Positions 1 through 64,000 of a stretch of 64,000 nt of DNA are shown here, one piece after another. Positions within the stretch are counted from its first letter, which is position 1, and every line of letters begins with the position of its first letter. Position numbers and translations under genes: made by a program. The notes under the pieces are model-generated. The model was not told where the DNA came from. It saw only the letters and a list, made by a program, of their open reading frames with translations, and did not search any database. The stretch is from Synechococcus sp. A18-25c (lineage in GTDB: Bacteria; Cyanobacteriota; Cyanobacteriia; PCC-6307; Cyanobiaceae): assembly GCF_014280035.1 (NCBI RefSeq), contig NZ_CP047957.1:1240001-1304000 (forward strand). Reading direction: 5' to 3'.

Positions 1-707
1 GTCGCTTGCTTCTGCAACACCTCAAGGCGAAAGGCGCGTCCGGTGTGGTGGTGCTGAACCGCACCATGTCTCGGGCTGAAGCCCTTGCAGCTGATTTTTC
101 AGATCTCCCAGTGCAATGTCGGCCTTTGGATGATCTGGATCACTGTTTGAGCACCTGCTCTCTCGTGTTCACCAGCACAGCAGCTGATGATCCGATCATC
201 GATGCCACGCGCTTACAACGCTTGAATCGTCGCAGTTCCCTGCGTTTGATCGATATCGGCGTTCCCCGCAACATCGCTGCGGATGTGGAGGGACTCTCCG
301 GTGTCGAGGCCTTCGACGTTGACGATCTCAAAGAGGTTGTTGAGCGCAACCAGGAAGCCCGTCAACAGGTCGCTCGAGAAGCTCAAGGACTTCTGGATCA
401 GGAGAGTCGATTGTTCCTCGAATGGTGGGACAGCCTGGAAGCCGTACCCACCATCAACAGGCTTCGCTCTTCACTCGAGTCGATCCGTGCCGAAGAGTTG
501 CAGAAGGCGTTGAGTCGCATGGGCCCCGATTTCTCGGCCCGTGAGCGCAAAGTTGTTGAAGCCCTCAGCAAAGGAATCATCAATAAGGTTCTGCACACCC
601 CAGTGACCGCGCTTCGTGCTCCTCAACAACGCAGTGAACGGCAGAATTCACTTTTGGTTGTGGAGCGACTTTTTGATCTCGCACAGGATGAAGATCAAGA
701 TCGCTAA
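1..707 (+). CDS. hemA: Glutamyl-tRNA reductase, C-terminal part (5' end outside window)
   Basis: This is the C-terminal half of glutamyl-tRNA reductase, which reduces glutamyl-tRNA to glutamate-1-semialdehyde, the first committed step of tetrapyrrole (chlorophyll, haem, bilin) synthesis. The reading frame enters from the left edge, so the N-terminal catalytic domain is not visible. What is seen is the end of the NADPH-binding domain (VVLNRTMSRAEALA, then FTSTAADDPII and DIGVPRNI) and the helical dimerisation domain ending in LSKGIINKVLHTPVTALR, which is typical of the family. glgC follows on the same strand after 133 bases. Confidence 0.96.
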   Translation, partial: RLLLQHLKAKGASGVVVLNRTMSRAEALAADFSDLPVQCRPLDDLDHCLSTCSLVFTSTAADDPIIDATRLQRLNRRSSLRLIDIGVPRNIAADVEGLSGVEAFDVDDLKEVVERNQEARQQVAREAQGLLDQESRLFLEWWDSLEAVPTINRLRSSLESIRAEELQKALSRMGPDFSARERKVVEALSKGIINKVLHTPVTALRAPQQRSERQNSLLVVERLFDLAQDEDQDR

Positions 708-840
708 CGCTCAGCAAGGTCTCTCTGTTGCTTGTCTAAATCTGATTCCCAGCAGTCTTGGTTGATCTGGTCCAAAGGTGTGCTGAGATCAGGAAAAGTC
801 CGGTAGGTTTACCCCCGCAAAGCCGATCTTCGGGGGCGGC

Positions 841-2136
841 ATGAAGCGCGTTCTGGCCATCATTCTCGGGGGAGGTGCGGGGACGCGTCTCTACCCACTC
901 ACCAAGATGCGGGCCAAGCCAGCTGTGCCGCTGGCAGGCAAATATCGTCTGATTGATATCCCGATCAGCAACTGCATCAATTCGGACATCAACAAGATGT
1001 ACGTGATGACGCAGTTCAACAGTGCGTCACTCAATCGGCACCTCAGCCAAACCTTCAACCTCAGCAATTCTTTCGGCGGTGGTTTTGTCGAAGTCCTCGC
1101 TGCTCAACAGACACCCGACAGTCCCTCTTGGTTTGAGGGCACGGCTGATGCGGTCCGCAAGTACCAGTGGTTGTTCCAGGAATGGGATGTCGATGAATAC
1201 CTGATCCTTTCCGGTGATCAGCTGTATCGCATGGACTACAGCCTTTTCATTGAGCACCACCGCAGGACCGGCGCAGATCTCACCGTTGCGGCCTTGCCGG
1301 TTGACCCCGCTCAAGCCGAGGCTTTCGGGCTGATGCGAACGGATGGAGATGGCAACATCCTTGAATTCCGTGAAAAGCCGAAGGGTGACTCGTTGCGGGA
1401 GATGGCCGTTGACACCTCCCGGTTTGGCTTGAGTTCCGAGTCCGCCAAAGAGCGCCCTTATCTGGCGTCGATGGGGATTTATGTCTTCAGTCGCAAGACG
1501 CTGTTCGACCTGCTGGATACGAACACCGACCACAAGGATTTCGGCAAAGAAGTTATTCCTGCATCACTGGCACGCGGTGACAAGCTCCAGAGCTATGTCT
1601 TCGACGACTACTGGGAGGACATCGGCACGATTGGTGCGTTCTATGAAGCCAACCTTGCTCTGACGCTGCAGCCAAAGCCTCCTTTCAGCTTCTACGACGA
1701 GAAGTTCCCCATCTACACCCGTCCCCGTTACCTGCCGCCTAGCAAGTTGGTGGATGCACAGATCACCAACTCGATTGTGGGTGAGGGTTCGATTCTCAAA
1801 TCTTGCAGTGTTCATCACTGCGTGCTTGGTGTGCGCAGTCGCCTCGAATCCGATGTGGTGCTCCAGGACACGCTGGTGATGGGTGCCGATTTCTTTGAAT
1901 CCAGCGAAGAACGTGCTGTTCTTAGTGAGCGTGGGGGGATTCCTCTCGGTGTGGGGCAAGGCACCACCGTGAAGCGAGCCATCCTTGACAAAAATGCCCG
2001 GATTGGTCGAAACGTCACCATCGTCAACAAGGATCACGTTGAAGAAGCGGATCGAGCAGAGCTCGGTTTCTACATCCGCAACGGAATCGTCGTCGTGGTG
2101 AAAAACGCCTCGATTGCCGATGGAACCGTGATCTGA
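841..2136 (+). CDS. glgC: Glucose-1-phosphate adenylyltransferase (ADP-glucose pyrophosphorylase)
   Basis: This enzyme makes ADP-glucose from ATP and glucose-1-phosphate, the committed step of glycogen synthesis in the cytoplasm. At 431 residues it has the usual cyanobacterial length. The N-terminal nucleotide-binding loop [12 protein letters not shown] (about residues 10-21) is followed by [19 protein letters not shown] and the nucleotidyltransferase domain. A C-terminal left-handed beta-helix region carries the usual allosteric site (family knowledge: activated by 3-phosphoglycerate, inhibited by phosphate). It lies directly upstream of gnd and pgl on the same strand, placing carbon storage beside the oxidative pentose phosphate genes. 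Confidence 0.98.
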
Positions 2137-2236
2137 TTTCTTGATCTGATTCCTCATTCCTGACACACATTGACCATGTTGCAGCCGACTTCGGTTGCCG
2201 TGGTCACACTGTGGGCACTGCAGTGTTCAGCTGACC

Positions 2237-3655
2237 ATGTCCAAGGCCCATTTCGGTTTGATTGGTCTCGGCGTGATGGGGGAAAACCTAGTCCTCAATG
2301 CCGAGAGCAATGGCTTCTCCAGTGTTGTCTACAACCGCACCTACGCCAAAACTGAAGAATTTCTAGAGGGACGTGGTGCTGGTAAAAACATCCAGGGCGC
2401 AACGGATTTAGCGGACTTCGTTAACAAATTGGAACGGCCCCGCCGCATCTTGATGATGGTCAAGGCCGGCGGCCCAGTGGATGCCGTGATCGAGCAGATC
2501 TCTCCCCTGCTCGAGCAGGGTGATTTGCTCATCGATGGTGGTAACTCCGAATATCACGACACCGAACGTCGTGTCGCCGAGCTGGAAAGCAAGAGCTTCG
2601 GTTTCATCGGCATGGGTGTTTCCGGCGGCGCTAAGGGAGCGCTGGAGGGCCCGAGCATGATGCCGGGCGGAACAAAAGCCTCTTACGACGCCATCGAGAG
2701 CTTGGTGACCAAGATGGCGGCCCAGGTCGACGATGGTCCTTGTGTCACCTACATCGGCCCGGGTGGATCAGGCCATTTTGTGAAGACCGTCCATAACGGC
2801 ATTGAATACGGCATTGAGCAGATCCTTGCGGAGGGGTACGACCTGATGAAACGGGTCGGTGGCATGACCGGGACGCAGATGGCCGATGTGTTTGCTCACT
2901 GGAATAACACTGAGGAACTTGCCTCTTACCTGGTGGAGATCACGGAGGTTTGTCTCCGCACTAAAGACCCCGAAGATGGTGCTGATCTCGTCGAAAAGAT
3001 TCAAGACAAGGCTGGCCAGAAAGGAACGGGGCTCTGGACTGTGGTGAGCGCGCTTCAGATGGGTGCTTCCGTCCCAACGATTTATGCGTCACTCAATGGT
3101 CGGGTGATGAGCTCCATGAAGGATCAACGCGTCAAGGCGGAATCCATCCTTCAGGGCCCTGCCATTCAGCCCTTCGACATGGGCACTCCGGCCGATGGCA
3201 TGGCTCCCCTGATGGATGCCATGGTTCTGGCCTGCATGGCTAGTTACGCCCAGGGCATGGAACTGCTCCGCATCGCGTCTGCCGAGCATGACTACAACCT
3301 GCACATGCCTTCGATCGCGCAGATCTGGAAGGGGGGGTGCATCATCCGTGCCCGTCTTTTGCAGCGCATCCAGGATGCTTTCAACGCCGATCCTCAGCTC
3401 GCCAATCTCCTCATCGACCCCTGGTTTGCCGATCAGGTGAATCGTCGTCTTCCCGGGTTGGCGACGATTGTGGCGGGCGCAGCAGCGGCCGGTGTCCCGG
3501 TGCCTTGTCTGAGCAGCACCCTCGATTACATCAATAGCTACCGCACCGCTCGTCTCCCCCAAAACCTCGTGCAGGCCATGCGGGATTGCTTCGGCTCCCA
3601 CACCTACGAGCGGGTTGATAAAGACGGCAGCTTCCACACCGAGTGGTTGGACTGA
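2237..3655 (+). CDS. gnd: 6-phosphogluconate dehydrogenase, decarboxylating
   Basis: This NADP-dependent enzyme converts 6-phosphogluconate to ribulose-5-phosphate and CO2 in the oxidative pentose phosphate pathway. The chosen ATG gives 472 residues beginning MSKAHFGLIGLGVMGENL, which places the GxGxMG dinucleotide-binding motif at the N-terminus as expected. An in-frame start 42 bases upstream adds residues with no family match. The substrate motif GVSGGAKGALEGPSMMPGG and the catalytic helix with HNGIEYG are present. The pgl start lies 10 bases after its stop, so both probably share one mRNA. Confidence 0.97.
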   Translation: MSKAHFGLIGLGVMGENLVLNAESNGFSSVVYNRTYAKTEEFLEGRGAGKNIQGATDLADFVNKLERPRRILMMVKAGGPVDAVIEQISPLLEQGDLLIDGGNSEYHDTERRVAELESKSFGFIGMGVSGGAKGALEGPSMMPGGTKASYDAIESLVTKMAAQVDDGPCVTYIGPGGSGHFVKTVHNGIEYGIEQILAEGYDLMKRVGGMTGTQMADVFAHWNNTEELASYLVEITEVCLRTKDPEDGADLVEKIQDKAGQKGTGLWTVVSALQMGASVPTIYASLNGRVMSSMKDQRVKAESILQGPAIQPFDMGTPADGMAPLMDAMVLACMASYAQGMELLRIASAEHDYNLHMPSIAQIWKGGCIIRARLLQRIQDAFNADPQLANLLIDPWFADQVNRRLPGLATIVAGAAAAGVPVPCLSSTLDYINSYRTARLPQNLVQAMRDCFGSHTYERVDKDGSFHTEWLD

Positions 3656-3665
3656 GGTCGGGCCC

Positions 3666-4382
3666 ATGAGCGCTTATCGCATTGAACGGGCCGAGTCCAA
3701 AGAGGCTCTCGCCCGGCGCGCTGCTGAGCACATCGGTGCTGCCATCGATCTTGCCCTTGATCAGCGGGACAGGGCGCAGGTTGCCTTGTCCGGTGGAACC
3801 ACGCCAGCTCAGGCCTATGCCTTGCTTGCTCATGAGCACCTCCCATGGGATCGGGTGGATGTGCTGCTTGGCGATGAACGTTGGGTGGCAGCTGACGATG
3901 AATCCAGCAACGCCCGCATGCTTCGTCAAACCTTGCTGACATCGGGGCAGCCCGGAGCCAAAGCCTGCTTCCATCCAGTTCCGACCATTTCACTGCCGTC
4001 GGCAGAAGCAAGTGCTGACGCTTTCTCAGATCTTCTGGGCACCATCTGTGATGGTCAACCGCCTGTCTTCGATCTCATGCTTCTGGGCCTTGGCGATGAC
4101 GGGCATACCGCGTCCCTGTTTCCCGGCACGGATGCACCAACGGTTTGCGATCGCTGGACCACCGTCGGTCGTGGCAAGGGCCTGGATCGGATCACCCTGA
4201 CGGCGCCCGTGCTCAGTGCAGCTCGCCAGGTGGTGTTTCTGGTGAGTGGTGAAGGCAAACGTCAGGCGCTGTCGCGTCTGCTCGATCCCGATGAGTCGCC
4301 GGAACGCACACCTGCCAAGCTGGTGCAACCGGGATCCGAAATCCTGGTGCTTGCTGATCAGGCTGCTTCCGAAGGTCTTTGA
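3666..4382 (+). CDS. pgl: 6-phosphogluconolactonase
   Basis: This enzyme hydrolyses 6-phosphogluconolactone to 6-phosphogluconate, the step just before Gnd. The protein is 238 residues from the ATG at 3666, of the normal DevB/SOL size. It shows ALSGGTTPAQAYALL near residue 42, the GDERWVAADDESSNARM block, and LGLGDDGHTASLFPG, all diagnostic of the family. The next gene begins on a TTG overlapping this stop by 4 bases, which suggests translational coupling. Confidence 0.96.
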   Translation: MSAYRIERAESKEALARRAAEHIGAAIDLALDQRDRAQVALSGGTTPAQAYALLAHEHLPWDRVDVLLGDERWVAADDESSNARMLRQTLLTSGQPGAKACFHPVPTISLPSAEASADAFSDLLGTICDGQPPVFDLMLLGLGDDGHTASLFPGTDAPTVCDRWTTVGRGKGLDRITLTAPVLSAARQVVFLVSGEGKRQALSRLLDPDESPERTPAKLVQPGSEILVLADQAASEGL

Positions 4383-4951
4383 CGATTCCCCCCTCTCAGC
4401 CCGCGCCTGAAATCAGAACGGTGGTTGCTGGCCAAGGGTTCCGTGAGTGGGCCAGTCTCAACGACACCATCATGGGTGGGGCCAGCAGCGCTGGTTGCCG
4501 TGTCACGGACCAGGGGCTGAGGCTCGAAGGTGAGGTGGTGAGTGAAGGCGGTGGTTTCGTCAGTTGCCGATCACCGGTGTTTCGTCCGCCCTTGGATCTC
4601 AGCGGTTTCAACGGTCTGCGCTTGACGCTGGATGGCGAGGGCCGCAGTTTCAAGGTGGCCGTGGCCTGCCGTGATGGTGTGCTCGGCCTCACTGAGCTGA
4701 TTCCCGGTGGTTTGCGCTGGGTGACCACGGTCGCGACGCAGCCATCGGCAACCACTGTGGTCGACATTCCTTTTGAACAGCTCAGGCCTGTGGTGAGAGC
4801 CAGTCCGGTCAGCCTGCCCGTGCGTTTCGATCCGTCCTGCATTACTCGCTTGCAGCTGCTGCACTCCCGTTTTGGTGATGATGGACAGGCCAATCCTGGC
4901 TACCGATCTGGGCCGATTCAGATGTTGCTGCGTTCGATTGATGCCTTCTGA
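4379..4951 (+). CDS. CIA30-family protein (complex I intermediate-associated 30-like)
   Basis: This 190-residue protein belongs to the CIA30 family, a galactose-binding-like beta-sandwich. The family hallmarks are WASLNDTIMGGASSAGC near the N-terminus, GGGFVSCRSP, and a late LLHSRFGDDGQANPGYRSGPI block. Mitochondrial CIA30 is a complex I assembly chaperone; the cyanobacterial role is not established here. The start is a TTG overlapping the pgl stop (TTGA). A GTG near 4421 is a possible alternative but would cut into conserved sequence. Its position in the gnd-pgl operon is seen; any link to NADPH or electron-transport complexes is inference. Confidence 0.85.
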   Translation: MTIPPSQPAPEIRTVVAGQGFREWASLNDTIMGGASSAGCRVTDQGLRLEGEVVSEGGGFVSCRSPVFRPPLDLSGFNGLRLTLDGEGRSFKVAVACRDGVLGLTELIPGGLRWVTTVATQPSATTVVDIPFEQLRPVVRASPVSLPVRFDPSCITRLQLLHSRFGDDGQANPGYRSGPIQMLLRSIDAF

Positions 4952-5315
4952 GCTCGGACCCTGCGCCGCACTCGAGACGCTCATCGCCGCGGCCGCGGAC
5001 GTCTGTAGCAAGCCTTATCAGCATGCTGTGCTGTCAGCTGAAGACGCCACTCCCGAGGACTACCAAGGTCGGATCGAGTGCCGCAATGGGGAGGGTGAGC
5101 GCCTGCGTGAGCTGGACCTGGAGTTGGAGATGTACCGGAGTGGTGTAGAGCTCAATCTCACCTTGGCTTGGGCTGACCAACCCGACAGGCCAATGCTGTG
5201 GCACGGCCAGCATCCGGTGTGGATGGATGGTGAAAGCGGCAAACGTTGCTCTTCACCTGCCGATGGTGCACCGCTGGAGGCCTTGGCCCGTCGACTCAGG
5301 GCCTTGCTGGCTTGA
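4941..5315 (+). CDS. Conserved hypothetical protein, 124 residues
   Basis: I do not recognise this family. The ATG at 4941 overlaps the end of the CIA30 gene by 11 bases and gives a 124-residue soluble protein with no signal peptide or membrane segment. The middle part is acidic (ERLRELDLELEMYRSG) and the tail is ALARRLRALLA. It is the last gene of the glgC-gnd-pgl run and meets the ilvD terminator converging from the other strand. Codon use matches its neighbours. Confidence 0.75.
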   Translation: MPSELGPCAALETLIAAAADVCSKPYQHAVLSAEDATPEDYQGRIECRNGEGERLRELDLELEMYRSGVELNLTLAWADQPDRPMLWHGQHPVWMDGESGKRCSSPADGAPLEALARRLRALLA

Positions 5316-5334
5316 GGCCAGCGATCTGATCAAT

Positions 5335-5368
5335 AAAAAACCACCGCTAGCACTGGTGCCTGCGGTGG
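5335..5368 (-). terminator. Rho-independent terminator of ilvD
   Basis: On the minus strand a 7-bp stem (CCACCGC/GCGGTGG) with an inner GCAC/GTGC stem is followed by a run of six T. It lies about 75 bases past the ilvD stop. On the plus strand the hairpin is preceded by A and not followed by T, so the terminator mainly serves ilvD. Confidence 0.85.
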
Positions 5369-5444
5369 CCGGGTGATGGGGATCCACATCATCCCAATCT
5401 GAGATCGGGAAGTCAACGCTAGATGTGGTGTGCTCGAGTCATTC

Positions 5445-7118
5445 TCAGTCGCAGTGGTCCGTGGTGGCACCACGGCTGGCACAGGCGACGAGCCGCGCGT
5501 ATTTGCCAAGAATGCCCGTGCGGTAGCGGGGTTCCGGTTTCGTCCAGGCGGCACGACGTCGTTCGAGTTCAGCCTCGTCCACATTTAGCTGCAGCAGCAG
5601 TTGATTGGCATCGACGGTGATGCTGTCGCCTTCCTGCACCAGGCCAATGGTGCCTCCGACGGCAGCTTCCGGAGCCACATGACCGACCACTAGGCCGTAG
5701 GAGCCTCCGCTGAAACGGCCGTCAGTGATCAACGCCACCTTTTCACCGAGCCCCTGACCGACGATGGCAGAGGTGGGCGAGAGCATTTCGCGCATCCCCG
5801 GACCACCGACGGGTCCTTCATTGCGAACCACCACCACATCACCGGGCTTGATCTGGCGATCGAGAATCGCGGCCAGGCAGGTTTCCTCGCTTTCGAATAC
5901 TCGAGCGGGGCCCGTCAGGACGGGTGTCTTCACACCACTGATCTTGGCCACGCTGCCCTCGATGGCCAGGTTGCCTTTGAGGACGGCCAGGTGACCCTTC
6001 TGATAGATGGGGTTTGAAATTGGGCGAATCACATCCTGGCCTGCGGGTGGTGTGGAGGGAACATCCGCCAGGACTTCTTTGAGGGTCTTGCCTTCGATCG
6101 TTCGGCAATCGCCGTGTAGCAAACCAGCATCCAGCAGTTGCTTCATCACCTGAGGAATCCCACCGGCTCGGTGCAGATCCACCGTGACGTATTGGCCGCT
6201 GGGCTTCAGGTCACAGAACACAGGCACGCGCTGGCGGATGCGTTCGAAGTCATCAATGCTCAGCTCAACACCAGCCGTGCGCGCGATGGCCAGGAGGTGC
6301 AGCACGGAGTTGGTGGATCCACCCACTGCCATGATCACGCTGATTGCATTTTCAAAGGCCTCTCGCGTCATCAGATCGAGGGGACGGATGTTGGCCTTCA
6401 CCGCGTCAAGCAACACCTCGGCCGAGCGTGCAGCACTGTCGGCTTTTTCCTGGTCCTCCGCAGCCATGGTGGAGCTGTAGGGCAGGCTCAGGCCCATGGT
6501 TTCGATGGCCGCGCTCATGGTGTTGGCAGTGAACATTCCGCCGCAGCTGCCGGCTCCCGGGCAGGCGTTTTTCTCCACTGCAGTGAGCTGCTCTTCATCG
6601 ATGTTGCCGTTGGTGAGCTGACCCACGGCCTCGAAGGCGCTCACCACGGTCAGATCACAGCCCCCCAGTTTTCCTGGTTTGATCGTGCCGCCATACACAA
6701 AGATGGACGGGATGTTCATGCGGGCCATCGCCAACATGGCGCCAGGCATGTTCTTGTCGCAGCCACCTACGGCCAGTACGCCATCCATGCTCTGGCCGTT
6801 GCAGGCGGTTTCGATGGCATCAGCGATCACTTCGCGGCTGACTAGGGAGTACTTCATCCCTTCCGTCCCCATCGAGATGCCATCACTGACGGTGATGGTC
6901 CCGAACATCTGAGGCATGCCTCCAGCGGCACGGGCGGCTTCAACAGCACGCTTGGACAGGTCGTCGAGTCCAACGTTGCAGGGTGTGATCGTGCTGTAGC
7001 CGTTGGCGATGCCCAGGATCGGCTTACCGAAGTCTTCGTCACCAAAACCGACAGCACGCAGCATGGCGCGGTTCGGGGAGCGTTGGATCCCCAGGGTGAC
7101 GGCGTCGGATCGAAGCAT
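5445..7118 (-). CDS. ilvD: Dihydroxy-acid dehydratase
   Basis: This Fe-S enzyme dehydrates dihydroxy-acids to 2-oxo acids in valine, leucine and isoleucine synthesis. The chosen ATG gives 557 residues beginning [20 protein letters not shown]; an upstream in-frame start adds 12 residues without support. Cluster-ligand regions are visible: PCNVGL near residue 48, [12 protein letters not shown] and [16 protein letters not shown]. The C-terminal [15 protein letters not shown] motif is intact. It is transcribed toward its own terminator and shows no operon partner. Confidence 0.97.
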
Positions 7119-7171
7119 GTTGAATTCCGCCCTTTGGTGAACCATTTCCAACAACCTACCGGCCGTCCTGA

Positions 7172-7468
7172 TCAGTCCCTGGAGCCAAGATCTTCCAGTT
7201 GGCGTCGCACATCAGCGATGGCTGCATTCAATTGTTCGACGCGGGCCTCGAGGTGTCCTTCAGCTCCCACCGTCGGTTGATCACCAGCACTGATGGCTTC
7301 ACTGCCGTCCTGCATCCGCGGGGCGTAAAGCATGGAGCGCTGGTTCCGAAGCCGTCTGCGTCGATCTGCTTCGGATAGCAGCCACCAACCCAATCCTGCG
7401 GCCCCCAGGACCGCACCGCTCACCAGCGTTGCCAGGGTTCCTGAGGCCGAGTCCTGCTGCCGCACCAT
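7172..7468 (-). CDS. Small membrane-anchored hypothetical protein
   Basis: This is a 98-residue protein of unknown function. One hydrophobic segment ([21 protein letters not shown], about residues 12-32) is followed by a basic stretch ([12 protein letters not shown]) that suggests a cytoplasmic C-terminal part. The last 30 residues look like a short coiled coil ([19 protein letters not shown]). It sits between the upp-like gene and ilvD on the same strand, with 24 bases to the former, so it may be cotranscribed with it. Confidence 0.7.
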
Positions 7469-7492
7469 GGGCTTTTGTTGAGTCTTCCCAGA

Positions 7493-8110
7493 CTAGGTCG
7501 CCTGAGACGTTCTGATTCCCAGTCGTTGCAGGGGATCACCGATCCCTGGAAGGATGCGTTGCTGCTCATCCAGTTCAGCATCGATGCAGGCCGTGTGAAT
7601 GGTGATTTCGGGGTAGGTCTCGCCGATGCGTTTCAGACCCGGGCTCGCAGTGAGCGTGGTGATCACGCGAAGGCGTGGTGCTTCAACACCGAGTCGCTCC
7701 AGCGATCTCAACAGGTCGATCAGGTCGTCTCCCTGGCTGATCTGATCGAGCAATAGCACCACACCTGCCTGGGTTTCGATCGCCTCAGGAAGCCCTCCAA
7801 GGCAGAGCTCAGCGTTGGGAAGCACCTGCCGCGCGCCTTCCCAAAGATGCAGTGCTCCAGGAAGAATCGGCACCGCGAGTAGAGGAACCCCCGCTTCGAT
7901 CACTGTGCCCTCTGTGCTGGCCAGAGGCGTCTGAACGGTGTCGCGGCGGTGCGGTAACCAGTCACGCAAGGCCTCATAGGTGAGCCAGCGGCCGAGCTCT
8001 TCCATCGCGGTGCGACATAACGGCGCTGGAGTGCCCTGATGCCTCAGCACCGTCAGCCAGTGAGCAATAAGGGGGTGGGGCGGTACCACCACCCTGAGAG
8101 TCTTGGCCAT
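7493..8110 (-). CDS. Uracil phosphoribosyltransferase homologue with degenerate active site
   Basis: This 205-residue protein aligns along its length with Upp: PHPLIAHWLTVLR at the start, LTYEALRD near residue 43, VPILPGAL near 80 and a PGIGD-type end. Active UPRT needs the PRPP loop DPMLATGG; here the equivalent block around residues 120-130 reads LLDQISQGDDL. The conserved Arg of PILRAG is a Pro, and the uracil-binding GYIIPGLGDAGD region is RILPGIGDPLQ. The gene is intact with normal codon use, so it appears selected. I infer loss or change of catalytic activity, perhaps a regulatory or structural role. Automated pipelines would simply call it upp. Confidence 0.85.
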   Translation of the reverse strand: MAKTLRVVVPPHPLIAHWLTVLRHQGTPAPLCRTAMEELGRWLTYEALRDWLPHRRDTVQTPLASTEGTVIEAGVPLLAVPILPGALHLWEGARQVLPNAELCLGGLPEAIETQAGVVLLLDQISQGDDLIDLLRSLERLGVEAPRLRVITTLTASPGLKRIGETYPEITIHTACIDAELDEQQRILPGIGDPLQRLGIRTSQAT

Positions 8111-8163
8111 GGCACGTGGCTGGGCAGTTGTCTGCCATAACGTGACCGTTCAAGCTACGGCAA

Positions 8164-8727
8164 TTGCTTCCAGCAACCGCCGATCGTTTCCATTCCACTG
8201 CCGTGCCAGCTACTCCTCGTTTATCGTTCCGCCGCGTGGTGGTGTCCATGGCCATCGCACTGTCTCTGATGGTGGGTTTCTTGAGCAATGGCACTGCGGC
8301 TGAGGCGATCACAGCTCCTGAGCTGAGAGGCCAGCGCGCCGTGCAGGACATCAGCCAAGACATGCATGGTCGCGACCTGAAGGAAAAGGAGTTCCTCAAA
8401 GCTGATTTGCGCGAGGTGGATCTCAGTGCTGCTGATCTGCGTGGAGCGGTGATCAACACCTCACAACTTCAGGAGGCTGATCTGCGTGAGGCCGATCTGC
8501 AAGACGTGGTTGCCTTCTCCAGCCGTTTCGATGGCGCAGATCTGCGCGGCGCCAATTTCACCAACGCCATGCTGATGCAAAGTCGCTTCAACGATGCTGA
8601 GATCGAAGGAACCGACTTCACCAATGCGGTGATCGATCTTCCGCAGCTGAAGGCGCTGTGTGCACGGGCGAGTGGGGTGAACAGCAAGAGTGGCGTCAGC
8701 ACCCGTGAATCGCTGGGCTGCCGCTGA
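8164..8727 (+). CDS. Secreted pentapeptide-repeat protein, probably thylakoid lumen
   Basis: Pentapeptide repeats of the A(D/N)LXX type run from about residue 75 to 160 (ADLREVDLSAADLRGAVI, then ADLREADLQDVVAFSSRF), predicted to fold as a right-handed quadrilateral beta-helix. An N-terminal hydrophobic segment (VVVSMAIALSLMVGFLSN) ending before an AEA site is a signal peptide. The C-terminal LCARASGVNSKSGV block with a final Cys resembles lumenal pentapeptide proteins of cyanobacteria and plants. The start is uncertain: the TTG at 8164, a GTG at 8203 and later codons are all in frame; 8203 gives a more typical signal peptide. Function is unknown. Confidence 0.85.
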   Translation: MLPATADRFHSTAVPATPRLSFRRVVVSMAIALSLMVGFLSNGTAAEAITAPELRGQRAVQDISQDMHGRDLKEKEFLKADLREVDLSAADLRGAVINTSQLQEADLREADLQDVVAFSSRFDGADLRGANFTNAMLMQSRFNDAEIEGTDFTNAVIDLPQLKALCARASGVNSKSGVSTRESLGCR

Positions 8728-9851
8728 TGGCCAGCCGACTGCCTGTCACCGTAATCACCGGATTTCTGGGTGCCGGGAAAACAACCCTTCTGCGCCATCT
8801 GCTCACCACCAGTGGTCAGCGACTGGCCGTGATGGTGAACGAGTTTGGCACGGTCGGGCTGGACGGCGATCTGATCCGCAGCTGTGGTTTCTGCCCCGAG
8901 GAGGAGGTGGACGCACGTCTGGTAGAGCTGAACAACGGCTGCCTCTGCTGCACCGTTCAAGACGACTTTCTGCCCACGATGGAGACGCTGCTGCAGCGTT
9001 CCGACCAGCTCGATGGCATCGTCGTCGAAACCAGTGGGCTTGCGCTTCCAAGACCTTTGCTGCAGGCCCTGGAATGGCCAGAGATTCGCAAACGCGTCCA
9101 CGTCAATGGCGTGGTCACGGTGGTGGATGGTGAGGCGTTGAGTGCTGGAAGTCCGGTCGGTGACCCTGATGCTCTGGAGCGTCAGCGCCAGGACGACCCC
9201 AACCTGGATCACCTCACCGCCATCGACGAGTTGTTTGAGAACCAGCTCGCGTCAGCCGATTTGGTGCTGATCAGCCGTGGCGACCGCCTTGAGCCAAATC
9301 AGCTCAAGGCGGTGCAGCAGGACCTCGCGACGAGGTTGAGAGCCGGGGCTGAAACATTGGCCATCAGTCGCGGAGTTGTGGATCCCGCCCTCGTGCTCGG
9401 AATCGACGCCAAGAGCGAGGCGAAGGCCGAGGCTCATGATCATGAGCATGACCACGAGCATCACGGCCACAGCCACAGCCACGATCCCCGTGATGGTGAT
9501 GGGCATGATCACCACGACCATTCGCATGTGGAGGCCCTCAGCGGTCAGGTTCGCTGTGAAGGCTCCGTGTCCCGTCAGCAGCTGGAACAGTTGCTTCCTG
9601 ACTTTGTCCGCCGGCATGGGGTGATTCGGCTCAAGGGCCGCGTCTGGCTGGAGGGCAAGTCGTTGCCGCTCCAGATTCAGATGGTCGGTCCGCGTCTGGA
9701 CAGCTGGTTCGAAGCAGCGCCGGATCAGGCATGGCAGCCTGCTGGAGGCAGAGGCCTCGAACTGGTTGTGATCGGTCTTCAGGCCGATGCGGCAGATCGC
9801 TTGCAAGACAGCCTTCAACCCCTGATGTCATGCGCTCCAGCATCCACCTGA
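8727..9851 (+). CDS. CobW/COG0523 G3E-family GTPase with histidine-rich metal-binding region
   Basis: This 374-residue protein is a G3E P-loop GTPase of the COG0523 metallochaperone group. The Walker A motif GFLGAGKTTLL lies at about residues 12-22 and the metal-binding C-x-C-C motif (GCLCC) at 71-75. A long His/Asp-rich stretch of about 30 residues lies between the GTPase and the C-terminal CobW domain near residues 230-265. These features suggest zinc, or possibly cobalt, handling in the cytoplasm. The start overlaps the last base of the upstream stop, so it is probably cotranslated with the pentapeptide-repeat gene. I see no Zur box, so regulation is unknown. Confidence 0.9.
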   Translation: MASRLPVTVITGFLGAGKTTLLRHLLTTSGQRLAVMVNEFGTVGLDGDLIRSCGFCPEEEVDARLVELNNGCLCCTVQDDFLPTMETLLQRSDQLDGIVVETSGLALPRPLLQALEWPEIRKRVHVNGVVTVVDGEALSAGSPVGDPDALERQRQDDPNLDHLTAIDELFENQLASADLVLISRGDRLEPNQLKAVQQDLATRLRAGAETLAISRGVVDPALVLGIDAKSEAKAEAHDHEHDHEHHGHSHSHDPRDGDGHDHHDHSHVEALSGQVRCEGSVSRQQLEQLLPDFVRRHGVIRLKGRVWLEGKSLPLQIQMVGPRLDSWFEAAPDQAWQPAGGRGLELVVIGLQADAADRLQDSLQPLMSCAPAST

Positions 9852-9972
9852 TCGCGCTGCTGGCGACGGGCCATCGGGGCACTTGATCCCCCGCTGAAGG
9901 GTTGTCTGACCCTGTTGTGGAGCGTTTGTCGCAATCCATCGGCTGGGCGAGGGCAGCCCTCCACTCCTGACG

Positions 9973-10623
9973 TCAGTCGATCACGTTCAGGTGGGTTGTG
10001 CCGTTGCTTTCGATCAGGCGGGCTAGCTCCAACATGTCTGCCTTGCGCACGAGGCCGATGCAGCCGAGCGTGCCGCTTTGGTTGTTGTGGATGCCGGCAC
10101 TGGGATCTTGATGGATCCCTAAAACCCGGCGCCCGGTGATGAAGTTGGGCTCAATACTGATCCATACCGGACCGAGCTCTGGATAGGCACCCTCTGCGAG
10201 GGGCTCCACCACACCGACGCTGTAGGTCCCGGAGGGCAGAGGGGCTCGGCTGCCCATGCGGTCACGGTCCGCGTTCTGACGGTTGGCCCGTCCACTGACG
10301 GCTTCGAAGCGCCGGTGCGGCTCGCCTGGGATCTCCAGCAAAAGCTCCCAGATGGGGTCACCCGTGCTGGCAATCCGGCGATCCGTGCGCATGAGCAGAA
10401 GCTTGGACGCGGGTCCAGGCTCAGCTTCGATCGGTTCTGGCTCCAGCAAGGCCATCAAGGGTTGACGTTGCTTGGGTTCGGCTTCCGCTCTGGCTGGGGT
10501 CAGCACAGTTGCTGAGAGAACAAGCATCGCCATGCCCAGACCATTGATCACGTTCGTGAACGGTTGGCGCTGAGCGGTGAAAAGCATCCTGCTGGCGGAA
10601 AAACGAGCCAGTCTTAGAAGCAA
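9973..10623 (-). CDS. L,D-transpeptidase (YkuD)-like secreted protein
   Basis: This 216-residue protein has an N-terminal hydrophobic segment (VINGLGMAMLVLSATVLTPARA) that fits a signal peptide. The C-terminal part resembles the YkuD domain: GTYSVG, PNFITGRRVLGIH and then a Ser-x-x-x-Gly-Cys motif (SGTLGCIGL), with the Cys as the expected nucleophile and the His of LGIHQD as partner. The usual SHGC(I/V)R core is altered to SGTLGCIGL, so activity on peptidoglycan is likely but not certain. The start is ambiguous; later in-frame ATGs (10587 or 10533) would give a shorter signal peptide. Confidence 0.72.
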   Translation of the reverse strand: MLLRLARFSASRMLFTAQRQPFTNVINGLGMAMLVLSATVLTPARAEAEPKQRQPLMALLEPEPIEAEPGPASKLLLMRTDRRIASTGDPIWELLLEIPGEPHRRFEAVSGRANRQNADRDRMGSRAPLPSGTYSVGVVEPLAEGAYPELGPVWISIEPNFITGRRVLGIHQDPSAGIHNNQSGTLGCIGLVRKADMLELARLIESNGTTHLNVID

Positions 10624-10668
10624 TGATTATCCCTTCAAGGATGGATAAACGGTTGTCGAGCTGGTCGA

Positions 10669-11250
10669 TCAGTCGCGCCAATCCAGTCCAGGGCAGTGAG
10701 CAACGATGGCAGGCGTCTCCGTCCGGTAGGTCGCATAGGAAGGAAGGATGCACAGCAGAGCCTTCTCTTCGCGTCGTGCCTTCCCCACCAGCAGCACACA
10801 CAGCAGCAGTAGGAGCAGCAGGTGCAAAACACTCCCCAGCGCGATTACCACCCCCAAAGAACACACCAGCACGGCGCGATACAGGGGGTGCCGGCATCGC
10901 CGGTAAACCCCTTCGGTGACCAGTGCTGCTCCCGGTTTTGGATCTGGCAGTGGCGAAAGGCTGGCTCCCAGAGTCAGAAATCCCTGCATTGCCAGTGCCA
11001 GACCCAGCAACAACACCATCACGCCCATCAGCCGAAGCGGAGTCGGCCATGGCCCACCGAAGTCGTCCGGTGCGGGCCAGGCTGGTGCCAAATGGGCTGC
11101 GATCAAGATCAGCTGCGCCAGCAACCACCACTCGCCTTGGCGGTTGTGAAGCCATCCATCCCAGCTCATCCCCCAGCCCGTGAAGGCTTGTTTCCAGTCA
11201 GACACGGCAACGTCAGCTCTTGCGCTTCGAGATCCCATCAGTGGGACCAT
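10669..11250 (-). CDS. Isoprenylcysteine carboxyl methyltransferase/PEMT-like membrane methyltransferase
   Basis: This 193-residue membrane protein has several hydrophobic helices (LLAQLILIAAHLAPAW; LRLMGVMVLLLGLALAMQGFL; LGVVIALGSVLHLLLLLL). The motif GVYRRCRHPLYRAVLV followed by RREEKALL is the conserved C-terminal signature of ICMT/phospholipid N-methyltransferase-like proteins that use S-adenosylmethionine. The substrate cannot be told from sequence. The 5' end overlaps the upstream region of the divergent SDR gene by a few bases, so the true start may lie slightly inside. Confidence 0.8.
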   Translation of the reverse strand: MVPLMGSRSARADVAVSDWKQAFTGWGMSWDGWLHNRQGEWWLLAQLILIAAHLAPAWPAPDDFGGPWPTPLRLMGVMVLLLGLALAMQGFLTLGASLSPLPDPKPGAALVTEGVYRRCRHPLYRAVLVCSLGVVIALGSVLHLLLLLLLCVLLVGKARREEKALLCILPSYATYRTETPAIVAHCPGLDWRD

Positions 11251-11276
11251 GCTGCGATCCTGACGCAGACACCAGC

Positions 11277-11984
11277 ATGCGAACCGCAGTGATCACTGGT
11301 GCGAATCGGGGGATCGGTGCCGCCGTGGCCCGCGCTCTGTTGGATGAAGGTCATCGCCTTTGCCTGGCCGTCCGAGATCCAGCGACGCTGGTGGGCAGCG
11401 ACCTCGACCCTCAACGGCATAGCGCGCGATTGATCGCCTGCCGCTACGACGCCCGAGATCCTGACGATGCCGAGCGGGTCATCGCAACCACCCAGGCCCA
11501 TTTCAACGGTCTCGACACGGTGATCCATTGCGCTGGAATTCTGCGGCGGACCCCTCTGGTGTTCCGTGATGATCAGCGTGGGGAGCCCGACGAACTTTGG
11601 CGCGTCAATGTGATGGGGCCCTGGTTGTTGACCCGTGCCGCGTGGCCTGCGTTGGTGACGTCATCGCAGGGACGGATCCAGGTGTTGGTGTCGATGAGCG
11701 GTAAGCGCTGCAAAGGGACGTTGGCGGGTTACACCGCCAGCAAATTTGCGTTGATGGGGCTCTGTCAGGCCATGCGCAATGAGGGTTGGGAGCAGGGAAT
11801 CCGCATCACGGCCATCTGTCCAGGCTGGGTCAACACCGACATGGCGTCGGCGGTTCAATCCATGGCACCTGAAGCCATGACCCAGCCGGAGGATCTTGGT
11901 CGCTTGTCAGCGCATCTGCTCACGCTTCCTGATTCCGCTGTGCCGTTTGAGTTGGCGGTGAATGCCTCGCTGGAGCACGGCTGA
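11277..11984 (+). CDS. Short-chain dehydrogenase/reductase
   Basis: This is a 235-residue classical SDR. The cofactor motif TGANRGIG stands at residues 7-14 with the ATG at 11277 chosen. HCAGIL (the NNAG equivalent), the catalytic Ser in SMSGKR and the YTASK motif (Tyr and Lys) follow in order, and ICPGWVNTDM closes the substrate region. It is an NAD(P)-dependent oxidoreductase with unknown substrate. An upstream in-frame ATG at 11220 would add 19 residues overlapping the divergent methyltransferase gene and is not favoured. Confidence 0.9.
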   Translation: MRTAVITGANRGIGAAVARALLDEGHRLCLAVRDPATLVGSDLDPQRHSARLIACRYDARDPDDAERVIATTQAHFNGLDTVIHCAGILRRTPLVFRDDQRGEPDELWRVNVMGPWLLTRAAWPALVTSSQGRIQVLVSMSGKRCKGTLAGYTASKFALMGLCQAMRNEGWEQGIRITAICPGWVNTDMASAVQSMAPEAMTQPEDLGRLSAHLLTLPDSAVPFELAVNASLEHG

Positions 11985-12076
11985 TGTGACGGGGGATCAC
12001 CGAAGACAAACCGTCGCTATGGCCGCGATGGATCCCAGAGGCGCTAGTCCTTTCATCAAGGCTCTCAACGAAGGTC

Positions 12077-12430
12077 ATGCTGGCTTTGCTCGCTTCGGCG
12101 TTGGTGTCGCTCGGTGAACAAGACGCCTGGACCAACTGCCTTTACAACAACAAAAGCATTGCTTGCCGGCGTCAGTTTCTCTGCACAGAAGCGCCCTGTG
12201 GCGTGTTCAAGCTGGAATGGATCGATGGCCTGAGTGATGTGTTCACATTGCAAAGACCAGGGGTGGCCAAAAATGTTGGCTTCTACTCCGACTCTCGTGG
12301 TGGCGAGTGGATGCTGCGGGGGTATGCCGGCTCCTTTGCTCTAAAGAATCTTCAAAATCACAACACCATCATTTTTGCGATGACCCTGAGCCAATGCCGG
12401 ACTTCAGGATTAAGTGACTTGTGTGAGTGA
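12077..12430 (+). CDS. Cysteine-containing hypothetical protein, probably secreted
   Basis: I do not recognise this 117-residue protein. A short hydrophobic N-terminus (MLALLASALVSLG) may act as a signal peptide. Six cysteines (in NCLYNN, IACRRQFLCTEAPC, SQCRTS and DLCE) suggest disulfides in an extracytoplasmic compartment. The body is a beta-type sequence with DVFTLQRPG and GGEWMLRGYAGSF. No partner is evident. Confidence 0.6.
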   Translation: MLALLASALVSLGEQDAWTNCLYNNKSIACRRQFLCTEAPCGVFKLEWIDGLSDVFTLQRPGVAKNVGFYSDSRGGEWMLRGYAGSFALKNLQNHNTIIFAMTLSQCRTSGLSDLCE

Positions 12431-12577
12431 CTGAAAAAACCACGTGAAGTTCACAACGTTGTTGCTGGCGAACAAGTTCGTGAGCGTTGTGATGGGGGAC
12501 GTTTAAGACCCGATGGGTGCGATGAGCGTCCTACGGGACAGGGTGTTGCTAACCAGTAGAGGTACGCACCGCATGTG

Positions 12578-12799
12578 ATGTTCGTTTTCACCCGGTTGAT
12601 GGCTGTTGCTGCGCTTCTCGGCCTAAGCGCATTCAGCGTCCAGGCAGGTCAGGTCACCGTTGAAGCTGTGGATCGCAATCTCGCGATCACGAGGGCCACG
12701 TCGCGCGTGCCTCAGGGAAAAACAGTCACAGACACCTCTTGCAAGGTCATCGATGTGGCCAACACTGACCACTACCGCTGCACCGTGTCGTGGGAGTGA
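12578..12799 (+). CDS. Small secreted hypothetical protein
   Basis: This 73-residue protein has a clear signal peptide (FTRLMAVAALLGLSAFSVQA, cleavage after AQA-type residues) and a mature part of about 50 residues with two cysteines (SCKVID and YRCTV), likely a disulfide. A GTG codon directly before the ATG is an alternative start. The function is unknown. Its size and cysteine pair recall other tiny exported proteins of marine Synechococcus. Confidence 0.65.
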   Translation: MFVFTRLMAVAALLGLSAFSVQAGQVTVEAVDRNLAITRATSRVPQGKTVTDTSCKVIDVANTDHYRCTVSWE

Positions 12800-12845
12800 C
12801 TCGGACCTGCCTGATGGCTGGAACGCACGTTGATGAGAAGTCGAA

Positions 12846-13196
12846 CTAGTCGAGGGGGATGTCGCCTCGAGCGCAGACGTCGTTCCAGCACAGCGTGCGT
12901 TCCGCGACCCATCGGGCCTGCACGGCAGACCATCCGGCCTGATCTCCCACCTGCATGTGCATCAGTCCCGTGCCGTCATGACGGAAGTGCACGGTGTGAT
13001 TCTGAAACGCCAGCCGCCAGTGGGCACCTGGTTGCTCGCTCTCGTAGCGACACGGTTGCCAGGCCTGCTGTTGCTGGCGGCACTCCATCGGCAATGAGAG
13101 TTGCGACTGCGCGGAAGCACGGCAGGTCAGTCCCAGGCTCACCAGCACCAGCGTCGGCATCACACGAGCCAGGGTTGCAACCAGGGGTGCATGCAC
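12846..13196 (-). CDS. Secreted cysteine-containing hypothetical protein
   Basis: This 116-residue minus-strand protein has an N-terminal signal peptide (VMPTLVLVSLGLTCRASAQ). The mature part has paired cysteines (MECRQQQQAWQPCRY and TLCWNDVCARG) and a beta-rich middle (HWRLAFQNHTVHFRHDGTG). It lies convergent to the preceding small gene and 101 bases from purS on the other strand. No function can be assigned. Confidence 0.65.
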   Translation of the reverse strand: MHAPLVATLARVMPTLVLVSLGLTCRASAQSQLSLPMECRQQQQAWQPCRYESEQPGAHWRLAFQNHTVHFRHDGTGLMHMQVGDQAGWSAVQARWVAERTLCWNDVCARGDIPLD

Positions 13197-13297
13197 GGGC
13201 AGGACTCAAGGTGAACAGCTCTGCTTTCAACGTGCAAGCGGCAGCAGGAGAGCGGTCACCTGGCCTGGCAAGATTTAACAATCCCTGCTCGGTGCTC

Positions 13298-13552
13298 GTG
13301 CCGCGTTATCAAGCCCGTGTTCTGGTGCATCTGCGCCCATCGGTTCTCGATCCAGCTGGTGAAGCCGCACGGGCTGCCTCCGCCCGCTTGGGCGTTGATG
13401 GTGTCGAACGTTTGCGCATCGGTAAGGCTGTGGAACTGGAGCTGGAGGCTCCCGATGAAGCGGAGGCGCGCCGTCGCCTTGAACTGCTCAGCGACCGCTT
13501 GCTGGCCAACCCCGTGATCGAAAACTGGACGCTGGAGCTGACCCAGTCATGA
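13298..13552 (+). CDS. purS: Phosphoribosylformylglycinamidine synthase subunit PurS
   Basis: This is the small subunit that joins PurQ and PurL in the FGAM synthase complex of purine synthesis. The chosen GTG gives 84 residues beginning with [20 protein letters not shown], the usual PurS start; a GTG two codons upstream is equally possible. The motif VLDPAGEAA and the end [14 protein letters not shown] are typical. The frame stays open far upstream, but that part overlaps an oppositely oriented secreted-protein gene and has no PurS match. Its stop overlaps the purQ ATG (ATGA). Confidence 0.92.
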
Positions 13553-14202
13553 GCATTGGGGTTGTTGTTTTTCCAGGGTCAAACTGTGATCGCGATGTGC
13601 GCTGGGCCACGGAAGGGTGCCTGGGCCTCTCGACGCGCTATCTCTGGCATGAAGAGCGTGATCTCAGCGGCTTGGATGCTGTGGTTCTCCCTGGGGGCTT
13701 CAGCTACGGCGACTATCTGCGTTGCGGTGCCATTGCACGGTTCGCGCCGGTGTTGGAGTCACTGCTTGATTTCGCCGCGTCCGGCGGTCGGGTGCTCGGC
13801 ATCTGCAACGGCTTTCAAGTGCTGACGGAACTGGGTCTGTTGCCAGGAGCTCTCACCCGCAACCGCGACCTCCACTTCATCTGTGAAGACGCTCCCTTGG
13901 CCGTGGTTAGCGACCGGACTCCATGGCTGGCATCCAGCCATCGTGGCGCTCAGTTCAGCCTGCCGATCGCCCACGGAGAGGGTCGCTATCAGTGCAGTGA
14001 AGACACTCTGAAACAACTGCAGGATGACGATGCCATTGCGCTTCGCTACTGCAGCAATCCCAATGGTTCGGTTTCAGACATTGCTGGGATCACCAATCCT
14101 GCCGGCACGGTTCTCGGTCTGATGCCTCACCCGGAGCGAGCTTGTGATGCGCAGACCGGCAGCACCGCAGGTCGCGCCATCTTGGAAGCCTTGCTCTCCT
14201 GA
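13549..14202 (+). CDS. purQ: Phosphoribosylformylglycinamidine synthase subunit PurQ
   Basis: This glutaminase subunit supplies ammonia to PurL for FGAM formation in the purine pathway. At 217 residues it has the usual length. A class I glutamine amidotransferase domain is clear: [12 protein letters not shown] at the start, [17 protein letters not shown], the nucleophile Cys in [19 protein letters not shown], and the His/Glu pair in LMPHPERAC. It overlaps purS by 4 bases. Confidence 0.97.
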
Positions 14203-14207
14203 AGCTG

Positions 14208-15173
14208 ATGCGGCGACGGTCCTTGCTGGAGCTGGCTGTTGCGGCTGGCTCCGGGTTGGTGGCCTCGACGTGGCATGTCGGGGCTCATGGGCGACCCACT
14301 CCTGCCGCTGCCAGTGGTCCCCAACCGCTGCGTCGCGGTTCACGTCTGCGAGCTCTGAATCCAGGTACCTGGATCGAACCAGACGTTGATTTCAATGTTC
14401 TTGTGCAGCGTTGTGAGCAGGAGGGTTGGGTGCTGGAGTTGCCCGATGCGGTGAGGGGCCAGTGGCAATGGTTTTCAGCGACGGATGCTCAGCGTCGTGA
14501 TTCGATTGCATCGGCGTGGAGAGATCCAAGTTTGGATGGTGTGATTTATGTGGGTGGTGGCTGGGGGGCCGCTCGGGTGCTTGAGGCGGGCCTGAAATTT
14601 CCGGACCGTCCCCTATGGGCCCTTGGTTTTTCAGACAGCAGTGCGCTGCTTCTTGCGCAATGGCAAGCGGGACTCCAAGGGGCGGTGCATGGGGCGTACT
14701 GGGGACCGGATGATCAATGGCAACGCACAGTGGAACTGCTCAAGGGGCGCTCTGTTGAGCCGCTTCAGGGACGTGGTGTCTGCGGAGGACTAGCGCATGG
14801 TCCTCTGGTTGTGACCAACCTCACAGTGGCAACACACCTGATTGGTACGCCTTGGTTCCCGTCGTTAGCAGGAGCCATCGTGATTTTGGAAGATGTCGGT
14901 GAAGCTCCCTACCGGATCGACCGCATGCTCACTCAGTGGCGCGCTGCGGGACTGTTGGAGGGTGTGGCTGGTGTGGGCTGCGGTCGCTTCAGCTGGAAAG
15001 AGGATGACATTCTCCCTGGAGATTTTTCGATGGCGGAGATTCTTGAGGAACGTCTTTCTGATCTGGATGTTCCCCTTGTGGTGGATCTTCCCCTTGGTCA
15101 CGGCCTGCCTAATTTCTCGCTTCCCCTGGGTAGGCCGTCATGGCTGAATGCTCAGACTGGGCAATTATCGTGA
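14208..15173 (+). CDS. S66-family LD-carboxypeptidase/MccF-like serine peptidase
   Basis: This 321-residue protein matches the S66 peptidase family (murein tetrapeptide LD-carboxypeptidase LdcA and microcin-immunity MccF). The nucleophile Ser lies in GFSDSSALLLA, the usual GYSD site. The later Glu is in ILEDVGEAPYRIDRML and the His in LPLGHGLPN. The N-terminus has RRRSLLELAVAAGSGLVAS, a twin-arginine-like signal, so the protein may be exported by Tat; this is inference. It follows purQ by only 5 bases and may share its transcript. A role in peptidoglycan recycling is likely. Confidence 0.88.
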   Translation: MRRRSLLELAVAAGSGLVASTWHVGAHGRPTPAAASGPQPLRRGSRLRALNPGTWIEPDVDFNVLVQRCEQEGWVLELPDAVRGQWQWFSATDAQRRDSIASAWRDPSLDGVIYVGGGWGAARVLEAGLKFPDRPLWALGFSDSSALLLAQWQAGLQGAVHGAYWGPDDQWQRTVELLKGRSVEPLQGRGVCGGLAHGPLVVTNLTVATHLIGTPWFPSLAGAIVILEDVGEAPYRIDRMLTQWRAAGLLEGVAGVGCGRFSWKEDDILPGDFSMAEILEERLSDLDVPLVVDLPLGHGLPNFSLPLGRPSWLNAQTGQLS

Positions 15174-15850
15174 TGATCAAGCAGAGCGATGACGGTTGCC
15201 TTGTTACTCAGAATGCTGAGTGGAATGATCGCAAAGCTGAGATATGGAATCGCCGGCGGAATCAGCTCGGCGGCGCAATCCATCAGGAAAAAAACAACAA
15301 CAAAACTCAGTCTTCGGTAGTTGTTCGGTTTTTTCAATCACTGCTGATCGTCGATGATTGACTGTTCGAGCAGTTCAGGATGTGACCAGGCATGATGAGT
15401 GATCATCCAGCCAATCGCGGAGATTGCTGCGATGGTCCACCAATACAGCAATCCTGCTCCTGGGCTCGAAGCAGATGGTTGATTTGTGACTGATCCGTAA
15501 AGCGCTGTGGGCCAAGGAAGAAACAATCAATGCCATCCAGATTGTGTTCAGCCAGAAAATTGGCCCATCAAAGGTCCTCATTACATTGAAGATCTGATTG
15601 TGTTTCAGCCAAAAAAAGACACGATCAAGGAGCTGCAGCAAAAAACAAGAACTCGCGAGGCATTGTTCCCTAATAATTGCCAGATCGACTCTCCTTCAAT
15701 CGCTTTGATGTTAACCAGCGGTAACAGCTGCAGTGTAATGGCAATTGCGCTCACAGCATCGGTGAAATTGATCAGTCGATTGAACGATCGCTTTTCGATT
15801 TCTGAGTTAATGTGCTGTTCTTGGTTGCTTATCAGACTCGATGGGCGATC
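15152..15850 (-). pseudogene. Disrupted TMEM175/DUF1211-family membrane channel gene
   Basis: Three adjacent minus-strand fragments, read in order, reconstitute one bacterial TMEM175 (DUF1211) protein of about 220 residues. Fragment 1 contains RLINFTDAVSAIAITLQLLP, the family's first-helix signature, and stops at 15605-15607. Fragment 2 continues in another frame with FFWLKHNQIFNVMRTFDGPI and WLNTIWMALIV. Fragment 3 continues with FLPWPTALYGS and LLYWWTIAAISAIGWMITHHAW, then meets an in-frame TGA at 15338-15340 before two more hydrophobic segments. The first frameshift fits loss of one T in the 7-base run at 15611-15617 (A on plus strand). The second fits loss of one T near 15522. No start codon is clear. 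Three independent lesions make this a pseudogene unless the assembly is wrong. Confidence 0.82.
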
Positions 15851-15870
15851 TTGTGATCGGTCATAGGAAA

Positions 15871-15891
15871 GCCAGGGGAACGTCCCCTGGC
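15871..15891 (-). terminator. Hairpin terminator after the 720-residue orphan gene
   Basis: A perfect 9-bp stem (GCCAGGGGA/TCCCCTGGC) encloses a 3-base loop 50 bases past the stop of the minus-strand gene. On that strand it is followed by TTTCC, a short T tract. It probably separates that gene from the pseudogene downstream. Confidence 0.65.
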
Positions 15892-15940
15892 ATGCAAGAT
15901 ATTCTGCTGGACAGCAGTTGTTATTATTGATGCGGTGGCT

Positions 15941-18103
15941 TCAAATCAATCCGGGCGGTTGTTCGGTCAGAGCATCGATCAGGGATTGATCAGCAAAGTG
16001 ATTGAAATAGTCAGTCCAGCCAGCACCATCGGCACCGCTGCTGGCTTGGGTTAAGTGAAGAGTTTTCAGATCGTCTCCTTGATTAGTGCCGGGTGTGAAC
16101 ACATAAAGTAAGGAGTTGTTATTCACGCTAACCGCAAGAGAGAGATTGGGATGAATCACTAACTCGTCTTCACCAAATGTGAAGTCGAACAGAGTGGTGC
16201 GTCCCAACGTGTCGTGCTCATCAATTACGAGTTTGTCACGGCCAAGTCCCAATTGGATGCTCCCACTGCCGCGACCCGGTGCTACAACATCAGCCCCAGC
16301 CCCTGCAATCGCATTCAAACTACCCGGCGTTACGTTCCCATGGTCATCGACAGTGGTGCCAACAATGACATCCGCATAACTGGATCCAGTGACGCGATCC
16401 ACACCCCCGCTCAGTGAGATATAGCTTCTGAAGCTGTCAGGGAGCACACCATCTGAATTGACCAATCCTCCGAGATCTTTAATGCGTGTTCCGTCTTTCA
16501 GCTTTGTCTTGGGATTGATATTGAAACTGCTTTGATCCAGGTATGTTGCAGTAAGTGTATCGCTACTATTTGTGTCTCGATCGAACACTACAGCCTGGGA
16601 AGCTGGCGATGAGTTTGCATCGAAATAAAAGATGGTTTCATAGCCGTACTTCGTGTCACCATTGGTTCCCTCAGTGACTGCTTTGTACGTCTCTGCATTC
16701 AGAGAAAACCACCCATCTTCTGAGAGCGTATTATATAATTTTTTCTGAGCATCCTGTGCTTTCTTATCTTTATTCTGAGGTGCACTGATTTCGCCCGTTG
16801 TTAATGAATCCAATTTCAGGTTGTTCACCCACTCTTCGTTGCCTGAGAAGGTATCGAACCATGTGTCTCCAAAGGTGCTTTTCCAGCTGACGGGGGCCGT
16901 TGTTTGATCACCCCAGTCTTGTGAATTCAATTGCTCAAAACTGCCGATCACAAATGGATTGGCCGCATTGGCATATGGCAGTGAATTTTGTGTATTGAGT
17001 GAAAATGCTTGATAATTAAATTGATAGTGGAATCTCAGCGTAGCTGCAAGAATGTCTTCAATTTTGCCGAATCCACGATAGTTAGCTTTTGGATTATTTT
17101 TCTGGGTTTCTAGTAGGTCTTGAATTAGTTCGCTGAAGGTGTAGGGCTCATTGGTGGTTTTGTTGATGCCAATGCAGTTGCGAATGTCTTGGTCATTCTT
17201 TGGTGTTGTTTGGAAGAAATCTGTGGGTGGCCTGTTTACCTGGCCGTTGTTGAAAATCAGATCTCCATACGCTTTAGACAGGCATACCCACCATTCATAG
17301 AGTTTTTCGCCACCTTCAACAAAGGTGTCGTCTGGGTCGCCTGGGTTGATTAATTGTGCAAAACTGTTCGCTTTTTCATTGTCAACAAAAAAGTCAGGGC
17401 TAGCGATCCCACCGTCTCCTGTTACTGGGTTGCCTGCCACGGCGTTGGCAGTCTCATAGGTCAATGCAAGCTTTGGTTGGACGCCCAGGTATTCCAGATA
17501 CATCGATAGCGTGTTTCCTCGGCGCCAGGAATCCGAAAAGACGTCATCTTGAATGGATGACCATGTTGCATCAAGTTGTTGTTGATAGCTTGCGACTTCA
17601 CTCGGAAGAAGGCCTCCGTAGCGAATCAGGTCTCGTGAGAAGAATTGTTCAAATCCTTGAATTGTAGGAAGTTGTATATTTGCTGCATAAGATAATTCGA
17701 TGCCCTCGTTTGTTGTCGGGCTCCTTTTTGTAGTGCTTTTTCGATCATAGACGAAAAAGCTGGTTCCAAAATCTTCTGGGTTCGCGCCAGCGGGGAATCC
17801 GATATTCCTGAAGAGTGCTGCGAACGATTTGTCGGATATTTGAACCTCCCCTTTTGAGATGGTCTTGACATCGTCTTGATAACGCTGATTTAAGACCAGT
17901 AATTGATGTAAATTATGACTGCCTCCGACCCATCCAAGCGGAAGGGACTCAAAGTAGAGGTAAGGGGGTGTTGGAAAGTTGATGAAGAGGTTGTCTGAGA
18001 CTTCATCAACCTGAAAAGTTCTCAGTGCCTCTAGATAGCCTTCAACTGTGTTAATGGGTGAGGGCATTGCTCGGGTCGCTGTAGCTTGTTGTCGTCGCAA
18101 CAT
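15941..18103 (-). CDS. 720-residue orphan protein with RTX-like C-terminus
   Basis: I do not recognise the first 550 residues. They are rich in Asn, Asp, Gln, Ser and aromatics, with no membrane segment and no N-terminal signal peptide. Near residues 570-640 the sequence turns into degenerate hemolysin-type (RTX-like) repeats: GGVDRVTGSSYADVIVGT, LNAIAGAGADVVAPGRGSG and LGLGRDKLVIDE. The last 80 residues (FDFTFGEDELVIHP) resemble the end of type I-secreted proteins. Cell-surface or secreted location through a type I exporter is inference. The DNA is visibly richer in A and T than its neighbours, suggesting transfer. An ATG at 18067 (MPSPINTVEG) is a likely alternative start. It diverges from the acetolactate-decarboxylase-like gene. 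Confidence 0.8.
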   Translation of the reverse strand: MLRRQQATATRAMPSPINTVEGYLEALRTFQVDEVSDNLFINFPTPPYLYFESLPLGWVGGSHNLHQLLVLNQRYQDDVKTISKGEVQISDKSFAALFRNIGFPAGANPEDFGTSFFVYDRKSTTKRSPTTNEGIELSYAANIQLPTIQGFEQFFSRDLIRYGGLLPSEVASYQQQLDATWSSIQDDVFSDSWRRGNTLSMYLEYLGVQPKLALTYETANAVAGNPVTGDGGIASPDFFVDNEKANSFAQLINPGDPDDTFVEGGEKLYEWWVCLSKAYGDLIFNNGQVNRPPTDFFQTTPKNDQDIRNCIGINKTTNEPYTFSELIQDLLETQKNNPKANYRGFGKIEDILAATLRFHYQFNYQAFSLNTQNSLPYANAANPFVIGSFEQLNSQDWGDQTTAPVSWKSTFGDTWFDTFSGNEEWVNNLKLDSLTTGEISAPQNKDKKAQDAQKKLYNTLSEDGWFSLNAETYKAVTEGTNGDTKYGYETIFYFDANSSPASQAVVFDRDTNSSDTLTATYLDQSSFNINPKTKLKDGTRIKDLGGLVNSDGVLPDSFRSYISLSGGVDRVTGSSYADVIVGTTVDDHGNVTPGSLNAIAGAGADVVAPGRGSGSIQLGLGRDKLVIDEHDTLGRTTLFDFTFGEDELVIHPNLSLAVSVNNNSLLYVFTPGTNQGDDLKTLHLTQASSGADGAGWTDYFNHFADQSLIDALTEQPPGLI

Positions 18104-18301
18104 GGCTAGAGAGTTGTTAGGGCTTCTGTTTTGTAAGGGTGAATACAGATTCTTCTGTGTTGATTGAGGCGCCGAATAGTGCTGATTCCTGGTTCTGTTG
18201 TCTGTTGGGAAGCAACCGCCTGGATCCCCATAGAAGTCTCCGATTGCATCCTTCGAGGTTGTTGCTCACGATGAAAGCTGATGACGTGAAGGTGTCGTTC
18301 C

Positions 18302-19426
18302 ATGCCGGATCTGACCATCGCCAACACCGTGACTGATCTGATCCAGGGTGATGTGCAAGAGCATTTCGCCTTCTCCCGCATTCCTCTACAGGGGGATGTT
18401 CTGGGTCTGGGAACCACCAGCAGCCTGGATAACGGTGAGTTGACCTTCCTGCCGTCACCCGATGGTCAACGCACCACCATCTGGAAATGCGAAGCCTTCA
18501 ACGGTGGTCTTCGTGCTGTTCGCGATGGGGACGGCAGTTCCAATTTTCCCTACGTCTGTTTCACTCGGGATGCCAGCTCACTGCAGCGTCCGGTGGACCT
18601 CAGCGCACTGACCTGCAGCAAGGATGCACCGCTCCAGGCGCTGGTCGCTGATGCGATTCGTGTTGGGCGTCAGTCCGGTGCGCTTGAAGAGGCTGCCATT
18701 TATGGCGTTCGCGCTCTCACAACCTGGGACGAACTGGTCATCACCGTGGCGTCCAAGCTCTGCATGGGTCAGCAGCGGCGCAACCGTCAATGGGCCAGCA
18801 GCGAGTCGGGCGATGGACTGGCATCCACCAGCATCTACGACTTGCTGCAGCACTATCGGCTGGCCCCAGAGGATCCTGGAAATCCTGGCGATCCCGTGCG
18901 TTTTCTCGGCCGCTCACTGCAGTGGGACTGTTGTGGATTCTTTGACTGCGAACCTGAGTTGGGCCGCGTGACGGTGCCACAGGCTGGAGCGTTTCTGCAC
19001 ATCCATGGTTGCAGCACAGATTTGCGCAACGGTGGGCATCTTCACCATGAACATCCCTCCAGTCATTTGCGCCGACTGGAGCGACTTGTGCTCTATCCCT
19101 TGACCTCAATCAGGTTGCTGAGCAGTGATCTCTGTGTGCGTGGTGTTGAGGTGGATGGCCAAACACTGCGGTTCAGCGTCTGCAACGAAGGCGAACTTGA
19201 TGTCAGTGATATTGGGGTTGTGGTGGTGGTTGATGATCGCTACAGCGATCATCGCTTTCTGCGCGTACCATGGTTAGACGCTGGAGGTGAAGAGCGGTTC
19301 ACAATGCCGCTTGGCCTTGAGGCCGGTTCGCATGATCTTGTGGTGATCGTGGATCATTCGCAGCAGGTGATTGAGCCTGAATCGACGCGAGCGAACAATC
19401 GTGTGCACCGTCGCATCACGGTTTGA
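18302..19426 (+). CDS. Acetolactate-decarboxylase-like protein fused to a CARDB domain
   Basis: This 374-residue protein appears to combine two domains. Residues about 10-270 follow the BudA/ALDC pattern: LQGDVLGLGTTSSLDNGEL (E46), FPYVCFT, IYGVRAL (R137), CGFFDCEP, then HIHGCSTDLRNGGH. The three histidines H233, H235 and H246 have the same spacing (two, then eleven) as the zinc ligands of known acetolactate decarboxylases. Residues about 272-374 look like a CARDB adhesion domain, with FSVCNEGELDVSDIG and VIEPESTRANNRV. ALDC turns acetolactate into acetoin; activity here is unproven. There is no signal peptide. It diverges from the RTX-like orphan across 198 bases. Confidence 0.72.
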   Translation: MPDLTIANTVTDLIQGDVQEHFAFSRIPLQGDVLGLGTTSSLDNGELTFLPSPDGQRTTIWKCEAFNGGLRAVRDGDGSSNFPYVCFTRDASSLQRPVDLSALTCSKDAPLQALVADAIRVGRQSGALEEAAIYGVRALTTWDELVITVASKLCMGQQRRNRQWASSESGDGLASTSIYDLLQHYRLAPEDPGNPGDPVRFLGRSLQWDCCGFFDCEPELGRVTVPQAGAFLHIHGCSTDLRNGGHLHHEHPSSHLRRLERLVLYPLTSIRLLSSDLCVRGVEVDGQTLRFSVCNEGELDVSDIGVVVVVDDRYSDHRFLRVPWLDAGGEERFTMPLGLEAGSHDLVVIVDHSQQVIEPESTRANNRVHRRITV

Positions 19427-19463
19427 CCAATGCGTGGTGTGACCACAAACCACGCATCAAAAA

Positions 19464-19481
19464 GGGGCCCCTTAGGGCCCC
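19464..19481 (-). terminator. Terminator of the class II aldolase gene
   Basis: A GGGGCCC/GGGCCCC stem with a 4-base loop is followed on the minus strand by five T. It lies 30 bases past the fba stop. The convergent plus-strand gene ends 38 bases away and may use the same hairpin, although no T run follows it on that strand. Confidence 0.85.
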
Positions 19482-19510
19482 CATATGAATCACTTGTTGG
19501 GTCCTGGTAA

Positions 19511-20584
19511 TCAGGCAGCAACAGCAGCCTTGGGATCCAGTGCACCCTTGGCGTAGAGGCCGGCGTAGTAAGTGATGCTCTGCTGTTGAATCTTGCTGGC
19601 ATTACCAGCGGCCCAGAACTGCTGATAGCGGTCGAGGCAGACCTGCTTCATGTATTTCCGCGCCGGCTTGTTGAAGTGGCGAGGGTCGAAGTTGGCAGGA
19701 TCAGCCATGGCTGCTTCGCGCACAGCGGCGGTAAAGGCCAGACGGTTGTCGGTGTCGATGTTCACCTTGCGCACTCCGTTGCGGATGCCTTCCTGAATCT
19801 CTTCGACGGGAACGCCGTAGGTTTCGGGGATGGCACCACCGTGCTTGTTGATCATCTCCAGCCATTCCTGGGGAACGGAGGAGGAGCCATGCATCACCAG
19901 GTGGGTGTTGGGGATGGCCTTGTGAATTTCAGCGATACGGCTGATGGCCAGCACTTCACCGGTGGGCTTGCGAGTGAACTTGTAAGCGCCGTGGCTGGTG
20001 CCGATGGCGATGGCCAGGGCGTCGCACTTGGTCTTGGCGACGAAATCAGCAGCCTCAGCGGGGTCAGTCAGCAGCATGTCCTTGGACAGCTCACCTTCGA
20101 AACCGTGGCCGTCCTCAGCCTCGCCCTTGCCGGTCTCCAGGGAACCCAGGCAACCCAGCTCACCTTCAACGCTCACACCCACGGAGTGAGCGAAGTCCAC
20201 AACCTGCTTGGTGACGTTGACGTTGTACTCGTAGCTGGCGGGCGTCTTGGCGTCAGCTTCGAGGGAGCCATCCATCATCACGGAGGTGAAGCCGTTGATA
20301 GCAGCGGAATAGCAAGTGTCAGGAGCGTTGCCGTGGTCCTGGTGCATCACCACGGGGATGTGGGGATAGGTCTCGGTTGCGGCCAGGATCAGGTGACGCA
20401 GGAAGATTTCACCGGCGTAGCTGCGAGCACCGCGGGACGCCTGCAGGATCACGGGGCTGTCGGTCTCATCAGCCGCTTCCATGATCGCCTGCACCTGCTC
20501 GAGGTTGTTCACGTTGAACGCAGGAATGCCGTAGCCGTTTTCGGCGGCGTGATCAAGCAGAAGCCGAAGCGGAACGAGCGCCAT
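19511..20584 (-). CDS. fba: Fructose-bisphosphate aldolase, class II
   Basis: This zinc-dependent aldolase of the Calvin cycle and glycolysis interconverts fructose-1,6-bisphosphate (and sedoheptulose bisphosphate) with triose phosphates. The protein is 357 residues. Metal-binding motifs are clear: [12 protein letters not shown] (His near residue 82-85), [22 protein letters not shown], and [15 protein letters not shown]. The Calvin-cycle form has the same extended C-terminus. A class I aldolase gene lies directly upstream on the same strand, separated by 124 bases that should contain the fba promoter. Confidence 0.97.
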
Positions 20585-20708
20585 AGAAAAAGTCCAAAAG
20601 AGGGCCCTAGCGGACTCAAGGTCCGTAGAGCTGGGACTTTACCTGTGAGTTGCTCAATATGTCACGTTAAACAATGCCTTAAAGCACGAGGCAGCTTTTG
20701 AAAGCTGG

Positions 20709-21776
20709 TTAATAGGTGTAGCCGCTTACAAAAAGCTGCTCGTCGGACGATGGTTGAGAGCCAGGGACGTATCGGCCCAGTGATGCCTCAGAGTTCGCTT
20801 GAGCGCGAGCAAGCAGCGCCTTTTGACCCGCTTCAATATTGGTACCTCCCCACCCCTTCAAGCACGAGTGCTGAAGGGCACGGCCATAGGAGAAGCCAAG
20901 ATTCCACTTGGCTTTGCGCTCGATGGTGTTCATTTGGTTCAGATACACCGAAGCTGCTTCTTCGCTGAGTCCGCCAGAGAGGAAGACGATGCCTGGAACA
21001 CTGGCGGGAACACTGCGTTCCAGTGTGCGTACCGTCATGGCAGCGACCTGGGCCGGATCGCTCTGTGTACTGCAGTCGGCTCCTGGAACCGTCATCGATG
21101 GCTTCAGCAGTGTTCCCTCCAGCAGAACCCCGTTGGCCTGACAGGCGTTGTACACCTCTTGAATCACATGTTCCTGAATGCGTGCAGTGGTCTCGATGCT
21201 GTGGTTTCCGTCCATCAGGATCTCGGGCTCCACGATCGGAACCAGTCCTGATTCCTGAACTGATCGGGCGTAACGGGCTAGACCCCAGGCGTTTTCTCTT
21301 ACCGCCAGGGCTGTCGGCCCTCCGTCAGAGGTGATCTGGAGTACCGCACGCCATTTGGCAAAACGCGCCCCCTGTGCGTAGTAGTCGGCAGCGCGCTCAA
21401 TGAGCCCATCAAGTCCAGTGCAGAGTGTCTCTACAGCTCCAGCACCAGCGAGGGGTCTTAGTCCTTTATCAACTTTGATACCGGGAATGATGCCGAGCCT
21501 GCAAAGTTTGCTGACCATCGAGTCGCCATCGAGATGGTTCTGGAAGAGTGTTTCCTCAAACAAAATGGCGCCACTGATGAACTCTCCTAGGCCAGGTGTG
21601 GTGAACAGCATCCCCCGATAGGCCTGTCGATTGGCTTCAGTGTTCTCAACACCAATAGAACCGAGTCGCTTGCCGATTGTTTTCGTGGATTCATCAACAG
21701 CAAGTATTCCTTTGCCAGGAGATGCGAGAGAATTGGCCGTGGAAATCAGCTCAGAGGCGTAATCGGACAGTGCCAT
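20709..21776 (-). CDS. fda: Fructose-bisphosphate aldolase, class I
   Basis: This Schiff-base aldolase catalyses the same reaction as the neighbouring class II enzyme without a metal. The 355-residue protein starts MALSDYASELISTANSLASPGKGILAVDES, diagnostic of the eukaryote-like class I family. GIKVDKGLRPLAG, the active-site lysine segment LLEGTLLKPSMT and the C-terminal FVSGYTY with its terminal Tyr are present. Tandem class I and class II genes in one place are notable: the two are unrelated in fold. Confidence 0.96.
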   Translation of the reverse strand: MALSDYASELISTANSLASPGKGILAVDESTKTIGKRLGSIGVENTEANRQAYRGMLFTTPGLGEFISGAILFEETLFQNHLDGDSMVSKLCRLGIIPGIKVDKGLRPLAGAGAVETLCTGLDGLIERAADYYAQGARFAKWRAVLQITSDGGPTALAVRENAWGLARYARSVQESGLVPIVEPEILMDGNHSIETTARIQEHVIQEVYNACQANGVLLEGTLLKPSMTVPGADCSTQSDPAQVAAMTVRTLERSVPASVPGIVFLSGGLSEEAASVYLNQMNTIERKAKWNLGFSYGRALQHSCLKGWGGTNIEAGQKALLARAQANSEASLGRYVPGSQPSSDEQLFVSGYTY

Positions 21777-21929
21777 TCAATTGACGCGTTACGACAGAAT
21801 TCTCCTTGCTTCTTTGGGTTCATTGGTTGGGCTGTTTACGGATCAATGTGCGATTTGTAGCGATGTAGATGCAACATTTTTTCGTTGGCTTGGCTCTTTG
21901 TCGGCTTCCCAAGAGACCTGTAGGCCACT

Positions 21930-22625
21930 TCAGAGTTCATTCCATTCCTTGGGGAGCATGTTTGACACCAGTGTGAACGAACCTTTCCCATCGGGTTTTA
22001 AGACGTAAGCGATGCCTTGAGGTTCTGGGTAGATGCCTGTGGCAGCTTCAAAAAGATCATCGTGACCGACGATCACAGTGTTGAAGTCATCCGCTGGCAA
22101 GTCGCTGAGCAGCGGCATCACTCTTGTTTTCATTAACATCATTTGTTGATCGGTGTAGTTCTCAAAAGGAAGAAAATTCAATCGATCATCTTTTTTGTCA
22201 ACGCGTCCAAAGGCCAAGTTGGCCGTTTTCCAGGCTCGGCAGTACTGGCTTGTAATGACAGTTCCAACTGGAATCTCTTTCTTGGCAAACGCTAGGCCAA
22301 TGGTTTGTGCCTCTTCAATCCCCTCAATGCTGAGCTTGCGTTGTGTTGAGCAGTCGTTCAAGTCAAGGCTGGGATCTGCCTGGTCGGCATAATCCCTTTG
22401 AGTAGTGGCGTGGCGGAAGTAAATCACATAACCACCTCGTTTCAACTCGTTGAGTAGTTGATTGCTCGACAGTCGATCAAGGAATTCAGCATTTCGGCGC
22501 TCACCCTCAGACATCGCCACGCTGACTGACTCACCCGATGGGAACTGGGTCTCATCCTCCGTTGCAGTCGAAGAGCAGGCCGTCGCAACAAACAGTGCAG
22601 TCAGTGAGGCGACAATCTTTCTCAT
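21930..22625 (-). CDS. Histidine-phosphatase-family lipoprotein
   Basis: This 231-residue protein starts with a lipoprotein signal (SLTALFVATACSS, lipobox Cys about residue 17), so it should be anchored at an outer face of a membrane. The histidine phosphatase core is present: YFRHATTQRDYAD (the RHG-type motif with catalytic His), LSIEGIEEAQTIGLAF, SQYCRAWKTANLAFG and a later GHDD with the second His. The substrate is unknown; phytase- or SixA-like roles are possible. It stands alone between fda and the Gfo/Idh gene. Confidence 0.85.
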   Translation of the reverse strand: MRKIVASLTALFVATACSSTATEDETQFPSGESVSVAMSEGERRNAEFLDRLSSNQLLNELKRGGYVIYFRHATTQRDYADQADPSLDLNDCSTQRKLSIEGIEEAQTIGLAFAKKEIPVGTVITSQYCRAWKTANLAFGRVDKKDDRLNFLPFENYTDQQMMLMKTRVMPLLSDLPADDFNTVIVGHDDLFEAATGIYPEPQGIAYVLKPDGKGSFTLVSNMLPKEWNEL

Positions 22626-22689
22626 GACACGAATCCAGTCAGGATCGATTCAAGAGCTTTGTTTTGCTCCTCGCTGCTTGAATGGCACT

Positions 22690-23781
22690 TCAGCGCGTGG
22701 CTGTTGATACCTTCAGGGCTTGATCACAGGCCTGCTGGCTGCTCAGGCCTTCGGCCAGGCCCGGAACCATCGGCGTGCCGCCAGCGATGCTTTCCGCCCA
22801 CCAGCCCTGCAGTCGGGAGACAGGAGCGATGCGTCCGTCGCTCCATGTCGTGGCAAAACGGAGATCTTCATCAGCCTGGATGCTGCGTGTCGATTCGCCG
22901 TCGCGATGCAGGGTGAGCGAGAAACCGTGGACGTAATCCTTCTGGTTGTCACTGCCGAGCACGAGAGTTCCCTCGGATCCATAGATCTCGAGCCAGCAAC
23001 CACGACCATTGCGTGCCACGGATGCCAAGGCAATCTGGGCCGCCACCGTTCCGCCCTGATGGGTGGCCAGTTCGGCATTGATCAGTGCAATGTCATCGGC
23101 ATCGACGGGTCGCAAGTGGCCTTGGGCATCCGGTCGCTCAGCGATGGCTGTGCGCGTGATGGTCTGTAGCTGTTGAACCGGTCCGACCAACCAAGCCAGG
23201 GTGTCGAAGGCATGGGTGCCCAGGGCTCCGATCACGCCACCACCCTGATCAGCCTGGGAGTACCAGCTCCAGGCGCGATTGGGATTGGCTCGGCTGCTCA
23301 TCAGCCAATCCATCTTTACCAACCACGGTGTTCCCACCGCTCCGTTCTGAAGCAGGCGTGCCGCCTGTTGGAAAAGAGGGACCGCGCGATATTCGAAATC
23401 GACGGCAACGCTGAATCGGCGCTGGATTGCTTCCCGTTGAAGCTCCGCCACCTGTTGAGCATTCAGCGCCACAGGCTTCTCCAGCAGCAGGTGCTTTCCC
23501 GCTTGCAGGGCTTGCAGAGCCAGCGGATGACGTGGCTGCGGTGGTGTGGCGATGATCACCGCGTCAACGGCTGGATCCGCCAGTAGCGCATCCCAGTCGG
23601 TGTGACCCTTGAGTCCTGAACTGGCACAGGCTGCATCCAGGCGTTCCTGGCGTGGATGCCACAGGGCCACGGCTTCAAGAGCGGGATTGGCGGCCAGTGC
23701 GGGCAGGTGAACGGCTTCGCCGAAGCCAAGCCCGGCGATCGCCACCCCGATGGGAGCGCTGGATGACGGGCTGAGAGGCAT
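22690..23781 (-). CDS. Gfo/Idh/MocA-family oxidoreductase
   Basis: This 363-residue NAD(P)-dependent oxidoreductase has a Rossmann fold (GVAIAGLGFGEAVHLPAL at residues 12-29), DAVIIATPPQPRHPLALQAL and the EKP motif in LLLEKPVALNAQQ. The C-terminal dehydrogenase domain includes GGVIGALGTHAFDTLAWL, with the catalytic His region. The substrate is probably a sugar or inositol derivative, but this is not determinable. It follows the small secreted-protein gene of the accD operon by 34 bases. Confidence 0.9.
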   Translation of the reverse strand: MPLSPSSSAPIGVAIAGLGFGEAVHLPALAANPALEAVALWHPRQERLDAACASSGLKGHTDWDALLADPAVDAVIIATPPQPRHPLALQALQAGKHLLLEKPVALNAQQVAELQREAIQRRFSVAVDFEYRAVPLFQQAARLLQNGAVGTPWLVKMDWLMSSRANPNRAWSWYSQADQGGGVIGALGTHAFDTLAWLVGPVQQLQTITRTAIAERPDAQGHLRPVDADDIALINAELATHQGGTVAAQIALASVARNGRGCWLEIYGSEGTLVLGSDNQKDYVHGFSLTLHRDGESTRSIQADEDLRFATTWSDGRIAPVSRLQGWWAESIAGGTPMVPGLAEGLSSQQACDQALKVSTATR

Positions 23782-23815
23782 GGTGAACGTGGGTGCTGTG
23801 TCGTGGACGTGCGGG

Positions 23816-24211
23816 TCAGGCCAGGCCGGAGCTGCAGACCGCCTGGATCACTTCGCTAATCAGATCATCATTGGCGGGTGCTTCCCACTCAGCGCGAAAC
23901 CGGGGCAGACCATTTTTTTGGATGTCGCGATAGAGCGTTTGATCGCAGTCGATCTCCATCACCACGAGGGTGCCAAGAGCAGGTGAGTCGTCCTCGGTGC
24001 GGAGGCTGTAGCGACTCAGAACGCTGAGAGTGTCATCGCGGGTGCGTCGCACGCTTCCCGCATCCCACCATTGCTGTCCGTCGCTGGTGGAGGGAACTTC
24101 TCGCCAATCCACTGGGCCTGCCAGAGCCGGCGACGCCTGAATGGTGAGCAGCAGGGGAATCAGCGCCCAGAGCAACAGGCGACGGAGTGGATGGAGCACG
24201 GGATCGATCAC
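23816..24211 (-). CDS. Secreted hypothetical protein coupled to accD
   Basis: This 131-residue protein has a strong signal peptide ([24 protein letters not shown]). The mature domain has [20 protein letters not shown], then a beta-rich part with two cysteines (EIDCDQ and AVCSSG), reminiscent of small surface-adhesin-like DUFs in cyanobacteria. The GTG start chosen overlaps the accD stop as GTGA; an ATG nine codons upstream is also in frame but would overlap accD by 31 bases. Function is unknown. Confidence 0.75.
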
Positions 24212-25089
24212 GGCTGAGCGGTCACGGCAGGTCGACAACCGTGGAGCTTGAGCAACGAGGTCAGGGTGGTTTTCAGCTGTGTTCGCGGAACAATCGTGTC
24301 GACGAATCCATGCTCCTGGAGATACTCAGCTGTCTGAAAATTGTCAGGGAGCTTCTCCCGCAGCGTTTGCTCGATCACCCGGCGGCCTGCGAAACCAATC
24401 AAGGCCTTCGGTTCGGCCAAGATGAGATCGCCGAGCATGGCGAAACTGGCGGTCACGCCACCAGTGGTGGGATGAGTCAGCAGAGGCATGTAAAGAACGC
24501 CGGCTTCACGATGACGTTCAAGAGCTCCTGAAATCTTCGCCATCTGCATCAGGCTGAGCATGCCTTCCTGCATGCGGGCTCCACCGGAGGCACACACGAT
24601 CATCAGCGGGAGACGTTTGGCAGTGGCGGCCTCGATCAAGCGTGTGATCTTCTCGCCCACGACCGACCCCATGGATCCGCCCATGAAGCGGAAATCCATT
24701 ACCGCCAGAGCCATGGGAATGTCATTGACCCGGCACAAGCCAGTGATCACACCATCGCGCAACCCCGTTCCGGCTTGTGTTTCTCTGAGACGGTCGGCGT
24801 AGGCACGGCGGTCCTTGAAGCCCAGTGGGTCAGTGGGTGAGAGTCCTTCATCCAGGGGTTCGAAACTGCCTTCATCGGCAATCACCGCAATGCGTTCCGC
24901 ACTGAAAATGCGGTGGTGGTGGCCGCAGTTGCTGCACACGCTGGCATTTGCCAACAGATCCTTGCGGTACACCACCTGACCGCATTCAGGACATTTGCTC
25001 CACAGCCCGTCGCCGTCTTCCGGTTCTTGGTTGACCTTGACCACGGACTGACCTTTGCGGCGGTCAGCGAACCAGTCGAACAGACTCAA
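24208..25089 (-). CDS. accD: Acetyl-CoA carboxylase carboxyltransferase subunit beta
   Basis: AccD transfers the carboxyl group from biotin to acetyl-CoA to form malonyl-CoA in fatty acid synthesis, acting with AccA. The 293-residue protein has the N-terminal four-cysteine zinc ribbon ([14 protein letters not shown] and [10 protein letters not shown]) and the crotonase-type core with [37 protein letters not shown] and [18 protein letters not shown]. All key motifs are intact. About 200 bases upstream separate it from pilD without a convincing gene. Confidence 0.97.
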
Positions 25090-25295
25090 GGCCTTTCACT
25101 CCTCACGCGTGGACTGCGAACTCAGTGATCGCAGGAGGTCTTGGCCAGCGTCCACCTGTTCATGGTCGGAAGATCGATCCAGCCCAGTGGAAGGCAAGAA
25201 CCTCACTTCATCTTACGGGTCTTGCGACAAGTGGTATCCAACAGCACAAAACCAAGGCTTAGTTCAGATGATTGGCAATCAGAACTGGCACGTCG

Positions 25296-26120
25296 TCAGA
25301 CCTGAAGAAAGTTGAGCCAGTGTTGCCACCACCATTGAGGACCCGTCAGCCAGACCAACCAGATGCCTAAGGCGATGAACGGACCAAAAGGAAAAGGCTG
25401 TTTCGGCTTCAAGCGACCGCTGATTCGCCCGATGCTGCCAAACAGCGCGCCCGTCATCACGGCAATGCCCATGGCCATGCCAAGCCCTGCAAGGCCAAGC
25501 CAAGCCCCAGCCATTGCGGCAAGCTTGGCGTCACCAAGCCCCAGGGCCGGTTGGCCAACCAGGCGCTCAGCCAGGGCACTCAGGGATTCAAGAATGACCA
25601 AGCCTGCCGCTGCTGCGATCAGGTGATGGAGCAGAGTGGATGTGGGCAGTGCAGTGGACGCCACCATCAACGCCGTGGCCAGCCAGCCGAGAATCACGCC
25701 AGTGCGGCAAAGCGGCTCCGGCAGCCAGAGGTGATCGATATCGATGAGCACCAGAGGCAACAGCAGGCTCGCCAGCACCACGCCGGTGCCCAGGCTCAAG
25801 ATCGCTGAGAGTCCCCCTGCACTGGGTGCATCCAGACCAATGGCCCAGCCGGCGCTCAGCCAGACGCCCGCAGTGAGTGCCTCGACTAGCGGGTAACGGA
25901 CGGCAATGGGCTGATGGCAATCGCGGCAGCGTCCTCGCAGAATCATCCATCCCAGAACCGGCAGATTGTCGTGCCAGCGAACGTGATGGCCGCAGTGGGG
26001 GCAGTGACTGCCGGGCCACACCACCGATTCCTCTCGGGGCAAACGCCAGACGACCACATTGATGAAGCTCCCCACACAGGCACCGCCCAGAAGCAGGGTC
26101 AGCACAAGCGTTGCGTTCAC
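25296..26120 (-). CDS. Prepilin peptidase (A24 family)
   Basis: This PilD-type inner-membrane aspartyl protease cleaves and N-methylates type IV prepilins. The 274-residue protein has the N-terminal methylase domain with two CxxC pairs (HCPHCGHHVRW and RCRDCHQP). The catalytic aspartates are in VLIDIDHLWLPEPL and the GxGD motif GLGDAKLAAMAGAW. At least seven hydrophobic helices follow. No pilin or secretion ATPase gene is in the window, so its substrates are encoded elsewhere. The start overlaps the upstream small gene by 4 bases (ATGA). Confidence 0.93.
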   Translation of the reverse strand: MNATLVLTLLLGGACVGSFINVVVWRLPREESVVWPGSHCPHCGHHVRWHDNLPVLGWMILRGRCRDCHQPIAVRYPLVEALTAGVWLSAGWAIGLDAPSAGGLSAILSLGTGVVLASLLLPLVLIDIDHLWLPEPLCRTGVILGWLATALMVASTALPTSTLLHHLIAAAAGLVILESLSALAERLVGQPALGLGDAKLAAMAGAWLGLAGLGMAMGIAVMTGALFGSIGRISGRLKPKQPFPFGPFIALGIWLVWLTGPQWWWQHWLNFLQV

Positions 26121-26407
26121 ATGCCAGCTCCCCGCAGCCGGTCCTTCAGTTGTCGGGGGCGCCTCAGGCGACGTCCGATCAGATCGGCACTGATGAACTG
26201 TTCATCGGGAAGCAGGGTTGGTGCCTCAAACACCGCGCGGCCATCGCTGAGATGAATGTTCACCACGACGCCGCAGGGGTCGATGGAGTGGCCCGATTCA
26301 CTGAGATGTTGAAAATAAATTTTTCGGGCCAGTGCAATCAGTTTGCGGCTATCCACCCGATCCCAGCGTGGGGTAAGGCTGGCGTTGCCGCCGGCTCCCG
26401 CAATCAC
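26117..26407 (-). CDS. Hypothetical protein upstream of the prepilin peptidase
   Basis: I do not recognise this protein. The longest frame starts at 26461, but its first codons lie in the prk terminator hairpin, so I prefer the GTG at 26405-26407, giving 96 residues. The body is soluble and basic at the end (IGRRLRRPRQLKDRLRGAGM). It has a weak beta-type core (CGVVVNIHLSDGRAVFEAPTLL). Its ATGA overlap with the prepilin peptidase gene indicates translational coupling. The start is uncertain. Confidence 0.55.
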   Translation of the reverse strand: MIAGAGGNASLTPRWDRVDSRKLIALARKIYFQHLSESGHSIDPCGVVVNIHLSDGRAVFEAPTLLPDEQFISADLIGRRLRRPRQLKDRLRGAGM

Positions 26408-26432
26408 GAAGGAGGGTGGTGACAAAGAAATA

Positions 26433-26458
26433 GGCCCACCTGAATGATCAGATGAGCC
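26433..26458 (-). terminator. Rho-independent terminator of prk
   Basis: An 11-bp stem with two G-U wobbles on the minus strand (GGCTCATCTGA/TCAGGTGGGCC) has a 4-base loop and is followed by TATTTCTTT. It lies about 40 bases downstream of the prk stop. It argues that the downstream small gene starts after it. Confidence 0.75.
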
Positions 26459-26498
26459 CACGATAGATCCGTTTTCCGTTTGTGATCAGGCCTGTTGA

Positions 26499-27401
26499 TC
26501 AAGCCAACTTGTTTTTCTCTTCGATCATGCGGTGAATAATCGGAGTGAGGATCAGTTCCATGGCGAAGCCCATCTTTCCGCCATTCACAACGATGCTGGT
26601 GGGGCTGGACATGAAGGAGTCGTGAATCATGCTCAGCAGATAGTTGAAATCAATGCCCCACTTTTCGCGTGCTCCCTTGCGGAAGTGGATGATCACGAAG
26701 CTCTCGTCAGGAGATGGGATGTTCCTGCAGATGAAGGGATTGGAGGTGTCCACCGTGGGCACCCGCTGGAAGTTGATGTCGGTCTGACTGAACTGCGGGC
26801 AGATGTGGTTGATGTAATCCGGCATGCGACGCAGGATCGTGTCCACGATCGCTTCCGCTGAGTAGCCACGTTCAGCGTTGTCGCGATGGATCTTCTGAAT
26901 CCATTCGAGGTTGGTGATGGGCACCACACCCACCAGCAAGTCGGCGAGGGCCGCCACGTCGTAGCCATCGCCCTTCACACCACCATGCAGCCCTTCGTAG
27001 AACAGCACATCGGTGCCGCTGGGGATCTCTTCCCAAGGGGTGAATTGGCCGGGCTCGAGATTCACACCCAAACGTGCGTTGTGCTCAGCAGCCTCTTCAA
27101 CGCTGTGCAGGTAATAACGTTTCTGCCCACCACCAGTCTCGCCATAGATGCGGAACAGCTCCTCGAGCTTGTCGAAGAGGTTCGCCTCGGGGCCGAAATG
27201 GGAGAAGTTTTCACCTTTGGCAAGAGCGTCAGCCATGGCTTCTTTCATGGCCATCCGCTCGAAGCGGTGGTAGCTGTCGCCTTCGACCACCGCGGGCGTG
27301 ATGTTCTCGCGAGCGAAGATGTGCTCGAAAGCCCGTTTCACGGTGCTGGTACCGGCGCCGGAAGAACCAGTAACGGCGACAACTGGATGGCGTTTCGACA
27401 T
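26499..27401 (-). CDS. prk: Phosphoribulokinase
   Basis: PRK phosphorylates ribulose-5-phosphate to ribulose-1,5-bisphosphate, the substrate of RuBisCO. This 300-residue form has a P-loop VAVTGSSGAGTSTVKRAFEH at residues 8-27 and VVEGDSYHRF, with FYEGLHGG later. It is shorter than plant and typical cyanobacterial PRK (about 330), and I do not see the N-terminal redox-regulatory cysteine pair in the first 60 residues. It resembles the proteobacterial octameric form, so thioredoxin/CP12 control may be absent or different. Confidence 0.95.
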   Translation of the reverse strand: MSKRHPVVAVTGSSGAGTSTVKRAFEHIFARENITPAVVEGDSYHRFERMAMKEAMADALAKGENFSHFGPEANLFDKLEELFRIYGETGGGQKRYYLHSVEEAAEHNARLGVNLEPGQFTPWEEIPSGTDVLFYEGLHGGVKGDGYDVAALADLLVGVVPITNLEWIQKIHRDNAERGYSAEAIVDTILRRMPDYINHICPQFSQTDINFQRVPTVDTSNPFICRNIPSPDESFVIIHFRKGAREKWGIDFNYLLSMIHDSFMSSPTSIVVNGGKMGFAMELILTPIIHRMIEEKNKLA

Positions 27402-27484
27402 CGACGCAGAGAGACGGAACCAGGCGAGTTTGCCAGGTCGCCGGCCCGCTTCACATGGCGTGGGGCCGGCGTCTGTAATGGCTG

Positions 27485-28564
27485 TTACGAGCCCAGAGCC
27501 TTCACCAGTGCTTCACCCATGGCTGCGCAGCCAAGCGCGGTGCATCCATCCGCCATCAGGTCTCCGGTCCGGAAGCCCGAGGCCAGCACTTGGTCGACGG
27601 CCTGTTCAAGGGCAGTGGCTGCCTCGGCCTCCTTCAGGCCGATGCGCAGCATCATGGCTGCAGACAGCACCATGGCCATTGGGTTGGCTTTGTCTTGACC
27701 CGCGATGTCTGGGGCAGAGCCGTGCACCGGTTCGAACAATCCAGGACCATCGGAGCCGAGGGACGCAGACGGCAACATGCCGATGGAGCCCGTGAGCATG
27801 GCCGCCTCGTCGCTCAGGATGTCGCCGAAGAGATTGCCTGTGAGCAGAACATCGAACTGACGTGGAGCGCGCACCAGCTGCATGGCCGCGTTGTCGACAT
27901 ACATATGGCTGACGTTCACATCGTTGTATTGCGGGGCCATCCTGTTGACTCGATCACGCCACAACTGGCTCACATCCAGCACATTGGCCTTGTCAACCGA
28001 ACACAGCTGCCCCCGTCGTTCCTTGGCCAGGTCAAAGGCCACTTTGGCGATGCGATCCACTTCGGAGCTCGCGTAGGTCATCGTGTTGAAACCGCGCTCT
28101 TCCCCATCGGCTTCAACCCGACCTTTCGGCTGTCCGAAGTAGATCCCACCGGTCAATTCACGCACCACCATCAGATCCACGCCTTCGATCACCTCCGGGC
28201 GCAGCGTGCTGGCATCGATCAAGGCGGGAACGATTTTTACCGGCCGCAGATTGGCAAACAGTTCCATGCCCGCTCGCAGGGCCAGCAGTCCGCTTTCCGG
28301 ACGTTTCTCTCTGGGGAGAGTGTCAAACCGTGGGCTGCCAATGGCCGCCAGGAGCACAGCGTCTGCCGCGCGGCAGGCGGCCAGTGTGCTGTCAGGAAGT
28401 GGCTCCCCGGTGGCATCAATCGCTGCACCCCCCATCGGATGCTCCACAAAGCTGAGGGTGAATCCGTGGCGCTGGCTCACCGCATCCAGAAGTCGGCGGG
28501 CCACCGCTGTGATTTCCGGTCCGATGCCGTCACCAGGCAGGAGGACGACGCGATGCTGACGCAT
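27485..28564 (-). CDS. leuB: 3-isopropylmalate dehydrogenase
   Basis: LeuB oxidises and decarboxylates 3-isopropylmalate in leucine synthesis, using NAD+ and a divalent metal. The 359-residue protein has [13 protein letters not shown] at residues 8-20, the substrate-binding [13 protein letters not shown] loop, and the metal/cofactor motifs [14 protein letters not shown] and [18 protein letters not shown]. All are intact. It is 83 bases upstream of prk in the transcript direction and 33 bases downstream of lpxD. Confidence 0.97.
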
Positions 28565-28597
28565 GGAATCTCAGAAATGCAGGTGCAGCCTGCGAGG

Positions 28598-29668
28598 TTA
28601 CTGAGGCGGTTGGGCCTCGCTCTTCAAGGCGCTGATCTCCTTCCTGAGTTCCCGCAGTTGTTTATTCAGATCGGGAAGTTTGGCGAACGCTGCTGAACAG
28701 CGCAGCCAAAGACGATTGGGAATGGCTGGATAGCCGCTGACCACTTCTCCTGCAGCCACTTCGCCATGGATGCCGCTCTTGGAGCTGGCGATGGCGCGGT
28801 CGCCAATGCGGGCGCGGTTGGCAACCCCCACCTGGCCGGCCAGGATCACGCCGTTCCCCAGCTGGGCACCACCGGCGATGCCCACCTGGGAGGCCAGGGC
28901 ACAGCCGCGACCGGTTTCAACGCCATGTCCGATTTGCACCAGGTTGTCAATCTTGGTGCCGGCACCGATGCGTGTCTCGCCGACCGAAGGACGGTCAATG
29001 GTGCTGCCACATCCCACTTCAACGCCGTCTTCCAGCACCACCAGCCCCGTTTGCGGCATCTTTCGCCATCCCTTGGCCGTTGGCACAAAGCCGAAGCCCT
29101 CAGACCCGACCACGGCATTGGAATAGACCACACAGTGATCGCCGACGCGGCTGCCGGGATGCAGAACAGCATTGGCGTGAAGTTCGCAACCGTCTCCAAT
29201 CTCCACATCCCCGTAGATCACCACGCCCGGGTGAATGACGGTGCGGGATCCGATGCGCGTGTCGTCGCCGATGCAGACATGGGCGGCGATGCTCACTCCG
29301 GCGCCAAGCTGCACGCGATCGGCGATCACAGCGCTGGGGTGAATTCCAGAAGCTGGTGTCGGATGGGGATGCAGTTGTTCGAGAGATTCTGCGAAAGCCA
29401 GTCGGGGGTCACGGCAAACCACCCAGGCCAGACCGCGTTGTTCAGCTAACGACTTCAGATCCGCTTGGTCGGGAATCAGAACCGCTCCGACGGCACTGGT
29501 CTCCAGGCTGCTGATCAGGGCATTCCCCTGCTCCAGGAAGCTGAGCTGATCGGCTTGGGCGCGGTCGAGTGATGCGGCACCGCGCAGCTCCGGGTCATGA
29601 CCGGTAGCGGCATCCAGAACCCCAGCTTCGCCCTGCTTGAGGGTGGCGACCAACTGGCTGAAGCGCAT
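28598..29668 (-). CDS. lpxD: UDP-3-O-acylglucosamine N-acyltransferase
   Basis: LpxD adds the N-linked hydroxyacyl chain in lipid A synthesis, with acyl-ACP as donor. The 356-residue protein has the N-terminal uridine-binding domain and about 150 residues of hexapeptide repeats (left-handed beta helix). The segment [12 protein letters not shown] carries the catalytic His region. The C-terminal helix ([19 protein letters not shown]) is typical. Its presence indicates a lipid A-type outer membrane. It follows proB by 4 bases. Confidence 0.94.
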
Positions 29669-29672
29669 GGAA

Positions 29673-30791
29673 TCAAGACGCTGACGGGCGGATCGTAGGC
29701 GTCATTAGCACCATCGCGTCGCGATGAACCACCACAGGGGCGCCGCCTTGGTGGCTGGTGTCGCTGGTTGCCTTGGCCAGCTGATCCCTGATCTTCGCGC
29801 TGTCCATGGAGCTGAGCCCCCGGGCTACCTCCTCGCCAGCGGCATTGACGAGACGCACGGCCTGGTTGGCATCGAACTCCCCTTCCAGGTCTGAGATGCC
29901 TACCAAGAGCAGCGATGCACCTTTCTCCGTTAGTGCACGGCATGCACCGTCATCAAGGGTCAGCACACCACTGGGTCGAAGGGCGTGGGCCAACCAACTT
30001 TTGCGGTTGCCAAGTGGCTGCGGATGTGGGTGAAACACGGTTCCTCCACGTCCACCCCGGAGCATCGCTTGCAGCGCATCGGGTTGCCGGCCATCACCCA
30101 GGCGAACAGTGATGCCACTGGCTGTGGCGATCCGGGCCGCAGCCAGTTTGGTGGTCATGCCACCGGTTCCCCACTGGCCGCCATCTCCGGCGCCCTTTTC
30201 AAGCGCATCGATCTGGGATGGGTGGATCACGTCGGTGATCGGTTGGGCATCCGCATCGTTGCGCGGATCAGCTGAATAGAGACTGGCCACATCGGTTAAG
30301 AGGATCAGATCATCGGCTCCAATCGCTGCTGCGACCAGCGCTGAGAGGGTGTCGTTGTCGCCGAACCGCAGTTCCACGGATGACACTGTGTCGTTCTCAT
30401 TGACGATGGGGAGAACACCCCATTCCAGTAGCTGATGGAGCGTTGCCGAGGCACTGCGATAGCGGCGTCGGTCTGCCAAATCAGCCCGGGTCAGCAACAC
30501 TTGGGCCACTGGAATCGAATGGCGGGCGAGAGCCTCCTCATAAAGACTCATCAGATAACCCTGGCCGATTGCAGCTGCAGCCTGAAGACCCGTCAAGTTC
30601 ACGGGGCGACGCTCCATGCCAAGCCGTTGGCACCCCAAACCGACGGCCCCGGATGAGACGAGCACAAGGCGGTCTCCCGCGGAGATGCATTCAGCCAGGC
30701 TGGCTGAAAGCGTGGAAATCGCTTCAGCCGTGGACGCGCCAGGGCGCTCTCGCAGCAAGCTGGTGCCAATTTTCACGACTCGGAGCGTCAT
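29673..30791 (-). CDS. proB: Glutamate 5-kinase with PUA domain
   Basis: ProB phosphorylates glutamate in the first step of proline synthesis. The 372-residue protein has an amino acid kinase domain ([33 protein letters not shown] and [23 protein letters not shown]) and a C-terminal PUA domain from about residue 275 ([21 protein letters not shown]). The ATG at 30791 overlaps the end of yqeG as ATGA; an upstream ATG adds seven unsupported residues. Confidence 0.96.
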
Positions 30792-31300
30792 CGGCCTCCT
30801 GCACCGAGCCAACGGGCGAGGCGACGCTCGAACTGCTGCACGCGGTCGTTGCTGCAGGGTGAGCCATCCAGTTGTGGTGGTCGCACCAGCACGGTGTAGA
30901 GACCAAGACGGTTGCCGACCAGAACGTCCGTCAGCACACGATCACCCACCATGGCGATCTGCGCCGGCGGATGAGACAGCTGGTTCATGACCTGAACAAT
31001 CGCCCCGCGACGCGGTTTGGATGCCGCGCAGGTGAAGGACACCTTCATCTGTTGCGCAACGGCCTGAACCCTTGCTCGGGATGGGTTGTTGCTGATCAGG
31101 TGAAGGTGCAGGTGCCGTGAGGCGTCATTCACCCAGCGCTGCATGGCATCGGGAAGTTCCACATCACGACCGGGCAGCAAGGTGCGATCGACATCCAGCA
31201 GCATCACCCGGATCCCGCGGCCCAGCAGGGGTTCAAGGGGTAGGTGGGCCAGGGTGAGCCCTGGGTCCCAGTCAGGTCGCAGCCAGTGACGGTGCATCAC
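30788..31300 (-). CDS. YqeG-family HAD IIIA phosphatase
   Basis: This 170-residue HAD-superfamily protein shows motif I in MLLDVDRTLLPG, motif II Thr/Ser in LISNNPSR, motif III Lys in ASKPRRGA and motif IV in MVGDRVLTDVLVGNRLGL. The family (YqeG, close to phosphatidylglycerophosphate phosphatase GEP4/PTPMT-like) suggests a role in phosphatidylglycerol synthesis; pgsA is about 8 kb away. That functional link is inference. It overlaps both neighbours by 4 bases. Confidence 0.88.
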   Translation of the reverse strand: MMHRHWLRPDWDPGLTLAHLPLEPLLGRGIRVMLLDVDRTLLPGRDVELPDAMQRWVNDASRHLHLHLISNNPSRARVQAVAQQMKVSFTCAASKPRRGAIVQVMNQLSHPPAQIAMVGDRVLTDVLVGNRLGLYTVLVRPPQLDGSPCSNDRVQQFERRLARWLGAGGR

Positions 31301-31839
31301 TCAGACAGCTCACGATCGTCGAGTTCGGCTTCGATGCGGGGTTGGATCCGATCGAAATCTTCGCCTTCCACCAACACCGCGGAACCGTCGTCCATGCGAG
31401 CGACCACAAAGAACGGATCCAGAGGGATGTAAAGCCCGTACTCCTGCTCATCGACGAGGAAGCTCACCAGCAGCTCATAGGTTTCCGATTCATCGTCACT
31501 ATCCTCGTCTTCGAGATCTTCAGGATCCGGCTCATCCAGTTCGCCGCTCACAGTGAGGGTGACGGCGGATCGCACGAGGGTGAGATCGTGCTCCTGCAGC
31601 ACCACATCGGCAACCGAGAGGATCGGTTCGCTGCTGGTAATGCTGTCGACCAGTTCCGGATCGTCCCCATCACGCAAGCGAAACAAGCAGACCGGTGTAT
31701 CCACCGGAGTCAGCAAGGCGTAGTCGGTGCCGTCAAGGGGAATCAGCTGCTCAAGGAAGCAGAGAAGATCGCGCCCTTCGCGGTCCTTGACGAGAACGGT
31801 GGGCACCTCGCCGCTGGAGGCAGGTCCGCTGGAGCTCAT
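31297..31839 (-). CDS. DUF3727-domain protein
   Basis: This 180-residue protein matches the cyanobacterial DUF3727/DUF1292-like pattern. The N-terminal part has VLVKDREGRDLLCFLEQLIPLDGTDYALLTPVDTP and the C-terminal part has YELLVSFLVDEQEYGLYIPLDPFFVVAR. A strongly acidic linker (DEPDPEDLEDEDSDDES) joins two similar domains. No enzymatic motif is visible and the function is unknown. Its ATGA overlaps with yqeG and ruvX indicate one polycistronic mRNA. Confidence 0.85.
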   Translation of the reverse strand: MSSSGPASSGEVPTVLVKDREGRDLLCFLEQLIPLDGTDYALLTPVDTPVCLFRLRDGDDPELVDSITSSEPILSVADVVLQEHDLTLVRSAVTLTVSGELDEPDPEDLEDEDSDDESETYELLVSFLVDEQEYGLYIPLDPFFVVARMDDGSAVLVEGEDFDRIQPRIEAELDDRELSE

Positions 31840-32342
31840 GGCGCTGGGGTGGTTTCAGACCAGGATCCTGCATCAGCATCCTTCTCGCCACGCTGGACAG
31901 GCGCAGCCTCGATTGGTTGTGGTTCTGGACCCTCCACCAACCACTGTTCCAGCAGCAGGGCTGCAGCAGCACTGTCGAGCCGCCCGCTGCGATCACCATG
32001 CAGCTGGTGGCGTTCCCCGGCAGCCCAGCTGCTGCTGTGTTCATTCACAAATGCCAGCGGTAAGGCGAGGGTTTGGGCCAGTCGCAGTCCATAGCGCCTG
32101 CAGTGTCGAGCTTGCACCGTTGGTTCGCCCCGGTCATCGAGTGGAAGCCCGACCACCAAGGCTGATACCCGACGCTGATTGCAAAGTCGGGTGATCTGTT
32201 CTCGATCGTCTTCGAACGCCCCACGGCGAAGCGCCGCGATTGGCGTCACCGTCAGTCCCAGGGCATCGCAACCGGCCAGGCCGATTCTTTTCCGGCCGAC
32301 ATCCAAGCTCAGAACGGATCGTGGTTCTGGGCTCACGCTCAC
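31836..32342 (-). CDS. ruvX: Putative pre-16S rRNA nuclease/Holliday junction resolvase (YqgF family)
   Basis: This RNase H-like nuclease matures the 5' end of 16S rRNA (family knowledge). The GTG start gives 168 residues and overlaps the upstream stop as GTGA; the frame stays open 52 codons further but that part has no family match and overlaps the upstream gene. SVLSLDVGRKRIGLAGCDALG (catalytic Asp), LVVGLPLDDRGEP, LPLAFVNEHSSSWAAGE and the last DSAAAALLLEQWL are the expected motifs. Confidence 0.92.
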   Translation of the reverse strand: MSVSPEPRSVLSLDVGRKRIGLAGCDALGLTVTPIAALRRGAFEDDREQITRLCNQRRVSALVVGLPLDDRGEPTVQARHCRRYGLRLAQTLALPLAFVNEHSSSWAAGERHQLHGDRSGRLDSAAAALLLEQWLVEGPEPQPIEAAPVQRGEKDADAGSWSETTPAP

Positions 32343-33502
32343 CGCCGGGGCGCCAGGCTGGGCGTTGGTAGGGGTGGATGTTGGGGCTGAAGACGTCCAA
32401 GCATCGATTGCAGCGGGCGAATGCCCCCAAGATTGCGTTGGCTCACCCGTCGCCACACGCTGCGTCCCAACATGACCTCGAGGCTGCCAGGCCTCCAACC
32501 CAGGCCGTCGAGTACCCCGCCAAGCGTCTGATCGTCCTCCGCCACCAGCAACGACGGCGTCGGTCGCTGTTGTTGGAGATGCTCAAGAGCAGTGGGCATG
32601 GCTGCTCCAATGCGCTCATCCCATGCCAGGCCACGCATCAGTTCCAGTCGGGGAGCATCCATTCCCCAGGGCCGTTGAATCAGTCCTGCGATGACCTGGC
32701 GGCTCCCATCGCGATCGGCCACTAGCAACTTGGAGCCTCCTCCGCGCAAATCCAGCAGGTCGTTCCAATGACGATCAAGAATCTGCCGGTGATGGGGGCT
32801 GATGCTGGCCTGTTCCAGGGCGAGAAGTTGCCGAACGTTGTTTCGGGTGAGGTCGCACCAGACGAGACTTGCAGGCAGCGGGGCCGCTGGGGTCGGATCC
32901 GCGACGTCCTCGGCCTCAGCGATCGGTGGGTTCCAGATCCGGGAACGGCGGAGTGGCTGGAAGCCCATCTCCCGCAGCACATCCAGTAGTGGCCTGTCCT
33001 GTGAATCGCATCGCACCAACCAGCTGTGGTTGCGAGCGGTCTGGTCATTGAGGGCTTCTTGGATCAGCAGCCTCAAGCCCTGGTGGCGGCTGAAGTGACG
33101 CGGGGATGCTAACGCCAGCAAATCGAGATGCCAGCAGGTCTGACGACGGTTGCCTGATCGCATCAACGCCAGCGCTTCGACTCTGTCGACTGACTCAGCG
33201 CCGGATTCAATCAAGGCCAGAGCGCGTGTGAGACGGGCATTGAGAGGTTCAGGCAACCAATCATCAAAACGACTGAACCAGGATTGAACAATCAAACCCT
33301 GCAGACTGTTGGGGTTCAGTCCGTAAGGAGCTGGCTGCGCGTTGGGCAGTTGCGCCAGATGGCTGGTTTTGAGGGACTCGACCCGGAGTCGGTATCCCGC
33401 TGTCGGCACCACGGCAGCTCTCAACCACCCTTTCAATGTATCGCTGACTTTCGTTCGCTGAGATTCAGGCGGGTCGCACCAACACCAGCGGAGTGCGCTC
33501 AT
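32339..33502 (-). CDS. GNAT-like hypothetical protein
   Basis: This roughly 387-residue protein is conserved-looking but without a sure function. Two halves resemble GNAT acetyltransferase folds: GLRLLIQEALNDQTARNHSWLVRCDSQDRPL, then LREMGFQPLRRSRIW; and later LLALEQASISPHHRQILDRHWND with KLLVADRDGSRQVIAGLIQRP. The acetyl-CoA loop is not clear. The ATG at 33502 overlaps the end of the CofE-like gene by 38 bases; a TTG further in is possible. Position in the yqeG-ruvX run suggests a housekeeping role. Confidence 0.65.
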   Translation of the reverse strand: MSALRWCWCDPPESQRTKVSDTLKGWLRAAVVPTAGYRLRVESLKTSHLAQLPNAQPAPYGLNPNSLQGLIVQSWFSRFDDWLPEPLNARLTRALALIESGAESVDRVEALALMRSGNRRQTCWHLDLLALASPRHFSRHQGLRLLIQEALNDQTARNHSWLVRCDSQDRPLLDVLREMGFQPLRRSRIWNPPIAEAEDVADPTPAAPLPASLVWCDLTRNNVRQLLALEQASISPHHRQILDRHWNDLLDLRGGGSKLLVADRDGSRQVIAGLIQRPWGMDAPRLELMRGLAWDERIGAAMPTALEHLQQQRPTPSLLVAEDDQTLGGVLDGLGWRPGSLEVMLGRSVWRRVSQRNLGGIRPLQSMLGRLQPQHPPLPTPSLAPRR

Positions 33503-34631
33503 TGGCGTTGCCGGCTGGGTTCGGTCGCAAAGCCCGATCCAACAGCTCCTCATCACAGCCTGCGCTGGAGGCCAGCACCTTCACGCGGCCCAGGTCGTTC
33601 ACATCAACGATGGCCACGGAGACACCAAGGGATGCCGCAGCCTCATCGCAGAGCTGCTTGGGAGCCTGCGGACCGAGCACGATCGTTTGGTCATAGGGAG
33701 GTGTGGTGCCAGTGATGTCGTCAATCAGGCGTGCCTGATCTCCCGCCAGGCGATAAAACCAGCCTTTGAGTCCGATCAGCTTGAGGGCCAGGCCGATCGA
33801 CCAGGCCAGGATGACCCGAGTCGGTCCCACCTGATCGATCAGCGTTTGTAGGCCGCAGGCTGTCGCCAGACTGCTAGTGGGGTGAAATACCCGGCAGAGC
33901 AGCCTGGCAATCCAGCTGGGGTGCACCATGCATGGATGGGTGTAACGCCCTTGGATCACAGCAACTGGCGTTTCACCGATGGTGAGGATGTCTCCGGATT
34001 GCACAAGCTCGCCGGCGTAGTGACGCAACACATCGATGGTGTTGTCGAGCGGTCCGAGCAGATGGGTTTTTAGCGGGAGCACTGAACAGCCATCGCCGGA
34101 ACGGAAGGTTGCGTTCTCCTGATGCAGCGCTGCAGGCCGACGCAGAGGAACCACCGCACCTTCGCGGCGAGACAGACGGCCGAACGGGCCATAGTTCATC
34201 CAGTGCACGTCCATCCAGACGGTATCGACCCGGCTCGACACATCGCCGCCATCGCGGCAGCTGAGGCTGACGTTGACCTGAACGCTTGTGCGCTTGTGCC
34301 CCTTAACGATGTAAGCGGGCCAGTAACCGTCCGGTCGACTTTCTTCGTCCGGGTGATGGGGCGTGACCCTGGTACTGATCACGATGTCGCTGAGATCGTC
34401 GTTACCGATCAACACCGGTTTGACCTCCAATTCAGGGACAAAGATCTCCATCCGTTGATGCGGGTTGGCGATTTCCAACCAACCGGAGAGTTCAAGGTTG
34501 CCGCTGGCCTTGCTCACGCTCCAGTCCATCTGGCGCAGCGTGAGGGGAGAGGAGGGCCTCAGTCGGTGCCTCGCTTCGATCCACAGCACGCTGAGTCCTA
34601 AGAGCAGAAGGATCAGGGGCAGAACGTACAT
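33465..34631 (-). CDS. Membrane-anchored CofE-like (F420-0:gamma-glutamyl ligase superfamily) protein
   Basis: This 388-residue protein has one N-terminal hydrophobic helix (MYVLPLILLLLGLSVLWIEA). A beta-rich domain of about 150 residues follows. From about residue 200 it resembles F420-0:gamma-glutamyl ligase: ELVQSGDILTIGETPVAVIQGRY, and PNPAGNANERTPLVLVRPA at the end. Marine Synechococcus are not known to make F420, so an amide-ligase activity on another substrate is more likely (inference). It is the promoter-proximal gene of the overlapping run down to lpxD. Confidence 0.75.
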   Translation of the reverse strand: MYVLPLILLLLGLSVLWIEARHRLRPSSPLTLRQMDWSVSKASGNLELSGWLEIANPHQRMEIFVPELEVKPVLIGNDDLSDIVISTRVTPHHPDEESRPDGYWPAYIVKGHKRTSVQVNVSLSCRDGGDVSSRVDTVWMDVHWMNYGPFGRLSRREGAVVPLRRPAALHQENATFRSGDGCSVLPLKTHLLGPLDNTIDVLRHYAGELVQSGDILTIGETPVAVIQGRYTHPCMVHPSWIARLLCRVFHPTSSLATACGLQTLIDQVGPTRVILAWSIGLALKLIGLKGWFYRLAGDQARLIDDITGTTPPYDQTIVLGPQAPKQLCDEAAASLGVSVAIVDVNDLGRVKVLASSAGCDEELLDRALRPNPAGNANERTPLVLVRPA

Positions 34632-34692
34632 GGCAACGCTGTCTTGCAGCCGAACTTGATGGCGCGCAGCGTAAAGCGTCCCTGAGGTGGGA

Positions 34693-35229
34693 TCAGCGGG
34701 AGATCACCTCTGTGTTGAGTTCGTTGAAACTCATGCTGATGCTTCCCTGTGTTGGAGCGGGAAGACCTGTGGCTTCACTCACTGCTGCATTGATCCTTTC
34801 CAGAGCAACCTGGCCATCGGCGTCGAGGTGCAGCTTGCCCGCACCATCGATCACAACCACCTGAGGAATGGTGCCCTTCCAGTAATGGGCAGGGTCGCTG
34901 GGATCGCTGGTCGACCGTCCCTGCAAAGCGTCGGTCGTCAAAGGCAAGAGGTCAACGCTGTTTCCCCACACCCGTTGCAGTTCTGAGACCGCGCCGGAGA
35001 ATGCTTTGCTCGTGCTGCTGTCATCGAGGTAGTAGACGATGACGCTGGTGCGCCCTGCTGCCTGGGATTCGGCCAGCGTGATCGCGGGGGGGACCAGAGA
35101 TCCATTGCCGGCATACAGCGCGAAGATGTTGCCGTCGTAGCTGTCCGTGTCGCGTGCGGCCTGCACCGGCAGCACCATCAGGCAAAAAGACAGCACCGCA
35201 ACGGTGAAACGCAGCACGAACGTGATCAT
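34693..35229 (-). CDS. Thylakoid photosystem I accumulation factor (thioredoxin-like, secreted)
   Basis: This 178-residue protein starts with a signal peptide (FTVAVLSFCLMVLPVQA). The mature part, DSYDGNIFALYAGNGSLVPP, VYYLDDSSTSKAFSGAVSELQ, HYWKGTIPQVVVIDGAGKLHLD and FNELNTEV, matches a cyanobacterial thioredoxin-fold family annotated as a thylakoid membrane PSI accumulation factor. The CxxC of true thioredoxins is replaced by SSTS, so it is not a classical oxidoreductase. A role in PSI assembly is from family knowledge. Confidence 0.8.
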   Translation of the reverse strand: MITFVLRFTVAVLSFCLMVLPVQAARDTDSYDGNIFALYAGNGSLVPPAITLAESQAAGRTSVIVYYLDDSSTSKAFSGAVSELQRVWGNSVDLLPLTTDALQGRSTSDPSDPAHYWKGTIPQVVVIDGAGKLHLDADGQVALERINAAVSEATGLPAPTQGSISMSFNELNTEVISR

Positions 35230-35287
35230 GGATCCGGAAACCAGCGCTGCATTCTGACGTGCAACGTCTCAGAACATTGAAAGTGTC

Positions 35288-36904
35288 TTAACTGCGCCCA
35301 AGGGTGCGTCCCATGCCCTGGGCAATCCCACGGCCGATCAGGCCAATGGCGCGGCCGACGACCTGGGTGAGAAGCACGACCATCAGATCGCCGATGCGAC
35401 GGACCAAGGCCTGCACCTGTGGAGCAATGGCGTCGCGTGCTTCCACGAGCAATGCCACCTGCTGCTGCCACCAACGCAGCTGTCTGAGCTCTTGATCACG
35501 TGGTTCGGTGAGCAAGAGCGGTTCAATCCGTCCAAACTTGAGCTGAAACAGCAAGCGGCGGCTTTCATAAAGCCGGATTGGTCGCTCGATCCAGTCTTCC
35601 CAGCGCGACTGGCTGTTCAGCTGATTGCGCAACCGTTCGAGTTCCCTGGTGGAGAGCAGATCCTGCTGAAGCAAGTAACGACGGAGCTCCGGCCAATCGC
35701 CACAGACCCCAAGCAGTTCAGAGCCGATCATTTCAGCGGTGCGCACTAGCCAGTTGCTGATCAGAGTTTCCAGTTGCATCAATGCCCTGGGGTCATCGGA
35801 GGGCAGCAACTGGCCCTCCACCAAGACGGGTTGATCCAGGACTAACGACGCCAGCATCGACTGGGGGTCAGGGAGTTCGTCATCCATCTGCTCAAGATTC
35901 GTGCGCTGCAGCAGCTGATCGGCAACTGGGACCAGATCCTCACCAAGAGGAATCCTCACGTAACTCCCGGCCACGCTGCGCAGCGCTTGTTGCTTCACTT
36001 CGATTTGCAGGGACTGCCATCGCTCACTGAGAGCTTTGCAATCCCGGGTGCTGGCCAGATCATCGTGGCGTAGGCGAAGCAGCACTTCATGCAGCTGCTT
36101 CAGCAGCGTCAACAGTAGGTCGCGACGACGTTCGGGGTTGAGTCCTTCAATGGCGAGCAGTTGGCCGGTGCTGTTGCTCAGACCATTCCCGATGGCTGCT
36201 TCAATGCGCTGTTGGATGGCATTCCAAACGGCGCTCGGTTGGCGTTCGCTGAGGGTGAGGTCAAGGGTTTCGCTGTTGGCGCGCAAGGGGACGGCATCCG
36301 CTAAGCCCATTTGCAAGGGGCCCCAAAGCCACAACAACAGATTTCTGGCTGCACGCAGCTCCCGGCATCGCCCTTCCAGAAGGAGCTGCAGGACGACATC
36401 GTTAGGGGGCGGATCGAGAAGGGCTTCCATGACCTGCAGATCGTGTCCGATCTGCCGCAGTCCACTGAATAACAGTCCCTGCGCTAAGCCGAGAGGCTGA
36501 TCCTGTATCGGTGCATCAGGTGAGCCGGCACGGAAGCGCAGCACACGTCCTCCGGAGAGCACCGTCTGCACGGCCTCCCTTAACGACTGCAGATCGGGGT
36601 CCTGAACAATTCCATCGCAGTTCAGAGCGAGGAGTTCTGCAGGGTCATTACGGAAGTCGGCCGGGAGAACCAGCAGCAGGGGTGCGGGAGCCCAGCGTTG
36701 CTGTAACTGCAGAATCTCCCGCTGAACGATCACCATCGTGGGATCACTGGGCAAACACCAAATCACGAGGGCTGGATGGCCTGAGAGTTCGTCGGCCGAT
36801 CGTTTCAGCTGCCAGGGACAGTTTTCCGTGGGTAATTCAGCTGCCAGCGATTCACCGAGGAGCTCGGGAGCGAACAGAAGAATCTCCCGGACCTGGTCGT
36901 TCAC
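35288..36904 (-). CDS. DUF3685 (Ycf55-like) protein with receiver-like N-terminus
   Basis: This 538-residue protein carries an N-terminal domain of about 120 residues resembling a response-regulator receiver (ILLFAPELLGESLA, ALVIWCLPSDP, APLLLVLPADF, CDGIVQD). It lacks a clear phospho-acceptor Asp at the end of beta-3. The rest is helical and fits DUF3685, related to plastid Ycf55, with YVRIPLGEDLVPVADQLLQR and RPIRLYESRRLLFQLKFGRI. The C-terminus is amphipathic (VVGRAIGLIGRGIAQGMG). Function is unknown. Confidence 0.82.
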   Translation of the reverse strand: MNDQVREILLFAPELLGESLAAELPTENCPWQLKRSADELSGHPALVIWCLPSDPTMVIVQREILQLQQRWAPAPLLLVLPADFRNDPAELLALNCDGIVQDPDLQSLREAVQTVLSGGRVLRFRAGSPDAPIQDQPLGLAQGLLFSGLRQIGHDLQVMEALLDPPPNDVVLQLLLEGRCRELRAARNLLLWLWGPLQMGLADAVPLRANSETLDLTLSERQPSAVWNAIQQRIEAAIGNGLSNSTGQLLAIEGLNPERRRDLLLTLLKQLHEVLLRLRHDDLASTRDCKALSERWQSLQIEVKQQALRSVAGSYVRIPLGEDLVPVADQLLQRTNLEQMDDELPDPQSMLASLVLDQPVLVEGQLLPSDDPRALMQLETLISNWLVRTAEMIGSELLGVCGDWPELRRYLLQQDLLSTRELERLRNQLNSQSRWEDWIERPIRLYESRRLLFQLKFGRIEPLLLTEPRDQELRQLRWWQQQVALLVEARDAIAPQVQALVRRIGDLMVVLLTQVVGRAIGLIGRGIAQGMGRTLGRS

Positions 36905-36944
36905 GGTGACTTGGAACTGCGCCTATGCGCGCAAGGTAACGGCC

Positions 36945-37415
36945 TTAAGCCTGATCCTCCAGTGGCAAATTCGGACGTCCGTTGAGTTGAAGGGTGTAGG
37001 ACTCGATCCGATAACCGGTCCGCCGTTCGATCTGCTTCAGCAGCGCCTCTGGAAGCTCAACATCAAGATCCTCAATCGCGCCACTCTCCAGGCAGGTGAG
37101 GTGGCTGTGGGGATCGCTGCGATAGCCGTATAGGCGCCCGTTGGCACGGTCGAGGCACTCGATCACACCAGCGGTCTGCAGGGCCTCGAGGTTCTGATAC
37201 ACGGACGTATGTCCGATTTTTCGCCCTTGTTGATTGAGTCGTTCGAAGATGTCCCGTGCACTGAGATGACTGGCTTCCGTCCAGAGGAGATCCAGCACCA
37301 TTCGCCGCTGACGGCTAAGGCGCATGCCCAAGTGCCGACAGCGGTCGAACGCATCCTGCAAGGTGCCTTCGCCTCCGGCGCCCTGGATCAGGGGTGACTG
37401 GGCTGGCGACTCCAC
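36945..37415 (-). CDS. Fur-family transcriptional regulator lacking structural zinc cysteines
   Basis: This 156-residue protein has a Fur-type winged helix (RLSRQRRMVLDLLWTEASHLSARDIFERL and HTSVYQNLEALQTAGVI, residues about 33-85). The C-terminal dimerisation domain keeps one HxHxxC site (DPHSHLTCLESG). The second Cys of the usual CxxC and the whole later CxxC pair are missing. It could sense iron, peroxide or manganese; the specificity is not clear from sequence. It stands alone between DUF3685 and hisA. Confidence 0.88.
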   Translation of the reverse strand: MESPAQSPLIQGAGGEGTLQDAFDRCRHLGMRLSRQRRMVLDLLWTEASHLSARDIFERLNQQGRKIGHTSVYQNLEALQTAGVIECLDRANGRLYGYRSDPHSHLTCLESGAIEDLDVELPEALLKQIERRTGYRIESYTLQLNGRPNLPLEDQA

Positions 37416-37474
37416 GGCAGTCGTCGTAACGACTTCAGGTTAAACCGACGTCAAGTGAAGACGACGTTCAGAGT

Positions 37475-38245
37475 TCAGGCCAGATCGGCCATGACACCGG
37501 CCGGCGGATCCTGAATGCGTCCGTTGCCTAGTGCCATTAACGCCTCCTTGAGATCCACACGGCCGTCGTAGAGCGCGCGGCCCACGATCACACCCTCCAC
37601 GCCTAGCGGTTCCAGCGCCAGAAGAGCGAGCAGATCGGCCATGCAGCCAACGCCTCCCGAGGCAATTACCGGCACCGCGCTGGCCTTGGCCATGTCCCGC
37701 AACGATGTGAGGTTGGGGCCTGCCAGCGTTCCATCCGTGCTGATGTCGGTGCTGATGATGGCGGCAATTGCCGATTCGCTGAACCGTGCAGCCAAGGCAG
37801 TGGCTTCGGTGTCACTGTCTTCCAGCCAACCCCGGGTGGCGACCTTGCCGTGTCGGGCATCGATGCCCACGATCACCCGACCGGGATGGCGGTCCGCCAG
37901 CTCCACAACCAATTCGGGTTTTTCCAGGGCAACGGTGCCCAGGATGACGCGCTCCAATCCGCATTGGAGCAGGTCTTCAGCGCGTTCTGCCGAACGCACA
38001 CCACCCCCAAGCTGCACCGGGATGGTGAGAGCTTCTGTGATCGCTCGAATCGCCGCATCATTGGTTGGCTCTCCACTGCGGGCCCCGTCCAAGTCCACCA
38101 GATGAAGTCGCTCCGCCCCTTGAGCCTGCCAGCTCAGGGCCTGGGCAACGGGATCGTCACTGAAACGGGTGACCTGGTCGTAGTCCCCTTGATGCAATCG
38201 AACGCAGGAACCTCCCAGCAGGTCAATGGCGGGAATGATCTGCAT
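37475..38245 (-). CDS. hisA: Phosphoribosylformimino-5-aminoimidazole carboxamide ribotide isomerase
   Basis: HisA catalyses the Amadori isomerisation in histidine synthesis. The ATG at 38245 gives 256 residues beginning MQIIPAIDLLGGSCVRLHQGDY with the catalytic Asp at residue 8; an upstream ATG adds 16 unsupported residues. VQLGGGVRS, the second Asp in STDISTDGTLAGPN, VIASGGVG and GVIVGRALYDG complete the TIM barrel motifs. It diverges from the CSP41 gene over 80 bases. Confidence 0.97.
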   Translation of the reverse strand: MQIIPAIDLLGGSCVRLHQGDYDQVTRFSDDPVAQALSWQAQGAERLHLVDLDGARSGEPTNDAAIRAITEALTIPVQLGGGVRSAERAEDLLQCGLERVILGTVALEKPELVVELADRHPGRVIVGIDARHGKVATRGWLEDSDTEATALAARFSESAIAAIISTDISTDGTLAGPNLTSLRDMAKASAVPVIASGGVGCMADLLALLALEPLGVEGVIVGRALYDGRVDLKEALMALGNGRIQDPPAGVMADLA

Positions 38246-38325
38246 GGTCGAGGGGTTGGACTGCTTCCCATCCTGCATGGGTGAGGCGAGCACGCTTCAA
38301 TACCCCCCGTTCTGATTGGCTGACC

Positions 38326-39246
38326 GTGCAAATCCTGTTGATGGGAGGAACCCGTTTCGTTGGGAAGCCTCTGGTGAGCCGTTTGCTGCATCAGGGGCAC
38401 CAGCTCACCGTGTTCACCCGAGGTCGGCAGCCTGTGCCTGAAGGGGTTGAGGCGGTGAACGGTGATCGCGGAGACGATCCAGCTCTCGATCAACTCAAGG
38501 GCCGTCATTTCGATGTGATCGTCGACAGTTCAGGACGCACGTTGCATGACAGCCAACGCGTGCTGGAACGCACCGGCGTGCCGGCCCATCGTTTTCTGTA
38601 TGTCAGCTCAGCGGGTGTGTATTCGGGAAGTGATGTCTGGCCTCTGACTGAGGACAGCCCTCTCGATCCGGCCAGCCGGCACGCCGGCAAGGGAGAAACC
38701 GAAACATGGCTGATGCGCGAGGGGGTTCCCTTCACGAGCTTCCGCCCTACTTACATCGTTGGTCCTGGCAACTACAACCCGGTGGAGCGATGGTTCTTTG
38801 ATCGGATCGTTCACAACAGGCCGATCCCTCTGCCTGGCGATGGAACCACGATCACCCAGATCGGTCATGTGGAGGATCTTGCTGAAGCGATGGCCCGCAG
38901 CCTCGAGGTGGATGCTGCCTGCAATCGCATCTACAACTGTTCCTCGAAACAGGGCATTACCTTCCGAGGCTTGATCCACGCGGCGGCTGTCGCCTGTGGC
39001 CGTGACGTGGACAGGTTGGATCTTCGCTGCTTTGACCCCAGTGGGCTGGATCCCAAAGCCCGCAAGGCTTTCCCTCTGAGATTGAGTCATTTCCTGACGG
39101 ACATCACTCGGGTTGAACGCGAACTGGCCTGGACGCCCAGGTTTGATGCAGCAGCGTGCATGGCCGACAGCTACAGCAGGGACTACGCGTTGACCCCCAG
39201 TGCTGATCCTGATTTCAGCGCTGATGCTGCGTTGATTGGGGCTTGA
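38326..39246 (+). CDS. NAD-dependent epimerase/CSP41-like RNA-binding protein
   Basis: This 306-residue atypical SDR resembles the chloroplast stem-loop-binding protein CSP41. The GTG start gives QILLMGGTRFVGKPLVSRL with the GGTRFVG cofactor loop. FLYVSSAGVYSGSD and FRPTYIVGPGNYNPVERWFFDRI follow. CSP41 proteins stabilise or cleave chloroplast RNAs and associate with ribosomes and RNA polymerase; the cyanobacterial role is less certain. Its 3' end overlaps the convergent pgsA gene by 32 bases. Confidence 0.88.
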   Translation: MQILLMGGTRFVGKPLVSRLLHQGHQLTVFTRGRQPVPEGVEAVNGDRGDDPALDQLKGRHFDVIVDSSGRTLHDSQRVLERTGVPAHRFLYVSSAGVYSGSDVWPLTEDSPLDPASRHAGKGETETWLMREGVPFTSFRPTYIVGPGNYNPVERWFFDRIVHNRPIPLPGDGTTITQIGHVEDLAEAMARSLEVDAACNRIYNCSSKQGITFRGLIHAAAVACGRDVDRLDLRCFDPSGLDPKARKAFPLRLSHFLTDITRVERELAWTPRFDAAACMADSYSRDYALTPSADPDFSADAALIGA

Positions 39247-39760
39247 GGTAAGCCAAAGCCGACCAAAGCGCGAGGCCCAGTCCGGGCCAGAACAACCACC
39301 AGCCCAGCGCATGGATGATCTCTGTGAACTGGGCCGAGCCCCAGCTCTTGGGCCACAGCATCAGGAACAGGCTGAGAAATTGAAGGGTGGTTTTCCATTT
39401 CCCAAGCCACGAGGCAGGAGCGCCGCTTGAGCTGCCCGCTCGCCATCCCGAGATCAGCAATTCGCGTGCCAACAGCAGCCAGACCGACCAAACCTGCAGC
39501 TGTTCAGTGGCCGCTAGCCAGATCAGCGGTGCGCTGATCATCAACTTGTCGGCCAGAGGGTCAAGGCGTGCTCCCCAGCTGCTGCCACCATCGGCACGAC
39601 GCGCCATCCAGCCGTCCGCCCAGTCAGTGAAGGCACCAAACAGCAGCAAAAGCCATGCCAGGGCGAACTGCTCTGACGAGAGCAGCAACAGCAGGGGAGC
39701 ACCGAGAACGGCGCGGATCAGGGTGAAGCGGTCGGCCCACCGTCGCCAGGGAGAGACCAA
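39215..39760 (-). CDS. pgsA: CDP-diacylglycerol-glycerol-3-phosphate 3-phosphatidyltransferase
   Basis: PgsA makes phosphatidylglycerophosphate, precursor of phosphatidylglycerol, a lipid needed by photosystems. The 181-residue membrane protein has the CDP-alcohol phosphotransferase motif D-x2-DG-x2-AR-x8-G-x3-D-x3-D in DWADGWMARRADGGSS followed by WGARLDPLADK, then helices. The overlap of its 3' end with the convergent CSP41 gene is real, since both C-termini look complete. Confidence 0.93.
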   Translation of the reverse strand: MVSPWRRWADRFTLIRAVLGAPLLLLLSSEQFALAWLLLLFGAFTDWADGWMARRADGGSSWGARLDPLADKLMISAPLIWLAATEQLQVWSVWLLLARELLISGWRAGSSSGAPASWLGKWKTTLQFLSLFLMLWPKSWGSAQFTEIIHALGWWLFWPGLGLALWSALAYLKPQSTQHQR

Positions 39761-39791
39761 GGCTCAGAATGCATTCAGTTGTTCAGATCCC

Positions 39792-40262
39792 ATGGTGCTT
39801 CAGCAGACGGTCGGGGAAGTGATGTCCGCTCCGGTGCTGACGGTGACTGCTGAGACGCCCCTTCAGGATGCGGTCACGCTGCTCAGTGACCATCACGTCA
39901 GCGGTTTGCCCGTGATCGACGGCACGGGCGCCCTGATCGGAGAGCTCACCGAACAGGATCTGATGGTGCGCGAGAGCGGTGTGGACGCCGGCCCTTATGT
40001 GATGTTGCTCGACAGCGTCATCTATCTGCGCAATCCCCTTAATTGGGATCGCCAAGTGCATCAGGTGCTGGGCAACACCGTTGGTGATCTGATGCGACGG
40101 GACAGTCACAGTTGTGCGATCAGCCTCCCGTTGCCGAAAGCGGCCTCAATGCTGCATGAGAAAGGCACCCAGCGTTTAATCGTGGTGGATGCGCAACGTT
40201 GCCCTGTCGGGGTGTTGACCCGTGGCGACGTTGTGCGGGCCCTCGCTTCAACGCAGGCTTGA
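39792..40262 (+). CDS. CBS-domain protein
   Basis: This 156-residue protein is made of a CBS pair. The first CBS has VGEVMSAPVLTVTAETPLQDAVTLL and VSGLPVIDGTGALIGELTEQDLM; the second has VGDLMRRDSHSCAISLPLPKAASML and QRLIVVDAQRCPVGVLTRGDVV. No effector domain is attached. It probably binds an adenylate (AMP, ATP or SAM), as other stand-alone CBS pairs do; the target is unknown. The frame is open far upstream but that part is the antisense of pgsA. Confidence 0.93.
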   Translation: MVLQQTVGEVMSAPVLTVTAETPLQDAVTLLSDHHVSGLPVIDGTGALIGELTEQDLMVRESGVDAGPYVMLLDSVIYLRNPLNWDRQVHQVLGNTVGDLMRRDSHSCAISLPLPKAASMLHEKGTQRLIVVDAQRCPVGVLTRGDVVRALASTQA

Positions 40263-40481
40263 GATTGAGCGCTAAGCCATCGGTTTAATGCTGATGGCGA
40301 ACGTTGATCAGTCTGAAATCAACCAAGTCACCTTGGCCGTTCCCGAGGCGAGGGCAACGGGCATGGTTTGGTTGAGCCGTTTATCCATGGGCAGGATGAA
40401 GTCTCGGTTGAAGCTCAGCAGTTGCATTCACCGATTGGCTTTCACTGAACTCTCTGCACTGATTTCGCTGTGTCGGACTTG

Positions 40482-40763
40482 ATGTCATTCCGCTCTGTGC
40501 TCCCCATGGCCTGTGCAACAGCCGTCACCCTTTGTTCGCTGCCTTTGGCAGCGGCTCCTCAAAAGGAAATGCCGGAGCAAGATTTTCTTGATCAAGTGGA
40601 GGTGCCTGGGCACGTGTTGGTAACGGCCAAGGGTGTTGCGGCGGTGGATGCTGAAGCACGACGCCAGGGACTTCGTTTCCCTGCCGTGGGGTACTGGTCG
40701 CCGGAGACGATCTGCTTTCAGACACCTCCAACCGACGATTGCAATGGATTGTTTCTGCGGTGA
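40482..40763 (+). CDS. Small secreted hypothetical protein
   Basis: This 93-residue protein has a signal peptide (VLPMACATAVTLCSLPLAAA). The mature part contains VEVPGHVLVTAKGVAAVDAEARRQGLRFPAVGYW and two cysteines close to the C-terminus (ETICFQ and DDCNGLF). I do not recognise it. A GTG four codons upstream is another possible start. Confidence 0.65.
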   Translation: MSFRSVLPMACATAVTLCSLPLAAAPQKEMPEQDFLDQVEVPGHVLVTAKGVAAVDAEARRQGLRFPAVGYWSPETICFQTPPTDDCNGLFLR

Positions 40764-40861
40764 AGCTTGATCTGCCAGCAGATCGTGACTGATTGCGATT
40801 CATCAAGGCTTGGTCCCATTCGGGTGTTGGTTGCCTTGAAGGGCACTGCTTGGTGTCTGAA

Positions 40862-41029
40862 TCAGTGAACGGTGCGTTGCTCCAGCTCTCGGAGCGCTTC
40901 ATAGGCAGCCCAAAGCCCTGTCTTCACCGTGCATCCACAGCGTTCGTTGCAGACGCGGTACTGCCCCTGTCCGATGGCATCAATGGTGGAACCTTTGGAG
41001 GTTTGGCAGACACGACTAACAAAAGCCAC
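40862..41029 (-). CDS. 55-residue cysteine-rich small protein
   Basis: This frame is below common length cut-offs but looks coding. From a GTG at 41029 it reads AFVSRVCQTSKGSTIDAIGQ and continues with YRVCNERCGCTVKTGLWAAYEALRELE. Four cysteines (one in RVCQ, then NERCGC and VCNE) suggest a metal site or disulfides in a compact fold. The rest is a helix with alternating charge. An in-frame TGA shortly upstream limits the start to this GTG. A nearby plus-strand frame on the same bases has no such features. I do not know its function. Confidence 0.6.
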   Translation of the reverse strand: MAFVSRVCQTSKGSTIDAIGQGQYRVCNERCGCTVKTGLWAAYEALRELEQRTVH

Positions 41030-41186
41030 GGTGATGATCTCGATCTTGAAAAGATCTACGGCTCTTGTTGTGCATCAATCAACCGCTTGTGATGGATCGA
41101 AATTCACTGCTAGAGAGGTATATTTTTTTACATTTTATAAAAGTAAATTGTGGCCAATGTCTCGCTTAGGCAACGCGTTTGGACAT

Positions 41187-42638
41187 TCAAGGTTGTGGTA
41201 GTGGCAGCGGAGGCGGCGCGGGGGGATGCGGGTGCATCGTCCTGTCTATGGGGATGACGGCTGGCTCGAGATCACCGTCCATGGTTCGATCAGCAAGGTG
41301 AGCGTCTGGTTCCAGCAGGATCGGTGGCGGTAGATCCGGTTGCAGTCCCTGTTCCATCGGTGGCAGCAAAGGGTCAAGCCCATCACTCAGCACCTCATCA
41401 GGTCTCTCGTTTTGCTCGAGGAGCAGCCGTGGGTCTGCGGTGGTCGGTGGCTCGGGAATTGGGGTGCGCTCGGTGCGGCCCAGCGACTGCGGCGGGGTTG
41501 GGTCTGGATTCAGTGGTGTGCGTTTGGGAGACCAGAGCACCCGGGCTATCGGCTCCAGTCCCATTTCGATCACCCGGTTCAGTCCTGCCAGAGCGCGGTC
41601 CATCAGTTGGTGTCCGGCCCATCGGCTGCAGTTGAGTGGTCCATCACACCCGGCCTGGTTCTGCTCCTGTTGGGACAACGTGCTGATCAGGCTTCCTTGA
41701 AGAGGCTGGCGACGTTCACTGAGTCGCAGCAGATAGGGAACGTGCACGAAGCTGGTCGCTCCACCACTGATCCAGTTGGCATCCTCCTCGGTGAATCCCT
41801 TCACCCCTGGAATGATCAAACGGCTTTTGGAGGCATGGTCAGGCATGTAGGCCGCCACAAGGCCACGTCGTCGAGCGAGGGCTTTGGTTTGTTCGAGGGT
41901 GAGCCCATCCCGGCTCATCAGCATTTCCAGGCGCCCATCCCGGCGCAGTCCATAGACCATCCGGATCCTTGGCAGGTAGTACCGGATGCGCTGGCCCATG
42001 CTGATGCTGTAGGCCCCTTTGTAGTTGCTGGGCGGAGCCTCCAAGTCGTTGTAGATGCTGTGCAAACCACCCACGAAGGTGTCGTAGGTCGTCATGCGGT
42101 CTTGGTTCAACTCCCCGTAGCCGAAATCGACTGAGCCATTGCGCCGGATTCCGATGAACGCCCGCTGGCGTGATGCTGTGCGGTTCCTCCCGCGCCAGAG
42201 CCGGCGGCCAAACTTCAGATCACCCAAGGGGACGGTGATCTCCTGCCCTCTCGCATCGATGTGCCGCTCGTACATCGGACCGGAGACGAAAGCCAGTGCA
42301 GCGTCGTCGGCAAACGCCTCCTGCTCGCGATCCCATCCCTCCAGCAGCCCAAACCGCACGTTGCGCGGATCGAAATCCAAGGCGTACACCTCCTCATTCG
42401 GCTGGTAACGAAACGATCCAAGTGCAACGTCTTTGGCTTGATGCTGTCTCGAGTACTGGTCTGCAGGGTCTGGCTCTCGTGGGGCCAAAAACACCAAGGT
42501 TGCAAAGGCTGCGACAGGGACTCCCAAAATCAGCCAGTGTCGTTGCCAGCGCATCCAATGGCTACGCCTGGTCTTGCGGCGCTGCTGGCGCCTCTGCTTG
42601 CTTCTGGGGGCCACCGCCGTGGAGCGAGAGCGGTTCAT
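41187..42638 (-). CDS. Membrane-anchored hypothetical protein with proline-rich C-terminus
   Basis: This 483-residue protein starts at an ATG overlapping the pdeM stop (ATGA). A strongly basic N-terminus (RRQQRRKTRRSHW) precedes one membrane helix (WLILGVPVAAFATLVFLAP), giving an N-in, C-out topology. The large soluble domain, with FGLLEGWDREQEAFADDAAL and GAYSISMGQRIRYYLPRIRM, weakly recalls phosphodiester-glycosidase-type domains, but I do not press this. The last 130 residues are Pro-rich (PPQSLG, PPTTADP, PPAPPPLPLPQP), likely disordered. It is probably cotranscribed with pdeM. Confidence 0.75.
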   Translation of the reverse strand: MNRSRSTAVAPRSKQRRQQRRKTRRSHWMRWQRHWLILGVPVAAFATLVFLAPREPDPADQYSRQHQAKDVALGSFRYQPNEEVYALDFDPRNVRFGLLEGWDREQEAFADDAALAFVSGPMYERHIDARGQEITVPLGDLKFGRRLWRGRNRTASRQRAFIGIRRNGSVDFGYGELNQDRMTTYDTFVGGLHSIYNDLEAPPSNYKGAYSISMGQRIRYYLPRIRMVYGLRRDGRLEMLMSRDGLTLEQTKALARRRGLVAAYMPDHASKSRLIIPGVKGFTEEDANWISGGATSFVHVPYLLRLSERRQPLQGSLISTLSQQEQNQAGCDGPLNCSRWAGHQLMDRALAGLNRVIEMGLEPIARVLWSPKRTPLNPDPTPPQSLGRTERTPIPEPPTTADPRLLLEQNERPDEVLSDGLDPLLPPMEQGLQPDLPPPILLEPDAHLADRTMDGDLEPAVIPIDRTMHPHPPAPPPLPLPQP

Positions 42639-43387
42639 TGGGCCCACCTGCGTCGACGCGATGGTGGCGAGGGGTCCTGCCAGGCCATCACCCGATCCTC
42701 CGCCACCAACCATTTGCGATCCACCTGACCGCAATCATGGCCTCCTGTTAAGGCGCCAAAGGCAGGCAGCAACAGCCGTTCATGGGATGCCTCATAGGCG
42801 AAGCAGGGCAATCGCAGGTAATCGGGGCCTTGGCGAACGATGGCGACGGGGTGAACGTGACCGCAGAGATTCAGCCCTGGCTCGCCGTCGCCTGGCGGTT
42901 CGGGTTCATGGCTCAGCCAAAGGTCTCCAACCCTGAAGGATCGCTGCTGGATGCGTTCTCTACTCGGCAAGCTCCGGTCATGGTTTCCACCCACCAGCAC
43001 AACGTTGGTGTTCAAGCGTTGGTCGAGGGTCTGAAGGTCCGTCCGCAGGCGTTCGGTCAACCCCAGGCGACCATGGATCAAATCGCCGAGGATGATAAGG
43101 CGCGTGGGCTGCCACGTCGCGCAGAGCGCTTCCAGTCGCCCAAAGGTTGCTTGATCACCGTCGCTGGGTAGCGGAATCCCGCAGGCCTGAAACACCTCGG
43201 CTTTGCCGAGATGCAAGTCAGCAACGAACAGCTCACCTCCTGCGGGCCTCCAGAGCGCTTTCTGGCCAAGAAGTATGAGTTCTTCGGCGTTCCAGCTCCA
43301 GTGGTAGCTCTCGCCAGGGGCGATGGCTTGTGGAACTTGCGTGTTCCGGCTCTGCTCAGCAGGGTCAGTGGCATGCCGGACGGACAA
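42635..43387 (-). CDS. pdeM: Ligase-associated DNA damage response metallophosphoesterase PdeM
   Basis: This 250-residue calcineurin-type phosphoesterase has FVADLHLGK (metal Asp and His), IILGDLIHGR, VLVGGNHDR, LSHEPEP and LCGHVHPVAI. This combination and size match PdeM, the phosphoesterase of the bacterial set that also holds a DEXH helicase, an ATP-dependent DNA ligase and an exonuclease. The matching helicase is encoded 14 kb away in this window; ligase and exonuclease are not seen. The neighbour with ATGA overlap is an unrelated membrane protein. Confidence 0.9.
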   Translation of the reverse strand: MSVRHATDPAEQSRNTQVPQAIAPGESYHWSWNAEELILLGQKALWRPAGGELFVADLHLGKAEVFQACGIPLPSDGDQATFGRLEALCATWQPTRLIILGDLIHGRLGLTERLRTDLQTLDQRLNTNVVLVGGNHDRSLPSRERIQQRSFRVGDLWLSHEPEPPGDGEPGLNLCGHVHPVAIVRQGPDYLRLPCFAYEASHERLLLPAFGALTGGHDCGQVDRKWLVAEDRVMAWQDPSPPSRRRRWAQ

Positions 43388-43493
43388 TGCGGAGAGTGAA
43401 GTTCCAACCGCTTTTCATTCTGCAGCGATTTTTTCGGACTGCTTGGAAACCTTCACCGCTGTGAAGGGTTGGCATGGCTTCGCTGCACAAGAG

Positions 43494-43619
43494 ATGGCAA
43501 TGTCGGTGTTACATCCATCGTTTGTTGAACTGTCGATGACTCTCGCCTTGTTGCTGGCTCTGCTGGGTTCCCTGGTTGCGATGGGGGTGATCGTTAAGCG
43601 GCTTGAGCAAAACGGCTGA
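43494..43619 (+). CDS. Small single-helix membrane protein, 41 residues
   Basis: This frame (MAMSVLHPSFVELS then TLALLLALLGSLVAMGVIV and KRLEQNG) encodes one clear transmembrane helix with a basic C-terminal end. An ATG two codons later is an alternative start. It ends 5 bases before the ATG of the ligand-gated channel gene, so both may share an mRNA. It might be a small accessory subunit, which is speculation. Confidence 0.5.
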   Translation: MAMSVLHPSFVELSMTLALLLALLGSLVAMGVIVKRLEQNG

Positions 43620-43624
43620 ATCCG

Positions 43625-44701
43625 ATGACGGTGATTTCAAGAGTGTCATGGCTTCTGGTTGCCCTGTTGGGATGGTCAGCTCCGTCCCTAGCGGCGCCTC
43701 AGGTGATCAGGGTGGGCGTGAGCGGGTCTGCTCCTTTTGTGATTTCAGACTCGGATGGTTTGGAGGGCATCAGCATTCAGATCTGGGAGGAAACAGCCAG
43801 CCGTCTTGATCGCCCCTTCGTCTACGTGCCTCAACCCAACTCCAAGGCCAATATCGAAGCGGTGGGCCAGGGCGATGTTGATCTGGCCATTGGGCCGATC
43901 AGTATCACTCCCGATCGTCTCGCCAATCCAAAAATCGATTTCACTCAACCGTATTTTCATGGGGAGGAGGGTCTGATGATCCCCATGCGGCCCCCCAGCT
44001 TGTGGTCGCGTTTCAGTCCTTTTTTTGGTTGGGCTGCGCTCTCCTCCCTGGGTGGATTGATGGTGCTGCTGTTCGTAGTAGGGAACCTGATCTGGTTGGC
44101 TGAACGACGGCGCAATTCGGAACATTTCCCTCGCCCTTATTTCAAAGGCGTTGGCAACGGCATGTGGTTCGCGTTGGTGACCTTGACCACCGTCGGCTAT
44201 GGCGATCGTGCTCCCACCTCCAGAACCGGCAGAACGATTGCCGGCGTTTGGATGTTGATGTCGTTGCTGGCTCTGTCATCCATCACTGCTGGATTGGCGT
44301 CTGCCTTCACTGTTTCGCTCTCGAAACTGGAGCCATCAACCATTCGCGAGCGATCGGATCTGCGCGATAAGTCTGTCGCTGTGGTGGTTGGCACCACGAG
44401 TGAAACCTGGGCGAGGTTGTACGGAGCACAACCGAAGCAGGCCGACACGCTCCCCAAAGCCATCGCCTTGCTCGCCGCCGGTGACGTGGATGCGGTCTTG
44501 TTCGACGCGGCTCCGATGCGCTACTACCTCCAACAAAATCCAGAGGCACCCTTCAAAATGGCCCCCTTTGCGTTGGCCACGCAGACCTATGGATTTGTGC
44601 TGCCGGTCGATAATGCGCTAAGGACTCCGATCGATGTGGAGTTGCTGCAGCTTCAGCGCAGCGGCATGGTGAAGCAGATCACAAATCGCTTGCTGAACTG
44701 A
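43625..44701 (+). CDS. Ionotropic glutamate receptor-like potassium channel (GluR0 type)
   Basis: This 358-residue protein has the full GluR0 layout. A signal peptide (residues 1-24, LLVALLGWSAPSLAA) is followed by S1 of a periplasmic binding domain (VIRVGVSGSAPFVISDSDGL, GDVDLAIGPISITPDRL). The first helix is at about 135-158 and the pore loop with the K+ filter TTVGYGD is at 188-194. The second helix at about 203-230 has TAGLASAFTVSLSKLE, and S2 follows (DLRDKSVAVVVGTTSETWA, DAVLFDAAPMRYYLQ). It should be an amino-acid-gated K+ channel in the cytoplasmic membrane. The ligand is unknown. Confidence 0.93.
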   Translation: MTVISRVSWLLVALLGWSAPSLAAPQVIRVGVSGSAPFVISDSDGLEGISIQIWEETASRLDRPFVYVPQPNSKANIEAVGQGDVDLAIGPISITPDRLANPKIDFTQPYFHGEEGLMIPMRPPSLWSRFSPFFGWAALSSLGGLMVLLFVVGNLIWLAERRRNSEHFPRPYFKGVGNGMWFALVTLTTVGYGDRAPTSRTGRTIAGVWMLMSLLALSSITAGLASAFTVSLSKLEPSTIRERSDLRDKSVAVVVGTTSETWARLYGAQPKQADTLPKAIALLAAGDVDAVLFDAAPMRYYLQQNPEAPFKMAPFALATQTYGFVLPVDNALRTPIDVELLQLQRSGMVKQITNRLLN

Positions 44702-44737
44702 TGTGCCCTCCTGGGAGTGGTGCTAGCGCGCGTGGTG

Positions 44738-44980
44738 TTAGCGCAGCATCGCGTGCCGTCTTAAGCCGTCCTCGATCAAAAAGGTGGCCAGACTGCTGCA
44801 GCTGCGCCCTTCCGCAAGAGCCTGTTGTTTGAGGCGATTCATGACACCTCCCGGCAGGGTCACATTCAGCCGTTCTGAATCCGCCGCTTCCGCCACTTGA
44901 GCCGCTGTGAGTGGCAGGGGTTCTGCTTCCAGCTGGTCACGGAGCTCGTCCAGCAATGCTTGAAGGAATGACACGGACAC
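44738..44980 (-). CDS. Ribbon-helix-helix (CopG-like) small protein
   Basis: This 80-residue protein ends in a ribbon-helix-helix pattern: beta strand ERLNVTLPGGVMNRLKQQA, helix, then SCSSLATFLIEDGLRRH. The N-terminal 35 residues are acidic and helical (LLDELRDQLEAEPLPL). CopG-type proteins are dimeric DNA-binding regulators or antitoxins. No toxin gene is adjacent. It converges with the channel gene across 36 bases. Confidence 0.75.
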   Translation of the reverse strand: MSVSFLQALLDELRDQLEAEPLPLTAAQVAEAADSERLNVTLPGGVMNRLKQQALAEGRSCSSLATFLIEDGLRRHAMLR

Positions 44981-45063
44981 GTTACTGAACTGTAACTTGA
45001 TCGTACCGCAGTACCGCTGCGGGGGGTAGCGGTAATCTGTCCCAGTTTGTTTGATCTGTCCGG

Positions 45064-45660
45064 ATGGAGACCCTGCCCCTGCAGCTGGACCCCGGGCATG
45101 ACCTTCACCACACGCTCAGCGCTCTTGCAGCCGAGCGCAATCTCAGTGGATTTGTGCTTGGCGTCGTCGGCAATCTTTCACAGGCGTCCTTCCAATGTCC
45201 TGGTCAGGAGCAGCCGACACGTCTGCAGGGAGAGCTGGAGATCATCACTCTCAATGGCACCTTCTCCCCTGAAGGCGTTCACCTCCATCTCAGCCTTTCC
45301 GACGGAGCCTGTCAGGTTTGGGGTGGTCATTTGGAGCCTGGAACCCTCGTGCTGAAGGGTGCTCAGGTGTTGTTGGGATTGAGCGGTCTGCCAACAGCAC
45401 ACCCTGGCCCTGCGCAGAAACGTGTCGAGGTGGCGGTGCTTCCAGGCTGTCCATGGTGTCACCGGGCGATGCAGCTGCTCAACCGGCTTGCGATTCCTTA
45501 TCAGCTCGACACTGTGGATAGCGACGAGAAGTTTGAAGCCTGGCGTCAGCGCAGTGGTCGGGGTGTGTTCCCTCAGATCTTCATTGATGGCGATCTGATT
45601 GGTGGCTATGACGATCTGGTTCGGCTTCACGACGCCGGTTCCCTTGAGCAGCTGCGGTGA
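45064..45660 (+). CDS. PPC (DUF296)-glutaredoxin fusion protein
   Basis: Residues 1-115 match the PPC/DUF296 domain: SGFVLGVVGNLSQASF, ELEIITLNGTFSP, VHLHLSLSDGACQVWGGHL and LVLKGAQVLLG; the HLHLSLSD and GGHL blocks are the usual landmarks. Residues 120-198 are a complete glutaredoxin: VAVLPGCPWCHRAMQLLN (C129 and C132, two-Cys site), FPQIFIDGDLIGGYDDL. PPC domains alone are DNA-binding in plants and of unknown role in bacteria. The fusion suggests that glutathione redox state controls or modifies the PPC part (inference). The next gene overlaps by GTGA. Confidence 0.88.
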   Translation: METLPLQLDPGHDLHHTLSALAAERNLSGFVLGVVGNLSQASFQCPGQEQPTRLQGELEIITLNGTFSPEGVHLHLSLSDGACQVWGGHLEPGTLVLKGAQVLLGLSGLPTAHPGPAQKRVEVAVLPGCPWCHRAMQLLNRLAIPYQLDTVDSDEKFEAWRQRSGRGVFPQIFIDGDLIGGYDDLVRLHDAGSLEQLR

Positions 45661-45869
45661 CGGACTCACAGGACCCTGATCTTTGGGCGCACAAACCCAT
45701 GTGGTGTCAGCCCTGGTCGATCCTGCTGACAGGTTTGATCGCCATGGTTTCGAGCTGGATGCTTCTCCATCGGCTTTGGATCACCGTGCCTGTTTCGGTC
45801 CTGGTGTTGAGCTGGTGGTATGTGTTCCTCGTGTTGGCACCCGCTGCTTACAAGAATCAGCCCCGTTGA
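45657..45869 (+). CDS. Small membrane protein (DUF6737-like)
   Basis: This 70-residue protein has two hydrophobic helices (WSILLTGLIAMVSSWMLLH and VPVSVLVLSWWYVFLVLAPAAY) joined by a short turn. The HKPMWCQPWSI stretch before the first helix is typical of a small cyanobacterial family annotated DUF6737. The GTG start overlaps the stop of the fusion gene by 4 bases, so cotranslation is likely. Its function is unknown. Confidence 0.72.
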   Translation: MTDSQDPDLWAHKPMWCQPWSILLTGLIAMVSSWMLLHRLWITVPVSVLVLSWWYVFLVLAPAAYKNQPR

Positions 45870-46054
45870 GCGGCACGGAATTTCTGCTTCTCCTCGATCA
45901 GCTCGGCTTCGAGTTGCTCGATCAATTGAGTGACCAACGCCTGAAATTCCGGCTGACAACCGCGGAATGCCGCTTTGTGCCGGATTGGTTCGTTGCGCAT
46001 GCGCAGATCGGTCAGCATGAGCTGGAGGGCATCGATTCTGGCGTTGGTGTTCAA
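45857..46054 (-). CDS. Small coiled-coil hypothetical protein
   Basis: This 65-residue soluble protein is almost entirely helical, with a likely coiled coil (FQALVTQLIEQLEAELIEEK). There is one Cys. Its 3' end overlaps the preceding gene by 13 bases in convergent orientation. The family is unknown. Confidence 0.6.
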   Translation of the reverse strand: MNTNARIDALQLMLTDLRMRNEPIRHKAAFRGCQPEFQALVTQLIEQLEAELIEEKQKFRAAQRG

Positions 46055-46213
46055 GGCGTCACCCCGCAGGCGAGGCGAGGTTATGACATCGGCTTCCGTC
46101 CCGATGGCACCTCACCCAGATTTCTCGAGCGGTTCTGGTTTGCCCACTCCCCTTGAAGCATTGCCGAGGTCACTCACACAGGGATGATTCGCACGTTCAC
46201 ACTCTCAGGATGA

Positions 46214-47023
46214 TCAGGCGGGAAGCACCTGGCGGTAGCCATGGCTTTCCAAAACCGTAAGGGGAGTGTCAAACAAACTCGACAGGTGATCCGCCGTCAA
46301 TGTGTCTCGAGGAGAGCCATCAAGGCTCACTTCGCCTTCCGTTAGCCCCACGACCCGTTGAATTTCTGGGATGACTGCATCCACCTGATGCGTCACCAAC
46401 ACCAAGGTGGTTCCGTTCCTGCAGAGATCGCGGAGCAGCGCCAACAGCTTGTGGCGTGCCCGCAGATCCAAGCCATTGATGGGTTCATCCAGAACGAGAA
46501 CGTCGGGATCATGCACGAGAGATCGCGCAATCAACAGGCGACGTTTCTGCCCATCGGACAGCTGACCAAAACCAATGTCGCTCAGCGTTTGAAGGTCGAG
46601 TCTTTCGAGCAGTGAATTCGTTCGCTGGCACTGTTCGTCACTTGGATGGCGGTCCTGGCCAAGCCCGATGGCTCCGAAAAAGGCCGACTGAAGCAGTTCT
46701 CTCCCCGTCATTGCTGCTGGAATGCGATGCTCCAGCTCTGTGTTCACAACACCCAGTCTTTGGCGCAAGTGCCAGAGATTCACGGTTTCGCTGCCAAACA
46801 GGCGTAGGTGCGAACCCGGCTGCACCACAGGATAAAGACTGCGATTGATCAACTTCACTAAAGAGCTTTTGCCAGCTCCGTTGCGGCCAAGAATGGCTGT
46901 TGATTCCCCTAGCCAGAGCCTCAGGCTGAGGTTGTGGACGACCCGGTGACCATCCATCCATGCTTCAACAGACTGAAGGTCCAGCCAGGGGGAATTTCTG
47001 TTGCTTGCATCATCAGGGTTCAT
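46214..47023 (-). CDS. Orphan ABC transporter ATP-binding protein
   Basis: This 269-residue ABC ATPase shows Walker A GRNGAGKSSLVKLINR, signature QLSDGQKRRLLIARSLV (LSDGQ variant of LSGGQ), Walker B DVLVLDEPINGLDL and the H-loop VLVTHQVDAV. The N-terminal LDLQSVEAWMDGHRVVHNLSLR is usual for this class. It resembles ModF/YlmA-type ATPases which have no dedicated permease. No membrane subunit lies near. Its role is unknown. Confidence 0.88.
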   Translation of the reverse strand: MNPDDASNRNSPWLDLQSVEAWMDGHRVVHNLSLRLWLGESTAILGRNGAGKSSLVKLINRSLYPVVQPGSHLRLFGSETVNLWHLRQRLGVVNTELEHRIPAAMTGRELLQSAFFGAIGLGQDRHPSDEQCQRTNSLLERLDLQTLSDIGFGQLSDGQKRRLLIARSLVHDPDVLVLDEPINGLDLRARHKLLALLRDLCRNGTTLVLVTHQVDAVIPEIQRVVGLTEGEVSLDGSPRDTLTADHLSSLFDTPLTVLESHGYRQVLPA

Positions 47024-47057
47024 TCGATGATTCTGGCTTTGGTTGGAAATCGAGTTG

Positions 47058-47288
47058 ATGTCGACCCGACGCTGCGTTCAATGCGGCTCAAGCTCTTTTC
47101 GTGCAGATCGTTCACTTGGTGGACGCCTGGTATGCAACCGGTGTGGAACACCCGCCGATCAGCGTCGCGCTTCAGGTCGAGCTGGGTCTCCGATTCGAGC
47201 GAGCCCCCGTGGACAGTCCAGCCCCCTGTTCTGGATCGTGCTGGGTCTGGTTGTGCTGGTGTTGGTTTTGATCTTTCAGGCTGCCTGA
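47058..47288 (+). CDS. Zinc-ribbon protein with C-terminal membrane anchor
   Basis: This 76-residue protein has a four-cysteine zinc ribbon at the N-terminus (RRCVQCGSSSFRADR and LVCNRCGTP), a short basic linker (RRASGRAGSPIRASPRG) and a C-terminal transmembrane helix (LFWIVLGLVVLVLVLIFQAA). It is likely a tail-anchored protein with a cytoplasmic zinc finger. An upstream in-frame ATG at 47043 is less likely. Function unknown. Confidence 0.7.
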   Translation: MSTRRCVQCGSSSFRADRSLGGRLVCNRCGTPADQRRASGRAGSPIRASPRGQSSPLFWIVLGLVVLVLVLIFQAA

Positions 47289-47700
47289 ACCAGTTCTTGC
47301 AGTGTCGTCGTGCGTCGACGAAGCAGCGGTGCCAAGGGGCATCGGTGGGTTGTCGGTTGCTCCAGATCCAATCGCCTCGGATCCCATCAATGTCTGGCAT
47401 TTGAAAATGGAGATTGCATGACGATGTCAATCTGCATCTGGCATGGATGGGTTCCTGTGTTGATCATGCTGCGATGGATCAGAGGATAAGGATCATTGAC
47501 TTGCGTTGAAAGGAGTCACAATCAAATGATGATGGATGAACAAAACTCACGCGTTCACGTTTTAATTGCAAAGCATTCAATTGCCTCTTGAATGTTTTAA
47601 ATTTGGTGGTGATTGCAAATGGGTCAAACTGAATGAGTCTTGATCGATCGATTTGATATCCCGTTATTCATCTTGGAAGTGTATTTGATTCACTTGTTTG
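47289..47700. other. 411-base gap without a sure gene
   Basis: The gap is more A/T-rich toward the right. I see no tRNA or hairpin terminator. One very short frame (47526-47591, 21 residues, MMMDEQNSRVHVLIAKHSIA then S) has a good AAAGGAG ribosome-binding site ten bases upstream; I list it only as a possibility. The convergent-looking antisense frames on either strand are not supported. Confidence 0.4.
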
Positions 47701-48162
47701 TCACATTAAAGGAGTTTTGTTGTGCTCGAATAAGATCGTTTCGACCAACTTCAGGTTAGGTTTGTTTGCAGCGATTTTGTCTCGCATGGCCTTTGGTAAT
47801 CGAGCTTCCAAGTGTCTCTGCTTGATCAACTCTTTTTTAAATCGATCTCGAAAGGCAGGAAAGGCATCGAGATAGCTGAGCGCTTCACCACGCTTCCAAG
47901 CCGCCATTTCCAGCGCTTGTTTGAAGTGCATATACGACCCAGTCCAGTCCACCAAGTCATTCATGCTTGTGATGCCAAGATCATTCTTGGAGAGTGACAT
48001 GGCCCTCTTCGAATTCGGGTAATTGGGCGATTCAGAGAGACTAGGCTTCTTATCGTCGTCAATCAAGATCTCACTCTGAAGTTTCCTTTGTGAGCGCCTT
48101 GCCCGGTCATCCTCCTGCAGCTTTTGAGCCGCTGTTCGTTGCATGGTGATCTCATTGAGCAA
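47701..48162 (-). CDS. Hypothetical protein, 153 residues
   Basis: I do not recognise this protein. It is soluble, basic and rich in Lys and charged residues (QRTAAQKLQEDDRARRSQRK, RFKKELIKQRHLEARLPKAM). The middle LVDWTGSYMHFKQALEMAAWKRGEALSYLDAFPAF looks like a folded helical domain. The DNA is more A/T-rich than the core genes. An ATG six codons inside (48144) is an alternative start. Yfr1 lies just beyond its 5' end on the other strand. Confidence 0.6.
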   Translation of the reverse strand: MLNEITMQRTAAQKLQEDDRARRSQRKLQSEILIDDDKKPSLSESPNYPNSKRAMSLSKNDLGITSMNDLVDWTGSYMHFKQALEMAAWKRGEALSYLDAFPAFRDRFKKELIKQRHLEARLPKAMRDKIAANKPNLKLVETILFEHNKTPLM

Positions 48163-48239
48163 GAAGCGTCACAGTGCCAGTTATCTGTGACCAGATCTTT
48201 AAAGAGCCTACAAAAAGCCCCTTCTTGTCTTAGACCGAT

Positions 48240-48306
48240 GGTGGTTGGTGAAACACCAACTCCTCACACCACTCAAAGCCTTCGTCTTCGACGGGGCTTT
48301 TTTTTT
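48240..48306 (+). ncRNA. yfr1: Yfr1-type small regulatory RNA
   Basis: The element has the three hallmarks of cyanobacterial Yfr1. A 5' hairpin (GTTGGTG/CACCAAC, loop AAA, 48244-48260) is followed by the invariant unpaired motif ACTCCTCACAC (48259-48269). Then comes a terminator hairpin (AAAGCC...GGCTTT with an inner CGTC/GACG stem, 48275-48300) ending in a run of nine T. Yfr1 is known in cyanobacteria to act by antisense pairing through this motif, for example on porin mRNAs. The exact 5' end is not visible; transcription likely begins near 48238. Open frames across it on both strands are non-coding. Confidence 0.9.
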
Positions 48307-48642
48307 GCTGTGTCTCGTGGAATGGCCTGTTGCAAGGCCAACCTTGTTGAGCCCAACGGATAGCAATCTGCCTATCCGTTGCCACTTCCTCTCCAGGCGA
48401 GTGAATGGTGTTGTTCGTCACCATCAGTTCTGGATCATCTCAACAAGGTTTTCGAGTCTCCTTTCTGGGCGAGGGGAGATGCGTCGACTCAGGTCGGGAT
48501 GGTGACACCGGCTTTTTTCTGATTTCACAGCACTTCCAGGTTCATGTGCCACAGGCCATGAAGCAATCCCGAGCACTTTCTATTGTTCATTGGCATTCAT
48601 CATCCATGTCTTCCAACGTGAGTGACAACAAAGGCTGATGCT

Positions 48643-48834
48643 GTGTTCACGATTCAAGAGCTCACGCAACATGGTTGGGATTCGAAAACCCAACACACCA
48701 ATCAAGACCATGCGTACTGGCATGCCCGGGTGAAGTCAGAAGCTGATGGACGCACCTATCGCGTGATCAGCACTGAAGCTCACGTGGTGTGCTTGCTGAC
48801 TCCCCATGGATCTGAATGCTGGGAATTGGATTGA
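48643..48834 (+). CDS. Small hypothetical protein, 63 residues
   Basis: From a GTG at 48643 this encodes a soluble 63-residue protein (FTIQELTQHGWDSKTQHTNQ, DGRTYRVISTEAHVVCLLTP, CWELD). Another GTG seven codons upstream is possible. The sequence looks like a compact alpha/beta domain with two cysteines. No family is recognised. A hairpin lies 26 bases after the stop, but its T run serves the minus strand. Confidence 0.5.
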   Translation: MFTIQELTQHGWDSKTQHTNQDHAYWHARVKSEADGRTYRVISTEAHVVCLLTPHGSECWELD

Positions 48835-48850
48835 TCTCTCTTCTGTTCGC

Positions 48851-48878
48851 AAAAAAAAACCTCAACGTTTCGCTGAGG
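48851..48878 (-). terminator. Orphan minus-strand terminator
   Basis: On the minus strand CCTCA/TGAGG with a 9-base loop is followed by nine T, a strong intrinsic terminator. No minus-strand gene lies within several hundred bases to the right. It may end a small RNA; a second 7-bp hairpin (GGACCTC/GAGGTCC, 48901-48919) stands just upstream in that direction. On the plus strand the preceding gene may use the same hairpin weakly. Confidence 0.6.
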
Positions 48879-49205
48879 ACAGGTTTGTTTGGATGACCTT
48901 GGACCTCAGTGAGAGGTCCTGTGGTGCTCGTTTTTGTCTTGGTTGCCGGGATAGATCGGTCGTGCAAGCAACGTTGCTGGTTTGGCGCTCTGTGGCTTCT
49001 TGGTTTGGCCTTGGGTCCTGACGATGGATGGCATGGCTCAAAAAGCGTATGTTCCCTTTTAGATCTGGTTGGCTGCTCGTTGTCGCTACAAATCACACAG
49101 AACTAGAAAGACCGTCTCCCGTGATCGAAAGACGGCCTAGCTGTCTTGCTGGATGCTCAGACCCTGCAGTCACAAGGCTGATTGGGGAGTTCGAAGCGTC
49201 TGGCT

Positions 49206-49325
49206 ATGGGGCTCGTCAAGCCAGTCAGGCAGCTCCTAACCCCTGCTCAGTTGGACCATCGTCTCGCATTGGACGCCCCTGAATCAGAAGATGCGCTTAG
49301 TCTGCGCAACTTCGAAAGGGTCTGA
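49206..49325 (+). CDS. Candidate 39-residue protein
   Basis: An ATG frame reads MGLVKPVRQLLTPAQLDHRL then ALDAPESEDALSLRNFERV. The codon third positions are G/C-rich like the real genes and the peptide looks like a helix with balanced charge. An intrinsic plus-strand terminator stands 65 bases downstream, which supports transcription of this strand. I do not know the family, and it may instead mark a non-coding RNA. Confidence 0.38.
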   Translation: MGLVKPVRQLLTPAQLDHRLALDAPESEDALSLRNFERV

Positions 49326-49389
49326 CATCAGTCAAATCACGCATTGCCAACATTGCGCTCACTGACGAGATTAAGGGTGATTTGTCAAC

Positions 49390-49449
49390 AGGCGTCTGCT
49401 CAACCAGCAAGCTGTTCTCCAAGTCCAACGGCTGAGAGGACGCCTTTTT
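49390..49449 (+). terminator. Plus-strand intrinsic terminator
   Basis: AGGCGTC (49390-49396) pairs with GACGCCT (49439-49445), extended by CTCA/TGAG after a small internal loop, and a T run of five follows. An inner CAGC-AA-GCTG hairpin lies in the apical part. It ends some plus-strand transcript, either the 39-residue frame or a small RNA. Confidence 0.6.
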
Positions 49450-49490
49450 GTCCCGGTCGGCGTTTAGACGGTGATCCGGTTGGTGATCGG

Positions 49491-49682
49491 TCAGCCAAAC
49501 AGTTGGCTCAGATCAAATTCCTCCTGGCTGACAGGAGCAATCTCCAGTTCGTAAGCCAACAGATCCTTCGACAGCAATGTCAGGGCGATGCCCATTAGAG
49601 CGAGTGCAACTCCAGAATCTTTGTCTGCAGTGGTGGATACAGTCCTGGATAATTCAAGATGTTTTTGCCAGGAAAAATGCAT
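49491..49682 (-). CDS. Small hypothetical protein with hydrophobic segment
   Basis: This 63-residue frame (ATG at 49682) has a hydrophobic helix (SGVALALMGIALTLLSKDLLAY) and a conserved-looking acidic tail (ELEIAPVSQEEFDLSQLFG). A TTG six codons upstream and an ATG inside the helix are alternative starts. The tail looks like genuine protein sequence; the N-terminus is less sure. Function unknown. Confidence 0.45.
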   Translation of the reverse strand: MHFSWQKHLELSRTVSTTADKDSGVALALMGIALTLLSKDLLAYELEIAPVSQEEFDLSQLFG

Positions 49683-49876
49683 CGACTTGAGTTGCTGCAA
49701 GCCTTTTCTAGGTCATTCAGCAAAGCAAATCCAAGTCATTAGCAAAGTCAGGCAATGTTTTGTAATCAGCAAATTGTATTGGCCTGAGCATCTTTTCCTT
49801 GAATCGGTTGTAACGACTACGTTTTTGGTTTGCCCAAACAAAATATCTGGGGTACTTTGCATTTGCCAAGCTGAGA

Positions 49877-50062
49877 ATGCTGATGGAACCGATTGCTCTG
49901 ACTCTTGGTCAAAAGTTCGAAGTGGAAAAGTTTTCGAGGGAAATCGATAGTTTCGAAGATCTCCAGCAGCTGCGTGACCTCGCGAAGGATCTCTTGGTGG
50001 CTTGGAAGCAGCAGCAAGCTTCAACGGCTTGGGTCATTCGTCAGAAAGAGGGTTTGTCTTGA
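49877..50062 (+). CDS. Small helical hypothetical protein, 61 residues
   Basis: The protein has a strongly charged helix (FEVEKFSREIDSFEDLQQLR, DLAKDLLVAWKQQQASTAWV) without a membrane segment. This type of sequence recurs in small proteins of marine picocyanobacteria, from memory and without named function. An ATG two codons inside is an equal start. A GAGCCCG/CGGGCTC hairpin (50071-50092) lies just downstream, but it has no long T run. Confidence 0.65.
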   Translation: MLMEPIALTLGQKFEVEKFSREIDSFEDLQQLRDLAKDLLVAWKQQQASTAWVIRQKEGLS

Positions 50063-50890
50063 CAGCTAGGGAGCCCGATTTCTGACGGGCTCTTGACGAT
50101 TGCCGTTGATATGTTTGATGCCCTATCTCAATTTGGGATCACGTCGTATAAGCAACGTCCTCATTGCTGACGATGACATTGCTTCATTTCTTATTTTCTG
50201 ATCTCTAAGTTTTTTATTGCCGTCAGCTAGCTTGTCCAATATTCCCTGGCAGTCATGATGAGTCTTGGAGAGTCTGTGATGTCACTTTTGAGTCTTCTAG
50301 CAGCCATGATCTGAATTGTAGATTACTTATTAAGACATTAACGATTGTGTTTTCTTTCATTGCTAGTTGAACAATATTTTAGAGAATGAATGCAGGGAGT
50401 CAATTTGATTCGTAGGATCTGTCTCTGCGTCAATCCCATGAAATCGGTTCACATCGTCTCGTCGAACAACTCACGAGGACATGGGTTTAGGTAGCATACC
50501 GATGATTCAACAATTGACATTTGTTCTTCATAGGCCAAGGTGTTGAACGAACAGAAGAAGGGCTCTGGGGTGGGATCTTCGCCAAGAGGAGCTTTTGCTC
50601 ATGGTGAATTGTCCAAGTGCGAAATTAATCTCAATCTTCATTGATCCATGGGTTACTCTTTGCTTTGTTCACTCGTTGAATTATTTTTCTAACATATCTG
50701 GTCAATTTTAGTTTTATCAAATCATAGGTTTCAACGTTTTTAGTTGTGTCGGTTTGTTGGTCTCCCATTTCTTAAAGATAACTTCATCGTCGTTGTGTTG
50801 TCTTGATTGCAGGTTTTGCTCTCCCTGATCGGGTTTAGAGCTCAGTCCCCTCTCTCTGATTCAAAACATCAAATCCAAGCACTAGAAAAA
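50063..50890. other. A/T-rich 830-base gap without a sure gene
   Basis: The first 30 bases hold the hairpin GAGCCCG/CGGGCTC noted with the preceding gene. The rest is clearly A/T-rich, with many stops in all frames. Short frames near 50253 and 50540 lack convincing composition. I see no tRNA, repeat array or integrase site. It could hold promoters, small RNAs or gene remnants. Confidence 0.5.
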
Positions 50891-50914
50891 AAGCCCCAGC
50901 TTGAGCTGGGGCTT
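50891..50914 (-). terminator. Terminator of the DUF3303 gene
   Basis: A perfect 10-bp stem AAGCCCCAGC/GCTGGGGCTT with a 4-base loop is followed on the minus strand by a T run (seven, counting the stem end). It lies 30 bases past the stop of the DUF3303 gene. Confidence 0.92.
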
Positions 50915-50944
50915 CAACAAGATTGTTTAGGAGTGAGTAGGTGT

Positions 50945-51259
50945 TCAGGCACTCATCATTTCGAACAACTCCTTGTGGCATGCACACACTTCCTCATCGG
51001 TGAAAGCAGGCTGCATCTCAAATTCCACGCCAAACATCGCGCGCCAAGGAGCAAAGTGCTTGAACAGCACCATGCTGCTTTCTGCTTTGCAGATCACAAC
51101 GCCACTGCCGGTTTGAGGGCAGTGTGTGCGGCTGATCAACTCGAAGCCATCAATGCGGTCACCCTCGGCGCCGCTCGCCATGTACTCAATCAACTTGGTG
51201 TAGGCAGCCTTTTGGCCTTCGATCTCTGGGAACTGCCAAGTGACGTTGTAGAGCTGCAT
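50945..51259 (-). CDS. DUF3303-family protein
   Basis: This 104-residue soluble protein matches DUF3303, a ferredoxin-like dimeric barrel: MQLYNVTWQFPEIEGQ, RIDGFELISRTHCPQTGSGVVICKAES and LFKHFAPWRAMFGVEFEMQPAFTDEE. No catalytic role is established. It is monocistronic, with its own strong terminator and about 250 bases upstream. Confidence 0.85.
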   Translation of the reverse strand: MQLYNVTWQFPEIEGQKAAYTKLIEYMASGAEGDRIDGFELISRTHCPQTGSGVVICKAESSMVLFKHFAPWRAMFGVEFEMQPAFTDEEVCACHKELFEMMSA

Positions 51260-51508
51260 CTTGTTTCAAAAGGGATGTTGTCTTCTAGCACCAAAAAGGT
51301 TCTTGCTGTGCATTGCTGGACACTTCGGGCCGCTTCAGGAGCCCAGACCATCTGCTTCTGACAGGTGTGTGCCTTGAGCTTGGCAGGGATCAATCCAATC
51401 GTGATTGATCATAGTTATTGTTCGTTGTTCCCTTTCGGTCGCCTTACTGCCTTGAATTGTGGAACAGATTGTTGTGGTGTTTGATCCAATCATCATCCAC
51501 AAGTTTCT

Positions 51509-52048
51509 TTATTTCTGCTTTTTGGAAGGAGGAAGGAAGTCAGAGATTGCCAAGTCGTCCCTTTTAAGCAGCGCGAATATTGTTCCTACATTGCCGCGAC
51601 AAACGCGTAGGTTTGTCGTGAGAACCGTGATATCCAGCCACGCAGGAAAGGATTGATTCAGTTGTTTCATCAGTTCGAGCCGCTGTAATCCAGCAATCTT
51701 TGGACCTCGCCATCCACCGCGACAGAAACACACGCCCACACGATTCGGCAGCTCAAGGCTGAGTTGAGCTTCGACTGAGATGGCAGCCATTCCAGCCAGA
51801 GGTCCAGACAATCTGAGCAGATTCATACCCCGCTGCGTCGCTGGATCCAGCACTTGCAGATTTTCAAGCCACGGAGCTTGCTGCAACCAGGGTTGTGTGG
51901 CACTGCTCCAACGCAGTTCCCAAACGCCTTCTAACGAATCGGCGCTAGTCGCAAGATCAACAGTCGATTCTGCTTCCAATGCTGAGATCAGACCACTGAT
52001 TCTTGAATTTTTGGGTTGGTGCTTCAACAATCCAATGAGCTCATTCAT
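51509..52048 (-). CDS. PAP/fibrillin-family protein
   Basis: This 179-residue protein matches the plastid lipid-associated protein (PAP)/fibrillin family: LATSADSLEGVWELRWSSAT, PWLENLQVLDP and the C-terminal LDITVLTTNLRVCRGNVGTIFALLKR. Fibrillins bind lipids and quinones at thylakoids and plastoglobules in plants; in cyanobacteria they affect photoprotection. It is followed in the same direction downstream by no gene and preceded by the DUF427 gene with 10 bases between. Confidence 0.88.
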   Translation of the reverse strand: MNELIGLLKHQPKNSRISGLISALEAESTVDLATSADSLEGVWELRWSSATQPWLQQAPWLENLQVLDPATQRGMNLLRLSGPLAGMAAISVEAQLSLELPNRVGVCFCRGGWRGPKIAGLQRLELMKQLNQSFPAWLDITVLTTNLRVCRGNVGTIFALLKRDDLAISDFLPPSKKQK

Positions 52049-52058
52049 TGTTCACCGA

Positions 52059-52529
52059 TTAGATCAATTCAGGGTGATTGGGATCACCTTTAAAGGGGCC
52101 TTCCACGGCAGAACTGATCCAACCTCCATAAAATCCCCCTGCCTGGGCGGTGACTGGCTCTCCATTAAGCCAACAGCCATCCATCAAGCCTGGATATAGG
52201 GCGTACCAACCTGCAATGGCCATGAAAGTTGGAGTTGGTGTTGGATAACGCCAAACTGCGCGTTGGATGGTTTTGCCACCTGCTTGAACGTCAAAATATT
52301 CAGCCACCCCTTTCCATTCACAGAAGCTGCGCCCAACAGCCGCTGTCAGCAGGGATGTGTTGACGCCATCGGGCGGCAGGTAATAAGTGGGAGGGTGGAA
52401 AGTCTCCAGAACGCGTTGCGTTCCTTGACCTTCAAACAACACCTCGCCTCCCACTTGAACGAGCACATGGTCACCACTAGTCTCCAAGCGTGGGGGCCGT
52501 GGATAGTCGGCAACGCGTTCCGGCGTCAT
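52059..52529 (-). CDS. DUF427-domain protein
   Basis: This 156-residue protein matches DUF427: HVLVQVGGEVLFEGQGTQRVLETFHPPTYYLPPDG, then FCEWKGVAEYFDVQAGG (the conserved C-x-W-K-G-x-A-x-Y). The C-terminal extension with WYALYPGLMDGCWLNGE is typical of the longer cyanobacterial form. The catalytic role is unknown. It probably forms a transcript with the PAP/fibrillin gene. Confidence 0.9.
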   Translation of the reverse strand: MTPERVADYPRPPRLETSGDHVLVQVGGEVLFEGQGTQRVLETFHPPTYYLPPDGVNTSLLTAAVGRSFCEWKGVAEYFDVQAGGKTIQRAVWRYPTPTPTFMAIAGWYALYPGLMDGCWLNGEPVTAQAGGFYGGWISSAVEGPFKGDPNHPELI

Positions 52530-52582
52530 CTGTTCGCCTGCTTCTGCATGGATGATGGCGCTGTTTCGTCAACATCGGAGAG

Positions 52583-53287
52583 ATGACGACCGTTGACCCC
52601 CGGCAGCCTGTCTTGATCCTTGGAGGTTTTTTGATTACGGCAGAGGCCTATGCACCGATGGCTGCCTGGCTTAAGCAACTAGGTGTTTTTGATGCGCATG
52701 TGGTTCCTGTCACACGACTGGAATGGCTGCTGACCACTTGGGGGTTTGGCTGGCGTCGGGTGCTTGATCGTGTCGATGCCCTCGTGCAACAGCTCCAAGC
52801 TTCATCGCTGACTGGTCGCGTGACCTTGATTGGACACAGCTCAGGTGGGGTGATGTTGCGCCTCTATCTCAGCGATGAACCCGTTCTTGGTCGTGGCTAT
52901 CACGGTGCGACTCGCTGTGACCGACTGATCACGTTGGGCAGTCCGCATCAGGCAGTTCGTGCCACACCCTTGCGCATGTTGGTGGATCGACGCTTTCCGG
53001 GCTGCTACGAGCCGGGGGTGGACTACGTCGCCATTGCGGGCGAGCTCGATCTGAATGGAGACAACGCGTCGTCATTCAGCCGACGCACGGCGTCTGGCAG
53101 TTACAAAAGCATTGCCGGTGACGCAGAACTCAGTGGTGATGGACTGGTACCAGTGGAGTCAGCCCTGTTGAAGGGTGCTCGACATCTGGTTCAGCCGGAC
53201 ACCGCCCATGGTGGTTTCTTCGGCAAGCTTTGGTACGGGTCTTTGCAGCGGCTCGAGTCCTGGTGGACCTTTGTGACCAACGATTAG
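52583..53287 (+). CDS. Alpha/beta-hydrolase (lipase-like)
   Basis: This 234-residue protein has VLILGGFLITAEAYAPMAAWL, the nucleophile elbow LIGHSSGGVMLRLYLSD (Ser in GHSSG), TLGSPHQAVRATP, GDGLVPVESALLKGA (acid) and DTAHGGFFG (His). It belongs to the lipase/PGAP1-like alpha/beta hydrolases with unknown substrate. There is no signal peptide. It diverges from the DUF427 gene over 53 bases. Confidence 0.88.
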   Translation: MTTVDPRQPVLILGGFLITAEAYAPMAAWLKQLGVFDAHVVPVTRLEWLLTTWGFGWRRVLDRVDALVQQLQASSLTGRVTLIGHSSGGVMLRLYLSDEPVLGRGYHGATRCDRLITLGSPHQAVRATPLRMLVDRRFPGCYEPGVDYVAIAGELDLNGDNASSFSRRTASGSYKSIAGDAELSGDGLVPVESALLKGARHLVQPDTAHGGFFGKLWYGSLQRLESWWTFVTND

Positions 53288-53537
53288 GCCTGAGTCGCAT
53301 CTGTGGATGTGATTCATGACCACAGGCTTGCTTGATCTTGGTCCATAAAAATGCCAGTTAATCCTGATCTATGGAATCACGAGCGCTTCAGCACAATGGT
53401 TGGCTTGGATGAATCATGGCGACGCCTGAACTGGAAATCTTCCTGTGTCAATTGGATTGTTCCTTGTTTCATTGCTCAGTGCACTCGGCACCGGCCCTTG
53501 AATCTGTTTAAGATAATCATTCGGCAAACATGGTCTG

Positions 53538-53759
53538 ATGCCTCTTTCACTTCGACAGGGCGTTGTTGCTTTTCTTTGTTTGACAGTTGTGTTTCATATT
53601 GCCGATAATTCACTGCAATATCAACGCTGCTTGTTACAGGCTTCCAATCAGCAATTTCCTGATTTCAAACTGGTTATGGCATCTCCACAATGCAACGGAT
53701 TGGCCAATGGAGGGTTGTTTCGTTTGTTTCCGAAGCCCCTGGGGATGCAACTGCGTTGA
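53538..53759 (+). CDS. Small secreted or membrane hypothetical protein
   Basis: This 73-residue frame has a basic start and hydrophobic stretch (LRQGVVAFLCLTVVFHIAD) fitting a signal peptide or anchor. A mature part with cysteines at QRCLLQASNQQF and SPQCNGLANGG follows. I do not recognise it, and the coding nature is not certain. It converges with the DUF1543 gene over 26 bases. Confidence 0.42.
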   Translation: MPLSLRQGVVAFLCLTVVFHIADNSLQYQRCLLQASNQQFPDFKLVMASPQCNGLANGGLFRLFPKPLGMQLR

Positions 53760-53785
53760 AGCTTCGGATGTGTGATTGATAACGC

Positions 53786-54352
53786 TTAAATCAAGCGGTA
53801 GCCAAACCAGTCGGGTTTGAGATCTTTGATGTTGCTGGATGGATCCGGTATCAGATGAATACGCCAACCCTCGACATCTCCAATCGGTAGGCAGTCATCG
53901 ACGACGTTCAATGTGTCGATGCCATAGAGATCGTCTTTGTGCACCTGAGCAGCGTCATTCAGCCAACGTCGACGTGCCCTTGCTTTGGCAGCTGGTTTGC
54001 TTGGTGCAACGATCAGGCCAAATTGATGCAACTCCTGGAGTGAGCCACTGTCGTACCCACCGAGATTGACAAACCAGAGCTGGTCTGAGCCTTTGCTGAG
54101 CTTCGCATCCATCTCTGCCGGCCATTCGTGTTGGCTCTGGATGAGCTCAACCTTGTATCCATCCACATGTTCAACAGCGACATAACTGTCGATGTGCAGG
54201 CCTCGTTTGAGGCCAAACCATTGATGCTTCAGCGCTGGAATCGTGGCCTCAATGTCAACCCCCACAACCCAGCGCACATCATGCAGCTCAATGTGGCTGG
54301 TTGCTGTACGTCCTCCGAGGACGACCAGAAACAGTTTCGGTGTGGGCGTCAT
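53786..54352 (-). CDS. DUF1543-domain protein
   Basis: This 188-residue protein matches DUF1543: KLFLVVLGGRTATSHIELHDVRWVVG at the start and HIDSYVAVEHVDGYKVEL, with a second copy-like half (LWFVNLGGYDSGSLQELHQFGLIVAP, HKDDLYGIDTLNVVDD). The fold is probably two repeats. Function unknown. It diverges from the damaged permease gene. Confidence 0.88.
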   Translation of the reverse strand: MTPTPKLFLVVLGGRTATSHIELHDVRWVVGVDIEATIPALKHQWFGLKRGLHIDSYVAVEHVDGYKVELIQSQHEWPAEMDAKLSKGSDQLWFVNLGGYDSGSLQELHQFGLIVAPSKPAAKARARRRWLNDAAQVHKDDLYGIDTLNVVDDCLPIGDVEGWRIHLIPDPSSNIKDLKPDWFGYRLI

Positions 54353-54448
54353 CGCGCGCTCTCAGAATTTCGATTCATGGCTTTGAGCAGATTTCCGCGT
54401 TGGTGACGGCATGACCTCAGCGATGCTTGCTGTGATTGTGCACACCCC

Positions 54449-55560
54449 ATGACCGCATCAGTGGACATCACCGCGTCATGGCTGGTGATCGCTGGCATCA
54501 CGGCCGGGGGTTGGTGGTTGGCTCGTGTGAACCGTTGGGCTTGTTGATTGCCAACCTGAGTGGTTGGAAGCCTGATGCTGGTGTGTCGGGTTGGGTGAAT
54601 GGTCCCCTCACCTCCCTTGCCATCGTTGAGCTTCTGCTGGCTGTCGAGTTGCGTCGCGTGCTGCCTGACGCCCGTCGGCTCCTGCCCCCTTTTCTGGTGT
54701 CTGTCTTGGCCACCGTTTTTGCGGTGCTCGTCTTTGGATGGGTGATTCGCCCTTGGCTTAGCGAGGATGCCTCAGCATTGGCGGCTGTGTACACCGCGAC
54801 GTTCACAGGTGGAACGCTGAACTTTGTGTCTGTGGGTCGAAGCCTTGCGATTCCCGATGACTTGTTTGCAATTGCGACAGCCGCTGACTATGTGGTGTTC
54901 ACAGGCTGGTTTCTGCTGAGCCTGCTGATCGGTCGAGAGCGCCAGGCATCAGGGGTGGACTCCATTGCCAGTGATGCGCACACGTCCGATGCACAGATGG
55001 CGGATGGGCCCAGGGCTCTCGGGATTGCGCATCAGCCCAAGTCACTGGCATCGGGTTTGCTCTGGGGTGGTGCTGCCATGCTGATTGCGGAACTGGTGTT
55101 GATCCTGTTGCGCGGGTTGGCGTGGGATGTGCCGGCGATCATCGTGCTCACCACGGTGGCCTTGCTGATGGCACAACTGCCAACCGGTGGATCCCGAGTC
55201 ACCTGTTACGGCATGGGAAAGGTATTGATTCAACCGTTTTTCGCAGTGATTGGATTGAACACAACGGTTGGTGGCCTGTTCGGCTTGGGTTTACCCGTGC
55301 TGGTTTATGCCTTCCTGATGGTTGGGATCCAGGCTCTCGCTGTTTGGTTGGTGCGGTGTCAACAGCGTTGGGCGTTGGTCGACAGCTTGGTCGCATCCCA
55401 AGCCGCTGTTGGAGGTCCCAGCATTGCGCTGGCGTTGGCCAGCAGCTTGGGCCCATCGTCGTTGGTGTTGCCCGCTGTGGCGGTCGGCCTTCTGGGAATG
55501 TTGATCGGGACTTACCTAGGGCTGGCTGTCGAGACGCTGTTTCAGTGGCCCGTCAGCTGA
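54449..55560 (+). pseudogene. DUF819-family membrane permease gene with apparent frameshift near its 5' end
   Basis: From about 54540 to the stop the frame encodes a typical DUF819 protein: LGLLIANLSGW, LAAVYTATFTGGTLNFVSVGRSLAI, ADYVVFTGWFLLSLL and SLVASQAAVGGPSIALALA, about ten helices in all. The expected first helix is missing in that frame; its upstream codons are hydrophilic. It is found in another frame from an ATG at 54449: MTASVDITASWLVIAGITAG then GWWLARVNRW, which stops at 54545-54547. A small deletion plus frameshift near 54530-54545 would explain both. If a start inside the longer frame is used, the protein lacks helix 1. A sequencing error is possible. Confidence 0.72.
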
Positions 55561-55615
55561 GATTCACTTGTCGACACACGTCTGGATTTAATATTCAGCG
55601 TCTCTAAAAGCGTTG

Positions 55616-55849
55616 ATGGCCTGGGAATACACGCAGCTCCGTTTTGTTCCGCGAGGGAAGAGCTGGACAGGCGAGATTGATGAGCTGTGGCTAGACGACA
55701 AGCAACTGATCTCCAGGAACCGTCCTCAGCAAGTGAGTCTTGTGGAACTAATGAATGAGCTTGGATCCCAGGGTTGGGAGTTGGTGACCTATGCCCAGCC
55801 GTTCACCGGCTATCACGGTGGCTGCTACACCTTTAAGCGTCAGTGTTGA
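55616..55849 (+). CDS. Small DUF4177-like protein
   Basis: This 77-residue protein (MAWEYTQLRFVPRGKSWTGE, LMNELGSQGWELVTYAQPFT, CYTFKR) has the W-E-Y and GWELV pattern of DUF4177-like small domains. It is soluble. The function is unknown. It lies 55 bases downstream of the permease gene. A TTG directly before the ATG is an alternative start. Confidence 0.7.
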   Translation: MAWEYTQLRFVPRGKSWTGEIDELWLDDKQLISRNRPQQVSLVELMNELGSQGWELVTYAQPFTGYHGGCYTFKRQC

Positions 55850-56046
55850 CGTCTGTTTTGCGGATCGAAACGCTGGAGCAGCTGGCAGCGGTGGTGGTCA
55901 CAGCCGGCCTAGTCATCGGTAATTTCCTACTGTTCACCCCCTGGCGGGATGGACAGGATCCTCGTCATTGGGCCCCAGTGCCAACCCCCAACTCGTTGTT
56001 GCATGAGCACTTAGCCATCCGAGCACCGCTGCGAGCAACCCTTTGA
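55843..56046 (+). CDS. Possible small membrane protein
   Basis: This 67-residue frame begins with a TTG overlapping the previous stop. It has one hydrophobic helix (LEQLAAVVVTAGLVIGNFLLF) and a Pro-rich tail. The location and overlap are suggestive, but the start and coding status are uncertain. Confidence 0.42.
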   Translation: MLTSVLRIETLEQLAAVVVTAGLVIGNFLLFTPWRDGQDPRHWAPVPTPNSLLHEHLAIRAPLRATL

Positions 56047-56128
56047 TCATGGGTCTGGTTTTTCAATAGCAACATTGGCTGTCAGCCACAAAGGTGATCA
56101 ACGCCGATAACGCTCAAACCGGAGTTTG

Positions 56129-56365
56129 TCAGGGAGCGATCCAGAAACCGCTGTAAAACCAATCATTGATGAATTGGTTGAGCTCGTCGTCGGTGTTGCA
56201 GCCGGACTCGCTGATCAGGCTTGCATCCGACTGTGTCTGCTGAATTGCATAGAAGTCCTCTGGAGTGAAGTCGCCTTCATCCATTGCTTCGGCCATGGAG
56301 GCCCACTGGTTGGTCAAGGCCACCAGCAGTTGTTCGCGCAGCTCGGGGTTGAGCGTGGTGTTCAT
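56129..56365 (-). CDS. Small hypothetical protein, 78 residues
   Basis: This acidic soluble protein starts at the ATG at 56365, which overlaps the stop of the preceding small gene (ATGA). It reads MNTTLNPELREQLLVALTNQ, EGDFTPEDFYAIQQTQSD, ELNQFINDWFYSGFWIAP. The longer frame upstream is the overlapping gene's antisense phase and is not used. Family unknown; it resembles other small marine-cyanobacterial helical proteins. Confidence 0.65.
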   Translation of the reverse strand: MNTTLNPELREQLLVALTNQWASMAEAMDEGDFTPEDFYAIQQTQSDASLISESGCNTDDELNQFINDWFYSGFWIAP

Positions 56366-56562
56366 CGCATCAGGAGCCAAACCGTGACGCCGCCAACAGC
56401 GACACCTTTGAAGAATTGGGCCCAGGTGAGGGCATAGGTGTCGAGCTGAAAGGTTCGCATCATCCAATTCAGCACTTCTTTATGCTTGCGAATCAGGATG
56501 GAGCTTTCCGCAGTGTTTAGCTGCTGAATCTGTTTGAGTTTGATTTCGCCAAGCTTTGGCAT
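56362..56562 (-). CDS. Small hypothetical protein with C-terminal helix
   Basis: This 66-residue protein (MPKLGEIKLKQIQQLNTAES, LIRKHKEVLNWMMRTFQLDT) ends in a hydrophobic helix (WAQFFKGVAVGGVTVWLLMR), suggesting a tail anchor. It is coupled by ATGA to the next small gene, so the two likely work together. Function unknown. Confidence 0.65.
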   Translation of the reverse strand: MPKLGEIKLKQIQQLNTAESSILIRKHKEVLNWMMRTFQLDTYALTWAQFFKGVAVGGVTVWLLMR

Positions 56563-56868
56563 GTGATCAATAATTTGGTTAGTGATGTTTCTTCAAGGCT
56601 GATTCTAATTCATGGCTTTAATGATTGAGTCTTGAGTCTCATGTTGACGATGAGAAGGGGTTTGATTGGTATGGAAGAGAACAAGCCGGAGGCTGCGAAT
56701 TTTTTTTCTGGAGCGGTTCAATCGTCCTGTCTTTATCTTGGAATGACAACCTTGCGTTGCGTCGTCATGGTGTGGGAATGAGTGGTGTCTTGATGTCCTA
56801 GTTCTGTTGAGTTGCGCTTGCAGCATGCTCGGCTGTGACCCTGCGTCCTGATCGTGTTCTGCACACCC
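56563..56868. other. 306-base gap without a sure gene
   Basis: Open frames across the gap (notably a His-rich one on the minus strand) lack family features and have many rare residues. I see no terminator with a T run. It presumably holds the promoters of the flanking divergent small genes. Confidence 0.45.
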
Positions 56869-57031
56869 GTGCTGATCAACATCACCATGATCATCACAAC
56901 CATGTTGTGTGCTCTGGTCCACGCCGCCGCCGCTCACTGCCGCTGCATCTGAGCTGGTCCTTGGTGCGATGGAATCCGGCAATGTCACCATTGAGGGTCC
57001 CAACGGCGATGAAATTCAGTTGGAATGGTGA
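56869..57031 (+). pseudogene. Possible frameshifted small secreted protein
   Basis: From a GTG at 56869 one frame gives a good signal peptide (LINITMIITTMLCALVHAAAA) and then quickly stops. In another frame the following bases read ASELVLGAMESGNVTIEGPN then GDEIQLEW and stop at 57029-57031, a plausible mature protein. The switch falls in a GCC-repeat stretch near 56920-56935, a slippage-prone site. Alternatively the second frame alone, from a GTG at 56909, encodes a 40-residue protein. The evidence is composition only. Confidence 0.4.
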
Positions 57032-57234
57032 AACCCTTCGAATTGCTTTTCCGCATGGAACCCATCACTTGGCTGGTGATCACCTGGGCCACCTATGGCG
57101 CGCAGCGCACCACGGCAGCCCTGGAGAAAATTCCCCAGGCCTCGATGGACCAGTGCATGGCCAATTCCAGGCTGATCACCGACTGGCAACCGAAAGCCAG
57201 CGTGAAATGCATTGAAGGAGTTCAAGGTTTCTAG
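57025..57234 (+). CDS. Small hypothetical protein, 69 residues
   Basis: The ATG overlaps the stop of the preceding frame by 7 bases (ATGGTGA), a sign of coupling. The protein has a hydrophobic start (LFRMEPITWLVITWATYG) and a mature part with two cysteines (MDQCMANSRLI and SVKCIEGV). It is probably exported. The pattern A-LEKIP-x-SMDQC recalls small phage and marine-cyanobacterial proteins of unknown role. Confidence 0.58.
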   Translation: MVKPFELLFRMEPITWLVITWATYGAQRTTAALEKIPQASMDQCMANSRLITDWQPKASVKCIEGVQGF

Positions 57235-57350
57235 GCTCAATCGTTTGACGTTCTTGGTTGAGCGCTGATAGCGAGGCTTGATTGGACGCTGAGTTTCTGA
57301 AGCGGAACGCTGACGTTGGTTGCAGAGGATTCTTTGATTTGATGGCTGAT

Positions 57351-59795
57351 TCACTCTTCATGTCGTAGAGCATCCTTTTGCATTCGCTCGATGCGTTCCA
57401 GCACGGATTCATTGCTCATGCGGTTATTGAGCCGCTCGACGAGCAATGGAAATGCCAGAGGGCCCGGCCGTGGAGTGGGGCAGTGCAAGACCTCGCCACT
57501 GCGCATGCGCATCAAAGCTTTGCGCAAGCGCGGCAGTTCCAGCTGGTCCTGCAGCACTTCATGCTGGGCCTGACGCACCAGCAGATTGTTGGGTTCGTGC
57601 TTGTTGAACACCTCCCACAGAAGCGAGCCGCTGATCTGGAGCTGGCCGGCGCTTTTGCTCTGCCCGGGGAATCCCTGCACCAGCAGTCCAGACACCTGGG
57701 CAATGCTGCGGAAGCGGCGGCGACACAGCTCGGACAGATTCAGTGCTTGCTCAAGATCCTGTTCAAGGTTGCTGTCATCGAGCAACACGTCCAAATGGTC
57801 CTCCAGCAGATCATCGAACGGGTAGCCGCGTGGTGCCAGCAATTCAAAGCCGTAATCATTCACCGACACCGTGATCGTGCCGCGATGAATTCGGGTGAGA
57901 CGCGTGGCCCAGAGGAATCCCAGCCCTTCATGCACAAACCTTCCTTCAAAGGGATAGGCGTAGAGGTGCATGCCTTCACGGGTTCGGCAGGTTTCCAACA
58001 GCAGCTGATCGCTGTCGGGCAGCGTTGATAGATCCATCTGACGCTCGAACAACGGTTCCAGTGCCTTTAGCTCTGGTGTGTCGAGGTCTCCCCGTCCGGC
58101 CCGCGCGACTTCATCGCGCAGATGGTGGGTCAGTAGATCAGACAGTGACATCTGGCCACCGGCCCAGGCGGGCACCGCGGTGCTCTTGCGTGTGGAGGCC
58201 TTCACGTAGGCCGTCATCTCCCGCAGCCTCACAAATTCCAGCTGCCTGCCGGCGAAGAAGAACACATCCTTCGGCTTCAGCTGGCTGATGAACGTTTCTT
58301 CCACGTGACCCAGCACCGCGCCACGAATGAAGCGCACGCGAATGGCCGGAGCGGAGGTGATGGTGCCGATGTTGAGGCGATGCAACCGTGCGATGGCCTT
58401 TTCGCGCACCACATACCGGCCGTGCTCGTCGTGCTCCAGTTTTCGGTAGCGCGGGTAAGCACCGAGGCAATCGCCGCCGTGCTCGAGAAAGCGCAGACAC
58501 CACTGCCAGTCCTCGTCTCTCAGCTCGGAGTAGCTCGATGTGCGTCGTATCGCCTCGAGGGTGCGTTGGGGCTCGAAGCCTGGGCCGCAGGCGAGGGTGG
58601 TGAGGTGTTGGAGCAACACATCGAGTGGCGCATGTGGTGGTCGTCGCTCCTCTACCAAGCCGTTGTCCAGACCGCGGCGAACGGCGCTGAGTTCCAATAG
58701 CTCCAAGGCATTGGTCGGCATGAACAGCACCTGGGAGGTGCCTCCTGGTAAGTGGGCGGACCGGCCAGCCCGTTGCAGCAGTCGTGCCAGATTTTTCGGG
58801 GAGCCGATCTGCACGACCCGTTCTACGGGTTGAAAGTCAACGCCTAAGTCCAGCGAGCTGGTGCAAACCACCCAAAGCATCGAGCCGGCCTTCACGGAGG
58901 CTTCAATGGCTTCGCGCTCGGCACGATCGAGAGCACTGTGATGCAGTGCCAGCAAGCCCTCCATTTCGGGGCAGGCGTAGCGCAAACACTGAAACCAACG
59001 TTCAGCTTGGTTGCGCGTGTTGGTGAACAGCAGTGTGCTGGTGCAGGGCTCCAGTTGGCCCACCAGATCCTCATAGCGACGTAGGCCCAGGTGGCCGCCC
59101 CAGGGGAAACCGTCGATGCTGTCCGGAAGAATGCTGGTCACGCTGAGACCGCGCTTCGGTGCGCCTGTGATGAAGCAGGGATCTCCACCTGCGCCGAGTG
59201 CATGTTGCGCAGCCTCCTCCAGGTTGCCGATCGTGGCGCTGATGGCCCAGGTTTGTAGGGATGGGCGTTGCTGTCGCAGCCAGCTGAGCCCCAGTTCCGT
59301 CTGAATGCCTCGTTTTGAGCCAATCAACTCGTGCCATTCATCGAGAATGACCGTTTCCAGCGTTTGAAATAGACGTTCGCAATGGCGACCGGCCAGAAGG
59401 ACGCACAGTGACTCTGGTGTGGTGATCAGGATCTCTGGTGGGGATTTGAGTTGCCGGCTGCGTTCGCTGGTGTTGGTGTCTCCGTTGCGGATGCCCACCC
59501 GTAACGGCCAGGCCATCGCATCAATGGGTTGCTGCAGCGCCAGCGCTAGATCCCGACTGAGTGCCCGTAGCGGTGTGATGTAGAGAAGCCTGACGCCTCG
59601 GATCTCGCTTGGCGACGCCAGCATGCGCGCGATAGAACCCATCACGGCGGCGTAGGTTTTGCCGGACCCTGTGGGCACCTGAATCAAACCGCTTCGGCCC
59701 GCCAGATGGGCTTCCCAGGTCTGTGTCTGGAAGGGAAGTGGAGTCCATCCCTGCTGGTCAAACCAGCGATGGATTGGTTGAAGAACGTCGTTCAG
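57351..59795 (-). CDS. Ligase-associated DEXH-box helicase (Lhr-like)
   Basis: This 814-residue SF2 helicase has IQVPTGSGKTYAAVMGSIARML (motif I), LLYITPLRALSRDLA, ITTPESLCVLL, DEWHELIGSKRG (DEWH motif II), SATIGN (III), LLFTNTRNQAERWFQCL, and QIGSPKNLARLLQRAGRSAHLPGG (VI), then the Lhr-type C-terminal domain. It belongs to the ligase-associated DNA damage response set with PdeM. The first ATG/GTG/TTG (TTG 59687) would remove residues before the P-loop. Upstream codons reading LNDVLQPIHRWFDQQGWTPL plus PFQTQTWEAHLAG are clearly coding. The only fitting start is a CTG at 59795 that overlaps the DUF350 stop as CTGA. Confidence 0.93.
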   Translation of the reverse strand: MNDVLQPIHRWFDQQGWTPLPFQTQTWEAHLAGRSGLIQVPTGSGKTYAAVMGSIARMLASPSEIRGVRLLYITPLRALSRDLALALQQPIDAMAWPLRVGIRNGDTNTSERSRQLKSPPEILITTPESLCVLLAGRHCERLFQTLETVILDEWHELIGSKRGIQTELGLSWLRQQRPSLQTWAISATIGNLEEAAQHALGAGGDPCFITGAPKRGLSVTSILPDSIDGFPWGGHLGLRRYEDLVGQLEPCTSTLLFTNTRNQAERWFQCLRYACPEMEGLLALHHSALDRAEREAIEASVKAGSMLWVVCTSSLDLGVDFQPVERVVQIGSPKNLARLLQRAGRSAHLPGGTSQVLFMPTNALELLELSAVRRGLDNGLVEERRPPHAPLDVLLQHLTTLACGPGFEPQRTLEAIRRTSSYSELRDEDWQWCLRFLEHGGDCLGAYPRYRKLEHDEHGRYVVREKAIARLHRLNIGTITSAPAIRVRFIRGAVLGHVEETFISQLKPKDVFFFAGRQLEFVRLREMTAYVKASTRKSTAVPAWAGGQMSLSDLLTHHLRDEVARAGRGDLDTPELKALEPLFERQMDLSTLPDSDQLLLETCRTREGMHLYAYPFEGRFVHEGLGFLWATRLTRIHRGTITVSVNDYGFELLAPRGYPFDDLLEDHLDVLLDDSNLEQDLEQALNLSELCRRRFRSIAQVSGLLVQGFPGQSKSAGQLQISGSLLWEVFNKHEPNNLLVRQAQHEVLQDQLELPRLRKALMRMRSGEVLHCPTPRPGPLAFPLLVERLNNRMSNESVLERIERMQKDALRHEE

Positions 59796-60001
59796 ATCAG
59801 AATCACCGTGACGACGACTGCGGAAACGGCCAACACAACTGAGCCCACGACCACCCCTGCCGCCACATTGCCCTTGCGAACCTCAGCGCGGTAATCGAGG
59901 GGTGTAAGGCGATCAAAGAACCAGACACCGCCCACGATGAGCAGGATTCCTGCCACCGTCCACATCAGGCTCAGCATCAACTGGATGAGGGTTGCCTGCA
60001 T
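59792..60001 (-). CDS. DUF350-family small membrane protein
   Basis: This 69-residue protein has two hydrophobic helices (LIQLMLSLMWTVAGILLIVG and AAGVVVGSVVLAVSAVVVTVIL) separated by FFDRLTPLDYRAEVRKGNVAAG, the DUF350 signature. The ATG at 60001 is preferred over a longer start. DUF350 proteins are often encoded beside DUF4178 and polyamine-type enzymes; both occur here on the other strand. Only 47 bases separate the divergent starts. Confidence 0.85.
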   Translation of the reverse strand: MQATLIQLMLSLMWTVAGILLIVGGVWFFDRLTPLDYRAEVRKGNVAAGVVVGSVVLAVSAVVVTVILI

Positions 60002-60048
60002 GGGTGAGGCTGCATGACTGGCGTAATTTAAGCGGCAGTGTTCTGCCG

Positions 60049-61137
60049 ATGGTCGTGTCAGGGTCGCCACCGGTGGGTCGTCGCGTGATGTTGGGTTGGC
60101 GAACCCGTGGCGTCTTCCCCTGGGCCCTGCTGGTGCTGATTTGTCCGCTCAGCCCTTTGCTGGTCCTGTTCATGGCCCCTGGTGGGACGGTCCAGGACCG
60201 GGAAGTGACCTTGCCGGCAGTGGATCGGGCGGTGACGACGCAACCGTTTGATTTCAAGAGCGTGAATGAGGCGGTGACGATCAAAACCGTCTTTACCCCT
60301 CCCGCAGGCACCCTTCTTTATCTCTCCACCGAGCTGCTGGATGTCAGCGGCAAGGTTGTGTTTCAACACGACATCGAGGGGCGGGATAGTGGTGGCGGTT
60401 CGCTGCCGGATGAAGCTGCCCTGTCGAGGCTTTCTCCAAGCGAGCGTCAGCGCCAGTGGATGCGAACACCGGACTACGCTCGACCCGCCAACGATCACAG
60501 CGTGAGCTTCCGTCCTGCAGAAGCTGGCTCGTATCAACTTCGTTTCCAGGTTTATCTGCCCCGCAATCAGGAAGGTGAGGCGATCCCGCTTTCAGACCCG
60601 GTGCTGGTCCGCACCAGAGTGAGCACAACGCCTGTGGATCGCGGCCTGTTGTTGCTCACCGTTCTGTTGAGCGGGGCTTCCTCTTGGATGTTCCTGTCCA
60701 AGGTCTACAGGCGTGGACGGATTCAATGTTTAGGCTGCTACGAATCCGTTGGTCATGCCGGTCGGGCTTCGCGCGGGGATTACAGGGCTGGCCTTCTGGT
60801 ATTGCGCGCGCGGGCTGCCTTCAGTCAGGGCTACCAGACCAACATCCAACAGGAGGCGAGGCAGTATTTGTTTGGCGTGCGCGTGACTGACGGTCGGGGC
60901 ACATTGCTGTATCGCGGCAGTGCTCCCGTGGAGAGGTCGACGGTGTCACTGACCGATTCCACACTCAACTTGCACCTTTTTCCGCAACTTTTCCAGCTCA
61001 CGAAAGACTGCAACCTTCGGTTTGATCTACTTCCACCGGAATCCACATCGACCCTGCAGTTCGAATCCGTGCACATTGAGCTGTGCGACCAGGTCATGCT
61101 TGCCTGGCCGCAGGAAGTCGTGAGGCTCGATCCATGA
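60049..61137 (+). CDS. Membrane protein of the DUF350/DUF4178 neighbourhood
   Basis: This 362-residue protein has a first helix (VFPWALLVLICPLSPLLVLFM), a beta-rich domain of about 180 residues (FDFKSVNEAVTIKTVFTPP, YQLRFQVYLPRNQEGE) and a second helix (GLLLLTVLLSGASSWMFLSKVY). A second soluble domain follows (FGVRVTDGRGTLLYRGSAP, LRFDLLPPESTSTLQFESVH). The family is unknown to me. The ATG at 60049 is preferred over a start at 59992, which overlaps DUF350. Its stop overlaps the next ATG (ATGA), so it begins a coupled four-gene run. Confidence 0.72.
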   Translation: MVVSGSPPVGRRVMLGWRTRGVFPWALLVLICPLSPLLVLFMAPGGTVQDREVTLPAVDRAVTTQPFDFKSVNEAVTIKTVFTPPAGTLLYLSTELLDVSGKVVFQHDIEGRDSGGGSLPDEAALSRLSPSERQRQWMRTPDYARPANDHSVSFRPAEAGSYQLRFQVYLPRNQEGEAIPLSDPVLVRTRVSTTPVDRGLLLLTVLLSGASSWMFLSKVYRRGRIQCLGCYESVGHAGRASRGDYRAGLLVLRARAAFSQGYQTNIQQEARQYLFGVRVTDGRGTLLYRGSAPVERSTVSLTDSTLNLHLFPQLFQLTKDCNLRFDLLPPESTSTLQFESVHIELCDQVMLAWPQEVVRLDP

Positions 61138-61451
61138 CCAGACTTCTTCTGCTGATGCTCACGGTGAGCATGAGTGCTGTGGGGATTTCGGCGGCTTACA
61201 CCAACGAAGACGTTCCTCAGATCGGTGCGCTTTTGCCTGCAACAACCGATGCACAGGAATCATCGATCGTCTTCCGTGGTTTCTATGGCGTGTCTGGTTG
61301 GAGAGCGGGCAGCACTAGGCTTGAAGCCAGCTCATTGGCGATTGGTCGGAATCCTTACGGCAGTTACAGCAGCTCTGGTCGCTACGGGGGATCAAGCGGC
61401 TACGGCAGCTATGGCGGTTTCTCCAGCGGTGGTGGATGGAGCGGCAAATAA
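61134..61451 (+). CDS. Secreted Gly/Ser/Tyr-rich small protein
   Basis: This 105-residue protein has a signal peptide (LLLLMLTVSMSAVGISAA). A folded-looking middle (SSIVFRGFYGVSGWRAGSTR) and a low-complexity Gly-Ser-Tyr tail (SYSSSGRYGGSSGYGSYGG, GGGWSGK) follow. It overlaps both neighbours: ATGA upstream and 16 bases with the aminopropyltransferase gene. The role is unknown; the tail suggests an envelope-exposed, flexible protein. Confidence 0.7.
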   Translation: MTRLLLLMLTVSMSAVGISAAYTNEDVPQIGALLPATTDAQESSIVFRGFYGVSGWRAGSTRLEASSLAIGRNPYGSYSSSGRYGGSSGYGSYGGFSSGGGWSGK

Positions 61452-63028
61452 CGGCTGCTGATCTCAGTCCCCTCCAAGTGAGGGTTCTTCTGGTCACTGC
61501 CATGGTTTCTTCGGCAGCTGGACTCGTGCTGGAGCTGTTGCTTGTGGCGCAGGCCAGTTATTTGATGGGGGACGCCACCTTGGCGACAGGGGTGGTGGTG
61601 GGCACGTTCCTTGCGGCGATGGGATTGGGAGCCTGGTTCACGGAGTTCATTGCTGTGAAAGGCCAGCCCCTGAATCGTTTGCTCAGAGCATTGGTGCTGG
61701 TGGAAATCACCCTCTGCCCGCTGTGCCTCTTTGGACCAGTCACCTTGTTCTTGCTGTTTGCGATCGGCGCTCCGTTATGGATCGCCATCGTTCTGCTCAC
61801 CTTGATGGTGGGCTTGTTGGGGGGCATGGAACTGCCCTTGATCACCCGCATGCTGGAAACCCAGGATCAGTTGCGGCGGGCGCTGGCCAGGGTTTTGGCG
61901 TTGGATTATTTCGGCTCGCTGCTGGGTGCTTTGGCGTTTCCGCTGGTGTTGCTGCCTTGGCTGGGTCTGTTGCCCACCGCGGCTGTGCTGGCGTTCGTGC
62001 CCGTCGGCGCCACCTTGGCCCTGGCGCTGGTGTTTCCGAGTTTGCGGCGCTGGCGCATTCCGGTGGTTGCGCTCCTACCGATCACGGGTGTGGCGGCGTA
62101 TCTGATCGCCCCCCTCGGACATCGCATCGAGGATGGCTTCTACGGCGCCAGGGTGATTGAGCGCCATCAAACGCGTCATCAGCGGATCGTGATGACCCGA
62201 CGTGGGGCGGATCTGCGCTTGTTTCTGGATGGGGACCTTCAGTTTTCCAGCTTGGACGAATACCGCTATCACGAAGCACTGGTGCATCCGGCGATGGCTG
62301 CTCATGCAGCGCCGCGCCACGTGTTGCTGTTGGGGGCAGGTGACGGCTTGGCGTTGAGAGAAATCCTGCGCTGGCCCAGCGTTGAACGGGTCGACGTGGT
62401 GGAGCTAGACCCTTTGGTCATTCGTCTGGCTAGACAACAACCCCAACTTCGACAGCTGAATCACGACAGTCTGGGAGACCCAAGAGTGACCGTGCACCTC
62501 GGTGATGCCTACGCCGCCGTGCGCAACTTCCAGCGACGCTTCGATGTGGTGATCGCTGACTTCCCTGATCCAGATACGTTGCCGGTGGCGCGGCTGTACA
62601 GCGTTGGTTTCTATGGCGCGGTGCGTGAGCGACTTAATCCAGGCGCCGTCATGGTCACCCAGGCCAGCGCACCATTTCTCACCCCCCGCGTTCTGGCCTC
62701 GATTCAGGCGGGACTGCAGCAGGCAGGTCTGCAGACCCGTCCGTACAGCGTCACCATTCCCACGTTTGGCCCCTGGGGGTTTGTCATGGCCAGGTCTGGT
62801 GCCTGGTCTCCGCAATTCCAGTCCATTCCATTTCCCACACGCTGGATCGATTCGGATCAGCTCGCGGCCTTGTTCGCATTCCCCAGAGACTTTCTGCCAA
62901 GCGGCTCCGATACTGTGCAGCCCAACCGGATGACACAGCCGGTTCTTCTTGACTATCAACGCGGCGATCGTCGCCGGCGGCTGCTCCAGCCACTAGCGCC
63001 AATCCCTTCCAACCCGAATTCCTCATGA
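61436..63028 (+). CDS. Membrane-fused aminopropyltransferase (spermidine synthase-like)
   Basis: This 530-residue protein has about seven helices in its first 240 residues (VLLVTAMVSSAAGLVLELLL, LATGVVVGTFLAAMGLGAWF, VTLFLLFAIGAPLWIAIVLL and others). A SpeE-like domain follows: FSSLDEYRYHEALVHPAM, VLLLGAGDGLALREILRWP, VDVVELDPLVIRLAR and VVIADFPDPDTLPVARLYS. The acidic FPDPD and YHEALVHP match aminopropyltransferase landmarks. Such membrane-fused proteins act on unknown amine acceptors. Its ends overlap both neighbours by 16 and 4 bases. Confidence 0.88.
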   Translation: MERQITAADLSPLQVRVLLVTAMVSSAAGLVLELLLVAQASYLMGDATLATGVVVGTFLAAMGLGAWFTEFIAVKGQPLNRLLRALVLVEITLCPLCLFGPVTLFLLFAIGAPLWIAIVLLTLMVGLLGGMELPLITRMLETQDQLRRALARVLALDYFGSLLGALAFPLVLLPWLGLLPTAAVLAFVPVGATLALALVFPSLRRWRIPVVALLPITGVAAYLIAPLGHRIEDGFYGARVIERHQTRHQRIVMTRRGADLRLFLDGDLQFSSLDEYRYHEALVHPAMAAHAAPRHVLLLGAGDGLALREILRWPSVERVDVVELDPLVIRLARQQPQLRQLNHDSLGDPRVTVHLGDAYAAVRNFQRRFDVVIADFPDPDTLPVARLYSVGFYGAVRERLNPGAVMVTQASAPFLTPRVLASIQAGLQQAGLQTRPYSVTIPTFGPWGFVMARSGAWSPQFQSIPFPTRWIDSDQLAALFAFPRDFLPSGSDTVQPNRMTQPVLLDYQRGDRRRRLLQPLAPIPSNPNSS

Positions 63029-63624
63029 GCGGACTGCTTTTTCTGCTGCTTGCCGCAGTGCTGGTTTGGTGGCTGACCCGAAACAGCATGGACAGGCGCA
63101 AAAAGCCCCGTCAGGGCGTTAGTCCTGAACAACGCACCCTGTTCAATCTCCAGGTGGGGGATGTTGTTCAGCGTGATCTGCGCGACTGGATCGTGGAATC
63201 GATTCTTGAATTCAATCAATCCGGTTTCCAATGGCGTGAGTATTACCTCCGCGATGGAGAAGAAGGCATTTGGCTCGTGGTGGTTGACGACGATCGTCTC
63301 GAACTGTCCTGGATGCGTCAGGTTCCATCCCATGAGATCTCGATTAATTTCCCCCTACGCGATCGACTCGTTTACGAAGGCATCAGTTATCGCCTTGAGG
63401 AAAAGGGACTGGCGCAGTACAGACGCATTTCGCGCAACAGCAATCAAGGAGGACCGTGCCGTTTTCACGATTATGTCGCTGAGGGTGGCCGTTTGCTCAG
63501 CGTGGAGATCTATGTGCAGGATGCTTCGGTCGATACCGGTGAAATTGAACTGTGTCTTGGTGAGCGCATCATTCCAGAGTCACTCAGCATTCTTCCTGGA
63601 GATGGACGCAGTGTTTACGCCTGA
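63025..63624 (+). CDS. DUF4178-domain membrane protein
   Basis: This 199-residue protein has a first helix (LLFLLLAAVLVWWLT) and then a DUF4178 domain: LFNLQVGDVVQRDLRDWIVE, FQWREYYLRDGEEGIWLVVVDDDRLELSW and LVYEGISYRLEEKGLAQYRR. DUF4178 is often encoded with DUF350 and spermidine-synthase-like proteins, from family knowledge. The ATG overlaps the aminopropyltransferase stop (ATGA). It ends the cluster within the window. Confidence 0.88.
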   Translation: MSGLLFLLLAAVLVWWLTRNSMDRRKKPRQGVSPEQRTLFNLQVGDVVQRDLRDWIVESILEFNQSGFQWREYYLRDGEEGIWLVVVDDDRLELSWMRQVPSHEISINFPLRDRLVYEGISYRLEEKGLAQYRRISRNSNQGGPCRFHDYVAEGGRLLSVEIYVQDASVDTGEIELCLGERIIPESLSILPGDGRSVYA

Positions 63625-64000
63625 GTTCATCGCGTGATCATGGTGATTGGCTCCTGCTCATTGCAGCCATGTGAAGGGAGCTCCACTGCGTTCTAGCCGT
63701 CAGCGGCTGTGTGGATGCTTCATGGCCAGGAGTGGTCAGACAGACGGGTCAAAGGATGGTTCCTATGGACCGAGACGGCGCTGCTGAATGAGGGTCTTCA
63801 GTGTAAGAACCCTGACTCCTCAGAGAAATCTCATCGATTTACTTGGTCTTTCGCAGACTGTTTCGATGTGGTTGAGAGCATCGTGGATACATCAACACAG
63901 GGCTTCAAAGCCTGGTTTAACGATGTCACAAATTCCAGATGTATTGACAGGATTAGAGCGATATCTTGAGAGGGGGATTGGTGGCGGAGAGCTTGTTGAG
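63625..64000. other. Right-edge region without a sure gene
   Basis: One open frame (63709-63969, 86 residues) has aromatic-rich, non-conserved-looking sequence and no clear start signal, so I do not call it. The last 30 bases are G-rich and may begin a gene that continues outside the window. Confidence 0.4.

Follow-up and report, generated by a model that had tools for sequence, protein, structure and literature searches.

The five open reading frames of a compact gene cluster occupy positions 59792-63624 of the window, the 64,000-nucleotide stretch of Synechococcus sp. A18-25c DNA that was analysed. All of them were found where the original prediction had placed them, in the same orientations and with the same 4- and 16-base overlaps. 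The reverse strand carries a DUF350 gene (59792-60001; 69 amino acids, two membrane helices), which matches PF03994 at 46.8 bits (cut-off 26, E 3.9e-12). Its start had been listed as an upstream GTG at 60070; the ATG at 60001 is the likely start, with 47 bases separating it from that of gene 2. The other four genes are on the forward strand. Gene 2 (P2; 60049-61137, 362 amino acids) encodes a helix, a beta-sandwich ectodomain, another helix, and a second beta-rich domain. Gene 3 (P3; 61134-61451, 105 amino acids) encodes a Gly/Ser/Tyr-rich tail protein that is predicted to be exported and ends in GGGWSGK. It is followed by a 7TM-aminopropyltransferase (SPS; 61436-63028, 530 amino acids), which matches NF002956/PRK03612 at 543.6 bits (cut-off 472), and by DUF4178 (63025-63624, 199 amino acids; PF13785, 106.4 bits, cut-off 25, E 1.6e-30), comprised of an N-terminal helix and a domain predicted to be cytoplasmic. 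The successive overlaps span 4 bases (61134-61137), 16 bases (61436-61451), and 4 bases (63025-63028). In the profile search, genes 2 and 3 fell below every Pfam and NCBIfam cut-off, in line with the claim that two of the five proteins belong to no named family.

The ectodomain of gene 2 (60184-60633, forward strand; residues 46-195) appears to adopt a GOLD-like beta-sandwich. The AlphaFold model of gene 2, built from 18 sequences, has a pLDDT of 78.7 and a pTM of 0.54, and its ectodomain aligns with a p24 GOLD domain at a VIA-align Z of 11.2 (rmsd 2.8, 98 aligned residues), while protease-domain, viral capsid, and other sandwiches also score 9 to 11. The GOLD-like reading is based on this comparison and not on Foldseek, which returned only low TM scores, mostly with viral capsids and ion channels. 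Judging from profile comparison, the ectodomain is related to a domain that some long DUF4178 proteins carry as a fusion after DUF4178: hhalign gave a probability of 74 (E 2.8e-5) against the fusion in locus L060, for which direct BLAST gave E 0.52, the link being by profile comparison only. Both the P2 and DUF4178 profiles also match one open reading frame in locus L122. When DUF4178 and gene 2 were searched by sequence against solved structures, neither had a relative at E 1.

Within the genus, the cassette is all-or-none. Gene 2, DUF350, DUF4178, and a second aminopropyltransferase, of the membrane type, all match one set of seven among the 31 same-genus genomes, that of the window included, and gene order is identical in all seven. 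In six of these carriers, the cassette is flanked by genes for an Lhr-type helicase and an ATP-dependent DNA ligase, and these two genes are almost adjacent in all 13 other loci read. Five of the seven neighbours scanned in the window have matches (the Lhr-type helicase, the DNA ligase, NadA, a weak matrixin, and DUF819). Genes 2, 3, the enzyme, and DUF4178 are also linked in more distant cyanobacteria, where an adjoining DUF350 is mostly missing. The outcome that would have spoken against a unit, namely genes not conserved together, was therefore absent from this neighbourhood check in cyanobacteria. Across the phylum, DUF4178 matches only 27/291 genomes, so the cassette is not general. A plasmid search with the enzyme as query gave no match at E 1e-60. 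The original prediction of an undescribed membrane system holds with regard to a single conserved membrane unit, while "undescribed" was too strong: the accessible text of Ravi et al. 2024 (PMC11237479) describes a related operon in which PspA and a CesT/Tir protein accompany a 7TM spermidine-synthase protein, DUF350, DUF4178, and a lipoprotein. The same text bears out both the expected association of DUF350, DUF4178, and spermidine-synthase-like proteins elsewhere and, through PspA, the phage-shock-like context of the relatives.

The predicted architecture of the enzyme was reproduced by its AlphaFold model (67 sequences; pLDDT 93.2, pTM 0.86), in which seven long helices precede the catalytic domain. 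The membrane domain spans 61469-62143 on the forward strand (residues 12-236), and its acids E33, E132, and D157 are invariant. The aminopropyltransferase domain (62150-62971, forward strand; residues 239-512) aligns with the Thermus aminopropyltransferase 3anx at a VIA-align Z of 34.9 (rmsd 2.1, 279 aligned residues). It carries both the donor GxG(D/E)G motif, as GAGDG, and the catalytic DxxDP motif, as DFPDP (DxPDP). D375 and D378 are invariant in 93/93 SPS sequences, and the GxG(D/E)G acid at position 303 is aspartate in 92 of them and glutamate in the other. Since Batth et al. 2023 separate users of decarboxylated SAM (dcSAM) from users of SAM by this acid, its retention was counted in favour of dcSAM. 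The positive-inside charge pattern predicts an N-in/C-out topology for all 93 sequences, which would leave the catalytic domain on the outer face. SpeD occurs in 30/31 same-genus genomes. A housekeeping spermidine synthase is an unlikely identity, because all 24 good genomes of the genus, cassette carriers too, have a soluble SpeE of their own, and only 7/31 have the membrane enzyme.

The most consistent feature of the exported partner is its very last residue. Across about eleven phyla, it ends in lysine in 70/80 loci, usually as GK or HK, as scored by eye with the pattern already known; the rest of such partners is highly variable. All seven same-genus versions of gene 3 end in lysine, encoded in the window at 61446-61448 (forward strand). 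Small membrane open reading frames ending at most 1 kb upstream of the enzyme have a terminal lysine in 25/25 cases, versus 14/182 elsewhere in the 80 loci, under a filter that ignores the last residue and was set after the pattern had been seen. Two of the 25, in L081 (50 amino acids) and L100 (36 amino acids), look spurious. A second rule, also devised after the tails had been seen, was applied to 646 nearby open reading frames and yielded 41 ending in lysine and 22 ending in all other residues. Two of the 41, one from L095 and one from L125, are probably coincidental, and the same seems true of two of the 17 lysine ends that this rule returned elsewhere; the other 15 appear to belong to operons. 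Among 57 tails, lysine is encoded by AAA in 38 and AAG in 19, and all three stop codons are used; the lysine is therefore kept at the protein level.

The tail occurs on unrelated carriers, including small anchored proteins, a DUF4247 lipoprotein, and long DUF4178 proteins, and a K-tailed lipoprotein adjoins the enzyme in the gammaproteobacterium L153. By prediction, the carriers export the tail to the side of the catalytic domain by means of a signal peptide, a lipobox, or helices that follow DUF4178 in odd number, the topology of the long carriers presupposing a cytoplasmic DUF4178. In the small tail proteins, net charge is higher before the helix than after it in 16/25, equal in five, and lower in four; for these proteins alone, the charge rule is weaker. 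The tail also follows the enzyme across genomes. Among 26 DUF4178 genomes outside the genus, all 19 with the 7TM enzyme (one split) have a K-tail, and no K-tail was found within 1.5 kb in the six whose enzyme lacks the seven helices. Counting against the enzyme-tail link, a K-tail (L062) occurs in genome G068, which is 91% complete and in which no full-length membrane enzyme was found. Loci L082 and L147 contain the partner genes and gave no convincing K-tail; the sole candidate in L147 is an open reading frame ending in GGK that overlaps DUF350 in another frame.

The enzyme combines an aminopropyltransferase fold and motifs with seven preceding membrane helices, and occurs together with a Gly/Ser-rich exported protein that almost always terminates in lysine. 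The unit had been proposed to modify or sense amines or lipids; the conserved lysine of gene 3, overlooked at that stage, points instead to a protein tail as a possible acceptor. We propose, at close to even chances, that the cassette is a membrane modification system that aminopropylates the C-terminal lysine of its exported partner outside the cytoplasm. Briefly, helix 7 would place the catalytic domain on the outside of the membrane, within reach of the flexible tail, and aminopropyl groups would be transferred from dcSAM to the lysine, resulting in a spermidine-like tip. DUF350 and DUF4178, joined in cyanobacteria by gene 2 with its GOLD-like ectodomain, may make up a surrounding complex and thereby link the tip to envelope state. 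To our knowledge, no extracytoplasmic source of dcSAM is known. Provision of dcSAM, or clearance of the by-product, may be a further role of the seven-helix domain. The broader version, in which dedicated exported tails are modified in this way in at least ten phyla and the seven-helix domain brings dcSAM to the outer face, is more tentative, and we would lean against it.

Alternatively, what the enzyme makes at or across the membrane might be a free polyamine, similar to spermidine or longer; the lysine tail would then be a bound regulator or pseudo-substrate rather than the product. True polyamine synthases are the nearest match of the catalytic domain, and NCBI names the family "polyamine aminopropyltransferase". 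This is nevertheless unlikely: all 24 good genomes of the genus already have a soluble SpeE, the SPS loop PxFGxWG, presumably located on the acceptor side, differs from VPMYPSGWW in the soluble SpeE of the genus, and the fixed last residue is left without explanation. Still less probable is that the lysine is an anchoring site with no chemical link to the enzyme, for instance through cross-linking to peptidoglycan by an L,D-transpeptidase, as with the lysine end of Braun's lipoprotein. The tail is indeed exported, flexible, and lysine-ended, with a predicted membrane or lipid anchor at the opposite end, and YkuD transpeptidases occur in 31/31 same-genus genomes. However, they are no less common in the 24 genomes that lack the cassette, so no link is shown either way; moreover, the tail follows the 7TM enzyme, none having been found within 1.5 kb in the six loci whose enzyme lacks seven helices, and the tails of the E. 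coli relatives end in GG next to a peptide-spermidine ligase. Aminopropylation of a lipid head group or wall amine, with the tail protein recruiting or presenting the substrate, would fit a membrane-embedded enzyme with invariant acids in its helices and the GOLD-like ectodomain of gene 2, but is the most improbable, as the profile search matched none of the cassette genes to a lipid enzyme and the terminal lysine stays unexplained.

Operons of DUF350, DUF4178, and membrane aminopropyltransferases are widespread, with no substrate reported in the literature at hand, and a fixed terminal lysine, predicted on the side of the catalytic domain, offers a concrete candidate acceptor. If extracytoplasmic aminopropylation of this lysine is true, it would extend the range of protein modifications, give dcSAM a role outside the cytoplasm, and account for polyamine enzymes recurring next to phage-shock and SPFH genes. 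No description of the lysine tail or of such a modification was found in the open-licence papers searched. To judge from these, the lysine that terminates gene 3 is the new element; the broader association of the genes is already in print, as the accessible text of Ravi et al. 2024 shows.

In the second group of Ravi et al., as in the window, the 7TM aminopropyltransferase, DUF350, DUF4178, and an exported partner are clustered. According to its accessible text, that group has PspA and a CesT/Tir protein, neither of which was found among the five cassette genes or the seven scanned neighbours; the cassette is thus not a PspA-linked operon in the strict sense. It also differs from the published operon in the additional gene 2 and the divergent DUF350. 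The novel lipoprotein described there has a Ctha_1186 domain; a possible counterpart here is the K-tailed lipoprotein of L153. The accessible text does not mention the terminal lysine or the outward topology of this family. The PspA-YdjGHI (SPFH) envelope system of Bacillus subtilis shares its SPFH/PspA setting with the wider family, in which homology probes placed an SPFH gene in at least 29/80 loci and PspA in at least 4/80. In the accessible source, no aminopropyltransferase is named for that system, and the window cassette, unlike it, contains neither an SPFH nor a PspA gene.

Precedents for such a modification exist. A 7TM spermidine-synthase-like enzyme is reported to methylate a protein N-terminus (PMC10349129): the fungal NHMT (AN4663; Batth et al. 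2023), a seven-TM protein with a spermidine-synthase-like domain, methylates an N-terminal histidine using SAM. NHMT and SPS both have seven helices and a spermidine-synthase-type domain, and the action of NHMT on the terminus of exported proteins resembles the proposed lysine-tail modification, although the GxG(D/E)G acid, retained in the bacterial family, is missing from NHMT. In E. coli, YjfC and YgiC are annotated as peptide-spermidine ligases. The proteins encoded next to them, YjfM and YgiB, terminate in GG, an ending taken from these two proteins as the mark of the system. In yjfIJKLMC and ygiBC, as in the cassette, an exported protein with a Gly/Ser-rich tail adjoins a polyamine-attaching enzyme, and the yjf operon also shares DUF350. 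Their enzyme, in contrast, is an ATP-grasp ligase and their tails end in GG, whereas that of the window ends in GK; the ATP-grasp GSP_synth ligase was found in 0/31 same-genus genomes. The proposed modification would, if true, be the lysine counterpart of these E. coli systems that ligate spermidine to peptides.

The original prediction described five genes at 59792-63624 (DUF350 on the reverse strand; gene 2, gene 3, the membrane aminopropyltransferase and DUF4178 on the forward strand) as a compact unit with 4- or 16-base overlaps, and this is borne out by the ORF positions. In profile searches, DUF350, the enzyme and DUF4178 each exceeded the curated cut-off, and genes 2 and 3 matched no family above it. 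Within the genus, the cassette is all-or-none. Among 31 genomes, including the host (one contig, 2.51 Mb), DUF4178 and DUF350 match in the identical 7; gene 2 matches in the same 7 and in no others of 60 genomes searched. Spermine_synth matches occur in 28 of the 31, with a second copy, located at the cassette, only in the 7 cassette genomes. Gene order is kept in all 7; all five genes were recovered by tblastn in 6, and gene 3 of G016 was recognised by reading the frame. Across the phylum, DUF4178 matches in 27 of 291 genomes.

In six of the seven genomes, the cassette is flanked by genes for an Lhr-type helicase and an ATP-dependent DNA ligase (Pfam names). The ligase was detected in 27 of the 31 genomes, 21 of them without an adjacent cassette; in all 13 of these 21 loci that were read, the helicase-ligase gap is 126-319 bases. 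G016, whose cassette lies at another place, is among those 13. Two Cyanobium cassettes (L078, L085) likewise adjoin an ATP-dependent ligase gene, so loss from an old site is likelier than repeated insertion. The host locus (window 57351-59687 plus genome positions 1304680-1306434, with the cassette inside) comprises the helicase, the ligase, a gene resembling a ligase-associated exonuclease by eye (no Pfam match) and then NadA. A cassette-adjacent gene at genome positions 1303788-1304546 (L065 9789-10547; window part 63788-64000), which among the compared loci is common only to the host and G021, just reaches the cut-off for a matrixin metalloprotease (24.1 bits vs 24, E 3.8e-5).

For the enzyme (61436-63028), AlphaFold predicts from 67 sequences a catalytic domain preceded by seven long helices (pLDDT 93.2); this domain matches the Thermus aminopropyltransferase 3anx (Z 34.9, rmsd 2.1, 279 residues). 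Motif residues D375, P377, D378 and P379 are invariant in the 67 sequences. At the donor site, 92 of 93 enzymes have D as the acid and the remaining one has E. Comparison with soluble SpeE (8 loci supplied, 6 usable) revealed one distinct loop, two residues shorter in the membrane enzyme, which we take to be on the acceptor side. Charge counts of predicted loops indicate a cytoplasmic N-terminus and an extracytoplasmic catalytic domain in 93/93. SpeD matches occur in 30 of the 31 same-genus genomes.

Lysine is conserved at the end of the Gly/Ser-rich exported tail seen in gene 3 (K-tail). The survey covered 80 named enzyme-bearing loci, the best 80 of 547, and small membrane ORFs were defined by 35-130 residues, an early membrane segment and no overlap with larger genes. 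In these best 80 loci, 25/25 such ORFs that lie upstream on the enzyme's strand and end at most 1 kb from it have a terminal lysine, against 14/182 elsewhere. Among 646 nearby ORFs, a Gly/Ser/His-rich-end rule selected 41 that end in lysine and 22 with another last residue; among 5555 ORFs elsewhere it gave 198 matches, 17 of them ending in lysine, and 15 of these 17 resemble operon members at other positions. By eye, a K-tail is present in 70 of the best 80 loci: 39 close to the enzyme and 15 elsewhere in the operon by the rule, 11 via a looser rule, L150, the pair L078 and L085, and the pair L116 and L120. With phyla assigned by hand from the record titles, these 70 include Cyanobacteriota, Bacteroidota, Bacillota, Gemmatimonadota, Acidobacteriota, Fibrobacterota, Pseudomonadota, Campylobacterota, Desulfobacterota, Myxococcota and Elusimicrobiota. 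The other ten of the best 80 (L082, L092, L102, L105, L108, L119, L126, L147, L149 and L151) gave no K-tail; eight of them show neither DUF350 nor DUF4178 in the fetched stretch.

In 26 DUF4178 genomes from outside the genus, the membrane enzyme exceeds the family cut-off in 18 and is in two pieces in one more, G119, where about 1.3 kb interrupts the gene (L056 6604-7937). Reading the sequences showed a K-tail in each of these 19; it lies beside the enzyme except in G062, G075, G088 and G092, where it accompanies a DUF4178 gene located elsewhere. In six genomes (G079, G127, G243, G050, G131 and G058; L220-L225), the enzyme begins straight at the catalytic domain; no K-tail was found in these six loci within flanks of only 1.5 kb, and DUF4178 has a C-terminal helix where read. 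In the three of these enzymes read closely, the C-terminal part is predicted to contain one or two membrane segments, so that any topology assigned to them is tentative. At L220-L225, the spermidine-synthase domain is followed by about 250 residues of no recognised kind, and the DUF4178 protein with its C-terminal membrane helix adjoins the gene. G068 has a K-tail (L062) and no enzyme over the cut-off (best matches 117.6 and 109.1 bits).

K-tail carriers comprise small one-helix proteins, a DUF4247 lipoprotein at L110 (PF14042, 46 bits), a second lipoprotein at L153 and some DUF4178 proteins. Applied to 25 small carriers, the charge rule is consistent with an outer tail in 16, neutral in 5 and contrary in 4. 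In DUF4178 proteins such as those of L087 and L099, one C-terminal membrane helix precedes the K-tail; Snodgrassella versions have three helices. The tails on DUF4178 proteins would lie outside if DUF4178 is cytoplasmic, as Ravi et al. 2024 (PMC11237479) predict. At L061 2107-5578 (relatives L062-L064), an 800-residue protein with a Peptidase_S49 (SppA-type) domain (PF01343, 249 bits) comes after DUF4178, a K-tailed protein and DUF350.

The gene 2 ectodomain is predicted to be a beta-sandwich, for which the best second-look match was a p24 GOLD domain (Z 11.2), other sandwiches being close behind. Profile comparison linked this ectodomain to the domain after DUF4178 in the L060 fusion (probability 74, E 2.8e-5), which plain BLAST failed to do, and one ORF of L122 matches both the gene 2 (7e-6) and DUF4178 (3e-4) profiles. 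On these grounds, gene 2 looks like a piece split off from long DUF4178 proteins, a reading with moderate support.

By homology probes, DUF4178 is present in at least 65, DUF350 in at least 62, an SPFH protein in at least 29 and PspA in at least 4 of the best 80 of 547 loci; the window cassette has no SPFH or PspA gene. The wider operon, with PspA, was described by Ravi et al. 2024 (PMC11237479), who suggested that it monitors polyamines or aminopropylation of other substrates. A Bacillus SPFH protein, YdjI, is covered in PMC8581546, and the terms 'transmembrane' and 'MFS' were not found in the text of PMC11107197.

Batth et al. 2023 (PMC10349129) showed for a fungal 7TM spermidine-synthase-like enzyme that it methylates exported proteins at their N-terminal histidine; this enzyme is without the donor-site acid, which the bacterial membrane enzyme keeps. 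For the bacterial K-tail system, the conserved lysine and the enzyme motifs are observed, topology and folds are predicted, and the reaction, the supply of decarboxylated SAM and the physiological role are putative. In E. coli, RefSeq names YjfC and YgiC as peptide-spermidine ligases, and the adjacent proteins YjfM and YgiB have Gly-Gly at the C-terminus. An amine-ended tail is paired with an aminopropyltransferase in the K-tail loci, and in the two E. coli cases an amide ligase accompanies a tail that ends in a carboxylate. This analogy suggests one design, in which two chemistries would each place a polyamine at the end of a flexible exported tail.
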